The notes under the pieces were generated by a model. It ran no database searches. It was not told the DNA's origin and worked only from the letters and a program-made list of their open reading frames with translations. The translations under genes were made by a program, and so were the position numbers. A stretch of DNA of 64,000 nt, from the NCBI RefSeq assembly GCF_036711975.1, contig NC_091972.1, forward strand, positions 9,863,001 through 9,927,000, written 5' to 3'. This stretch comes from Onthophagus taurus. Lineage: Eukaryota; Arthropoda; Insecta; Coleoptera; Scarabaeidae. Numbering within the stretch: position 1 is the first letter of the stretch; every line of letters starts with the position of its first letter. Of this stretch, positions 1-64,000 are shown piece after piece.

Positions 1-2573
1 AAATACAATAAATGAGACTTTTTGCGTAACGAAATTGAAGGATAATCTCAAGTTCTTGGTCTTCATCCCGATGTAATTATTTGTTGGGATGAATGTACTA
101 GAGTTCAATTAAGCAGCATGGAGGTTCACTCATAGTAAATTTTTATGATGGAGAGTATTATCAGATCATTGTGCGATTCTGACCCTTCCCTGTATTATAT
201 AGGTTTCTACACTATTCTGCTAACATTTTTCCCATAATCATTTTATAATCATGTAATTATTGTTAAGTGTATTGTATATTCCAATACATATACTTCTATA
301 ATTAATATTCTAATAAAATGTGATAAGAATAATACTGTGTATAATGTTAGTTGATTCAATATGTTTGCCTAAAAGTAATTAATCAGGTGATATTTTACTC
401 ATCTTGGATGACAACAGCAATGACTTATGGATGACAACTTTTATGCATTAATACTAAACTCTCAGTGTAAGACCCAGTGTATTTTGATTCTTAGAATTTC
501 TTTCAGCACTCAAAAACTGCTACCAAGTATATTTATTAATAAGAGAAGGCGAATTGAAATATTCAGGTCGCCTGTTTGTTGTTGTTTTAGAGTTAGCCTA
601 TATTTTTCACAACAAACGCATTACAAACAAAAAAAACTATACTTCTACCGACCATCTATTTTAGATACCTTTTTTCTATTTTTGCCTCTTCTCATGAGCC
701 TTTTTCTGTGCCACGGCACTGTTCATGCACATATGGCGACAGAGATTCAGATATTTTACTCCAATAAATTAGTGCAATATCTATGAAGACTGTAAGATTC
801 ACAACAACTCGAATATATGTTACAAGCGTCTGAGCTGTGCTCCCAATCTTCTTGACGTCTGACTCAGTGATTTTATTAAAGGTATACTACTGCGTTGAAT
901 CTATATCTGTATCTCTTCTTTAAGTCTTTTTATATCAATTATTCCAGATCATGAATCTCCTTCAAGCTCTGTCGATTTCTTCGTTTTTAATGTGTTGTAA
1001 TTTCGATTAGGAGCTGCAATAGTAAATGAGTATCAGGAAAGAAGAGGTGGAATAGAATCTATTCTGTAATTTGTATCTTTCAATCAAGTAAACTAATTCA
1101 AACTGAACACTAAGAGTGCGCTTTGAAAAAGATTTGGAACAGATCTTACCAATCATTTAGCAGATCTTGAGCATCATATCAGTCGTTCATACTTTCACAT
1201 AATCCTTTTTTCTCATTGCGTTTAATTTAATGTGTATCTTAACATGTAATATTCTGTTGTCAATACCGAAAAAATTTGACACACCTTCATCTCAAACTTC
1301 TCATTCAGGTATTTTTACCTCTCCTTTTAATCTGAAAGTTGAGAACTGTCGACTATAATTCCTGTAAGATTAGTGAGTTTCGAAGGCTCTCCAGATACTA
1401 GGATTTGTTATATGTTCAATTATAATAATATAATATATAATATATATAATAATATAATATATGTTCGATTTGCCATTGTATAAGATTGTAATATGCACAG
1501 TAATAGCAAAGATTTTTTTATCAAAGAAAATATGGTTGATAAAAAAAATACATTTATGTAATATTATTTTATAACAAACTCATTTTGAGGTGAAATTAAA
1601 AAATAAAAATATTTCTTACCCACACTCCTTAACGACGTATTTTATCTTTCAATTCATCGAAGTTGTTTCGTTGGAAACTAATAATACAGAAGATAATAAT
1701 TATATTATTAAGAAGCGAATTGATTTGCGTGACCACAATTGATTTAATACATGGTGATGAAACGACAAAAATAGACTTTACAGTATTTTCTAAGTCATAA
1801 AGACTTAGGAAATTCTGTGATACAAAATACAAATCAAAACCAATTATAAAAAATAATCCATTTAAATAACTTTTTAAAATTAATAGTGATGAAGTAATAG
1901 TAGTAATAAATAGGTAATGTGATAATAAAAATAAGGATATTGGAGAATTTTAATAACTTGAAGATCTGTGGGATACCTGCGAATAAATTTACATAAAAAC
2001 AGACAGAACAATCATTAACGTAATTTAATCGTATTGCGAATACATGTAGTAGCAAATGAAATTACAAATTAACTGTTATACAAATTACACTGCACAGTAA
2101 ACTAACGGAAAAAAAATTATTGTAGTACTTTAAACGCTAAATCGTTAAATTTAATAGGTAGTAGTGGATCATATACATTATTTAAGAGATTTTTATTATT
2201 TTTTTTTAATAAAAAAAGCACATTATCTCTGTCAATTTTTACCTGGTCGTTACACTTACATACTCGTACATGAGAGATGCGACAATAAGAAAAAATGTAC
2301 AACACTGTATAAATTAATATAATAGTAGTAAACAGTTTTTTTTCTATTTTTTTTTTTTGGTTTGTGTACCAAAAAAAAAACAAAATGTAATAAAAGACCT
2401 TACCAAGTTAGAAGTGTGTTCCGTTGATCTGTCATTCCATTAAACGCCAGAGCTAAGACGAAATTCCTATTGCTAATAATTATTTAATAATAATAAAACG
2501 AGTGACGAGTATAAATGACAATTGATAATAGGGTGTGTAACAAGGGTTTTTAATGGGATATATTATATTGACG
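1..2573. other. AT-rich intergenic stretch, no gene recognised
   Basis: No open frame here resembles a known protein or has convincing splice sites. The longest, about 119 codons on the plus strand near 427-786, has a composition typical of random AT-rich DNA. A low-complexity TA-rich patch lies near 1420-1460 and poly-T runs near 2340-2360. The right edge is set by a reverse-strand AATAAA (plus-strand tttatt at 2574-2579), which could serve the minus-strand Psi gene. Confidence 0.5.
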
Positions 2574-2579
2574 TTTATT
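2574..2579 (-). promoter_or_regulatory. Putative poly(A) signal of Psi
   Basis: The minus strand reads AATAAA, about 540 nt after the Psi stop codon and about 115 nt after the stop of the candidate alternative exon. Assigned by position only. Confidence 0.35.
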
Positions 2580-2691
2580 CAACTCGACTCGCCTCTATTT
2601 AAAAATATACAACGTAGCAAAAAAAATACTGGAGACGCCGCCCGGTTCCAAAATAAAAATTAATAAAAAAAAATAATAAGAAAAGACATCG

Positions 2692-2891
2692 TTAAAACAA
2701 AACCTTACTCTCTAATAAAAACTTTAACCTATCCATATTATCTACGGTGTATTTTTGCCGGAGAAGAATCAATGAATAAATATAGCACACGGGTGGATCG
2801 CCTCTGGCCACGGGAACAAACGCAGCCTGCCACATATGTTTATGCATAATCTGTAAACGATACAAAGCTGAATCTTGCTGGGTCGCAGCGC
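2692..2891 (-). CDS. Candidate alternative terminal exon of Psi
   Basis: On the minus strand a good acceptor (TTCCTTTCAG, ending at 2892) is followed by an open frame that stops at 2692. Constitutive exon 9 of Psi ends in phase 1, and joining it here keeps frame: ...GYQAP is followed by GAATQQDSALYRLQ and about 66 residues in all. The resulting tail replaces the short Gly/Ser/Gln tail of the standard last exon (3121-3194). I do not recognise the peptide. It may simply be an open stretch in the 3' UTR; only the acceptor, the phase match and the open length support it. Confidence 0.3.
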
Positions 2892-2915
2892 CTGAAAGGA
2901 ACTCATTTATCATTG

Positions 2916-2941
2916 AGTGATAGCTACCATTCGCTATCACT
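2916..2941 (-). other. Perfect 9-bp hairpin upstream of the candidate Psi alternative acceptor
   Basis: The arms agtgatagc (2916-2924) and gctatcact (2933-2941) are perfect reverse complements around an 8-nt loop. In the Psi transcript the hairpin lies about 23-49 nt before the acceptor at 2892, where a branch point would be expected. If the standard last exon is used, it lies in the 3' UTR. Confidence 0.55.
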
Positions 2942-3120
2942 TAACGACCAAAAAAGAAAAAACAACCGACAAAATTTCATTTCAGAAATGTTTTTTGTAT
3001 TTTTCCTTTCATAAAATAATATACCTTAACCACTTAACCAAAATTGAATTTAATAATCACTTACCGTTGATGATATAATCATTAGTGGTGATGATGAAGA
3101 TTCGAGCCTGTCTTTTTTTT

Positions 3121-6100
3121 TTAGTTGTCTTGATTACCCGATTGAGAACCTCCACTGTATCCATAGCCCGAAAATCCTCCATATTGATTTTGAGCTAAAA
3201 AAAAAAGTTTAATATTTAAAAATCAATCTCAAAGTACTAAAGGATGATATGCAAATGTGACAAAATTTGGTCGTTATTATCAAATGTAATTTTAAGTTTT
3301 TTTATGAACAAAATTTTTTTTACCTGGTGCTTGATAACCTCCTTGATAAGGCTGGTAACCACTGTTCCCGCCATTTCCTTGCCCAGGCATTGCTGCAGCT
3401 ACCGGTGCTGCTTGGCCACCAGGTTGACCTTGCTAAACATCATTATTAAATCAAATAAATTAACTTTCATTTCTATAATCACTTATTATTTCACCTTTGC
3501 TTTCATTTGAGCTTCAATAGCTTCAGCCTCTTTCAATTTTCCCATACTTCGATAATACTCCGCCCATTGAGCGCTGTAATCAGGTTGAGCTCCATTTGCA
3601 GGGGTTTGTGATTGCTGTTGCTGCTGCTGTTGTTGTTGAATTGGATTAGGCGCGTTTTGAGGAGCTACAGTGGGTGCTATTGACATGTTTTGACCACCCA
3701 TTGTTTTATTTTTTGCCTACAAAAATTAATCAATAAAATATGATGATATAAAATTTTTTTTGCTTTAATATAAAATAATTACTTGTTGTTCAATCATTTC
3801 TGCTTCTCTAACCATCCCCAAAGATCGATAATACTCTGCCCATTGTAATGAATAATCAGGTTGGGAACCAGAATTTTGGCCACCCATACCGGGTACATTT
3901 GTATTGCCATTTTGATTATTACCCCCTTCTGGACCTTGTGGAGCTGGATTATTACCCCACTGTTGTTGATAACCCTGAGAACCCCATCCTTGTGGATTGT
4001 AACCTTGTGGAGCCATCCCTGGATATGCCTTAAAAATTTGAGTTATAAAAAGTTTAATTCAAAAACTGTTTACTTACTGTTGGAAGATTATTTGAACCAC
4101 CCATACCAAGTGTAATATAATTAATTTGCATTTGTACTTTATCGTTAATGATGCGCTTGGCAGTTTCGATTTGTTCAGGATCGCCGCGTATGGTAAATGT
4201 CTTTTCCGATGAGTTTTGGTTGTTTTGAGATCGCCTATCTAGTTCGCAATGAGCTCCAGATTGTTGATTTATGTGCTTAATTGTTTCTCCCCCTCTACCA
4301 ATTATAACGCCACATTTCGAACTGGGAACTGTAAACGTGACTTCTTGTGCTGGCTGTTGTTGTCTTCTATCATCCCAACCATTACCACCACCATAATCTT
4401 GATTATTATTTCGATTATTTTGTCTATTATCATAACGTTCGCGACCTCCTCTACCTGACCCTGATCCTCTTCCACCTCCACCGCCATTACCATCAGTATC
4501 TCTCCTATGAACACTATCGATTAATTCTTCTATTCTTTGTCTAGCTTGATCTACTTGTTGTGGTTTTCCAGATAAATAACACCTTCTTTCGCCTGGTCCT
4601 TCTTCTCGTGCTTGTTGAAATTGTACCTTGGCTCCAGTTTCTTGTTGAATTTTTTTAATCATATCACCTCCTTTTCCAATAACAACACCCACAGCTGCTC
4701 TAGGTACCAAAACCTGTTTTTTTTTTTACATTTTTATGAATAAAATTGGTTAAATTTAAAAGATATTTTTACCTCTGCTTCACTATTTCCTCCATATTGA
4801 TCATATTGTCTATCTTCCATACCACCCCCTCTATTCATTCCACCATTACCCCCGCCACCACCACCACCACCCCGTCTATTGTAAGCTTGCATCTCTTTTT
4901 CTGCTATTAAATCATAAACTAATTGTTTCGCATATTCAACTTTTGCGGGATCGCCACTGATTCTTAAAGGTTTTTCTTGTTCTTGATTTGGACCATCTTG
5001 TATAACAACCATTTTCGCCCCGCTTTTCTCTTGGAGTTGTTTGATAGTTTCACCACCTTTTCCAATGATTAATCCTACTTTAGGTCCAGGTACCATTATT
5101 TCCACAAAGTTTCTTCCACCGCCTCCACCTCCTCCACCACCCATTTGTTGATTATTCATATTACCTACAATAAAAAAAGAAACGTAAAAGTAATTATTAT
5201 GCAGGGTTCTATAATTATTAATAAAAATTCAGGTAGTCATGTTTTATTCTTATTCTGAACAGCAATTTTTTAATAAAGAAACTTTAATGTTTTAGTTGGG
5301 TAGCAAATGCATGCTCTGTTTAAAAAGTTGGTTTAAATATCTAATTTATGATGAGCTAAATTCTCGAGCTCAACATAATTTCACCATCTCATCTTTTGAT
5401 TATAAAATCTATTCGTAAAGTATATGGTTGCCTTCATTTGTAACCATAACATGGTGTCGCCTAGGCTGTTGGAAAATACCTAAAACTACTGGTTTTAATA
5501 ACAAAACATGTTTGCATAATGAGTAAAAAATAATATCATTAATCAAAACAAAGCTGTGAAAATATTATTAATAAAGTCTAAGTAAGGTTTTATGAAAGAT
5601 TAAGTCAGTGGCCAAGAACAACGTCAGTCTCATCTGAAGATTGAGAAGGTTAAAAGGTTAATGGTAAGGTTAGTGAAAGTATGCCTCAGGATTATAGGAT
5701 TACTTTAAAGTAGAGAACTAACACGAGAATTGTGAAACACGAATTTAGGAGGAATATATTCATACTTCAAAAACCCAGCAAGCTACGACAACGAAATCTA
5801 AGACTCTAAGAAGTTTTTGGTCATATTCCTTAACCGGAAGTGGTAGTTTATTTGATCACCATCCGTCATTTTTTAAATAAACTGACGTTTTAAATAAGAT
5901 AAATGCGTGAAAATTTGTATAAGCCTTTATAATTATGAAGTGGTCAATTTTCTTCATTTAGGAAACTCATATTCAAACCTGCTGTGATTGAAGAAGACTG
6001 GTTTGTGCAAGAAAATCATTCTAATCATAGGCCTCCCAAATATTACAAAGTGGTGTATTGTGAAAGGTACAGGTCTTTTCCATGCAAGGATGCTTTTAAC

Positions 6101-7450
6101 AAGAAAGTTTAACATCTCTTTTCAATGGTCATGCAGTGACGCCTCACCAGCATCACACCACCAAAAGACTAAGGGGCAACCCTATACTTTACACATTGTT
6201 TATCAAATTACCATAAATATCACCTCATCCAGCTATTGAATCTCATTAAGTTATCAAATTATTTTGTTCATTTATATACTCTTGAGAAGGATCTAATTTA
6301 AATAAGAAATATAATTAATTTTGTGTTCAAAATGATGAATAGAACATGATTACTTAAAATATTAATTGTAATAATAAGACATGTAAGCCTGTATGTTTTA
6401 ATAACATTAAAATAAATTAAATGAAAATTTATACAATGTTCAGGATTTTAAGGGGGCACAAGGAAGATTTGGGAAGTAATAAACGCGATTATTTTCAAAG
6501 AAAAATATACCTTGGAAGTTATTATGACCAAGACCTGAACCCAAATCAAGACCGCCCAAACCTTCAGAGCGACCGCGTTGTTGAACAATGTTCATAATGA
6601 GCTCTTTAGCTCGGACGATGGCGTCCCAGGTGCCTGATAAAGAACAAATCCTTTCAGGCATCCCCTGGGAATCAGGAGCCATCTGGATTTTACATCCAGA
6701 CTCTGCCTGTAACCTTGTAATTTGTTCCCCTCCACGACCAATAACTGTAAATATTTTAATGTTTATTTTAATCTTAAAAATCCCCAAAAAAGTCTCTATT
6801 TTTTAACTACCTCAAATTTTTTTTTTATAAGAGAATACGAAACAAAAATGGAAATAAGTAGAAAATAACTTACTTAATCCCACCATTTTATCAGGTACTT
6901 TAATGTCTTCATTTTTTGGGGGACCTCCACCTCCCATAGGTGGTGGACCTCCCATACCACCACTTGATCCTCCCGAAGCATTCATTGGACCTCCTTGATT
7001 TGGACGACCACCAGGACCATTATTACCACCTTGAACACCTAACCCTGGACCTGCCACCTTTTTAGGATCAGGTTCTGTAAAAATGAATAATTATTAACTC
7101 ACGAACTCCAACAACAAAGCTAAAATAATTCACATCACGTCTTTGTGTATCTATTTTATGAATTATTAAAGAAGTAAACATACCTGCAATATCTTCTAAT
7201 GGTCTTTTCTGCCGGCCATCACCCCCCGCGGACGGGTTGATTTTAGCGGCTATCTAAAATAAAACGATAAAGGGGGGTCGGTCTTCGTAAACGGGTTTCT
7301 TTTGGGAGGGAAGATGCAAAAAAGTTTTTTGTGGGAAATTCAATTTCTGTTTCTTACCTGCTTTGCACGTTGCAGGGCGGCGGCGAATGCGGTCGATTGA
7401 TTGAAATTCTGTTGCGGCGGTGGTGCTACAGCCGAATAATCGCTCATCAT
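3121..7450 (-). CDS. Psi: P-element somatic inhibitor / FUBP-like KH-domain protein
   Basis: Single-stranded nucleic-acid binding protein of the FUBP/KSRP family; in flies Psi is a nuclear splicing repressor that contacts U1 snRNP and also a transcription cofactor. Ten coding exons on the minus strand: 7358-7450, 7184-7253, 6874-7074, 6511-6744, 4773-5164, 4078-4713, 3783-4028, 3495-3716, 3324-3432, 3121-3194 (2277 nt, 758 aa). The start MMSDYSAVAPPP and a KRPLED motif in exon 2 match the FUBP N terminus. Four KH domains, about residues 112-185, 217-287, 331-402 and 454-525, each keep a GXXG loop (GRGG, GKGG, GKGG, GRGG). Glycine- and asparagine-rich linkers separate them. Two Psi-type A/B motifs (QWAEYYRS), near residues 605-624 and 672-698, flank a poly-Q run; the family uses these to bind U1-70K. 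All joins keep frame. A possible alternative last exon lies at 2692-2891. Confidence 0.95.
5165..6510 (-). other. Psi intron 4, no second gene seen
   Basis: A 1.35-kb intron between the KH1 and KH2 exons. No complete gene is visible. Near 5985-6090 the plus strand has a short coding-like stretch (PKYYKVVYCERYRSF) that soon breaks up; I could not assign it and it may be an old element fragment. Confidence 0.5.
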
Positions 7451-8343
7451 TCAACGGAAAACCTCAAAATCGCGACACATAAAAATCTGTTATGGCTACA
7501 CACATACACAGGAGCGTTGTCACTAGATTCTAGTGACATTTTTTTTCTATCATGGCTACCATTTTGAGTACTTTCAATCGTACCAACGTAAATTTTTTTT
7601 GTATTTGATTATTTTTGTGTTAAATAAAACATTAATATTTATTTGTAGATATACTTTATTTAAACACCCTTCACTCATAATTAGTTAGCGGTCAGCATTT
7701 TAAATCATTTTTGTTTGTACAATGCAATAAAAATTAATTCTAGATTAGTAAAATACTTACTGTTATTAGCTGCAAAAGAAATCTGTTTAAAAATCTTAAC
7801 TGTACTAATAAATAAGTAAAAGATTTCAATATAATGGTTATATTAGAACTTATTTCACGTTGTAATGTTGGGATATACAACAAATAAATCTTATACAAAA
7901 AGAACGGAAAATAAACATGTAATGCTGAGACATGTATATAATTTTTAGTATGTTGCTGTAAGCGAAGAAATCACCTTAACAAAAACTTAAATAAATATGA
8001 TACAAAAAAAGTGATTATTAATTATTAAATTTGGGTTAGGCAGTAACGCATTTTACCTTATACGAATAACATTAGGTGAACGAATTAAAAAATAAAGGGG
8101 ACAAATTGCTAATATTATTATTACCATTACTATAGAGTGTATATATGCACATAAATTTACACCAACCTTAAACCAACTAAGTAGTGCTTTTCATGTATCA
8201 TTCAATTTGAATATATTAAAGATTCTTACCTATAATCTAAAAAATCTTAAAAATAAAATGAATACATCTTCCTATATTTAAAGCAAAAAAGATAAAAACA
8301 AGCTGATATTAAAAAGAAAGCTTCAACTCCAAAAATCCCTTGT
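7451..8343. other. Psi promoter side and coracle 3' UTR
   Basis: The Psi start (7450) and the coracle stop (8344) lie head-to-tail on the minus strand, about 0.9 kb apart. Reverse-strand AATAAA motifs near 7635-7665 suit the coracle transcript end. No further gene is seen. Confidence 0.5.
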
Positions 8344-11300
8344 TTAATGAGTACCAGGTTGTTGTTGAATCTCTATTTTTTCAACCGTCATATCTGGATT
8401 CATCGCAGTCGCTTCTTGAATTGCTTCTGCCAAAGCCCTATCATGATCAATCGGATCACCATCTGATTGAATCGTTATCTTTTGTTCTACTCTCGTTTCA
8501 ACAACACCATCTCTTTCAGTTTTGTACTAAAATGAAATTATTAAAAAAAAAATTGGATTAAAAAATTAAAATAAATCATACTGTAATCGTTTCAACTGTT
8601 CTTGTTTTTGAACTGATGGTCTGCGAGCTGATTATTTCTCCTGTTGCTGAATAATTTCCATCATCAGAAGTGAGATGAACCTTTCGAGCTTCCGTTGCTA
8701 CAACTGGTACAGAGGATGTTGTTGATCTGACTATTGTTGGATCTCCACCATATACAACACTTTCAGTTGGAACGATTCCACCGGGAATTTCAGCCTAAAA
8801 ATATTTTAGTACAATATTTAAAAAAACACTTCAAGTTAACTCAATAAAGTTAGAAAGAAATGAGAGTTAATGGACAATATATAAAATAGCTGAAAGATAT
8901 TGAAGAAGTTCATCCAAAAGTTTAAATGCTTTTTGTACTTACTTTTGATGAAGACTCCATATTTTCATCATAGTCTGGTGGATCAATTGGAGTACCAGAA
9001 TCATCTGAACTGATAGAGCTAGTGCTGTCGCGTCGGCCCAACTACAAGCCATGCAATGAGTTATAGGGTTAAAAACATGTAGCTGGGTCACATTAAAAGC
9101 AACACATAACAATGAAGATTAAAAAAATCTTTTTTGCAATTTCATAAACAAAAAAATGTAATTTTTATGAATGGGGTCATCACATTACGAATAAATGATT
9201 AAGATAATAATGCTATTTAAATTCAAACGATTAGATTCATCAACATAATCAGATTAGATTAAACAGTGAAATTAAATAAAAATTGGAGTAAAAAATTAAC
9301 CTGTTCTCCGCTAACTACAGTGCTGGTGGTTTTAACTTCTTGGGTAACAGTTCGTTGTTCTTGTCTGGTCGCGCTCGATGTCATCGAATGGGCAATGGTT
9401 TTCTCTTCGAGTTGTTGGGTGCGAGCATTTGTTCCTAAATCTTCATGAGTGGTAGCTGTGCGGGTTGTTACAGCATGTGCTCTAACAAACGGTGACTTAC
9501 CATCGTCCGTTGGCTCAGCCTTAATTTTGTAAACAAAAAATATAAAAAAAAGGGTAACGTTAACTATTTAGGAATAATTATTGCAAATTAAATTGTATAA
9601 AATATTTATTCGAATTTTTAAAACTTGTGATTTAAGTGTTTTTAAAGCGCTATTAATCGAGTATGATTTTGGTGTGTTGTTACTACTTCAAAAATATATA
9701 AATTCAAAAGTCATTTTTTTAATAAATTGTTATGAAAAGCGTTCATTGTTGTTTTTCATGGGAAATAAAGTGGGAAGTGTTTTAAACTAACGGTTTTAAC
9801 CCAACCCAATTTCACGAACCTGAAAGATAAAATAAGGAAGAAAATAAAGAGATTAGCAGACTTTTTTAAAAGCTTTCTCTAAGCCTATTAACTGCGCAAC
9901 GAATTAGCTTTACTTAAGCATCGAGAAGTATAGATAACTTGCGGAGCGGCTGTATCTTGATAATGGTAAGACATAGAAGTATGGGAAAAAAATTGGTGGG
10001 AAGTGGGCAAGAAAATATCTGGAAAATATTTTGAAGTTGGTAATTAGACGCAACTGTCATAAAGAAACAAAATTCTCGCTATCTCGGAAAGTAAGATGAT
10101 GAGCTATAACTTTGACAACATCATTTGGTAACTTGGATAATATCGCATCGCTTTTGCTTTGTGACATTTCGCACATATGTCCATAATAAGGGAGGGCAAT
10201 GCATTTTGAAATATTTACATCTTAATATCTTCTGGACCATTCAACCAAATTGAATATTTTTGGTCTTGTTCAAAAGAGCATTTTATGTTATGTATAGAAA
10301 GCAATCTGCATTAGAAAGCAACAAACATTGTTCGTCATGAATTGATGAATTGTTATGGTAAGTTATATGAAGCGATTTTGAAGAACAGAAAGAAGAATCA
10401 TTAAAAGAGAAAGAAGGACGGTCGAAGGATTAGTGGTTTGGCAAAGGAAGCAATAGATCCACTGTAAATGCAATAAGGAAGTTATAGGGGAAGCAAATAA
10501 ACTAGAAAAATTTAGACAAAGGAAGAAAATCAAAAGTATGTTGGAAAAAATTATGCTGGTACTGCAAAAGAAAGGTATATCTACGAACTTGGTTAACATC
10601 ATCAACGACTACCTAAGTAGAAGATCTTTATAACGATAAAATATACTAGGTAAGTATAGGATTCCCACAAGGTGCTATTTTAGGCCCGCTTTTATGGAAT
10701 GTGTTTTTCGATCAAATATTTGAAGTACAAGAAAACAATAAGTATGTTAAATTGGTCGTATACGCAGACGACTTAGCGGTTGTGATTAATGAATAAAAAA
10801 TCGAGAAATGCTGCAGTTGCATCGCAAGAATATGTAACGCAATTTCCCCAAAGAAGACATTTTTCTCGAGAAGTGTTTTCAAAATTGGCTAAACGATTAC
10901 AGTAAATTGGCAACGTGCAGCCCATTCAGACACTTCTAAGAATTCGTGGTACACATTAGTGCGCAATGCGTTGAGCACCAGAAAAATTTCCGACGACCTG
11001 GCAATTCCGAAAACAATTGTCTACAAGATATTTCAAGAGAATAATAAGCATTCCTACCAGACAGTTTTACATCGGACTTACAGATACCGATTATGATAAC
11101 AAGTTGAACTAATGCTGAACAAATACTATAATAATTTGCATAATATGGATCATTGGTTTGAGCAAAACCCACATTGGATGCAGCAGGTAAAGCATCAAAA
11201 TCGCTGGAGTTTAAAGGTATGGTGCAGAATCGTGGAAGGAAAACACATGGGTTCGTATTTTTTTGACGTAACCCTTAATGGAGAAAAACTTTATGGTAAT

Positions 11301-14300
11301 CTGGCGCATTATGGCCGAAACGTACGCCAGCATTTGGATGAGCAATATCCAAATCACGTTATTGGAACAGGAAGTCTATTTCCTAGGCCGGCGCATTCGC
11401 CTGATTTAACTGGTTTAGATTTTTATCTATGGGGTGACTAAAAGGCCTAGGTTTTCAAGAGAAACCAACTACCAACGGCGATTTTTTCTACCGAAACTAG
11501 ATTAAATAAATGTATCAAGATTGATGGAAGACATTTCGAACATTTGTGAGCAATTTTTGGCTAAAATTTGATTGATGCTAAATGTTTTGGTTTATTTTGT
11601 TTTATTGTCATTATTGATGTTTGCTTGGCTCGTTTGCCTCAACACACCTCAAAAACAGTTTTGAACCAGTCCAAAGCTTGGATAAAGTAAAGTGAAGTGT
11701 GACGAACTTCAATCTAATTTCTCTTGTCCACTCTGCTGATAAAGATTTTTTTTCCCAAACCTCTAAACCTTACCATTGTCGAGATACTTCGTTCCTTACC
11801 GCGACACCCAGTGCATTACTTTTTCAATACTTCCATTATTTCTTACTTTCAGTATTATTATACGAACTAGTACATAATCTCTAGATATATAATATAGTAG
11901 CTAGTTAGATAGCAGTACTAAATTCTGTTTGATATCAATTCAAAATGACTTTTGAAGTACTTATTTAACACAGAAAATTCCAAATAAAAAACACTTAAAA
12001 AAGTAATATTTTGATTTCTGCAATTCCATTTCTTTGACAACCAAAATAATTTTAATTTTAAATTTCTAAAAACAAAACTAATATGTACAAATGCATTTGA
12101 GCAAAAATTAAATACAAATGCTTATCATGAGAGATGCAACTACGTAATTAAAAAAATATTTATACTAAATATTATTCTCACCTTATTAGTTTGACTTGAA
12201 ATTGTAACCTCACCAGTACGACCATCTTCAACTTTTTCTTCAATATTCTGCGTTACACCATCCCTATCTTTAGTAATAATTTGTTTTGTAGTTGTTTTTA
12301 CAACAACTGGAGTGGTAGGCGATTTCATATGTGGTATTTTCAAACTTGGCAAATCCTTTAAAGTTTCCGCCGCGTATTCATTCAAATCTTCATCGCTGCT
12401 TTCGCCGCTTTCATCACCTTTCTTTACTTTATATTTAACGTTAGTATCTTTAAGATCTTTGAAATGGCTCGGATCGATTTGGGCGTAATTGAGAATTAAT
12501 TCGTTAGTTACGGGATCTCTACGTGCTGTTTCAGGGTCGATATCTCCAGTTTGTGGATCTATATGTCCCCATTCAGTGTGGATTCTTCCGGTTTCCGGAT
12601 CAATTTCGCCGGAAAGTGTTAATATTTGAGTTATTTTTGTGTTTGCATCTCTTACTAAAGGATTATTCGGATCAACTTGAACAACTTTTCCGGTTTTTGG
12701 GTCAACCATGCTGTACCAAAAGACGGTTTGAGTGGTGACGTTAATTATTCGTCCAGTTTTTGGATCAATTTGACAATCTTTCGGGTTGATTTCTTTAACT
12801 TTTCCATCGGAATTTTGAGGCGAAATAAGATAAACTCGGATTAAAATAAGCTTTCCAGTTTTTGGATCAACAACTGCGTATTTCGTGTAAACATCTCCGG
12901 ATTTCGGTTCGATTTCGGATGTGGAATAAATCGGATTTCCGGATTTATCGACGTCGTTTGTTTTATAATAAATTTGTTTTGTGTCGGGATCAACTTTTAC
13001 ATTTCCTGGAGTAACTTTTTGCGATTTCGTTATTGTTCCAAGTTTCGGATCTAAAACCCCATAAATATTTGAAACATATCCTGTGTTTTGATCAACATGT
13101 CCGGTTGAATAAATATCTTGTTTTAGAATTTGATCGTAACGATCGAACAACCATAATTGTGATGTTTTCGGATCGATTTTAACATCTTTTTCGGCGAATT
13201 CTAAAAGATTACCTTTTCCATCTATTTTCGGGTCGATTGTTGACACGGAAATAACTTTTCCATAATTAGCGTCGATCTTTCCTGTTTTCGGATTAACGTA
13301 ACCTTTAACAATAATTTGTCCTGTTGTTGTATCAACGATTCCTTGTTTAATATCTTGTTGTCCCATTGGATCGACGTAAACTAATTGCCCACTTAACAAA
13401 TCAAGTTGACCATATTTGGTTAAAACTTTATTAGGTGCGTTTCGCAAACCAGTTGAGACATCCACGGAGCAATTTTTAACATCAATCGTATTCTTTTTCG
13501 CATCAATTTTTCCTGTACAAGTTATAATCGTTACTATAGGTTCAATTTCGTTACCTAAAGTAATTATTTGTCCTAAATTATCGTTTATATTATCAGTTTT
13601 GGGATCAATAACACCTTTATTAATTATAATATTTCCTTCTGGATTTCTCTCAATCGGTACTTCATCAAATCCACCAGTTTTTGGGTTCTTTATTTTTAAA
13701 ATGTACTTATTTAAATCAAGAATACCATATTTCGTTGTGATTTCGCCGGTTGTTGAATTAATTTTAGCTTTTGTCGATTCCATTTGGCTTTTATCTTTAT
13801 CAATTTCACCGTTAGGTTTTTTAACACCTATTAGAGATGATATTTCTATTGTTGGATCATTATGCCCGATAATACTAATTATTTGTCCTAACGTATTATC
13901 AACTTTTCCTGTTTTTGGATCTTTTATTCCTTCACGCAAAATAATTTGATCGCAATTTTCAGATAATTTTATTGGTTTCGCATCAACTTTACCAGTTTTT
14001 ACGTTATTGTTAATAATTTTTTCGCTCTTTGGATCAATTAGACCATAAATAGATTCAATTAATCCCGTATCTGGGTTAAATGTGGCTAAAGATTGTTCGG
14101 TATGTCCTTTTTCTGGATCTAATTTTCCCGTTTTAGGATCAACCTTAGTAGTAATAACCGTTATTTTTATTAATCGTTTTTTGGGTACTAAGGTTTTTGA
14201 TGATTCAATTGGCTCAATGGCAAAAACTTGTCCAGCAATCGGTTCTGATTTGTTTGTTAAAAGTTTATTTCCACCAACCAAAATTTGATTTGTGTTAGGT

Positions 14301-17300
14301 TCAACTTTTCCTTGAACTATTTCGTTTTTACCAGTTGCTGTATCATAAACAATAACATTTCCGGTTTTTGGTTCAATCAGGCCATATTTTGTTTCAACAA
14401 AACCATTATCATCAACCAATCCGGTCAGATTTTCAACCAAACCACTTTCAGGAATGACTTGTCCCGTTTTTGGATCTTTTTTAACCGTAATAACCATAAC
14501 TTTAACAATATTTTGTTTAGGTACCAATCCAATTTTCTTCGGAGATGTTTTAACACTGTCTGGTTTAATTGGCGTCGGTTTCGAAACGTCAGCTTTAACC
14601 GGAGTTTTAACAATTTCCGTTTTCGTCACTGTTTCGACTTGTTTAACAGGAGAAGGAGCCACTTTAGGTGTTTGTTGTTTAACTGGACTTTCAGTAACAA
14701 GCACTTTTGGTGGAGCAACTTCCTTAATGACAGGAGTTGTTTTTGGTGCCAATAATTGTTTTTCAACTAAACCATCAATAACAGGTTCTTTAATTTCAAC
14801 TTTAAAACTACGTCCAAAATGTGAATCAACTTTATCTGATTTTGGATTAACAAAACCGCCTTTAAAGACAACTTCACCTGTACTGGGTTGTACTTGACCT
14901 TGACGAGTATCAACAACTCCAGTTGTGTGCTCGAATAATGTTAAAGAACCATCAACTGGGTCTAGTAAACCAGATTTAGTGATGATCTTGGTTTTTGTTG
15001 CGTCATAAAGTGCTGAGTTAGTTTCTGGTACAGCTGATTTATCAATAAGATTTTTCTTCGAATCCAACTTTCCTGTGCAAGTTGTTACTGTTATTTCTGG
15101 ATCAACTTCTGAACCAATTTGTATCATTCTACATAAACCTTTCTCAGGGTAATCATTCACAACGATCGTTCCATCTTCTTTCGTTTCAATTGGTAAATCA
15201 ACTTTTTTACCTGATTTATCAATAAATGAGATTCTCATCAATTTTATGTTGATTATTCCGTGTTTTGTAACAACTTCACCAGTTTGTGGATTCACTATTC
15301 CATTATGCATCTCTGTACTTGTCGTTGATGGGATTAATTTATTCGTGGCAGGATCTATTTTACCAACGGTTGAGTTAACAACACAAACCGATTTGGGAAT
15401 TTCTAAATTGACGACTGTAACTGTATTTGGATCGATTTTTCCCGTTTTAGGGTTAACATTGTTTGAATCAATGATGATTTTATTAGGATTTTCTGTGTTA
15501 ACGGATGAAACGATTGGTTTTCCAGTTTTTTTATCTTTTTGGATAACTTTGCCGTTTTGCAAGTCAACTTTTCCATTTCTAAACTCAACGACATTTTCAA
15601 CCGGATCGTAAGTTGCCGTTAATTTCTCAACCAAACCGTTCTCAGTATCAATTTGTCCCGTTTTTTGATTACGTTGTGTTGTAATCACTACGATGTTTAT
15701 TAAGCGTTTTTTCGGGATTAATTTTGATGGTGTTTTTTCTGATGTATCTTCCGGTTCTTCAACAATAGTAATTAATTGTCCGCTGTTGTTATCTAGATTT
15801 CCCTGGGCATTTAAAACAGGTCCTGATAATAAAATTTGACCGGTTGTAGGTAAAATTTTTCCATTTACAGTTGTTTTTTGTCCAGTTTTCGGATCAGTAA
15901 TAACGATCGATCCATCTTTTTTAATCACTCCATATTTCGAATCAATATCGCCATTAGAAGACTCAATGCCGACAGATTGATCAACTGTACCTTTATCAAC
16001 ATGTAAATGACCAGATTTTGCATCTTTAGGAGCGGTTATAACCATGATTTTAATAAGTTTTGTTGTTTTAGCAACTGGTTGTTGCTTTGTTGGGGTTGGC
16101 ACCGGTGTTACATCAATGGGTTGTTGTTCACTAACGTCTAATTTAACTGATCTTCCATATCCAGCGTCGACTTTTCCAGCTTTTGGGTTATAAATTCCTC
16201 TAAATACGATTCCTTTAGCATTAGGATCATAATTTCCGTGTTTTACTTCATATTTATTCGACTTTGGATCAATACAAGTTAAAGTTGATTGTACAGGATT
16301 GAAAATACCATGTTTTGTGTGTACTACATTATTGGTTTCATCAAAAAATCCTAAAGATTCATCAGAATGGGCCGTTTGGGTGTCAAAACCTTTTTTTGGG
16401 TCAGTTTTTGATGCAGCCGATTTGATTGGAATCTCTGATTTATCTTCTAAAGAAATCTGTAGGATTTGACTCATACTATCATCTTGTTTTCCCGTTAATG
16501 GATCAATTACTCCGGATAAAATAATAATATTTCCGTTTTCATCCAAATGTATTGGCGTTTCAACGGAATCTCTTTTAATTGTTTTTGAAGATAAATTAAC
16601 AATTCCATATTTAGTGATAATATTCCCATTTTCCATAACACCTTTTGAAATTTCTTTGTGTGCCTTAGCTGGATCTAATTGACCAGTTGTTGGGTTTCTC
16701 CTTGCAGTAACAGATGTAACTGACACAGTTGGTTTTAAATCACTTTCTAAACGAACGATTTGTATTAAGTTTGAATCGATTTTTCCCGTTTTAGGATCGG
16801 AAACTCCGTCTTTAATGATAAATTCGCCGTTTAGGTTGGTTTCAATTGGTTTAACTTTGCTTCCTTTTTGATCAGAATACAATATTTGTTTCTTTTCTGG
16901 TGAAATTGTTCCCACTTTCGTATCAATTTCTCCAGTTGATGGATCGTAAACGGCGTAACACTCCTCAGTAAATCCTTTTTGTTCGTCGACAGCACCAGTT
17001 TTAGGATCTCTTTTAGAAGTAATTATTTTAATTTTCACGATACGCTTTTTCGGTTTTAAAACTTGACTTTGCAGAGTCTCTGTAAAACCAATTATTTGTC
17101 CGCTTGTTGGATCAGCTTTTCCGGTTCTCGGATCGATTACGTTTCCTTTAACAATAATTATTTGTTTCGTTAAAGGATCGACAATTCCCTGTAATACTTC
17201 TTGTTGATTATTTTCCGGGTTAATAATCGTCATCGTTCCTTTTTGTGGATTAATCACACCGTAATTAGTTTCGATTAAACCAGTCTTAGAACTTTGAGTT

Positions 17301-19754
17301 CCTTTAATACAATCCAATTGACTATGCTCCAAATCAAGTTTTCCTGTTTTAGGATCTTTTTTAAGCGTTGTTATATAAATATTAATTTTTTTGATAGTTT
17401 CAATCGGAAGAGGATCTTTTGTATAACGTTCGTTATCTAAGAAAGCTTCACTATCAGTTTTCGGGCTTTTTAATTTTGCTTTTAACTCTTCGTCTTGTCC
17501 AGGAACGTAACTAAACGCAAATCCTTTTTCACGTTTCATCGGTGGAGATTGTTGCGTTGTAACTTCACCAGGTAATTGATTTGGTTGATCGTAAGAAAAT
17601 CTGGATGGTTTTTTAGGCGTTGATTGTTGTTGAGAAGGTTCGTAATCGTATTGTTTCGTATGTCCAGCCAATTCGGGTTGTTGTTTTTCTTTCTTTTGAC
17701 GGTCGTCTGCTTTAACGGGAACCGTTTTTGGCGGAGAAGGCGTTTTTTCTGATTTTTTATCACGTTTCGAGCCGAGAAACAATAAACCAGGGCTCTAATG
17801 TAAACACATGCAAAAAGAAAAAAAATAACTATAGATATACACGTGCAAAATAAAAATTATTTACTTCTCTAAAAAAACGCCACTGTTCTTACTTCTATTT
17901 CTACCATTTTTTTTTAATTCAAACTTTTCATATAATATTAAAGCATATTTTTTATAAACACAAACGAACTTACCTTTGATCTCTTTTCTGGAGACGATTT
18001 TTTCTCTTTCTCAGAATCTTTGTGTTCACCATTTTGTTCCGGGAGATTCGCATCTTTATTTTCTTTATTTTTATCAGCTATCTCTTTTTTGGGACTGGTT
18101 AAAGAACGCTCTTCAGAGACAGGAGACTTCTGAAACATTTAACATATATTTTATTAAATCAAATTGCAAAATTTGATATTTTGAGGTTGGATATGTCAAA
18201 TGTCATTTTGACGTTTAAATGTCATATTTAATAGAAATGTCATTTTGACGTGCTTCAATTTTTGATTTTACAACATTAAAATGCATTAAACACAAAATCT
18301 AGAGGTGAAAACGATTTCTTTGTAAGAAACTAAAATAAACTTAAATAAAAAACGTCATTTTGACAGTTACTGTCAAATTTTAATATACAAATTTAATTTT
18401 ACCTGTTCCTTCTTTGAATCCTTTGATTTATCCTTTTTACTTGGTTTTTTCGAAGCGAAATGATTGTCAATATCCGGAATATGTTCTGGTGGATGAGACA
18501 TTGTATGGCGTTTGTTGCCTTCGTAATTATCTTCATCCATTGCACCACCTCCTAAAGCTTTTACAACGATTTTAATACTTAAGTTACAAATTTTTGATCG
18601 ACTTACGATCCATGCTTCTGGAAGTTAATCGACGTCCGGTAAGTGATCGTTCGAAATGTGGAGCAGGACGATCGATGGGTGTACGTTTCGTTTCGTAATG
18701 AGTTCTTCCCGAATACCTAAATTTGGACCCTAATTTCGGGAATAACGAAGATTTTTGTTTCGTTTCGGGCGACATTAACCGGAAAAATGTGTGGTGTTCA
18801 ACGCAAGTTTTCCATAATTTTTCGGCAGCTCTATGATTAGCTAATTTGAACCCAATGGTTGATTCGAATTGTTCAAATTCTCCAGGACGAATTTTAATAT
18901 AAAAATTGTGTCGTTTGTAGCTTATTTTTAAGATTTTCGGCCAAGCAAAACGATTAATTCGCAATTGATCCCGATAAACTAATAAACCAGATGCGCAAAC
19001 ACCTAACATTATGTCGACACCTTCGGAATCTTTAGCTGAATGTAAATCGACGCCGTACATGGCTAATTTTTTAGCATTTTCTAAATAGTGTAATTCAGCT
19101 TCTGCGGGACTTTGGCCTCTATGAGTCTTGTGAAGTTCCATAACTTTAGATTCGAGTTCACCGCTTTGATTCGGTGCAAATTTGAATGTAGAGAGATAAT
19201 TTGTACCCATTGAATCGGCATCGTAATCTCCTAACTCAGATTGAACGAGATACGATCCTAATAGTGCGTGAGTAACAAAAGAACACGGAAGACGATTGTT
19301 GAGAATATCGTTGCGTATTTGAAGACATAAATGATATCGAGTGATGTCTTCTTGTAGTTGAGCCGGATCGGGCGGATAAAATTTAACGGCAAAATTAAAT
19401 TGCCACGGTTCGGATTTCATAACTTTTCCAATTCTTTCTTCAAGATCTAACCAATTTCTTGGGTCATGTCTATCGCTGTAGAGTAATCCGAAATAATCTT
19501 TTTCTATTATATTTATAGATTCGCATACTTTTAACAAAAGTTCTTGGCCTTTTGCTCGTCGCTATTAAAAAAATCAAATTTGATATTTATATTTTATTTA
19601 GATTGAAATTACTTACATCGATATAAATATCGAGCACAGTTCCATCTAGCAATGTTATTTTTGCTAGGGCATTTCCAGATTTACTAGGCGAAGAAAGCTT
19701 GTTGGATGGTGATTGATTTTCGGTTCCGATTGCCATCTTCTTTTCTTCAGGCAT
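8344..19754 (-). CDS. cora: Coracle, protein 4.1 family FERM protein with giant repeat exon
   Basis: Membrane-skeleton protein of insect septate junctions; its FERM domain binds neurexin-type membrane proteins. Nine coding exons on the minus strand: 19617-19754, 18607-19561, 18403-18551, 17974-18129, 12182-17794, 9301-9519, 8943-9041, 8582-8794, 8344-8526 (7725 nt, 2574 aa). Residues 33-320 form the FERM lobes ([36 protein letters not shown], the [13 protein letters not shown] core of lobe C), followed by the FERM-adjacent segment. Residues 365-466 are Lys/Glu/Ser-rich. Residues 467-2337 come from one 5,613-bp exon of DPKTG-type repeats. The exon at 9301-9519 carries the family block [18 protein letters not shown]. 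The last two exons encode the conserved 4.1 C-terminal domain ([18 protein letters not shown] ... [18 protein letters not shown]). The start [10 protein letters not shown] is the first ATG after an acceptor, so an untranslated leader exon is expected upstream. Confidence 0.95.
10381..10870 (+). mobile_element. Non-LTR retrotransposon (LINE) reverse transcriptase fragment
   Basis: Plus-strand pieces in more than one frame match successive reverse transcriptase blocks: [15 protein letters not shown] near 10440-10500, [14 protein letters not shown] near 10590-10630, [17 protein letters not shown] near 10660-10715, and the catalytic YADDLAVVI near 10758-10785. The YADDLAVVI form and block spacing fit R1/Jockey-like LINEs. 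Only part of the domain remains and it is broken by frame changes and a stop soon after YADD. It lies antisense in a coracle intron and abuts a mariner-like fragment. Confidence 0.8.
10880..11560 (+). mobile_element. Mariner/IS630-like transposase fragment
   Basis: The plus strand encodes, from about 11112 to 11441, a DDE transposase C-terminal region: [39 protein letters not shown], then [17 protein letters not shown] and [16 protein letters not shown]. The last motif is the ARSPDLTPLDFFLWG signature of this superfamily. The region around the second catalytic aspartate between NGEKLY and the HLDEQYP segment is missing, so it is internally deleted. Upstream to 10880 are weaker DNA-binding-domain pieces ([21 protein letters not shown]). 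Inactive relic. Confidence 0.85.
13195..17406 (-). repeat. cora: Three tandem copies of a four-module cassette in the coracle giant exon
   Basis: Reading the translated exon, I can align twelve modules of about 100-115 residues in three cassettes of order A-A'-B-C. A modules open with a (P)KKRLIKI-x-VIT-like strand followed by a DPKTG turn (starts near 17406, 17070, 16075, 15722, 14527, 14190). B modules start near 16735, 15387 and 13846; C modules near 16430, 15095 and 13532, two of them opening with TCTGK(I/L)D. Each module carries KYG-type and NPKTGKVD-type turns. The cassettes run about 17406-16078, 16078-14528 and 14528-13195. A Pro/Lys/Val-rich linker (about 14540-14775) pads the end of the second. 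Copies are diverged, so the tripling is old. Confidence 0.85.
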
Positions 19755-20959
19755 TCTCCTCTAAAATTAAATAATTTAAGTTGAGACAAAGATAAAAATA
19801 AAACTTTAAACTTAAGCTGAATAATTGTGGTTTTGTTATAATCTTACTAATAAAACCACAAAGTATCTAATTCTAACGGAAAATTAGATGTTTGATTCGT
19901 CACCGATAACTTTCTCTATATTTTATGGGTTAAAATACACAAAAAAATGTTTAACAATAGTATAATTTATTGATAAGTTTATTATCAAATAAAACGAAAA
20001 GATGACAAGATTAAGTTTGATTAATAAGATAAAAAAATGTAATAAAATAATTCAAAACATTATGTACTGCTCATCATAAAATTCTTGAAATACGCAAGAG
20101 AAATGTATAAGCAAAGTTATTCATTCCTATAAATAACCAATTTAAAGAGACAGACAGTGATGCAATCCATACTACCATTTGAAACAAACATGTTTGAAAT
20201 TAAACAAATAAATAATTCAAAACGCAAGTTGTTTGAATTAACCAAAATAACTGTTTCTAATGAAGTTATTATAACATAATCATTATATTAAAACATTATT
20301 TCCTGTCTTTCACTTCATGACATGAATATGACTCATTAATATGTAAGCATAGAACAAGAAAAATTAAGAACAGATAAGAAACAATTACGCATGCATCTAG
20401 TATTAGTCATAAATACAGTTAGAATGTAATTCAATGAAAAGAACAAAAAAGAAGTTGTTTTAAGCTGATACACTTTATGGAATTAAAAAAAAATTAGGAA
20501 TGTTGAGAATTCCAAATAAACTTGTTCACAGCTATAAATAATCATATAAAAACTCGTCAATGACGTAACGTCTTCATATATGCAATAAAACGACTAAATT
20601 GTTTATTCTAGATTAAATAATTAAAGAATAAATGAGAAGGATAACGAGAAATGAAATATATGGAATTTAATAAACTTATAATTGAGTGAATATTTTTTAA
20701 AATGGAAATAATGGTGAGACATTTTTCCAAAGAATGGTTGCAGAAATTAGAGACAGAATTATGTCATTAATTCATATGCTATTACACAAAAAATGTTGTA
20801 TATTGTTGTAAACGACTCCTTGGCCTTGTTTATACCAATAACTATTGTTCAGAGTTTCTGTATATTTTATTTTGTAATTACCAACTCTTTTTTTTTATCG
20901 TGTATACGCTGTTGATTTTAAACTGATTTTAAAATGAAAGCAACCAGAGAAATGAGTCG

Positions 20960-21620
20960 TTACTCCCTCGCTATATTTTCATGTCATGATGCCCGAAACT
21001 ATTCGTTGAAAATAATGTTTATCCTTTTTTAGCTCTCGAAGAAGCGGCAGTGCTGGGACGAAATTAGCAACATAAGTCTTCACAAAGTTTTCATCAACCC
21101 AAGTTTAATGTGAAAACGATGATGTAGAGGAGAATGCATGATATTGAGTTCCTTCATTAAATCATTATAAGTACCAGCAAACGTACAAAACGAATTTTGC
21201 ACATTGTAAAATTTCTGGGCACCGTGAAAAAGCAGTTAAGTCGCCTTTACCAAATTTTACAGAAGAGCCAAAACAATATCAATTAAGAAAATTGCAGAAA
21301 AAGTAATATACGGATCATTCATTTTTATAACTAAAGTGTATTCATTTGCTCACGGGTGGCAGATAAATAGAGAAAACGTATCATTTCCTTTCTTTTTCAA
21401 GTCGAAATTTTTGTTTCTTTGGCTGTTAAGTTCTACTCTTTTAGACGGAAACCAAGAAGTTCTGATTTTATTGCTTTGACAACCTCAAATCACGTAGTAA
21501 TCACTTAGCCCGCCTTGAACAATCAAATGTGGCTCGACAGAACTGGGATATTGAGTAAATATGGAGTCAAGTCAGCACACTGTTCATCGGAACTGTCTGA
21601 ATATCAGTTATTATCTCCAC
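20960..21620 (-). mobile_element. Decayed transposon-type ORF with HIKLGLMK motif
   Basis: On the minus strand, broken frames read LTPYLLNIPVLSSH, then SELLGFRLKE near 21460, then HRFHIKLGLMKTF and FVPALPLLRELKKDKHYF between about 21140 and 21020. These segments, in this order, resemble a multi-copy arthropod ORF family whose members carry SSRLKEKNLL and PLHIKLGLMK blocks and are usually treated as transposon-derived. I cannot name the superfamily with confidence. Many stops make it a fossil. Confidence 0.5.
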
Positions 21621-22262
21621 AACATTTGTTGATACCGGTAAGCTTGCATTGCAAAAAACAAGTTTTATGGCAGAAGGCAATTTAGGAAATTTCCTTTATA
21701 ATAATTGTTCTTGTGATTTCCCGTCATATCAATGGAACTGAAAAGGTATACTTTCTCTTACCTTTCATTTACTGTGCCAATAACACAGCTAACACAGCAT
21801 ATATGGGGACTTCATCGCTCGTTTTGATCACCGATTAAAACACCAAAATAGGTTTTTTCACATTTTCAGAAAATGGGCAGTTTTGTGACATCACCAGAAG
21901 TCCTCCAGAAATATATTAAAACATTTCAAGAGAAATTTCGCAAACGAACAACGCGTTTCACTTGACAATTTCGTCATTGAAAAAACTTTCTTAACTACAC
22001 AAAACCACACAATCCGAAACTCGAAAGAAGATTGAATAAAAGAATAATACGATTCATTTTTACGTTATTTTTGTATTGTAAAATGTAGTCCTTCTAAATT
22101 ACCCCCCCATAAAATTTACTACCTGCCAATATGACACGAATTTTTTTTCTATTATTAGAAAGGCATTGTGAAACTAATGGGCTGAACTGTGTTACCAAAA
22201 CAGTCACAGCTAATGTTATTGGATGATTCGTAGTTTAAAATGGGTATACTAAACAAATTATT

Positions 22263-22535
22263 GGAACCATAAACAATAAGGAACATCCAGAAACTTTGAG
22301 ATACAAGTTCCAGGAACACGCAACATAAACACAATGTTCGTTTGTGTTCCTTTCGGTGTGGACGTAGTTTAATTATATTTATCGCTAAATACGGAAACAA
22401 GAACTTGTAGGAACATTTCTTTCTGCAACCATAAACATTAAGGAACATCCAGAAACTTTAAGATACAAGTTCCAGAAGCAAGCAACATAAACATAATGTT
22501 CTTTTGTGTTCTTTTCGGTGTGGACGTAGCTTAAG
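22263..22535. repeat. Duplicated ~110-bp unit
   Basis: The unit beginning accataaacaataaggaaca and ending ttcggtgtggacgtagttta occurs at 22266-22372 and, with few changes, at 22428-22534 (period about 162 bp). Its function is unknown. The open frame across the first copy on the minus strand (22155-22448) follows from the repeat rather than from a gene. Confidence 0.7.
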
Positions 22536-23356
22536 AAAAAAAGTGATTATTGGCGAAATTATCTTAATTCCAAAAAGATTTATTTTATACTCATTAAAAA
22601 ATTTAAAATAATGTTTTCTAATACTTACTCGTTGCTATAAATAATCATTTAAAAATCAGCCAATGACGTAATGTCTTTGAAAAAACAAGATTGTTGGGAC
22701 CAAATTAAATAATTGGAGATTAAATAAGGAGAAGAAAGCTCATGCGAATTATTAGGGACACAAGAAGGAAGCAATTATTAAAAAGCATTTTTATAAAAAT
22801 CTTAAGTACTTGTAGGAAGGATAACTTAATTGCAAAAATACTTTATAATTTTATTCGTTTTATCGATAAAACTTGCAAAAAACAAAATATAGATGGCGTA
22901 AGTACACTTAGCATAGTTCTTTGATATTCGATTAATCAAAAAAATCAATTTATTTTTCTCGGTAATTTTAAGCGATTAGAAACCGTTTAAATGTTCAATA
23001 AGACTTCAATTAAAACGAGCTTTAACTTTGACCTCTTATTCTATCAAAAGTAATATAACCTAAATTATCTAGGTCACTTATTTTAAAATCCCTATTTCAA
23101 AGACAAACTCTTAAAACATACATTAAACTAAGTTCAATTTGATATTAAATTCAAAAATACTTCCTTTATTGTATACTTTTTACGCTGGGTACTGTTATAT
23201 ACGCAACGAGCTACCTGTTAACGCCCAACATTTTAATAGGTCGCGGCGCGTAATCTTTATTGTAAAACGTTAAATATTAACTCCAAGTAAACTACCAAGC
23301 CCCTTCTCTAAACTTTTATCAGTATGCTTTTATATTTACTTTTATTAAAATCTTAC

Positions 23357-23760
23357 CTCGTCGATTACAGGTGTTATCCATTCAGTTTTTAATCAGTACT
23401 TGTATATTTTCTTTTTTTTTTTCTTTTGCCCGCGATTTGTATTGGTGACAGTTAAGAGGAACTCAACACATCGAAGTAAACTGGGATCGGCACATACATA
23501 GAAAGAGGTATAAACAACAAACAACACCGATATACACACACACGCACACTAACCGAAATCGCTACTGTTATTTATTGATAATCCGATTTAAATCCGAATC
23601 AGTTCGGTGTCGGTTTTTTATCATTGAATTCTCGAATCGAGCGGATTATTTATAATGATGATCTCTGTGAAAACGATGACCGTTTGCGATTCGTTTGTGG
23701 TTTGTGTGTTGTTAGATCGGTACTACTTTTCATGCGTACGTATAGATGGCTCTGAATGGA
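23357..23760 (-). promoter_or_regulatory. Candidate coracle leader exon and promoter region
   Basis: On the minus strand a consensus donor (GAG|GTAAGA, exon edge 23357) precedes the long first intron. The sequence to its right (23400-23760) is more GC-balanced than its surroundings and has an (AC)n run near 23533-23552. This suits an untranslated first exon and promoter, since the coding ATG at 19754 lies just after an acceptor. The transcription start is not defined. Confidence 0.35.
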
Positions 23761-23807
23761 TAACATGGACGGCGATGTAGGTATACAACGTCGTCGCAGA
23801 CTGTACC

Positions 23808-24696
23808 TACAGTGACGGACAAAAGTCTACGTACAGCATTGAATTATGAAGTTTTTGAAAAACATAATAAGATCATAGAAAATTAGTATTACAGTGTGAT
23901 TAAGGATACCTACTTATTTACAACAAAAAAAAACAAATAGCTCAATAGCTACATAACGAAAAATTAACAAACAAAAAAATGATGACCAGTTTTACACTGC
24001 AATAACTTTTGAACGTATTGCTCGATTTGACTTAGGTTTTTTTTTATTTGAAACCCTTTACCATTATTTCAGTATGTGGGTTCCCCATTTTGGCGCTCTT
24101 TAATTTCAGCAATGGTGAATAATGCTAATGCGTGTTTTCTCTCTACACTTTAAACCTTGCTGTAGGTGGACCAACAAAAGATCGTCTTTTCTGATCACTT
24201 CTGTTTTTTGTTCAAGTATCTATAAATTGTTGTTAACACCAAAGTTACGCTCTAAAGAATATCAGAAATTAAAGCAAGCTAATGAAATTGACTACTATAA
24301 TGGATTTTACAGCAAGACACCCCGAAGAAAACCGCTGATTTCAGAATAGAATCGCTGTCTTCGACTAGAATTTGCTTAATATCATGTCGATAAGAGAATG
24401 GATTCAAGGTTTTGTTTAGTGTCGAGTCGAAGTACAACCTTTTTGGAAGTGATGGTAGGGCAAACATTTGAAAAAGTGACTTGAAAAATTTGATACGAAA
24501 ACACTGAAATCTGCGTTAGTCGAATCTTGGGCAGAAGAGGGCCAACGAAATATTGAATTTTAAATACTGTAGTTACATGGATCTAATAATTAATTTCATC
24601 TCTAATCACACTATAATACAAATTTTCTGTTATTATTATTACGTTATACAAAAAGCTCATAATTCAATGGTATGTAAACTTTTCTCCGCCACTGTA
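23808..24696 (+). mobile_element. Tc1-like DNA transposon, inactive, with long inverted ends
   Basis: Ends are inverted repeats of about 100 bp beginning TACAGTG(a/g)CGGA(c/g)AAAAGT at 23808 and the reverse complement ending at 24696. TACAGTGRCGGA is typical of Tc1 ends, and the terminal TA at each side fits the TA target site. The 889-bp body is short for a 1.3-1.6 kb Tc1. On the plus strand near 24400-24450 it keeps a transposase piece, FKVLFSVESKYNLFGSDGR; the usual motif is SDESKYNLFGSDGR, so the aspartate here is valine. Upstream pieces (RRKPLISE, LRLEFA) also match the family. Deleted and inactive. Confidence 0.85.
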
Positions 24697-25784
24697 TAGA
24701 ACTACACTACATTAAAATTTTGTACATAATGTTCGCATTACGTCATTCTTTATAGATAGAATGGATTCGTCATAAAGATCAATTAGTTGTATAAAAGTTT
24801 TTTTTTCGTTCATTTAAACGTTATTTGGTAACCTCTCCTGACCTACATAGAAAAATGTCGTGTAGAAAAAATATAACTTTGCTGGCAAGTTAAAAATTTT
24901 ATTTCTTTTAAAATGAGAGAGATTTGTTTATATTCTAACTGTCGACTTGACTATTTTAAAAGTACGTGATTATATGAAAGAATGCATTGTGTATGTATCT
25001 GCATAATATGCGTCCGGAAATGTCTAATTTTCATGTAAATTGTTAGAATTCGTTGTGTGGCGGTTTTAAATTGAGAGTACTATTGTGTGTGTAATTACAG
25101 TACGGCATATTATTGCATTAATAATGATTTAATTGGATTAGAGGGTGAAACGTGCTTAATTAATAAAAATTTAAATTGATTTTATTACCTGCAATTAGCA
25201 GGTTATAATGAAACATTACGTAAAAAACAGCAAAGAAATTAAATTAATTAAAATAAAACGTTTTCTAAAGTGTTACAGGTTTTACAAGGATTTATGGAGA
25301 TAGATGTTTTTCTATGGATTCTTATTTTTTTTTAATTCTTGCTGATTTTTTTTGGTTTCCCCAACATTTTTTTAAAATAATATAGATTTTTTTAAGATTT
25401 TTATTGAATCAAAACAATTTGTAGTTTAAGATTTTAAAAATTTCTTCCACATTATTTATTATTCCAAATGGTAGACAACCAATTTCAAAAATACGTTAAT
25501 TGGGTTGCATACTTCTTTTGGTAAAATTTTTAAATTGATTTTTTTAAATATTACACGTGTATTTCAACCAATTCTATTCAAATTTGATAATGTTTTTTTG
25601 GCATGAGAAAGACAATTATGGAGTCCGTTTTACCGGTTTTACTATAGCAGGTAGAGTGCGCTCTGTAATGTATTCTTTATGGATTAAAATAACCACAAGT
25701 TTTATGAGAGTATACTTTTTGACTTTTGGCATAGAAACTTTATAAAATAAAGTTTATTTTTTCTAACCAAGAGTCAACGATTCA
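24697..25784. other. AT-rich stretch without recognised features
   Basis: No gene, repeat structure or transposon end was recognised. Small open frames (for example 25557-25745) do not resemble known proteins. Confidence 0.5.
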
Positions 25785-26257
25785 TTTTGTTTATGGATTT
25801 GTAAATGGAAAGTCAGCAGAAGCAGCCCGAGAGTATAGGAAAAAATATCCAAATAGAAGACATCAGCATTCTTAGACAATAGACAAATAGTTGAACAAGG
25901 GATAAATAATGATCGGGTAGACCGTAATAATGTTAGACTGCAAAGAAACTTTAGAAGATGAATTTTGCGTTCGACAAAGACCCGAGTAAGAGTGTTAGAA
26001 GAGTTTTAAAACATGATATAGACATGCTTATCATTTAGAACCCGTGCAAGGATTGCAAATTGCAACCAGGCGATGAAGAACGGCGTGTTACGTTTTGTCA
26101 GTGGGTTGTTATTGCAGCAGCCAACAATCGAGATTTCTTAAATAATGCAATGTGGACCGATGAATCATGATTTACAAGACGTGGAATTATTAACTTTCAT
26201 AATTTACGTGTTTGGGCGCATGAAAATTCCCATGCGATTCGGCCACGAAACTTTTAA
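25785..26257 (+). mobile_element. Mariner-like transposase relic
   Basis: Plus-strand frames read FVYGFVNGKSAEAAREYRKK and YPNRRHQHS (N-terminal helix-turn-helix region), AYHLEPVQGLQ, then FCQWVVIAAANNRDFLNNA, MWTDES, FTRRGIINFHNLRVWA and HENSHA. These match in order the MADE/mariner-like group whose members carry LYPYHLQRVQGL, FTDEA.FTR.GI.NFHN and ENPHA. Several frame changes and stops break it. It is the same broad group as the fragment at 10880-11560. Confidence 0.8.
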
Positions 26258-26261
26258 CATG

Positions 26262-26373
26262 AATTTTTAAGACTAGAAGTTAAACTAGAACTAACACAAG
26301 ACCTTGAACTAGAAAGTATCGGGTTTAGCCGTGCGTCTTCAGACCGAGATTCGTTATATCGAGGTTTTACTGT
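26262..26373. mobile_element. Fragment of the ACAGTAAAACCTCGATA MITE family (copy a)
   Basis: It contains the internal block aactagaactaacac plus cgggtttagccgtg and ends in atatcgaggttttactgt at 26373, which is the inverted end of the complete copy at 57728-58430. The left end is not recognisable, so the copy is truncated or diverged. Confidence 0.6.
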
Positions 26374-26474
26374 AATGTCAAATTATATTGATATGTTGCA
26401 TTTTATGTGGGACAAAATAACTAGGTACGCCCTGGTTTCTATGGAAATATGTTTTTGTATTCTTGTATTCTTTC

Positions 26475-26915
26475 AATCTCATTTAGTTTTTGAATCATAA
26501 CCTGTTATATTGTTAGAAACGCAAAATCAGAACATTTTTAATCTTCGCTTGGGGTGAGTCGCTAAATTACTCTATGGGTTATAATTGTATACTGAAACTG
26601 TTTTCTGGATCAACATGGAACGTTTTTGATTCAAAAGGTTTCCTGCTATCTCTTTTAATTTTTGAGTTATAACCTGTTATATTGTTAGAAATGTAAAACC
26701 ACAGAATTTTTAACTTTGGGTTGGCTTGTGTTCGCTAAATTACTCGATGGGTTATAATTGTGTACTGAAACTGTTATCTGGGTCAATACGAAACGTTTTT
26801 GATTCAAAAAGTTTCTTTCTATCTTTTTTAGTTTTTGAGTCATAACCTGTTATATTGTTAGAAACATAAAATTGCAGAATTTTTTATTTTGGGTTAGGTT
26901 GGGTTCGCTTATTAG
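26475..26915. repeat. Tandem repeat, about 2.5 copies of a ~175-bp unit
   Basis: Units begin near 26475, 26656 and 26828 with agtttttga(a/g)tcataacctg followed by ttatattgttagaaa and share aaattactc(t/g)atgggttata and tttttgattcaaaa. The third is cut short. No coding potential was seen. Confidence 0.75.
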
Positions 26916-27132
26916 ATTAAATTAGATTAATTAAGAATATTTTTAACATCTTATCCCCTTTAACGATCTATTAACCTCAATATTTTTATTATCCATCTTT
27001 CGTAAAATTCACTGTAATAATAATAATTAATATTTGATGCCAATACTTTAATTAATATTTTCTAAAATAACAAAAACATTTAGGCAACGCATATCAAGCC
27101 CGTGTGAGTTGTGTTGCATACGTTGACGATAG

Positions 27133-28323
27133 TTAACGTACATCATATATATACTATCTTCTATATCGCTGACTAAGGCAGCAAAAGAGTGTAAACACTA
27201 GAGTGCAGATATATATATATCTGTCTTTGTCGTACCCCGGTCGACTCAAGAGACATGTGTGAACACGTGATGAGTACGCTTTTATCTTATTGGACGGTGA
27301 ATTAAAAATTAATAGCAGCTGATGACCTTGATGTTTATAAATCAACAAATAAATGTTTGACATAAACATAACCTAAAATCTAAATATTTAGTTATGTATA
27401 TTATAGGTTTCATGTGTATAATAACATAATTATTAACATATTTTAGGACTTAGCAATTTAAAATGTAATTATTATTTGTTAAGAAAGTGAAGAAAATTTG
27501 TTAAAAGATATTTTTGGGGCCTAAAAATTGGTTGAGCAGGTAGAAGGAACGATCTCAGTGTAATAAAAAAGAATTTAAAGCCCTCCTTTTCTTGAAACAT
27601 TTTTCTTAAAAATTTAATTAATAATTACATCGATATGATGAAAATTTTATGATAGAATATTATGTACATTAAATAGTAAATTCTTTAAAACTTAATTACA
27701 TCCGATCTAAGTATTATAAACTCGTTTTATTTAAAAATCAATAGAGTAAAATAGTTTTCTTAAAATTCGTCTTTTATTTTGTTACCCTTTTGTAATCTAA
27801 TCAAAAATAATTGGTGTAACCCACAAGTCTGGTAAGTACATGGCGCAAACATAAACAAACAAGCAGCTAATTATTAATAATGAAAATTTTAAGATAGAAT
27901 GTTATGTACTTTAAATAGTAAGTATATATTTTATATCTTTCATTAATGTAACAACTTCTTTAAATAGCGTGAGCCCACAAATTATGTTAAAAATTATATA
28001 TTTTTTTTAATGAACAATCTACATAAAGTTGATATTTAATGCAATATTTAACCTCAATTTCACACAAAAGTACATATACTCTAATTTATTTGATGCATCA
28101 GTGATAATTTATAGTTAAAGTAAACCATCTATAATAATAATTGCATTTTAAACACTTCACACTCTTTAAAATTTACGATTCGCGCTAGCGCTTTCACGAC
28201 ACCGGGGTACGACAAAGACAAAACATATATCATTCCGTCTTCTTTTGATGGAAACGCTCGCCACTCATTGCTTAGATAGGGAGTCAGCGATATAGAAGAT
28301 AGTATATATATGACGTACATTAA
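27133..28323. mobile_element. Non-autonomous DNA element with TTAA at both edges
   Basis: Long inverted ends: TTAA(c/t)GTAC(a/g)TCATATATAT at 27133 and its reverse complement ending at 28323. The match continues through actatcttctatatcgctga and, further in, through gtctttgtcgtaccccgg (27221-27241, mirrored near 28203-28220). TTAA at each edge fits the piggyBac-type target site. The ~1.19-kb interior has no transposase, only AT-rich DNA with a direct repeat (27635-27690 and 27877-27930), so it looks like a MITE-like derivative. Confidence 0.65.
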
Positions 28324-29011
28324 AAATTCATGCAATCACAAATGTCTTTAGATTTATCAAATCTATTTAATTAATTTTGTTAATCTTTAACTTAATACTT
28401 TTTTAATATGAATTTGTAATTTAGTTGTAATTAATATTATCATTATATGTATTATAATCAGTCAATAAATATTCAAATTTTATTATTATTTGTTGTAAAA
28501 CACTGCCATCTATTTTAGAATGAACGTAGTATTAACCCCCCACTATTTATATTCTAAAGTAGAGCAAGACCGTTAAAGATGTCTCCATAAATCAACCCCA
28601 AACAGCTTTTATTCAAACGATTCAAACTAATTAAAGATAACATTTCAATGTGACAATTTAATGACCTATTATTCCCTTTTAATGACAAGAAGATCGAAAC
28701 ATATTTAAAAGAGGATAATTAAATTTTAATTATCATAAAATCGCTGAATATTAAAACGTTATAGTAAAAACGTAATATTTTCGCAAAAACTTTTTATAGC
28801 AAGGCTTATTTTTAAAAATGACTCATTTTTTGTAGTTAAAAACCTAATTTGATGAAATTCAAAATTTTTTCCACACATTATACAGTCGACCCTGCAAATA
28901 TTCGCCTTGATTGAGAATGTAACGCAACCGAATGTACACAAACGGTCGACTGTGTTACGCGTGTGATTTCCTATTGGATATTTTAGACGTAGTTCCTTCC
29001 TCGAAGTAAAT
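28324..29011. other. Upstream region of Dek
   Basis: AT-rich, no separate gene. The region from about 28870 to 29010 is more GC-balanced and probably holds the Dek promoter and 5' UTR. Antisense open frames around 28759-29304 are chance frames over the first exon and intron. Confidence 0.4.
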
Positions 29012-32000
29012 ATGTCGAGTAAAGGTGAAAATAACAAAGATCCGCCAGCGGAGGTACGTATCCTTAAATATTCCATCATTCGATTATCGCGAAATAAGGG
29101 CACAACGTTTTTATTTGTCGTCGGGGCCCCATCGGCTTCGTTTTGATTAAAAACATCGTCCAACGATGCGCGAGTCTCAATAGCGGTATGGCGTCTGTTT
29201 GTTTCAAAAGCGGGAAAACGGGTTTTCTTCATTTCCGAATCAATTTCAACGTTTTCCCTAATCATTTTCACCACGAGGTTGCCCCAAAACAATATCGCAA
29301 TCACTTTTCGAGGCTATGTAAAAAAAAGATAAAATGGCGGGAAACTTAATATTATCTCATATTATCTTAACACATTAATTTAACTAAAATTAAAACTCAC
29401 TTTATTATTATATTTTACGTCAATTAAATAATAAAAACTATAGCAACTACTACAATGTTTTTTTCTTAAAATTTCTTTTAGAATAATGACAAAGATGCCG
29501 AAAAAAGCGAGGTTAAAAATGATCAAACTGATGATGCTACAACTAAAGAAAACGACGAAAAGGTAAATGAACCCATGGAGACTGATGTTAAGAATGGTTC
29601 ATCTGTTAAAGATGAACTGGGAGATGCTAATAAGAGCTCGGAGGATGATAAAGATGGATCGATTGATGAAGCAAAACCTAAAAGCGAATTAAGTGAAGAA
29701 GAAGAGGTGGATGAAGAGGAGGAAGAGGACGGGGAAGAAGAAGAAGATGATGACGCCTCAATTGAATCTGAGAAAAAAGATAAAAAGAACGCGAAAAAGC
29801 CCACAGAGTCAACTAAATCCGAAAGAAAAAGGGATGGAAAGAAAGACGAAGATACCTCTTCTAACGATACTAAAGAAACAAAAATAGAAACACCAGAAGG
29901 ACCAGGAACTCCTTTAGGGGAAATCCCTCGCGTCGATGCCTCTATATCTCGATTTAAAAACGACGATTTAAAATTACTCCACCAACTAATTTACGATTTA
30001 CCCGGAAAGGCAACAGTTTTGAAAAAAAATATAAAAAAATTTAATGGTTTCGCTTTGGCTAAAGGCAGCGACGAATACAACAAAAAAATCGCTAACGTTC
30101 AAACGTTCGAAGTGAAACAGCTAAAAAGCATTTGTGAAATGCTCGATATGGAGAAAAAGGGCTCGAAAGATGAAATAGCCCAAAGAATCGTCGAATTCTT
30201 AAATCATCCGAAAGATACCGGTAAAATCGATGGTGGTGGGCGACCAAAACGAACGGCTGCTGTTAGAGCTAACAATAGGGGCTATTCTTCACATGATGAT
30301 TCATATTCAAGTGATGAAAAACCGTCGAGAGGTCGACGAGATAAAGGAAAACGTTCGAATTTAAAAGATGAAAGTTCAAATGAAAGTGACGAAGATTTTC
30401 AACCGAGCGATGCTAGTGAAGAAAAAGCTAAACCGAAACAACGGAGACAATCCGCCAGGCGGCGGCAGCAATCTGAGGAATTAAGCGATGCCGAAGAGGA
30501 CAGTTTAGGAAGTTCAGAAGAATCGAATGTAAGATTAATTAATTTAATTAAAATTGAATTATTTCAATTCAAATTTGTTTTGTTTAGCCCGAAGAAAAGG
30601 TGAAAAAGAGAAAAGTAGCAAATAATAGGGGGAAAGGGAATGTCGGAAGAGGTCGAGGACGTAAACCAGCTCAAAATAACACAACACCCGGCCCTAAGAA
30701 GCGACCAGGAAGAGGGAGAGGGAAAAAAGTTAGTTCTGAATCAGATGATGGGGATTCTTCCGAAAATGAACCACTTATTAAAAAGGCTAAAAATCAAGAT
30801 CCGCCTACGGTAAAGTTCTTTATGATTTTATTTAATCCCAAGGTATTCTTATAAAAGATCAATTTTTTAATATCAATCCTCAAATTTGACACACTGTTCA
30901 TTTTCTGTTTAAACTATTTTGAAAATGGTTGATTGCAACATTGGTATAGTTAAATTATGAAAATTTAAAAAAAAAACGATGAATTATATTTTTTTTATTC
31001 AATTTTGATGCTAAATGTTTCAAAATTTAAGAGATTTCTTCTTCAGGCACAACGACTTAAAAGTACAAAACATATATTTTTAAGTGAGAATAAAACTTTC
31101 ATAAAATGACTTAAAAAATTATAACAAAAAAGGTAAAAAGTTAATGTTTACTGTCAATTGGACGCGTTATGCATCACTTGACTAAGCGACAAATGAATAA
31201 TGTTGAAAAAACGGGATTTTCGTTTTCATCTCTCTAAAAATATAAGACTTTTCAGAATAGACAGGCTCAAACTATTGAAAATGGTCACTCGTTACGTTTT
31301 ACGATTATACAGGTTGTTTCTATAAGTCGTGACTTACAGAATCACTTAAGATCACTAAAACTATAACATCTCTCATCTTATCCATTTTACAAACAAGTTT
31401 CTTAATATTTCTTTTTGTTTTGTTCAAAAAAGATCACATATCAAATTCAAAATCAGATTATTAGCTTCTAATTTACAAAATTAAAGTGTAAAAAGTTGTA
31501 AAATGAAATTAAGGACGAAGTGTTACAAGTTTACAAATTAAAATTTAAGAACGCTCTTTTTTAACAAAAGAAATATTAAAAATCTTGGGAAATATTCAAG
31601 AATCATCATGAGGCTTAAAAATCGTCGATTTTTTTAAATCAATGTAAAATGACACCAAAAAAAAACGTTAAAAAGAAAATGCGGAAAAGTGACTAATACT
31701 AGATTAACTTCTATTATATGATAACTAACTTCAGGTTTAAAATGTCAACCTCAATTTTGATATATTTGTAATCTTCATTAAAAATCCTTTAAAATGAGTA
31801 CAAACACGACATATTTATCTTCAATATTAATAAAGTTATGGCCAACTTCCGGTTAAGAATGTCAACGTAAATTTTGACATATTTGTAATCGTCGTGAAAA
31901 ATCCTTTAAAATTAGTCCAAACATGACTTAATAAGCAACTTCCGGTTTGAAATGTCAATGTCATTTTGACATATTCTTAATTTTTATAAACTGTCTTAAT

Positions 32001-34269
32001 ATTTGTCACAAAAACAAAAATATAATAAAAAAATTAAGGTTGGTATTAATAGAGAGGTGGAAGTACTAGAGGGGAAGATGATATCCAGACCAAAATACAT
32101 TAATTCAATTAAAGACAACGTGGTTAACCACCAATGCGATCAACCGTCAATAAAAGGCGCGAAACCGATCGTTGGTATTAATATTTAAAAATTAAATTGC
32201 TATCTTCATTGTTGCTAACTTAGGGTTTAATGTTTTTTATCCACAATCACCTTATAATTGAAGTGTTTTATCCACACTTATGAACCATATAAAGTACCAC
32301 TTTATCCACTAGTGGAATAAAGTTACTTTATTCCACTAGTGGAATAATGAAATATACAATCTTAAATCAATCATATCCTTTTTATTATGTATATTAACAT
32401 TAACATTTATATTAATAGACATTTCATTCTTTGATTTGTCATATTTTACTTAATTAATTTAATTTTGTCATATTTTACGTAATTGTCATCGTTTAGTCAT
32501 TTAGAAGTCTTGGTTGAAAGTATAAATAGGGTCAAAACGTTCCCAATTATGAGTTAAACATATTCCCCAAATTTCATTTTCCAAGCGTTTATGGTTTTAG
32601 AAAAAAAAAAATTAAACCAACATTTTTCGCCATTTTTGAAGGGGTGTAGCTCCTTAGGGGAGCCGAAGTCGCCCATGGTTTATACAGGGGGTGATTCAAA
32701 AAACCGCTGACAGACTTCTAGAGTAGATAATACAAGAAAAATTAAGATGAATAGTCTTAATGTACATGGGGTCGGAAATGCCTCGTTGGCGAGATATGAA
32801 AAGCACTTTTTTAAAAATATTGTCTACGCCATTGCTCTCTACGCGTGTAAAGTGGTCCATTTTCTATCAATTAGTCTCTTACACAACTTTGGTCAAAGCA
32901 ATAGTTTTTAAGAAAAACACGTTTGTAGAAAATTTGTTAATTCAATCAAAAACTGTTGCTTTAATCAAAGTTTTGTAAGAGAGCAATTGATAGATAATTG
33001 ATCACTTTACACGAAAATACTGCCCGTTTGACAAAATTAGCAGTGGAATTGAAAATATTTTTAAAAAAGGGCTTTTTATTGCAGATAATGTTTAATTTTA
33101 AAGAAACTTTGACCCGCTATATCTCGTTAAGGAGGCATTTGCGACCCCATGTATATTAAGACTTTTCATCTTAATTTTTGATATATTACCTGCCCTAGAA
33201 GTCTGTCAGCAGTTTTTTGAATCACCCTGTATATTAAAGTACACTTAAAATTCAGTAAAGAAAGCACTTATTGCCGTTTTATAATCTTTTATAGCATTAT
33301 GCAGGACTGTTGAATTGTGTGCAAAAATATCATAGTATACCTTCAGGGCTTGCCAATTGTTTCCCCTCTTTATCATTTCTTTAGAGCCTTTAAAGTCCAA
33401 ATACACAATCAGGTGGCATTGTTGTACAAGTTAATTGTGATTTTCATAACAAAAACTATAACGTGTATGTCTGTCTGAACAAAGTACGTTGTTTTAAACA
33501 ATAATAAAAAATTGCTACTCTTGCTTAATAATAGTCAAAAATTATTAGTTAAACATTGCGGCACATAGCGCTACATGACACGATACTTTATTTTTTTACG
33601 CAAAAACTATTAACTTTAAGGAAAAAATTAAAGAGACAAAAAAGTAGCACTAAAGAATGAGCTTTAAAACTCATGCTGAAATTGAAAAACGATGATACAA
33701 TTCATCGTTTTTGTTTTAATTTTCATAATTTATCTATAAATCTAAAACTCGTTTTAACCATTTATTTTTAAGGATGAAGAAATCAAAACATACGTAAAAG
33801 GTATATTGGAAGGTGCTAATTTGGAAGAAATAACAATGAAAACTGTGTGCAAACAAGTATACGCACATTATCCTAATTTTGATTTAACACATAAGAAGGA
33901 TTATATAAAAACCACTGTAAAATCAGTAAGTTTTTAAATACACAATAAAACCTTGATATAACGGAAATATGGGAAATACTAGATCTTAAACTAAAAAACA
34001 TTTAGGTGTAGCCATCTTAAGAGACGTTTGGGGATTACCCTGAGGTTATTTATGAACATGGGAAATAATCATTTGAGTTGGATTCTATCTATGAGCGCTA
34101 ACATTTATATTTACATATACTGATGTATTAAATAGATAATAATACTCTCACATAAAAATATGTTGTCCCATTATATCCAAAGTCCATTATATTGAGGTTT
34201 TATTTGAGGTATTTTAAAAATACAGATCATTATATTGTCTTTTTTTTATTTCAGTTGATATCAACGTGA
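29012..34269 (+). CDS. Dek: DEK chromatin protein
   Basis: DEK homologue, a nuclear DNA-binding histone chaperone that also joins spliced-mRNP complexes. Five coding exons: 29012-29053, 29482-30528, 30588-30809, 33773-33925, 34255-34269 (1479 nt, 492 aa). The N-terminal third is a Glu/Asp-rich acidic region. Residues about 156-262 form the DEK/SAP DNA-binding module (LGEIPRVDASISRF, LLHQLIYDLPGKATVLKKN, KSICEMLDMEKKGSKDEI, FLNHPK). Then comes a Ser/Lys/Arg-rich region with RGRGRK AT-hook-like motifs (PGRGRGKK). Exon 4 encodes the C-terminal DEK-C domain (ANLEEITMKTVCKQVYAHYP, DLTHKKDYIKTTVKS). The last exon adds LIST and the stop, matching the family ending. All joins keep frame. The 3-kb third intron and the short last intron carry MITEs. 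An AATAAA lies at 34428-34433. Confidence 0.95.
31725..31975. repeat. Three diverged tandem copies of an ~100-bp unit
   Basis: The block aacttc(a/c)gg, aatgtcaac, ttttga(t/c)atatttgtaatc and aaaaatcctttaaaat recurs at about 31730, 31845 and 31943, the last copy partial. No coding content was seen. Confidence 0.6.
32295..32347. repeat. Tandem palindromes around CCACTAGTGG
   Basis: Two near-identical palindromic units (ttatccactagtggaataa, then ttattccactagtggaataa) stand side by side with actttatt/aataaagt flanks. Each could form a cruciform with the self-complementary core ccactagtgg. Confidence 0.6.
32681..33233. mobile_element. Fully palindromic MITE with TATACAGGG ends
   Basis: The left arm starts tatacagggggtgattcaaa. 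The right end, read in reverse complement, starts tatacagggtgattcaaaaa, and similarity continues almost to the centre (cgctgacagacttctag, atggggtcg, aaatgcctc, gatatagc). The whole element is therefore one large foldback of about 553 bp. No transposase is present; ends of this form with a TA target are common in mariner-derived insect MITEs. Confidence 0.8.
33942..34206. mobile_element. MITE copy b of the ACAGTAAAACC family, inside a Dek intron
   Basis: Left end acaataaaaccttgatataa, right end attatattgaggttttattt: diverged versions of the family ends seen at 57728-58430. The internal tctatgagcgctaa block is also shared. It fills most of the last Dek intron (33926-34254). Confidence 0.65.
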
Positions 34270-34764
34270 ATGAAAAAAAAAAACCGATCCATAACATTAT
34301 CCCGTTTTTTCTTCTCAAAATGAATTAAAAAATCATGCAAGTACAAAGCAAAATTGTTAAAGGAATTTTTTGTCCTGTATCATTTCCATTATACTTTACC
34401 TATTATTAATTTTCAAATAATATGATGAATAAATGATATTTATGTTAAAAAGCAATTACAGTTATTGATAAAATAAAATTAAAAAAATAAAAAAAAAACA
34501 GGAGTATGTATGTATACAATATAAATGATTTTTAGAAATACACGCTGAATTTTTAGTAATGCGCAAAACCAGCTCTAGCTTAAAAGATACAAATAAAACT
34601 TGTTTTCTATTTTGTGGTCTTTATTATTAAGTTTTATTATTAATTTTTTTCTGAAAGGAGGGGAAATAAATAAGATGTTTTACAATTACATATTTCCTTA
34701 TTTATTATGGTCATAAGTGCCAATCATAAACCAGTTGTAAAAAAAAAATTTATAAACTATTTCT
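34270..34764. other. Convergent 3' UTRs of Dek and eIF2-alpha
   Basis: The two genes end tail-to-tail 495 bp apart. Both a plus-strand AATAAA (34428) and a minus-strand AATAAA (34701-34706) are present. No other feature was seen. Confidence 0.6.
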
Positions 34765-35920
34765 TTACTTGTCCTCTTCAGAATTTTCACCGTTTTCTGC
34801 ATTTTCACCTTCACTAAACACCTGGCCTTCTTCATCATCTTCATTATCATCATCACCAGCTACTTCAGCATTTTCTGCTTCAGCTCTTTCCATTTGCTTC
34901 ATTAATTCTGCTTCATCAGTAGCAGTAACAACTTTAGGCTAAAAATACAATTATAAAAAAGTCGTTCAATTAATTATTATGATTACTTACAGGTGTTTGT
35001 ACGTTAAATACACCACCATATTCGCCTATTTTTACTCTAATTACTTCAATAGCATCTGTTAATATTTTTAAACCATCCTGTTTTTCAGGTGTAGATGTTG
35101 TCATAACTGATAAAAAAAATTAATGAGATGAGATTTATCATTTAAACTGAGTTCTTTACCATATCGAGGTGGAGCAATCAAATTAATTTTGATTGGTAGC
35201 TCTTCAGTAGACAATCCTAAACCAGCTGTTAAAGCAGCTTTAACAGCATCAATACCTTCATAACCATAACATGCACATTCAATATCAGCACGGATTTTAA
35301 CAGCTTGAGATGTTAACTTCCTCTTAACTTGACTCAGCAAAACATCTTTTGTTGTTTCATCTAAACCACATTCAGCCAAAATACTAGGATCACTAAAAAT
35401 AAAATTATTAACTACATCCAACATAACCTTAATCGTCCTAATCATGAACATACACTACTGCTTGTTTAAATGCATCATAAGCACTAGCTTTTTTCTTATA
35501 TTTTTCTTCGAAATACCACGCAGTTTTTTGATATAACTCTTCAAGTTGTTCGTCAGTTTCATATTTAAGCAGTTCAGCAACGTGTCTAAGTATCGAGTTA
35601 ACAGCTTTAGCTTTAGCAAATCTTTCGGTACATTTTTCAACATCTTCCCCACTAACACGACGTTTTGATAAATCAATATACCCTTTTTGTTTATCTACAC
35701 GAATAACAACAACAGGCTCCGTTTTTCCGACCCTAATCAATTTATTAATCGAACGAATACGTCTTCTTGATAACTCGGAAAGTAAAATCATGCCTTCTAT
35801 GTCATTGTATTCTAGAAGATGCACATATGCACCCATTTCCGCTATGGAACGGACGTTTACCATTACTACATCTTCCACTTCCGGATACTTTTCTTTATAA
35901 AATCTACAGGATAACGGCAT
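34765..35920 (-). CDS. eIF2alpha: Translation initiation factor eIF2 subunit alpha
   Basis: Alpha subunit of the eIF2 GTPase complex that brings initiator tRNA to the 40S ribosome; its phosphorylation shuts down initiation under stress. Four coding exons on the minus strand: 35454-35920, 35160-35392, 34991-35106, 34765-34938 (990 nt, 329 aa). The start [14 protein letters not shown] matches the family start. The S1 domain contains [12 protein letters not shown], and the regulatory serine (Ser51 counting the initiator Met) is present. Helical and C-terminal alpha/beta domains follow ([33 protein letters not shown]), then an acidic tail ending EEDK. All splice phases fit. A ~70-nt intron probably interrupts the 5' UTR (donor near 35993-35998, acceptor just before 35927). 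A reverse-strand AATAAA lies at 34701-34706. Confidence 0.97.
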
Positions 35921-35998
35921 TGCCACCTGGTTTAAGGGAACAGATTTGAGGTTAACAAGACGTAAAACTTATTTCTTCGCGTATTTAAAAGAACTTAC

Positions 35999-36465
35999 GT
36001 AGTATTTTGTATGTGGTGGTTAATTTTTAATGATATTCTTAACTCCAAGTAAAAAGTTTCCTATAAAAACGGAGTTTTAATGACTATTTTTATAAAAATG
36101 GGTCTGAACCTGACAGTACCGCATTGACAGAGGTTTGTTTCGGAGGTTAGTTCTTATGTCAACCACCAAATAAATTTAAAATCTTAAAATTAATTCAAGA
36201 ATTCTTATATTATTAATTATATTTCATGATATGGACTTATTATATACATATCTATGTACATGGAAGAAGTTGTAACTTTAAAGTTTTAGTTTATCTAGGA
36301 ATATTTTACTTAATCTAGTTACTTAATTATTTGACAGTTTATAACGTCGGACCTGTGAAAGCGTCCATTTTGACCAAAGCCGCAAACGAAGCTTCTGGTT
36401 CAGCGCTGACCAATTTCAAATAAACGTATTAAATTGGTTAACTCGACCGGAAAACCAATAAAATC
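35999..36465. promoter_or_regulatory. Divergent promoter interval of eIF2-alpha and RpS20
   Basis: The start codons of the two genes are only 546 bp apart on opposite strands, and the interval must hold both leaders and promoters. The segment 36330-36440 is more GC-balanced (acgtcggacctgtgaaagcg) and probably lies at the RpS20 start. Exact start sites were not determined. Confidence 0.5.
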
Positions 36466-36956
36466 ATGGTATGTTTAACCTTTTTGCTCATTTTAACAAT
36501 AAACTCAAACACTTTATAGTAAACATAACCAAAAAATACACCACGTGTTTTTACGCTTTTTATTAAAAAATTTCTATTAAAAATTAATTTTTTCAGGCTA
36601 CAATGAAAGATAACCCCGAAAAACCAACGCAAGATGCGTCCCCCATCCATCGTATCAGAATTACATTAACATCCCGCAATGTACGCTCATTAGAAAAGGT
36701 GTGTTATGACCTTATCAATGGGGCGAAGAAGCAAAAGTTGCGCGTTAAGGGACCAATTCGTATGCCAACCAAAACGTTACGTATCACCACTCGTAAAACA
36801 CCTTGTGGTGAAGGTTCTAAGACTTGGGACAGATTCCAAATGAGGATTCACAAACGTGTTATCGATCTTCATTCCCCATCTGAAATTGTTAAGCAAATTA
36901 CTTCTATTTCTATTGAACCTGGCGTAGAAGTTGAAGTAACCATTGCAGACCCTTAA
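36466..36956 (+). CDS. RpS20: 40S ribosomal protein S20 (uS10)
   Basis: Small-subunit ribosomal protein of the uS10 family, located in the 40S head. Two coding exons: 36466-36468 and 36597-36956 (363 nt, 120 aa). Exon 1 contributes only the ATG; the donor GTATGT follows at once, and exon 2 continues [12 protein letters not shown]. The family core is intact: [77 protein letters not shown]. Length matches the usual ~119 residues. An ATG-only first exon is a common layout for ribosomal protein genes. Confidence 0.97.
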
Positions 36957-37585
36957 ACTATGTTGATTATTTTAAGGTTTATATGTTTTCTTAATTAAAT
37001 ATTAAGAAGAAAAGTAAAATTTGTGGTTTTTTTTTGAGTTTATAACCTATCAGATTAAATATTGCCCTATATAAATATAATAATAGTATGTTAAAAGCAT
37101 TTTTGTATATTATTTATAATATAAACATTTTTGTAGGTTAACATGAAAATATTACAATGACATTTTATGTAGGTTGCTGATATATAGATTTCAACAAATG
37201 TTTAAATTTATTTTAAATTATTAAGGAACAATCTATTTTAATTCACCTCTTTAAAAGATTATTATTATTAAAAAGATTAAAAGTTGTTTTTTTAAAATCA
37301 TTTTTGTAGATATCTACATTATCAACCATTGTAAACCAAATTGCCTAACCTCAAAATGTCAATTTTGTTTGGATTGTGATTGATTGTTGTGTGGGGGTAC
37401 TTTCTTTAACAACTTTTCCTTATTTAAAGGAAAAAAAGTCGGACGGCAACGCTTCTATTAAAACCGTTGCCTCAAGGACACTTCTATAAATACTCTCTGT
37501 TAGTACTCCAAATTTTTTTATTAAAAGAAGATGTGTAGAATGTAGATTTTAATAATTTTAGGTAAGGAGAAAACTGAAAACGACT
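36957..37585. other. RpS20 3' side and G-beta-5 upstream region
   Basis: AT-rich, no gene recognised. A possible leader-exon acceptor (aattttag, ending 37560) lies 25 bp before the G-beta-5 ATG. Confidence 0.4.
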
Positions 37586-39233
37586 ATGTGTGATGCTGGT
37601 TTAAGAGTATCATCTAATGATACAATTGAATCTCTTACAAGAGAAGCTGAAATGCTTAAAATCCGCCTTGAAGATGAACGACAAAAATTAAATGATGTTA
37701 CTTGTAAAGTTTTTGTTATCTTAGTATTTTCTAAATAATTTTATTATTTTTTAGTATCTTCTGTCGCGGAACGATTAGAAATAATAAATTATATGAATAT
37801 CAAACCTAGACGTACCTTAAAAGGTCATCAAGCTAAAGTTCTTTGTTCTGATTGGTCACCAGATAAAAGACACATGGTGTCTTCATCTCAGGTATCTATA
37901 TCAACCACTTTTATGTTTATTTATTATGTTACTACAAAAATTTTTCACTTTTCATACGCCCTATTCATTCTTTTTTCATAAGCACCGCTTTAAAATTTGA
38001 TTTATTTGTTTTGATTTATTAGTTGCTTGTGGTGAGCCCATTTAGGTAAACATATAATGTTCTATAGGATGGCAAGATGATAATATGGGACGCTTTCACT
38101 ACTAACAAGGAGCATGCAGTCACTATGCTCACCACCTGGGTTATGGCGTGTGCTTATGCACCGTCTGGGAATTTGGTAGCATGCGGGTATATTTTGCACA
38201 TCATCCAAATATCATTCATTTAAAAAAAAACTAATAGAGAATTATTTTTATTCTTATTAGGGGGTTAGATAATAAAGTTACTGTATACCCATTGACTTTT
38301 GATGAGGATGTCACACAAAAAAAGAAAACAGTTGGGACTCATACAAGTTATATGAGTTGTTGTATTTTTCCCAATTCAGATCAACAGGTAGTTTAAAAAA
38401 TTATTGAAACTAAATTTACCAAATTTAAGTGTTATGTATGATCAAATAGATTTTAACTGGTAGTGGCGATGCTACCTGTGCACTTTGGGATGTTGAATCT
38501 GGTCAAATGTTACAAAGTTTCCACGGACATACCTCTGATGTCATGTCTATTGATTTAGCCCCATCAGAAACAGGAAATACTTTCGTTTCAGGCGTAAATA
38601 ATATATTTTATCCGATAATTATGTTCTATATTAAAATTAATTGTAGAGTTGTGATAAGTTAGTGTTAATTTGGGATATGCGTTCAGGACAGTGCGTCCAA
38701 TCTTTTGAAAGTCACGAATCCGATGTGAATAGCGTTAAATTCCATCCAAGTGGAGATGCTGTTGCGACCGGAAGTGATGACGCAACAGTAAATTTTTGAT
38801 CCAAATTATTTTCGTTATAAAATTTGATTTTTTAGTGTCGCCTTTTTGATTTGAGAGCAGATAAAGAAGTGGCTACGTATAGTAAAGATAGTATAATGTT
38901 TGGGGTAAATTCAGTCGATTTTTCTGTTTCAGGTAAAAAATAAAAAAAAATGATTTTATTTTATATTGTTAATTATATGTTTTATTAAATATTAAATAGG
39001 TCGATTATTATTCGCTGGTTATAATGATTACACTGTAAACGTTTGGGATACTTTAAAATGTGCCAGAGTTTGTTTATTGTATGGACATGAGAATAGAGTA
39101 TCTTGTTTGCAAGTGTCGCCTGATGGGACTGCTTTGTCAACAGGATCTTGGGATACCACATTGAGAGTATGATAAAAGAATATTTTTAGTTTTTAGATTG
39201 GTAAATTACAATTTGTTTTAGATTTGGGCATAA
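37586..39233 (+). CDS. Gbeta5: G protein beta-5 subunit (WD40)
   Basis: Beta-5-type G-protein subunit, which in animals pairs with R7 RGS proteins through their GGL domain rather than with ordinary gamma subunits. Nine coding exons: 37586-37703, 37755-37891, 38068-38186, 38261-38387, 38450-38593, 38647-38787, 38836-38932, 39000-39166, 39222-39233 (1062 nt, 353 aa). An N-terminal coiled-coil helix ([18 protein letters not shown]) precedes seven WD repeats. Beta-5-specific stretches are clear: [90 protein letters not shown]. The protein ends [13 protein letters not shown], the typical last repeat. Introns are all short (46-176 bp). Confidence 0.96.
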
Positions 39234-39850
39234 ATTATTAAACATAATTGAGTATTAATTAGATAATTTAAGAAAATTTTACTTAAATAGACTTAGCGCA
39301 AAATGTATTCGAAAAATAGAACTGAAAACAATGAAATCTATTTATTGTTTGAAAATTAAATAATAAGTAATTAAGAAAAAAGTAAAATGTAGCTGTGGAA
39401 AAAATCATCATGTCTAACTAAAGAATGAGAAAATATTATAGATAATAATGTAGAGTATTATAATAATATATATTGAAGTTAATGTATTATTTATTAAATG
39501 TTAAGATGTAAAGGCGTTAAGAAATAAATGTATGTACATTAATGAAATATAAAATGAAACTTTCGCATTTGAAATTGTTCTTGAAATCTGGCGTTCTCTC
39601 TGGCTCTCCATTCCTCACTTATTCCTCAAAGCCGACATAGACACACGCTTAATGGCAAATATTTGTGTTTGCACCGGTTCAGACCAACTACAGCAAATAC
39701 ATATTTATAATAACTGTCCTAAGATATATGTTAGGTTGGTTGCCTAAGAGAATTCTTTAAGCTAGAATTATTTTATAATTAAATTTTTTGTAATTCTAAA
39801 ATTGTAATACACATTATTTATTATTTTTGTTTAAAAATATGAGTCATATA
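39234..39850. other. Between G-beta-5 and Spt3
   Basis: Probable convergent 3' UTRs. It holds the left copy of the direct repeat that flanks Spt3 (39706-39824). Otherwise AT-rich, with nothing recognised. Confidence 0.5.
39706..39824. repeat. Left direct repeat flanking Spt3
   Basis: It shares with 40850-40975 the blocks gatatatgttaggttggttg, cctaa(g/a)agaattctttaa, tagaattatt and ttgtaatacacattatt, in the same orientation. About 120 bp, with scattered changes. Confidence 0.8.
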
Positions 39851-40726
39851 CTAAACAGCAATAATACAAATAGATTCAGTGTTTTTTCTTCCAAGACACA
39901 ACTTTCCAGCTTGAGGAGAAAAAATTCTTCGCATAACTTCTTTAATTTCATTAACACTAAAAGGTGGTTGTCCATTATAAACCCTACTATAATCAGGATT
40001 TAATCCAGTAAATCGATGTTCACCATTAAACATACTTCCTGTATAATATAACCCACTTAAATCCCCCAAAGGATCACCGGTTCTTCGATTATCTAATCTA
40101 GCTAAAAATGCAAAATCTGCAATTTGCGCCACGGTTTCATAAGCATAATAAGCTAAGACATCAAATGAGTTTGTTGTAAAATTAACTTCTTTTTTGGGAT
40201 CAATCCATTGACGAAGTTTTTCAAAGTTTCTAGTTTGGGACATTTCTTTGCTATTGAAAGAGGCACATCTCGCTTTTGCAAATTTTATATATTTTTGTTC
40301 ATCCAAAGCCAATGAAATTCTATCGGCTCTTAATTGCCTTTGATGTTTCACCTCATCAAACTCATTAGTATCCATTAACTCCCCAAACTCATCCATTTTC
40401 TCAATAAATGTTAGTAAAGGAGGTTTTGGCTTATCAGTTAAATCAACAACATCAGAATCTAAATGCTTCTTCATGTCTTTGTGTTGAAGATATTTCACAA
40501 ATCTTCGCATTTTTACTTTATTCTTTCGCATCAAAAACACCAAATGTTCACCTTTCAATGTATTATTTTCAGAATGTTTTAAACCTTCTTGAACTATTAA
40601 TCTTAATTGACTTAACACTATACTTTCAACTAATCGTACTGTTTCTGGATTTGGTGTGTGACTATCACCAAAACCAAACATCATCAATGATATTTCATTA
40701 TAATAGGATATCTTTTGCGAATCCAT
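39851..40726 (-). CDS. Spt3: Spt3, SAGA complex subunit
   Basis: Histone-fold transcription cofactor of the SAGA complex that helps deliver TBP to promoters. A single uninterrupted 291-codon frame on the minus strand. The N-terminal histone-fold pair is visible in EISLMMFGFGD, VRLVESIVLSQLRLIVQE, HLVFLMRKNKVKMRRFVKYL. It is followed by EVKHQRQLRADRISLALDEQ, the CASFNSKE / LRQWID block and VLAYYAYETVAQIADFAFLAR, all hallmarks of the SPT3/SUPT3H family. The C-terminal part (FNGEHRFTGLNPDYSRVYN) continues to a short basic end. Being intronless among intron-rich neighbours and bracketed by ~120-bp direct repeats, it could be a retrocopy or a relocated segment. A decayed partial copy lies at 45847-46350. 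Confidence 0.93.
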   Translation of the reverse strand: MDSQKISYYNEISLMMFGFGDSHTPNPETVRLVESIVLSQLRLIVQEGLKHSENNTLKGEHLVFLMRKNKVKMRRFVKYLQHKDMKKHLDSDVVDLTDKPKPPLLTFIEKMDEFGELMDTNEFDEVKHQRQLRADRISLALDEQKYIKFAKARCASFNSKEMSQTRNFEKLRQWIDPKKEVNFTTNSFDVLAYYAYETVAQIADFAFLARLDNRRTGDPLGDLSGLYYTGSMFNGEHRFTGLNPDYSRVYNGQPPFSVNEIKEVMRRIFSPQAGKLCLGRKNTESICIIAV

Positions 40727-40849
40727 TTCTAAACTATATTATAGGGATGTTCGATCGATTAATCAGAAAATTGAGGAACATTTATAACAACTTCTTTTTA
40801 TAATTTAAAAATTCCACTGTAAAAACGAAGCCCTTTTCATGAAGTTATG

Positions 40850-40975
40850 TTTATAACTGTCGTAAGATATATGTTAGGTTGGTTGCCTAAAAGAATTCTT
40901 TAAGGTAGAATTATTGAACGATTATAATTAAATTTTTAGCCATTTTAAAGTTGTAATACACATTATTTGTAATGA
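40850..40975. repeat. Right direct repeat flanking Spt3
   Basis: Same orientation and same blocks as 39706-39824. It begins 124 bp upstream of the Spt3 ATG (minus strand), so it overlaps the likely promoter. Confidence 0.8.
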
Positions 40976-41484
40976 TTAGCAATAAATAGCTTTAATAGTA
41001 GTCTAGAAATATTATTTGCGTTTAAAAAGTCTATTTCTTAAATAAAGTTGGTATTCGTTTCCAGTCTACCAACGTTGACATTAATTTCAAAAAGCTGTCA
41101 ATAATATTAAAGTGAAATTTAACCTAACTTCTTTTTTAATTAAAAAGGCTAATTCATATCAATAATTAGATAAAGATATATATATATATATAAACTTGTT
41201 GAAAATAATTGTAGAATTCATATCTAAATGATGAAATATTTCAAAAAGAAATGGTAAAGATAAGAAGATAAGTACTATACTAATTTAATAGTTTATTAAC
41301 ACACATAAGTCAATATTTGTATAAATTCTTAAACAATTGTGCTAATTGCGACTTAATAATGCGCATGTCACGTTAACGTCACTTCGTACAGATGTAGAAG
41401 TTACGTAAATATAGAACGAGAACGGGAGAGAAACTTTTATATCGTGGTCCGCAATTTTATCGAACGCCATTTTGTGATCGAAGT

Positions 41485-41490
41485 TCAGTC
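41485..41490 (+). promoter_or_regulatory. Possible basigin initiator element
   Basis: TCAGTC fits the arthropod initiator consensus TCAGTY. It lies 116 bp before the basigin ATG in a locally GC-richer stretch (41395-41600). Assigned by motif and position only. Confidence 0.3.
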
Positions 41491-41605
41491 ACGAAACATC
41501 TTTTCTTATCATTCGTCGCGAACATAAATTTTTACCACTAAATTACATGTTTCGTGCTGAATAACACCGATTGATTATACCGTTGTTTAGGTGGTTCTTA
41601 CAAGA

Positions 41606-44600
41606 ATGGAACTCATTTCTGTATCGTTAATTTTCAGTTGTCTCCTAAACATCGCTTTTTCTGGTGAGTATATTTTTGAAAAGAATGTATTTTAATCATT
41701 CTTATTGTATGATGAGATTGATGAGGAAGGTGGATGAAAGAATGAGTCATCAGCGTGTTATTGATACAAAAGAAATCTTTGTTGTGGAAAGTTTTAAAAT
41801 AAATAAAGAAAAAATCAATCATCTGACTAGTACTTTTAATTTAGTGTGAATTTGTTATAAATAATGTTATTTGTTTCAATAGTTTTGTTTATTTAAAGAT
41901 AAGGAAGCAATTATTGCCTTTTTTATTACTTATTACTTTGAAACAAATTGAAATAACATTTTTAATCAAGAATTTTGTGTTTAAAAAGAAATTTTTTAAT
42001 AATAAGTTTTTTTTTATGATGGACAAAGTAGGTTTATCTGGTTTAAAGTGGTTTGTAGTTATAAATAGATCTACAAGGAAACCTAAATCATTAATTTTTC
42101 TTGTAAAAAAAATATTTTCTTTATTCCCATTTTAATTTAGTTCTTATTACTTTTTTCCAGCTGATGTTAAAGTTGAAGTAATCGCTCCAGAGGAGATAGT
42201 AAAATACAACTTGACAAAAGATTTGGTTTTACAATGTAATGTGAAAAACGGAAATGCCACTGCTCTCCAATTTGTTTGGTAATTAATTTTTATAAGTCTT
42301 AATGTTTTAAAGTATATGTTTTATTTAAATGTTTAAATTTTTTATTAGTAACTAGAAAATTTTAAACTCTTAAGATGAAAGTGTGAATAACTAGGTGATA
42401 AGGTGTGATAAGAAGATGAATTGTACTGTAATCCTATTTAATGCAATTAAATGTATGAGTGGTTACTGTACTACAAATCATGATGATGCTGCTATCTTTA
42501 AAAAACACTCAAGATATTATGGTCTATTGTGATGTAAGAATGTTTATTAAGTGACATGTGGAGTCTTGAAACGAACAAAAAATATAGTTTTTGATTAATT
42601 TATATGTTTATTATGGTTTAATTTAAAACTAAAAAGTAAATTGTTATGGAAATTATTAAGATTATGGAAGATTTTCGCTCAAATAACATTTTATTTTGAT
42701 GTTAATTAAAATCGAATATTTCTAAAATTAAATTGTGATAAACTCAGATATTGGTCTTTAGGTTAAAGATGATTTACTTACAATTTCCCATGCATTTGTA
42801 CAATCTTTCCAGATAAATGTCGCAATTGTAATATGTTTTGGCATTGCAAAGTGCCCATATTTCCAGTACCAGTATTTGATGCTTCATAAGATTCTTGACA
42901 ATTTGCAGCAAACATATCAGATACTTCCCATATAAGTGCTAATATATCTGTTTTTTTTCTATCTTTCTGGGTTTCCATATTGTTAAATCTAATGAACCTC
43001 ACAATATCTTTTATATAGGGGGAGCATATGAAAATCATTCAACATTACCTGTCTAACTTCTAAATCATCAACTGCATGCTACTACCATGCTTTTTTAGAT
43101 CCGCTATCAACAGCTTGTTGTTAGCATAAGTGCTTTGCTAAGTGAGGTTAAAGGAAAAAATTAATGTTTTTTAAACTGTTCTATTTGGAAACATGAAACT
43201 TTTTGAAGTTATAAAGGGCCGTTTGAGGTTAGGTTATACCAAATTTGTAGTTTCAAAAGTGAACGATTCATTTTATATACATTTTATAAAGTTACCGATA
43301 TAAATTGATGTTTGCTGAAAGTTAGGTTAAAGAAAAAAATTGGTTTTTCCAGTTTTTGAGGTTATAAAGGGACGTTTGAGGTTATGTTGTACCAAATGTG
43401 TAGTTTCCAAAGTGAAACGTAACCTAACCATAATTGCAACCCCAATCACAAACCAAACCGTTATTTTATAAAGTTGCCGAATATAAATTGATGTTTGCTG
43501 AAAGTGAGGTTAAAAAAAATTGGTTTCTCCAGTTTTTGAGGTTATGAAGGGACGTTTGAGGTTAGGTTGTACCAAATTTGTAGTTTCCAAAGTGAAGGAT
43601 TCATGTTATATACATTTTATAAAGTTGCCAATATAAATTGATGTTTGCTGAAAATGAGGTTAAAGAAAAAAATGGTTTTCTCCAGTTTTTAAGGTTATAA
43701 AGGAACGTTTGAGGTTAGGTTGTAACAAATTTGTAGTTTTAAAAGAGAACCGTAATCCAACCCAAATCGCAACCCATTTTAAATTGCAACCCAACCTAAA
43801 TTATAACCCAAACCATAACTCAACCAAAATCGCAACCCAACCCAAACCGCAACTCAACCTAAACCGCAACCCAACCCAGATCGCAATCCAAACCGCTTTT
43901 TTATAAAGTTGCCGATATAAATTGATGTTTGCTTAAAGTGAGGTTAAAGAAATTTTTTTCTCCTGTTTTTAAGGTTAGGTTATACCAAATTTTAAACATT
44001 TATTACCGCTCCTTATTTATTTCCCCATTTTTCGTATTTAGTAATAATTAGCCATATTACCTTCCAAAATATTCAGTAACCTTACCCTTTCTTTTAGGAA
44101 AAAAGATGATAAAGACGTCGTAGATACATTAAAAGATCGTGCAACATATTCATCAAACGATAATAACGTAACATTAACAATTTCTAAAGCAACTGATGAC
44201 GACGCAGGAAACTATACTTGTATTAGCAAAGATGGCGATTCTGCAACAATTCGTGCAGCTAGTAAATATAAAAATCAATCCCATTCGACGTAAGCATTCT
44301 ATTTTTTTTTGTTTTTAGCCACAATTCAAGTCAATACCCCTGAAAATGTTAATGTAGTTGAAGGAGAAAAACTTCGAATTGTTTGTGCTGTTGTTGGAAA
44401 ACCTGTGCCAGAAATTTCTTGGAGTGTTGGTAATGTTTGCAATTAAAATGTATTAAAACCATGTTTTAATCTTAATAATTTAATTACAGGTGAAATTAAT
44501 TATTCCTCATCCTCCGGTCACGTTACATTATTACCTGATCCAGAAAAAAATATCACCAATGCTGTCTTGTTAATTGATAATGTCAATATTACTCATAAAG

Positions 44601-44915
44601 GCCCCTATAAATGTATTGGACGTTCGTTGATTACAAATGAAACTGTATTTGATGAGGCCATGGTTAGAGTTAAGGACAAATATGCCGCACTTTGGCCTTT
44701 CTTAGGAATTTGTTTAGAGGTCTTTGTTCTTTGCGCGATTATTCTTATCTATGAAAAGAAAAGGAATAAAACTGAATTAGAAGAAAGTGATACCGATCAA
44801 AGTCCCGATCAGTAAGTAAACAAAGCAAATTTTAAAAATATCTTTGTATATTTTTATTTATAGGAAAAACACACCAGATCATGGAAAGGATTCTAATTTA
44901 AGACATAGACAGTAA
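41606..44915 (+). CDS. Bsg: Basigin, two-Ig transmembrane glycoprotein
   Basis: Cell-surface immunoglobulin protein that chaperones monocarboxylate transporters and works with integrins in insects. Six coding exons: 41606-41663, 42161-42278, 44098-44261, 44319-44429, 44490-44811, 44864-44915 (825 nt, 274 aa). A signal peptide (MELISVSLIFSCLLNIAFS) is followed by two Ig domains: LVLQCNVK ... DAGNYTCIS and LRIVCAVVGKPVPEISWSV ... GPYKCIG. The transmembrane helix ALWPFLGICLEVFVLCAIIL keeps the intramembrane glutamate typical of basigin and is followed by IYEKKRNK. The cytoplasmic tail is short and acidic, ending HGKDSNLRHRQ. All joins keep frame. Intron 2 (1.8 kb) holds a piggyBac-like fragment and a tandem array. 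The last exon is short and downstream of a GTAAGT donor, so alternative tails are possible. Confidence 0.94.
42778..43038 (-). mobile_element. piggyBac-like transposase fragment
   Basis: The minus strand reads DIVRFIRFNNMETQKDRKKT then DILALIWEVSDMFAANCQES and YEAS. This follows the piggyBac block [38 protein letters not shown]. Only this block is recognisable; the expected catalytic region is absent. Relic inside basigin intron 2. Confidence 0.65.
43130..43995. repeat. Tandem array in basigin intron 2
   Basis: About five diverged units with a ~150-285 bp period, each containing gctgaaagtgaggttaaag, ccagtttttgaggttataaa, gggacgtttgaggttaggtt, accaaatttgtagtttc and ataaattgatgtttgc. Unit starts lie near 43137, 43314, 43498, 43647 and 43932. 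The fourth is expanded by a short internal run of aaccgcaacccaacccaa-type motifs (about 43750-43895). Non-coding. Confidence 0.8.
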
Positions 44916-45846
44916 ACAAAATCTAAAAATTTGGAAATAAAATAATATTAATACTAAATTTATGTTTAAAAAACCTTTCCATTAACGTAAATATACGTGT
45001 TTATTGTAGGGGCTGTTAATTAAATAACTATTATTGTTAACTGTTTTGCTTAGTGTGCTATGATACAAACCACAAGATTAAAAAATTCAAAAAAATTATT
45101 GTATATATGTGCAGAAATATTTTTGTTATGTAAATACATCTATTCTAAGTTTTTTAATTAAGGTAATTTATGATAATTTAATGGAAACAGTTCTAACTCT
45201 AAATGAACGTGAAATATTCATACTAAATTCATTTTAAGATAAATAGAATGTAAATTAAATTAACTAAATTAGCTGGTTAACCTATAAAATAAATGTTTAT
45301 ATAATATCTATTACGAGATTAAGTACTTAAGGGTACTAGTATTAAACAATCGTTTAGCGTTTCAATTAGGCACAAGTAATCGTTTATGTGTGATTTACAA
45401 ATTTAATATACCATTATTCCTGTTCATTTTTTGGTTTTAAACATTTGGAAATTAATAAAAACATTCTTTTTTTTCTATAAAATGAAAGATATTTTCTTGT
45501 AATAAATTTTATCCTTAATAATAAACACTTGGCCAAGATTTCAAACAAAAAATACTGCGCGTGTCAGGATCCGCTAAGAGAATCTGAAAAAGATGTTGGG
45601 TGTGCCCTATAACTCTTGACATAAATAAGTCTTGAAAAAAAGCAAGAGCTTACCAGAATAGTATGTAAAAACAATGTTTACTATAACTGCGACTCACCGA
45701 AAGTTATCGAAATTTGTTCCAGTTATTAAGAAAAGTAGCTACTAGCTGAATCATTATTTGAATGATATAGTCGCATTGTCTCACCCAGTAGTTCAATGTG
45801 GAAGAGAATATTACGAAAACATAAATAAATTTCTTTCACATAAAGA
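44916..45846. other. Basigin 3' UTR and intergenic DNA
   Basis: AT-rich, with no gene or clear repeat. It ends at the Spt3-derived pseudogene. Confidence 0.5.
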
Positions 45847-46350
45847 TATGAAGAACCTCCTTTACTAACTGTTATTGAGAAAATGGATGAGTTTGGGGAG
45901 CTAATGGCTATTAATGAGTTTGACGAGGTGAAGCATCAAAGGCAATTAAGAGCCGATAGAATTTCATAGGCTTTGGATGAACAAAAGTACTAATAAGCTG
46001 TTGACGTCTTAGCTTATATCTTAGATGATTATATTTATAGATATATGTATATCTATAAACAAGGCTTATATGTTTATGAATCTGTGGCGCAAACGCAGAT
46101 TTTGTGTTTTTTAGCTAGATTAGATAATCGAAGATCCAGTGATCCTTTGCGAGATTTAAGTGGGTTATATTATGCGGGTAGTATGTTTAATGGTGAACAT
46201 CGATTTACTGGATTAAATCCCGATTATAATAGGGTTTATAATGGACAACCACCTTTTAGTGTTAACGAAATTAAAGAAGTTATGCGAAAAAATTTTTCTC
46301 CTCAAGCGAAGAAAAAACATTGAATCTACGTGTATTATTGCTGTTTAGTA
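45847..46350 (+). pseudogene. Decayed partial copy of Spt3
   Basis: Plus-strand sequence matches the C-terminal half of Spt3 at 39851-40726: EKMDEFGELMA, NEFDEVKHQRQLRADRIS (followed by a stop), ALDEQKY, then after a gap ARLDNRRSSDPLRDLSGLYY, FNGEHRFTGLNPDYNRVYNG and PFSVNEIKEVMRKNFSPQA. The stretch covering the LRQWID block is missing and replaced by unrelated AT-rich DNA. Similarity runs past the parental stop codon (ttgctgtttagtat), so the duplicated segment included some 3' UTR. The first half of the gene is absent. It lies about 5 kb from the parent, in inverted orientation, and ends about 210 bp before the Rad51 ATG. Confidence 0.9.
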
Positions 46351-46558
46351 TGTTATTTATATCTCTAGCTATTTTATAATAAAATAAATAACGTTATTAC
46401 AGAAGAAAAATGACATTTTTAAATTAATTCGATTTTAAAGCATTATGTTGGCATTACTGTAAATTTGACAACTTAAATTAACACAAACGGTCGCGCGAAA
46501 AATATTTTCATTCAGATATATAAATAATAAAGAATTGCGTTTAAAAAAAAGAATCTCA

Positions 46559-47832
<1,274 letters not shown>

Positions 47833-48006
47833 ATTGTTTGTTCTTTAATTATCCTATGATTTTTTTAATTTAAGTGAAAATGTATTTTTTTGTAAGTTTT
47901 GTATAAAAATGTTAAGAGTTTATGTTCTTATTATTACCTAATTAATTTTTTTTAAGTAGGAATGAAAAAAATTTTGATAAAATTCCTTTTCTATTAGCAG
48001 GTTGAA

Positions 48007-50827
48007 TTATGGACAATTTATAAAAGACATTAATTTAATTTGTTTAAATGGTTTTTTACTTTGGGCTGTTGTCTCAAGGTCACCGAGTTTCTGAATCACT
48101 AAACTTTTAGTGTGGCGTGGATCCACCAATTCAGGCAACCTATCAAAATAAAATTTTTTCAATTTTTCTTTTTCTCGTTTCAAAAGTTTGGATCTTTGGA
48201 AATCTAAAAAAAAATAGTAATATAAATAATAATAATTAATAATATTAAACATTTGTTATTGGGCGCGTTCGCCAGAGAATTTCGTTTACGTTGGCAAACG
48301 CAAACGGGTTACGATCACCAACGCAGATTTGGTGAACGGCCAATTTTTCTATAGACATATGGTTTGATAACAACAGATGGCGCTTTAATGACATTTATTT
48401 TTAATTTATTTACAATTTTAATTAATTTATAGGTACATACCGCTCAATTTATCATGAATTTCTTCATTTTCAAAGATAGAAATAAAGATAATAAATAATT
48501 TCGGGCTTCTGCCATTCTTTTTTGTTGTTTTTAAATTTAAGATGACATGTGTCAAATGTTTGGAATATAGCCAATAACTTCGCCATTTGCGGTTTTAAAG
48601 AAAAATGTTTCAAATGCAAATTATTTTATTAATCGTAGCGCATTTTTTGGTGATATTTCTTTGTTTGTATTGTTTTTTTGTTTCGTTGCTATGGCAACCA
48701 ACATTGTTATTTTAAATGGGATACATACAAGGACAGTAGAATCTAACAGGACTGCTACATGCATTGTATTTTTGTAGTCCACTACGGGTTGGTTGCCCGC
48801 ACTCTACGTCACACTATTTGCCACGCCTGGTAACTGTCTGTGTTTTTAGAGGTTATATGATAGACATTAATACGTCTAAAAACATAAAACTTTAAAAATA
48901 ATATGAATACGTCTAGGATATAACCTCTAAAAATACACAGCAAATGCATAGACCATAACAACAGCTGGGCGTGGAAAATGGTGTGACGTAGTTTGCGGGC
49001 AGGTTGTCACAACAATGGATGTAGCAGTCCTGTTAGATTCTACTGTCCTTGGGATACATATGCTTTTTTCTTCAAACGTCATTAAATGACAACTTTGTTG
49101 TCGTGTTTACTCGCGGTAGAAGTAAGTCATTGTTGCATAACGACGGTTGCTAAGATCAACATAGCAAAAAAGTACTTCAGCGTTATGGCGCTAAAGTAAA
49201 TTTCACTTTAGCGCCATAGCGCTGAAGCACATGTCACTTTAGCGCCGTATTGGAAATGACGTTTGAAGAAAAAATACTATGTTTTATTCGGAAGAGAAGC
49301 AGTTTCGTTTGTGGCTGGTCCGTCATTGCCGGACTCACTTCGTTCGTCCGGCAAACTGTCGGACACGCCACAATTTTAACGGCTCATCTGTCATTAGCGA
49401 CTCACTGCGTTCGTCGCTAAACGACAGACCACGCCATAAAAAACACTGCTTCTCTTCCATATAAAACAATATACTATTTTGGATATAGTTCGTTTTTTTC
49501 TATAATACTTGTCAATGTAAATTTTTTAGGGTTTCTACTGGTATTATCTAGGACCCTTATAAAATTTATGTTATTTTCCTGATTTTTAGTAACTAATAAA
49601 TTTTTAGATACTTATATACGATTTTAACGAAGTACATATTTATTGTAAAAACGTGCAAAAAAGTAATTAAATAGAACAAAACACCTTTTCTACGTAAGTA
49701 AATGGCAAATAAATACCCCACAACATTTTTTATGCACCTTTTCTTTTGGAATAACCAAGGAATAACGAAAGCTCAAACGTCAGTGTGACATATCTACCTA
49801 TTTCAAAACATGATAAAACAAAATTCGCTGTTAATTTTGCCAACTTTACAACAATTTGACAGGTATTATAGAAAAAAAAATGAACTACACTTTGATAGAT
49901 AAATCCCTCTATGCGACGAACATATCAAATCATATGAGTATAAGAAAAAAGTGGAGAAAAAATGTGTTTTCTGAAAATATTAAATCAGTAAATTACAATT
50001 ACAGTAGGCGCCGAAATAACACCGTTGACAGCTTTAAACGTCAAAAAAATGACAGTTTCAACAATTATGAAAAATTAATGATGCATTGGTATGGTGGTAC
50101 TACATTTAATGTAGTTTCAACATTGGTGGCTGTCCTCGGCCGTCCACTTTTTGGTTTTTATCACTTCCGGTGTTAAAGAATTTTTTAATATTTTGGATAC
50201 TATAATTGTGTAATTTGTGTATCTAGGAAATTATTGTTGAACAGTGTAAAAGCTTCACTTTGTAACTTCATCATTAAGATTTGGATTCTTCGTCGTTCAC
50301 TTAATTGCGCCATATTTCGTTTAAACTGTCAATTTTTTGACATTTAAAGCTGCCAGCGGCGTTATTTCGACGCCTGCTTTGATTGTAATTTGTTGATTGA
50401 TAATATTTTCAGAGAACGCATTTTTTTTCGATTTTTTTCTTATACATACCTTCTTGTATATTTTTGTACATACCTTCTTGTAAAACCATATGATTTGATA
50501 TCTATCAAAATATGCAAAAAAAACATAATATGCATCCTATTTAAAATTACAATGTTGGTTGCCATAGCAACGAAACAAAAAAAATGTAAACAAACAAATA
50601 TCGCCAAAAAATGCGCCACGGTTGATAAAGAATTTTTTATTTGAAACATTTTTTTTTGAAACCACAAACGGCGAAATTATTATATTCCAGACATTTGACA
50701 CACCTGTATAACGAACTACATGTAAATACAGGGCATTAAATCTTGCACCAAAGATGATTAGAGCAAAATTAATAATAAAAATGTTTAGGAATAAGACATA
50801 GAACTTACCTAGTTCCATCGCGGACAT
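48007..50827 (-). CDS. Probable 78-aa protein, three-exon gene with a transposon-filled intron
   Basis: Last exon 48007-48203 (minus) has a good acceptor and encodes a basic then amphipathic stretch (DFQRSKLLKREKEKLKKFYF, LPELVDPRHTKSLVIQKLG, SKKPFKQIKLMSF). A 21-nt micro-exon at 48441-48461 (EIHDKLS, donor GTATGT) and a first exon 50809-50827 (MSAMEL, donor GTAAGT) join to it in frame: 19+21+197 nt, 79 codons with the stop. I do not recognise the protein; no signal peptide or membrane span is visible, and a coiled coil is likely in the middle. The first intron (2.35 kb) is filled by foldback elements. The last exon looks solid; the micro-exon and first exon are inferred from phase and splice signals only. 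Confidence 0.45.
48728..49051. mobile_element. Mutator-like MITE with 33-bp perfect ends and 9-bp target duplication
   Basis: The ends, starting caaggacagtagaatctaac, are perfect inverted repeats of 33 bp (48728-48760 and 49019-49051) and continue imperfectly (ttgcccgca, ctacgtcacac, gccacgcc) so that most of the 324 bp can fold back. Directly outside lies ggatacata on both sides (48719-48727 and 49052-49060), a clean 9-bp target duplication as Mutator-like elements make. No coding capacity. Perfect ends and duplication suggest recent insertion. Confidence 0.85.
49063..49275. mobile_element. Small foldback element with GC-rich internal hairpin
   Basis: Outer arms cttttttcttcaaacgtcat (49063) and the inverse ending near 49275. 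Inside, acttcagcgttatggcgcta (49174-49197) and its near-perfect inverse (49205-49228) form a 24-bp stem with one mismatch-prone end and a 7-nt loop. The motif tttagcgcc recurs a third time near 49237-49245. Confidence 0.65.
49276..49472. mobile_element. Palindromic foldback carrying CTTCGTTCGTC motifs
   Basis: The left arm atgttttattcggaagagaa (from 49276) and the right arm ending near 49472 are inverted copies. Between them lie two internal inverted pairs, ccggactcacttcgttcgtc plus cgg and gcgactcactgcgttcgtcg. A 61-codon open frame across it is a by-product of the palindrome, not a gene. Confidence 0.7.
49990..50391. mobile_element. Foldback MITE with AAATTACAAT ends
   Basis: Left aaattacaattacagtaggc then gccgaaataac, and the right end in reverse complement aaattacaatcaaagcaggc then gtcgaaataac. 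The match continues through gacagctttaaa and gtcaaaaaa. About 400 bp, no transposase; the open frame 49856-50176 crosses its boundary and is not a gene. Confidence 0.75.
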
Positions 50828-51254
50828 AATTATAATAAAAAATAAATAATCATAATTTAATTCGGTGTATATCTCACCGTGCGGCGGTAGAGTTCGCCTT
50901 TCTATACATTTTTTATTTGAAAATTTTTTGGCTATATCAAATGGTAAACGCGTTCTTGTAGAATTAAATTTTCGGCCTTGAGATTACAGCCTTAAAAGTT
51001 AAAGTATGTTTTGAGTTACAAAACAATTATCAGCAATAAATTAAAAAAAACTTGTTGGATAACTTTTAAAGGTAAAATAAAAAAAGCAAATGTACAGATT
51101 AACAATATAAGTTTATTTCCAACAAAAAAATTGCATAAAAAACATAATCACCAAACAAATATAATGGACACAAAAAATGTATCATACAGCTTACATCTCC
51201 ACTTATTTTTAATGATTTTTTATCAAATATAAAAGTAGAAAATATCTCAAATTC
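50828..51254. other. Between the small gene and the HSD17B4-like gene
   Basis: It holds the promoter side of the small minus-strand gene and the 3' UTR of the HSD17B4-like gene. AT-rich; nothing else recognised. Confidence 0.4.
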
Positions 51255-54200
51255 TTACAATTTAGCTTCAGTTTGAAGTAGAGGTCCCAATTTTTGGGCC
51301 AACATAACGTTTCCGGTTACCTTTAGTTTACCTTTCATGAATGCAGCTTGTGGGTTCAACTTTCCAGTAGCCATTTGTACGAAATCGGCATCAGAAACAG
51401 TTACAGTTGTTTGAACAGTTGTTCCAGCTTTAGCTGGACCTTCATAAACAATTGGTTTTTTCAAATCCATTGCTATAAAAAATATAAAATAATATAAAAA
51501 AAGGATATTAATCATTATTTAAACACTTACTCCATTGTTTAACAACTTTTCCATCTTTAGTGATGTTATACAAAAAGACACCATTAACACTTTTAGCTTT
51601 TTCGGGGGTTTCTTTAACTTTGTCAATGATGAATTGGAAGATTGCGTCACTTTCTAAACCAGCTCCAGACATTTTATTACCTCTAATTGATGGTTTTACT
51701 TCTTTAAGATCGACGTAAGCCCCTAAAATAAAAACATACATTTCAAAATTGAGGTTATGTTTCCAATAAGAGATTATTTAAAGATAAATATTCACATACA
51801 AGTTGAACCAAGAAATGTAAACGCAAAATGGTTAAGTAACAACGAATTAGTGGCTTTATAATGGAAAACCAACTGAATTAAAAATGGGAGTGTTGATTAA
51901 AAGATGATTAAAAGTGATGACTGTGCATAACTAGATGGCGTTTAGTTCAAAGTTGAACCCGCCATTTTTAAATAATTCAAACCAAGGTCATTTAACCTTA
52001 TTAAAAATTTTAATTCTCACCTGCAATACAAACTTGTCCCGTTTCAACGACGGAAGTTTCGAAATGAATTCGGTTTCCATCTCTCCACATTTCTACTTTA
52101 AGCGTTTGTCCCGGAAGTACAGGTTTAACAAATCTGCATTTAATTGCTTTTACTAAACTGGTATCGTAATTCGCGAAAGCACCCATAATTAATCTGGTCG
52201 AAATACCAAAGCTGCACAATCCGTGTAAAATTGGTTTTTCATAACCTCCTAAAGCCGACAAATTGGGATCGATGTGAAGTGGGTTAAAATCACCGCTTAA
52301 ACGGTAAAGAGCGGCTTGATCATCGCTGGTTTTGTATTGGAGAGATACATCAGGATTTCTCGTCGGTTTAGCCGCAGTTGGGACTAATTTTGTGCCGGTT
52401 CTTGGACCACCGAAATTTCCACTACCAACAGCGAAACTTGCAATTTGATTTTTGAAGAGGAGTTTTCCTTCTTCATCATAAGTATCAACTAGATCATATT
52501 AAAAAAAAGTAGTTATACAAATATTTGAAATCAAATACATTATTTACCTTGATAAACAATTAAAGCGCCTGATCCTTTATCTAAAACTTCGGAAATGCTT
52601 AATTTTGAATGAAGAGTTCCGCTTGATTTTAAATCTCCAACGATTTCTAAGTATTGTTCACCATGAAGGATACGTTCTAAAGAAATTTCTTTTCCAGGAA
52701 CAGCAGAAGTTGTTAATCTTGACATGTAAAGGGCTGTTAAAGCTGGACATACGAAATAACCTGGGAGGGGGCTGAAGGATTCATGATTTTCATAAAGGAA
52801 TTTCAATTCTTCTTCTGTTGTTACAGATGCTCCAACTAAAAAGTTAAAACAATTTAAATTACTTAATTATTCTCATTTATATGACTCTGTCTCCACCAGC
52901 TATAGTAATAAAGGTTGCTTGAGGCCAAGGATGTTATTTCAATTACCAAGGCCATAAGCTACCTGAATTCATAATAAAGAATTAAGAAAGTTTATTTCAA
53001 TTTGATTAAGAAAAGATAATTATTAATAACAAAAATAAAAAATGTTAAATAAAAAAAAATATAATATAAACGTTTTCCATGACTTGCAACTTTTATATTT
53101 ATAAATTATCTCAAAACCATCCAAGTAAACACCAAGTAGTGACCTTTTAAAACACAGTAACTGATAAACTCTTATAAAGGAGTCCCAAAGATAAGATTTG
53201 TAGCATTTGACAAGTCATTTATTTAATTTTTGTTGATCAATTCTCTACTTACCTCCTAAAGCGTACAAAATCAAATCTTTCTCTTCATAAGTGAACGTTT
53301 CAGTTTCATCAGATGAACTGTCTTGAGAAGTAGATTTTGATCCAATTCCTTCACGTAACTTCTCTAACGAATTCATTAATTCCAAAGTACATTCTTGGAT
53401 GTTACTCAAATGTTTAGCGCCACCCATTTCGACCACTTTACTCCAATTATCCCTAACATTTTCAATGGTAACACCAGCGCTCATGCTTCCTCTAAGAAGA
53501 GCTCCACTAGACCTGAATGTTTGAACTTTTCCAGCCCATCCAGCTGCCGAATCAATTACAGAACCGTTTTCAGTACAACTTTCGTGACATAAATAAGCCT
53601 ATTAACAAAAAAATAAAAAGTAAAAAAGAATTTCCAAGCAAAGTGATTAAATTGATTAATTACCACAACTGGAGCAATTAATTCTGGTTTTAATTCATTA
53701 TAAATATCTGGAGGAAGAATATCTTCAGTCAAACGACTTGCAGCAGTTGGAGCAATACAATTGCAATGAATGTTATTTCTAGAACCTTCAATAGCCAAAG
53801 TATTAGTCAAACCGATTAAACCGGCTTTAGCAGCGGAGTAATTAGCTTGGCCAAAATTGCCGTAAATTCCTGAATTTGATGTGGTATTAATAATTCTGCC
53901 ATAGTTTTGTTTTTTGAAGATGGGGAAAGCAGCTTGACTTGTCTTGAAAGCCCCCTTTAAGTGAACAGCTTGGATAAGATCTGAAGAATTAATTAAAAAG
54001 TGATTTTTAGAATTTTTTTTAAATAAATTAAGGATTTACCCCAATCTTGGTCTGAAATTCTTGCAAAAGATTTATCTCTTAAGATACCAGCGTTGTTGAT
54101 TAAGACATCAACACGTCCAAAATTATCCAAAGCAGTTTGAATAACTTTTTCTCCTTCTACAACTGAGTTGTAGTCAGCAACAGCGGTTCCACCTTAAAAA

Positions 54201-54684
54201 AATCGATATTTTTGAGTTTTAAAAACACTGAAACAACAATTTCTATTTAAGATAAAGTGATTAGATTTAGATAATTTATATTTTTATTATAAAAATTCTG
54301 ACATAAAAATTCCTCCAAAAAAGTCGATAAAACAGTTATCTTTTCGCATTTTTGACATTTAAATTTAACATTTAAATGAAAAGTTGTCCAAAAAATACTT
54401 ATAATCACGTTATATTACATTATTTGTTAAGATTTAGAAAAAAAATCAAATTTAAATAGGCTACATTACTCGGTTAAACAGTTACCTGCTTTTTTAATTT
54501 CAGCCACAACATCATCGGCGGCTTTTGAAGATTTTCCATCGCCGTGTCTTCCACCCCCTAAGTCGTTAACGACGACTTTAGCACCTCTGGAAGCGAATAA
54601 AAGTGCGTAGGTTCTTCCGAGACCAGCTCCGGCTCCGGTAACAACCACGACACGTCCATCAAACCTCAGCTGATCACCACTCAT
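51255..54684 (-). CDS. Mfe2: Peroxisomal multifunctional enzyme type 2 (17-beta-HSD4-like)
   Basis: Bifunctional enzyme of peroxisomal fatty-acid beta-oxidation: (3R)-hydroxyacyl-CoA dehydrogenase plus 2-enoyl-CoA hydratase 2. Eight coding exons on the minus strand: 54486-54684, 54040-54192, 53664-53980, 53253-53598, 52548-52835, 52021-52488, 51531-51722, 51255-51472 (2181 nt, 726 aa). Residues 1-305 are a short-chain dehydrogenase with [26 protein letters not shown] and the catalytic YSAAK. About 330-600 is the hot-dog hydratase with the motif [14 protein letters not shown] and HGLCSFG. About 605-726 is an SCP2 sterol-carrier domain ([36 protein letters not shown]). It ends in AKL, a PTS1-type peroxisomal signal. 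Length is close to the ~736 residues of vertebrate homologues, and Drosophila Mfe2 lacks the SCP2 part, so this longer form is worth noting. Confidence 0.95.
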
Positions 54685-55779
54685 CGTAAACTATGGTACT
54701 AACAGCAAACGAATGCAAAAAGTGCTCAATCACCGTTGGGAACCGTGCTTTTATAAACCTGACCTGACCTATGGACGTTGAAAATGTTATCTAAAGGCGA
54801 TAAACGTTGAAAATACGACAAAGTGGGACTCGCAATTAAGATTGGGGTTTCAAGCGACCTCTATTGGTAGTATTTAAAATTAAATTTAAAAAGTATAATT
54901 TATTTTAATAAACTAATAAATTTAGTTACTGTTTTATTTATTATTTATGTAATAAAATGGCGATAGAACATTATAGTTAATTTGACTTTGATTTAGAACA
55001 TGAATATTTAGCTTTTTTAATATTATTTAATGTTTCTTATATTTGATTTGTTTATAAATAAGAACATTTTAATTTAATATAAGATTGTTGTAATAAACCT
55101 GTAAAAGAATTCTTAAAGTACTTATAACTCTAATTAAAAACGTAGTTTTATATTCTTTTACATTCAAAAGCTATCATTAAATATTGACGCAAAACATCAC
55201 GTTTATAATAAAAAATATTGTTATTAATAATGATTTTGCAAAATTTTCCTGATCAATACGATAAATATGGTGTTCTGTTCTATTTATACTTTTAGTAACA
55301 TCTTTTAATTGATAATGGGATTATTTACGAAACTATACATAGATTTCTGTAATTGTGATAACAGATGGATGTTAAATAAAAAGCGCAATTAAGTTATACA
55401 TAGTGTTTATTGTATAAAAACTGTAGAAGTGAAAACTTTACCAAGCTTTTAAACGTAAAATTGCAATAATATCATTATAATTGGAACAACTATGTATACT
55501 GTGCGTAACGATTAGTACAATTATTGTCCGCTAGATGGCATTATTTAGATGTGTTTCAAAGTTGAAGTTTACACTCATTTATGACATTTTGTTTGATTAA
55601 GTATTCTGCTTTTAAATTGTGTTTTAGGATGCAAAACGCATGATTTCATCTGGTTTAGAAAAGGTAGCTTGCGGGCAAGACGCTGCAAAGGCAGGTAATG
55701 TATGTATATTACCAAATGAATAACACAATAAATTGTGGGCAAGAAGGAAGTAAGAACAAATACAAAATAAAGAATTTAT
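54685..55779. other. Mfe2 upstream region and AT-rich intergenic DNA
   Basis: The first ~130 bp (to about 54860) is GC-balanced and likely holds the Mfe2 promoter. The remainder is AT-rich, with no gene seen. Confidence 0.45.
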
Positions 55780-56215
55780 AAAACTATATGTACACCGACT
55801 CTCACATACGGAACTGAAACATCTCTATCATGAAACATCTGAAACAGCAGCTGAAATGAAATTTTTAAGAAAGATTGGAAAACAAGAATGAATCGAATTA
55901 GAAAGAAAACTATTAAAACGATTTAGAACAAAAACCGCTGGTAACTGAAATACAAAACAAACAGCTGTGCTGGTATGGACACCTAGTCAAAATGCCAGAA
56001 GGGAGAATTTCCAGAAGAGTAGTGGAAATAGGAATAGCTGGAAAACGAAGTAGAGCTATGCCAAAGATAAAATGGAAGGATGGAGTGGAGGAAATAGTGC
56101 GCAAGAGAGGAGGAAGTGTGTAGGAAGTGAAGAATATGGAACACAACTGACATAGTTTTAGAAGATGGAAAGAGGATCCCAACAACACCCCAACGTTGTG
56201 ATGCCATCTAAGGGA
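55780..56215 (+). mobile_element. LINE 3' tail (reverse transcriptase C-terminal part)
   Basis: Plus-strand frames read LTYGTET near 55800, EMKFLRKI, PLVTEIQNKQLCWYGHLVKM then PEGRISRRVVEIGIAGKRSR and PKIKWKDGVEEIVRKRG, then WKEDPNNTPTL near 56170-56205. This is the usual end of endonuclease/reverse-transcriptase LINE polyproteins. 5' truncated and frame-broken; the upstream polymerase core is absent. Confidence 0.8.
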
Positions 56216-56859
56216 AATTATAAAGAAGAATTTATGATTATTATTTCTTTCAATGTTTGAAATTATAGACAGAAAAAACTTTAAAAAAGGAATAAATCAA
56301 TCATTATTTTCCTCTATCTTTAAATTGGTTTCTTTGACTGAATTTAAAGGAATTAATGGTTTATTTTACGTTCATTTTTACTTTATGATGTATTGGTGCC
56401 ATCTTATAATTAATTATAATATTACATGAAAATGATAAAATAGATTTCTGTAATAATTACTTTATCATTTGGACGTAATCTTTGAATGTTGATGAAAGCG
56501 TTATCATGGAAACGTGAATTCGTGCATTCGCGATTAGAAATTTGTTTATCAACTTGTCAAGTTTTTGTTTTTTCAACGTGTCCAAAACTATATTCCTCAT
56601 TCGTTTCCAGTTTGCGTTTAAAAGAAGTTCACAGTCCACGTAACGAATAAATAAAAGCGGAAAGAACTCGAATAACTTCGGTAAGTACCAAACGTACGTA
56701 CTCGCACGACTCGCACTTTACAATTCAAACGCGTACGCGCTCGTTAGGCTTTTACGCTCTTCCGTAAATGCGCAGATAATCAAACCCCACTTAATATATT
56801 TTCGGATCGCACGTGTAAAATGCATTTTCAACCGATTGTTGGATCCGTAAGCATCGAAA
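56216..56859. other. Region before exuperantia leader exon
   Basis: AT-rich until about 56600, then GC-balanced with several acgcgtacgcgctcg-like CpG-rich stretches (56690-56760), probably the exuperantia promoter. The antisense open frame 56457-56639 has no recognisable product. Confidence 0.35.
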
Positions 56860-56924
56860 TCTAGTTAGAAAACGAAAAACGTTTCCTTTTCAAAATTTCG
56901 TCATCGTTAAACGTGGCTTTATCG
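56860..56924 (+). other. Candidate untranslated leader exon of exuperantia
   Basis: A strong donor (ATCG|GTGAGT, exon edge 56924) ends a GC-balanced segment, and an acceptor (tttcaaatctag, ending 60475) precedes the exuperantia ATG by 14 nt. This implies a 3.55-kb first intron. The left edge of the exon is unknown. Confidence 0.45.
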
Positions 56925-57727
56925 GTGAGTTGATACTTTTACTTATTTTCTGGGTGCGGTTTATTTCCATTTTATTTTGAATCTTTTATAAATAACCACG
57001 TGTTTTAATTTTTTTGTTTGATAATTTTGTAACCACGTTTTCTTAATAATTAATTTTTTTATGCGAGATTGATTACACAAAAAGTTCTTTAATTTTAAAA
57101 TGTTAATTTAGGTATTTAAATCTAACTGATGAGATGACATCATCGGTTTATTAGAATTTCTGACATCACAGGAATCGCTGTTTGAGTTCCACGCACGTTT
57201 CCTGAACATAATCATGTCGCCTTAGATTTTTTTCTCAAACAAAATCGAAACACATGTTTCTTATATTTGTTTTTCTCGCGTTTTAATAGATATGTTGAAA
57301 ATGACTTAGAGAACGTTTAAAAAAATTTGTTGTTTATGAACCGTTATCGGTATATTGTTTTTTTAAAATACATTTTCCTTATCAACCGGCTTCGTTAAAT
57401 GCAAATATTTAGTTGTATTTTCATCTGCTATTTTTGTTCGCCGTTTAATTTCGTTTTACAACGGCGTGGGTGGTCATTTTTTTGCGTTTCGTGTTCTAAC
57501 CCAGTTTTTTTTCTTATTGAGTTGAGTCATCTTGAATTTACAATTATTTTTATTTTATGATACTTAATCCGTAAAGTAACGTGTTTATTTTTGTTGAACA
57601 TTGGTTTTCGTTTTATTTAGACCGTTTTAACCTCAAATGTTAATTTTAAAATTATTTAAATGACAAGATGAAATTTTTTGTTTTTTTTTGTTATTTCAAG
57701 TGTGCCAACCTTTTAAAGATTTCTGTT

Positions 57728-58430
57728 ACAGTAAAATCTCGATATGACGGTTTATACAACAAATATACATACATAATAGTTTTAATAACCCGAATGTTTT
57801 TAGTTCTAGATCTAGTGTTAGTTCGAATATTAGAGTTAGTTCTAGTTTTAGTTCTTATTCAGCGTTAGATTGTTGTATATTTTTCATTGAACTAAAACTA
57901 GAATTAACACGACCTAGAAATAGAAACATTTCTAGTTCTAGGTCTAGTGTTAGTTCTAGTTTTAATTGTTATTCACTGTTAGATTATTGTATATTTTTAT
58001 TGAACTAAAAGTAGAACTTAAAGAATCTTTCAACAATGTTGCCCCAGATGACGATTCCCGATCTTTTCAAGTTGATATGTCTTCTAGAACAGAATCTACG
58101 GACTCTAACAGTTCTTTCATTACAACAATGGAGTCTTGTCGTTGAATCCATCGCGTAGGACACAGTTGTTTCAATTTGTCTCGTCTTGATGTGGAATTTA
58201 TTAACTCATTGATTTTTAAGACATTTTCGGTTAAGATAGTTGGGTGTATTCAAGAAATTGTATGAATTTTCTATTTTATACCCATACAATTTCTAATAAC
58301 GTGTACAGCACTGGCATCTCACATCTCGGGGAATACCCCGTGTTTATCTATAAACGTGGAATAGAGCAACTTGGGAAATACCACGAGATAAATTCTGTCT
58401 ATGGGCGCTAATATATCGAGGTTTTACTGT
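57728..58430. mobile_element. Complete MITE, ACAGTAAAACC family (copy c)
   Basis: Inverted ends acagtaaaatctcgatatga (57728) and the reverse complement of acagtaaaacctcgatatat (ending 58430). The interior has a duplicated block (agttctag(a/g)tctagtgttag plus ttctagttttagtt... and a trailing gttagattattgtatattttt) at about 57810-57893 and 57930-58012, and an inverted version between them. 703 bp, no transposase. Confidence 0.75.
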
Positions 58431-59369
58431 TTATTTCTTCCAGGTTTCAATTTCATAAAAAATGCCAACAAAAATGTTTTGATTTATCTTTATTTTTGTT
58501 AAACTTAATCTAATCAAATATTGATTCATACAATGCATTCCAAAAGACGATATCCGTTGATTATAATGTTTACGTTTCTTAGTATTCATATCAACTAAAC
58601 AGTTTTGATTACATGTTACGAAAATATAAACATTATTTTTCAATAAATTATCTTTTTTGGTTGTTGCCAATAGATTAAAGTAGAAAAATAATAAACTGTT
58701 TTTTTAATTTCTCTGAAAATTAAAAGTTTAGTCATTTAGTTTTATCATTTAATTAATCGAGATATCCTTTTATAGAGATGTCTCACGTAATTGGTTCTTT
58801 AGATTTTTTTATGTTCTACTATTTGTAGTTTTGAAATTTTGGTAGTGATGGTATGATGACTTTGATAAAAGTTATTGTTTTTGAAGTCCTCAAAAAATCA
58901 ATCTGATTATCTTTGAAATCAATCTCGACAAGATTAATTTGTTTATAATCCATGTATAGAGTTTTTTGTTCATTCATTATCTTTCAGGTTTGTGTTCATC
59001 AGCTGTATAATGCTTCTAAGGAATTTTGAACCTTACGGTACATTCCCCGATTCGTATCTGGTGTCAAATGTGGTGTTTCTGGGAATCCCAACCTTGCTAT
59101 TTCTCAGTCTACTCGGTACTTTATCCAATTCAATGTAAATTTTGAATACGCTGCGTTCGCACAATTTGTAACACTTCTCCACCATCGTTCTATAATCTTG
59201 GCCTGGGGGAAGATTAGTTAGGCTAATTGATAAGAGGCACGTAATTAGAATGTTGCTGCCAATTCAGATAACGGCGATGAAGATTTTCCTGAAAAATACA
59301 ATCTTAAAAATGCAGCGAACGTGATGCATGGAGTAGGAAAACCTCCGCAGTATTTTTGATCTAATTTTT

Positions 59370-59735
59370 AGGGTGAGAATATCAACCACGTGGTTCAATG
59401 GACTAATGGATAGAGTTACTTGAAAGAGTATGGTAACTTTATGAAGTGGATCCATGTCACTTTCACGACGACAATGCTAGCTGTCATGTTGCGAGGTCCA
59501 CCACCAATAGGTACGGCGGCAATGGTCTATACGAATATGTACCTGATTTGCTCAGAGCCCAGACTTGAACCCCATTGAGAATTTTGGGATAAATTTGATC
59601 TCCAACTTAAGAGGTGCCAACAACCGTCCAAAATCGTTGAAAGAACGCGTTTTCTTCTAACACGAGTAGAAGAAAATACCAGGACAATATCAGATCTGTG
59701 AACATGTGTTATTCTTATTGTTACAAGTTCAATTT
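59370..59735 (+). mobile_element. Tc1-like transposase C-terminal fragment
   Basis: Plus-strand frames read FHDDNASCHVARSTT near 59455-59500 (the second catalytic aspartate block, usually QDNAPCHTA) and PDLLRAQT then LNPIEN-like TPLRIL near 59545-59580 (the third catalytic block). These are followed by ANNRPKSLKERVFF. Frame changes and stops; no ends found. Confidence 0.65.
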
Positions 59736-60039
59736 GCATTTGTGTACATCTCAATATCTTGATGGTACGCAAAATTGCGCAGTCCTCAGCATCGAATGTG
59801 AACATGGAGTGAATTTCTATGCTCTTGTTTGAGCTGAGTATCAAAGATTATGAGCTATTATTGTCTTAATTTGTATTTGATGATTTGCAATAGTTCTACT
59901 TTTAGTAAAATCGGTAAAGAATATACTAATGTCTCTCTTGCATCCATGGTGATTGTACTAAAAGTAGAGTTCTACATGAGCAGAATATTAGCTGTCATCC
60001 ATTAAAATTTCGGTCTTTATTTCACTCCTATAATTATTT

Positions 60040-60375
60040 TTAAGGCATTGTTCGTATTTTGGTACATGTTGGATTGTTTTGAGTTGCCCACCAAAGTGAT
60101 GTTCTCATGTTCTTGTAATCTCCATAAAAGACAATTGTGCCATCAGGTGATGTTATGCATAGTTCTGACAAATGAAAGAAAAGCTTAATAATCTCTGAGA
60201 AAGCAAATCCAATCACATAGTAGTAGTTGGGTAGGCCATCTCCAGATTGCGCAAGCCATAGTAAACTAGAAACAAACTTCAGCTGCTCAGCCGTATGTCC
60301 AAACTTATTCAAAATGTACAATTCCTCTCCATAAGTCAAACTCTTGGTTTTCTTATGGCACAAATTCCTTACCAT
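60040..60375 (-). other. Unassigned 111-codon open frame
   Basis: A minus-strand open frame with a composition less AT-biased than chance frames here (SLTYGEELYILNKFGHTAEQ, SGDGLPNYYYVIGFAFSE, TSPDGTIVFYGDYKNMRTS). No family recognised, no clear splice partners found. It may be an old gene or element fragment inside the exuperantia intron, or a chance frame. Confidence 0.25.
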
Positions 60376-60489
60376 GAGCCAGACTCATATTAAATTATCT
60401 TAACATTAAATTTAAATTAAAAAAGTGATATTTGATGTTGAGTTAATTAATTTTACTTTTTGTTTTCAAATCTAGATTAAAACCTAAAA

Positions 60490-61896
60490 ATGGTACAACA
60501 AGAGAACCAACCGGAAACTCCAACAACCCCACCGACTCCAATTCCAATTAAAAACCTTGCGAAAGGAGTCGAAGAAGGTCGTTATCGTTTAGTAGGATGG
60601 GCAATAGACACAACTGGTCGTCGTTTAATTGATGAAATCTGTCAAATAGCTGCTTTTACACCGGAATCGCAATTTTCTCAATACATTATGCCGTTTAGCG
60701 ATATTCGTTTGATTTACCGTAGACGACATAGCATCCGAGTCATCAACATGGGTCGTTATAGAATGTTAAAAGATCTTCGTACAAACAAATTTGTTAAAAC
60801 CAAGAGTGAAATTTCCGCGTTAACCGATTTTTTGGTTTGGTTGGAACAAATCAAAGGTGACGCAACTGAAGGGATCATCTTGCTGTTTCACGATATACAT
60901 AAATACACGCCAGCGATGTTGTTGGAGTCTATGCGTAGACATCATTTGTCGGAACGTTTCGCTAAGGTGGTGAAAGGTTTTGCGAATTGTTTCAATATTT
61001 CTCAGGATAAATGCGTAAATACCACGAAGACGTTTAGTTTGAGGGTAATGTCGAAGATACTTTTAAATAAAGAAGAAGATATTAGCAGTGCTGTTACTCG
61101 AGCTCAATCTTGTTATGAAATTGTTGTTCATTTGGGACAGAGTGAGGTACAAGATTTAGATTCGAAGGGTAGCGGCGATTGCAAAGGAAGTGAAAGTCAT
61201 CTTATTGATATGGTTAGACCATACACAAATCCCGTTCAAGCTGAAGAAGGCGAAATTGTTAAATTTAAGGTAATTGATTCAAATTTCTTTGATTTTTTGT
61301 AATAACATTTTAATTTAGGTTTTGCTTGATCGCCAAAACACATTTAAACCCGTTTTTGGAGCTTTATTAAGAGCTACAGCCACCGAACGTCAACACGCAA
61401 GTCATATGCGAAGAATTTTGGCTGAAAATAATATTGATTACGACCAATTAAGGACTGCTTTTGATAATAATGCTAAAGATGGTTTAGAAAAAGTTTTAAG
61501 GGAAAATATTGTTCAATCAGAAGTAAGTTATAATAATAATTTTAATCATTCCTTTTTTTATTTTATTGATTCCTTTTATTTTATTGTTTCCAGGAAACAA
61601 ATGTTAAAGAGGAAGAAATTAAAGAACTGTTAGAAATTTTAGATTGCTTCTTTGATCCGGAAAAGAAAGCGGTTCAACCCAAACCACGTTTCTACGCGAA
61701 TCATCACAACGGACCACGAAAACCGGGCAATAAACAACGTGGATTTGTAGATAAAGAGAATAAGGATAAAAATGCGAATATGATGTCGGCGGTTGATGAG
61801 AAGAAGCCTGAAATTAAAACTGAAATCAAAACTGAACTGCCAGATGCGTCGCAAATGGTTGAAGCTGAAGTAACAGTTTCATCTGCTGTCGCATGA
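60490..61896 (+). CDS. exu: Maternal effect protein exuperantia
   Basis: Insect RNA-binding protein needed to localise bicoid-type mRNAs and for spermatogenesis; structurally an inactive DEDDh exonuclease-like domain plus a SAM-like domain. Three coding exons: 60490-61269, 61319-61522, 61594-61896 (1287 nt, 428 aa). The family block GRYRLVGWAIDTTGRRLIDE and ICQIAAFTPESQFSQYIMPF opens the exonuclease-like domain. Then come MGRYRMLKDLRTNKFVKTKS, LTDFLVWLEQIKGD and ILLFHDIHKYTPAMLLESM. The exon 1/2 junction leads into the SAM-like part (VLLDRQNTFKPVFGALLRAT). The C-terminal exon is Lys/Glu-rich and low in complexity. The start is the first ATG after an acceptor, so the leader exon is upstream (about 56.9 kb). 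AATAAA at 62432-62437 may end the transcript. Confidence 0.95.
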
Positions 61897-63417
61897 AAAT
61901 GATAGCTTTAATAAGCATTTTGTTAACGTTAACGCAACGGTGCCTTTGTTATTACATATACATTTAAAAATAGCAATATTTATACTATAACAATTTGTGA
62001 ATTGTTATAGAATTGTTGATTTTGTTTCTTAATTTTTGAATGAATTTATCTTTTATTTTTTGTTGCAAGTTTTTTTGAGGAATTATTAATTTTTTAATTT
62101 CATTAGAGATGATTTTTTAGAGTTTAATTTAGAGAATGTTTTTAATTTATTTCGTTCTGATGGGTTTGAGTGAACAAAGGTAATGTTCCAATTTATTTTT
62201 GATTTCATTTCATTCGTTAGGCTTTGTTAGTTAACATTTTGATGCTGGCAAATGGTATCTCGTTTATTAACGTTATTTCTTTTTCAAATTTAGGAGAATT
62301 TATCAGTTTAGTTATAGTTTATTGATCGTGATAATATATTTTTAATTTTTTTCTTGTGATAATGGGTGATCGAAAGTAATTAGCTGTCCAATGCTGTTAC
62401 TGTACCTGTTATTTATTTTGAATTAATATTTAATAAATGAATTTATATGGATTTTATTGTTGAATTTATTATGTTTAAAATTACATAGGTTTTCACTTAC
62501 TAGGCGTAAATTATAATACTGGAAAATCTCGATATAAGTCTGAAGATGGAAAACTAGAACTAACTAGCTGAGGAACTAAAAACATTCGGGTTTAGCTGTG
62601 ACTCATTTAGCCAGTAACTTTTTATGCAATAAAAAGGTACCACATGCTCATTGCAATAAAACTAACATGAGATCCAAGTACTACATTGCAGCAATATAAG
62701 ATATAGCACGATTTAGACAAGAAAACATTCTAGATAATGCAACAAAAGACAAAAGCGTTCAACAACTGAAGAAACGCTGTATCTTATAAATAATGATTAT
62801 GGGGTAGATTCTCTTTGTAGGTTTTTTTTACGTGTACTATGTCAAATTAGGATTAGTTGGTATTTTCGGTTTTATATAACTCAGTGTGTTTCATTTTGAT
62901 GATTTTTAAGTTTCCACAACTAAATCGATGAAACTAATTCAAGATAATAAGAAATCAAAATCTTTAAGATTTATATTAAATCATTTTAAATCTAGTTTTG
63001 AAGCGCCATCTGTTATTAGATAGATCAAATAATTCGTCTTTTACAATTTTCTTTACACAAATATTGTAATTCACCAATAGATAACGCAACGACCATTTAA
63101 AAATTTAAAAAATTATGACCAATTCAATTCAAAGAAATTACACTCATCACTTGGATGACGACTGAAGTGAATAAGCACCTATTTGGAGTCAATACAGCAT
63201 AAGATTTTTTTCTCTTTAGCTTTAAAATTTTTCTTGGAATTAGAACGTTATTCATTTTTGAAAAGGGGATTTTTTGAGGATAAATCTTTTTTTTTTTTTA
63301 ACTTTTTTTGTTGTTGCTTTCCTTGAGGCTATTTTTTTGTGTGAACAAGTTAAAGTAAAATTTTCACTACAAGTTTTTTTTCTGTTCGTTAAGCAATCGT
63401 TTTTATTGTTAACTTAC
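61897..63417. other. Exuperantia 3' UTR and intergenic DNA
   Basis: To about 62460 this is probable 3' UTR. A left-end fragment of the ACAGTAAAACC MITE family lies at 62517-62612. Otherwise AT-rich; no gene recognised. Confidence 0.5.
62517..62612. mobile_element. Left-end fragment of the ACAGTAAAACC MITE family (copy d)
   Basis: It starts actggaaaatctcgatataa and carries the internal aactagaactaac and attcgggtttagctgtg blocks seen in copies a and c. The right end is absent. Confidence 0.55.
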
Positions 63418-63525
63418 CTTCGACTACGTGGACGCACACCTGCTTCCGGTGACGGCGTCTTTGTGGCGCAAAACTTGGGTGCCACTTGCTCAAAAATGTT
63501 TTGTGCTCGTTTACGCCATTAACAT
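63418..63525 (-). other. Exon-like GC-rich patch on the minus strand
   Basis: A minus-strand consensus donor (AAG|GTAAGT, edge 63418) ends a GC-rich, in-frame stretch reading RKRAQNIFEQVAPKFCATKT then PSPEAGVRPRSR. No in-frame ATG or clear acceptor was seen upstream (63526-63600), so it may be a first exon with an untranslated frame or part of a gene mostly outside the evidence here. No family recognised. Confidence 0.3.
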
Positions 63526-64000
63526 CGTAGTTAAGAGATTTATCCGTCGTTTTTTGTTATCTTTCAATTTTTACACATTGAATTAATTAAGACAAAAAAT
63601 AACCAACCCGAAAAGATATTAAAGCGTCTTTACTAAATCAAATCATTCACTATGATATGGTTGAAGTTATCTTATTCATTCGTAGGAATTGTAATACATA
63701 TTTATCACATTGGCAGGTGTTGAGTTGGGTCGTTTTTCCTAATGGTGGGGTTTAAAAAAAGTAAATGATAGGATTTTTCAATAAATGCAGGTGTAAGACT
63801 TTGAGATTTTTTCATTAAAAAGAAATGAAAAGTATTTGATTTGAATTCTCTGAATCTCATATATCAAAATCAGATTCTTGGTAACGTCACCTGCGTTTAT
63901 TAATCTGCATTCGCTTCGCGCTCGCTTTTGCTTTTTTACTCACTATTATTTTTACAGCGAAAAAACTGGAAATTCACTAGAAAAAAAAAACACATTGCTT
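63526..64000. other. Right edge, nothing recognised
   Basis: AT-rich with a short CpG-containing patch (cattcgcttcgcgctcgctt, about 63908-63930). No gene supported. Confidence 0.4.

What the first reader, a model, noticed from the sequence alone, without database searches (positions are those of the whole stretch)
13195..17406. Coracle giant exon is three copies of an ordered four-module cassette
The 5,613-bp exon is open throughout and can be parsed into twelve ~110-residue modules in the order A-A'-B-C, three times. A modules share a KKRLIKI-x-VIT strand plus DPKTG; two of the three C modules share TCTGK(I/L)D. This implies amplification of a pre-built ~440-residue cassette rather than simple growth of a short repeat. 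I know that fly Coracle has a long isoform with an insert, but I do not know of this higher-order organisation being described. A regular beta-rich rod of this size between FERM and the C-terminal domain could act as a spacer or spring at septate junctions.
Basis: partly seen in the sequence, partly recalled or inferred. Interest (0 to 1): 0.8.

Follow-up and report, generated by a model that had tools for sequence, protein, structure and literature searches.

The report
Giant Coracle exon: triplicated four-module cassette
One very large exon of an apparently insect protein 4.1 (Coracle-type) gene encodes twelve related beta-rich modules laid out as three copies of one ordered four-module block, which probably make an optional long spacer between the membrane-binding and C-terminal parts of the protein.

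Summary
A minus-strand exon (17794-12182, 5613 bp, phase 0 at both ends) lies between FERM/FA exons and a 4.1 C-terminal domain. Similarity peaks at every fourth module (0 of 20000 reorderings). Held-out class models place 11 of 12 modules as A-A'-B-C three times. Connector lengths repeat too: A-A' 10-15 residues, A'-B and B-C 1-3, cassette-cassette 24 and 92. Cassettes are 32-36% identical, so the triplication is old. A finer strand-and-turn repeat lies inside each module. A module is predicted at pLDDT 88 as eight strands, with no convincing PDB fold match. Spacer function is inference. Other insects could not be tested.

The parts
12182..17794 (-). giant exon, 5613 bp, phase 0 in and phase 0 out, so it can be skipped in frame (inferred from splice sites)
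   Evidence: acceptor TAG before 17794, donor GT at 12181-12180; upstream exon ends and downstream exon starts in phase 0
16133..17395 (-). cassette 1: A 17395-17051, A' 17047-16739, B 16735-16439, C 16438-16133
16067..16132 (-). linker 1, 22 residues, 23% Pro
14783..16066 (-). cassette 2: A 16066-15719, A' 15718-15401, B 15400-15104, C 15103-14783
14519..14782 (-). linker 2, 88 residues, rich in Pro, Lys, Val and Thr, no Phe/Trp/Tyr
13232..14518 (-). cassette 3: A 14518-14183, A' 14182-13859, B 13858-13538, C 13537-13232
12440..13231 (-). degenerate repeat tail of the same grammar, 264 residues
   Evidence: four partial matches of 9-26 bits at exon residues 1563-1777; weak matches between tail and cassettes, E 0.0007-0.005
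17396..17794 (-). N part of the exon, 133 residues, charged and Pro-rich, no module match
12182..12439 (-). C part of the exon, 86 residues, acidic then Thr/Val-rich
   Evidence: one partial match of 1.2 bits, no better than shuffles; resemblance to the 4.1 C-terminal domain not significant
18607..19561 (-). FERM and FA coding stretch; 19561 is the edge of the open frame, not a proven exon start
   Evidence: FERM_N, FERM_M, FERM_C and FA over their cut-offs; donor at 18606 read from sequence
18403..18551 (-). exon, charged linker
   Evidence: splice sites and frame read from sequence
17974..18129 (-). exon, 52 codons, charged, ends in phase 0
9301..9519 (-). exon that follows the giant exon, starts in phase 0
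8362..8523 (-). 4.1 C-terminal domain in the last coding exon
   Evidence: PF05902, E 8e-11, 49.7 bits, over cut-off; the only match reported in the genome

Best explanation
The exon encodes an optional insert between the FERM/FA part and the C-terminal domain of a Coracle-type protein 4.1. Shown: twelve homologous modules in the order A-A'-B-C, three times, then a degenerate tail. Shown by prediction: each module is an eight-stranded unit whose turns often carry a [DN]PxTG motif; A' to B and B to C are joined by 1-3 residues, A to A' by 10-15, and cassettes by Pro-rich linkers. Inferred: each cassette is one free module plus a tight three-module segment, and the whole is a jointed, segmented spacer that sets distance or compliance between the membrane complex bound by FERM and whatever the C-terminal domain binds. 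Because the exon is phase 0 at both ends, a cell can include or leave out the spacer by splicing (inferred). Origin: a strand-and-turn repeat built a module, modules built a four-module block, and the block was copied twice (order of events inferred).
For: Twelve HMM matches, held-out classes 11 of 12; period 4, 0 of 20000; same-cassette grouping rejected; connector pattern 10/2/1, 15/2/2, 10/3/2 with 24 and 92 between cassettes; five longest connectors in just those places is 1 in 462 arrangements; 20 [DN]P.[TSK]G turns in residues 134-1521 against a shuffle mean of 0.26; module model pLDDT 88.3, pTM 0.74, eight strands; cassette model pLDDT 75.2 with 8, 8, 8 and 9 strands; phases. [quoted passage not shown]
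Against: The pTM of the cassette (0.47) leaves module packing, hence rod shape and length, open. No transcript or protein data for this species. A free linker after every A module and 24- and 92-residue linkers argue against one stiff rod. The review passage says FERM alone rescues dorsal closure in fly null embryos (PMC8006247), so the insert is not needed for that function. B2 is divergent, with a gap at the last turn.
Confidence: 0.5

Rival explanations
1. Multivalent docking scaffold: each module class (A, A', B, C) keeps its own binding surface, and three cassettes give three copies of each site for partners at junctions or synapses.
For: Class identity is kept although cassettes are only 32-36% identical; C modules form the best supported group (99/99). 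In a paper section, large fly isoforms concentrate at the neuromuscular junction dependent on Dystroglycan (PMC2323113).
Against: No binding data; class differences may simply be inherited; one invariant column only across the 12 modules shows no conserved site.
Confidence: 0.28
2. Mechanical spring: modules unfold and refold under load, as in titin-like proteins, and the Pro/Lys/Val/Thr linkers give entropic elasticity.
For: Serial folded modules with Pro-rich linkers.
Against: No force data; the likeness to titin's PEVK segment is recalled, not tested; nothing shows that the chain bears load end to end.
Confidence: 0.13
3. Near-neutral expansion: the repeats grew by slippage or unequal exchange and do little beyond adding length.
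For: FERM alone rescues dorsal closure in fly (PMC8006247 passage).
Against: Open over 1871 codons; class identity, turns and connector lengths kept at 32-36% identity; a confident fold.
Confidence: 0.06
4. No cassette: a short repeat grew one unit at a time and the A-A'-B-C parsing is an artefact.
For: A 7/14-residue sub-repeat exists; 4 of 12 nearest relatives are of another class; A and A' are not clades.
Against: Period 4 (0 of 20000), held-out classes 11 of 12, connector pattern, same-cassette clades rejected.
Confidence: 0.03

Closest known systems
Drosophila Coracle, large isoforms (up to 1698 residues)
   Same: Protein 4.1 type with FERM and FA domains and a 4.1 C-terminal domain; fly cora has four isoforms of 699-1698 residues and sequence found only in the large ones (PMC2323113 section 15).
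   Different: No fly sequence was held here, so it was not tested whether the fly insert holds the same modules. The insert here, 1871 residues, is alone longer than the whole 1698-residue fly isoform.
SasG/Aap E-G5 beta rods of staphylococci
   Same: Works-like only: serial beta modules making an elongated protein (PMC4458895, listing and start of abstract). Pfam SasG_E gave E 0.08 in 1 of 12 modules.
   Different: No significant sequence match; intracellular, with Pro-rich linkers; SasG did not appear among the 50 listed fold matches of either PDB search.
Plakin (plectin) repeats
   Same: Recalled likeness in Asp-Pro-x-Thr-Gly-like turns of cytoskeletal linkers.
   Different: Pfam Plectin only E 0.97, 9.8 bits against a cut-off of 20.5, in one of three cassettes.
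RanBP1/EVH1 (PH-like) domains
   Same: Top Foldseek hits of the module, E 0.035, prob 0.89.
   Different: TM-score 0.34, rmsd 9.5, highest TMq among the 50 rows shown 0.38: not the same fold.

Membership tests
Protein 4.1 / Coracle | FERM domain (N, M, C lobes) | tested here: met
   PF09379, PF00373, PF09380 over cut-off; FERM_N from profile position 16, the rest lies in an earlier exon not traced
Protein 4.1 / Coracle | FERM-adjacent (FA) domain | tested here: met
   PF08736, 49.6 bits, cut-off 30.6
Protein 4.1 / Coracle | 4.1 C-terminal domain | tested here: met
   PF05902, 49.7 bits, cut-off 25, profile 52-104 of 107
Protein 4.1 / Coracle | orthology to fly Coracle and an alternatively spliced large insert | not testable with these tools
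   no insect sequences besides the own genome; exon phase allows skipping but no RNA data
Plakin repeats | Pfam Plectin repeat over cut-off | tested here: not met
   best 9.8 bits, cut-off 20.5
SasG E domain | Pfam SasG_E significant match | tested here: not met
   1 of 12 modules, E 0.08
PH-like domains (RanBD, EVH1) | same fold, TM-score above about 0.5 | tested here: not met
   TMq at most 0.38 in the 50 rows shown, no match at E 0.001 or below among 513
PepSY (for the tail) | Pfam PepSY over cut-off | tested here: not met
   22.9 bits against 24, E 0.0001, over 21 residues only

The most novel reading that the evidence does not exclude
The modules are an undescribed protein module with a fold not in the PDB, built in three nested steps (strand-and-turn unit, eight-stranded module, four-module cassette, three cassettes plus a tail), that turns a protein 4.1 into a splice-selectable giant spacer of tens of nanometres (length inferred, not measured) between membrane and cytoskeleton.
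Probability: 0.4. Interest if true: 0.68.

Novelty: new variant of a known kind. Interest (0 to 1): 0.5.

Why it matters
Coracle is a core septate junction protein studied in fly mainly through its FERM domain (PMC8006247 passages). If its large isoforms carry an ordered, old, structured array, then cells can choose by splicing between a short and a very long linker, and constructs that contain FERM only, or short isoforms only, miss that function. The array also gives a clean case of nested repeat evolution, and a confident, unmatched module model is a practical target for structure work.

Tried and rejected
Known families: Pfam on the whole exon, on 12 modules, and on three cassettes and the tail gave nothing over a cut-off; the nearest were PepSY (22.9 bits, cut-off 24) and GLAA-B beta-barrel (18.1, cut-off 28), both in the tail. 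NCBIfam gave three families, each in 1 of 12 modules, best E 0.0035, taken as chance. PDB by sequence: the whole exon, best E 0.47; the module profile, none at E 1 or below.

Known folds: PDB for the module, 0 of 513 matches at E 0.001 or below; PDB for the cassette, 1 of 602 (3hol, a transferrin-binding protein B, E 0.00035 but TMq 0.16 and rmsd 28, rejected); viral library, 0 of 607, highest TMq in the 50 rows shown 0.44.

Origin from the 4.1 C-terminal domain: the C part of the exon looked like it by eye, but 94 of 1000 shuffles score as high; cassettes 1, 2 and 3 and the tail: 53, 22, 72 and 173 of 300. Rejected.

Relatives elsewhere: own genome, all 4 places found with cassette 3 and all 5 found with the tail lie in this exon (the tool scores best candidates only). 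Viral and prokaryote contigs: patterns matched 3, 17, 365 and 20 stretches, none confirmed. Telomere repeats as a clue to the insect order: TCAGG none, TTAGG two overlapping internal matches, uninformative.

Self-BLAST of the exon returned no rows under the settings used and was replaced by diagonal scores, alignment and HMMs. The tree has the same likelihood as that and is not an independent check.

Full report
What was checked. The exon runs on the minus strand from 17794 to 12182: 5613 bp, 1871 codons, no stop, 34% GC with 22% GC at third positions. It begins after an AG and ends before a GT, and is phase 0 on both sides; the exon before (18129-17974) ends in phase 0 and the exon after (9519-9301) starts in phase 0. 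So leaving it out keeps the frame. Upstream lie FERM and FA domains, downstream a 4.1 C-terminal domain, the only match to PF05902 reported in the genome.

Modules. I set twelve module edges by eye, aligned them, and built an HMM. On the exon it gives twelve full-length matches of 82-132 bits at residues 135-1519, four partial matches of 9-26 bits in the tail (1563-1777), and one of 1.2 bits at 1826-1864 that is no better than shuffles, whose best over 200 exons is 6.4 bits. Leave-one-out models score 44-115 bits for 12 of 12. A model from one cassette alone finds 8 of 8 modules of the others, for each of the three cassettes, the weakest being B1 at 13.1 bits (all). I call the second class A'; scripts and trees label it D.

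Order. Mean pairwise z is 17.9 at a distance of four modules and 20.6 at eight, against 8 to 15 at other distances; the period-4 excess is reached by 0 of 20000 random orders, period 2 by 1884 of 20000, and periods 3, 5 and 6 show no excess. With class models from two members and the third held out, 11 of 12 modules score best with their own class, though the own class had one model and each other class the best of three; the miss is B3 (54.6 bits for B, 57.6 for A'), and A1 and B2 are won by about one bit only. In the tree of 12, the four labels need the minimum of 3 changes (0 of 200 shuffles), C is supported 99/99 and B 91/94, but A and A' are not clades (16% and 3% of 200 bootstrap trees). 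Holding A or A' together is not rejected (p-AU 0.335, 0.277), while holding the four modules of a cassette together is rejected for all three (0.0008, 0.00002, 0.0008). By simple pairwise z, 8 of 12 modules have their nearest relative in their own class; A1, B1, B2 and A3 do not.

Connectors. Residues between successive HMM matches are 10, 2, 1 | 24 | 15, 2, 2 | 92 | 10, 3, 2. The five longest connectors sit exactly at the A to A' and cassette to cassette joints, 1 arrangement in 462. The two linkers between cassettes are Pro-rich (23% and 16%) and hold no Phe, Trp or Tyr.

Age. Cassette pairs are identical at 131 of 406, 149 of 414 and 146 of 416 aligned residues (32, 36, 35%), with third codon positions alike at 41-45%: old copies with no sign of recent homogenisation. 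The pairs are too even to say which copy came first.

Below the module. Comparing the module profile with itself at an offset gives peaks at 14, 21, 28, 38, 45, 52, 59 and 66 columns, spaced by seven or ten, the best reached by 0 of 1000 column shuffles. The [DN]P.[TSK]G turn occurs 20 times in residues 134-1521 against a shuffle mean of 0.26 and a maximum of 4, and in 8 to 9 of 12 modules (looser form) at three places that fall between predicted strands. This may be shared turn grammar rather than common descent of the strands.

Structure. AlphaFold2 on one module with the 12-row alignment gives pLDDT 88.3, pTM 0.74 and eight strands. A whole cassette with three rows gives pLDDT 75.2, pTM 0.47 and 8, 8, 8 and 9 strands, with the last strand of A' and the first of B, and likewise B and C, only three residues apart, and low confidence at the A to A' joint. 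Packing and length are not settled. No convincing fold match was found; the single match at E 0.00035 has TM-score 0.16. VIA-align was not available, and no library of predicted cellular proteins was on hand, so a new fold is possible, not shown.

Function. A paper section says fly cora encodes four isoforms of 699 to 1698 residues, and that an antibody against sequence present only in the large ones stains the larval neuromuscular junction (PMC2323113, section 15). A review passage says that FERM alone rescues dorsal closure in null embryos, and that FERM binds Neurexin IV (PMC8006247, passages); the original papers were not held. I therefore favour an optional, jointed spacer (0.5), with docking (0.28) and a spring (0.13) as main rivals.

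Literature. Ten searches were made; seven paired coracle with isoform, size, insert, repeat or evolution terms. No title or abstract start in those lists describes this repeat array. The one hit for internal repeats is a reference about armadillo. I opened four papers, by passages or one section (PMC2323113, PMC8006247, PMC4111903, PMC12276802); the others I saw as listings only. The 1994 coracle paper was not held, so an earlier description cannot be excluded.

Noticed in passing
12440-13231: Tail after cassette 3 follows the same strand-and-turn grammar but matches modules only weakly, has more aromatic residues (7% against 3%) and an under-threshold PepSY match (22.9 bits, cut-off 24). By recall this is the part most like fly Coracle; not tested.
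   Followed up: partly
15104-15400: Module B2 is the most diverged (end branch 1.77) and has a gap where other modules carry the last turn.
   Followed up: partly
12182-12439: The C part of the exon resembles a strand of the 4.1 C-terminal domain by eye (RDGV...), but 94 of 1000 shuffles score as high.
   Followed up: yes
60481-61299: Exuperantia RNase H-like domain, E 2e-80, plus strand.
   Followed up: no
4057-5228: KH domains with a vigilin KH match on the minus strand just downstream of the gene.
   Followed up: no
39854-40738: TFIID 18 kDa subunit domain, minus strand, E 7.5e-18.
   Followed up: no
G000:C3:12202483-12202517: Only a short internal TTAGG run was found in the genome and no TCAGG run; the tool skips common simple repeats, so this does not show telomere type.
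   Followed up: no
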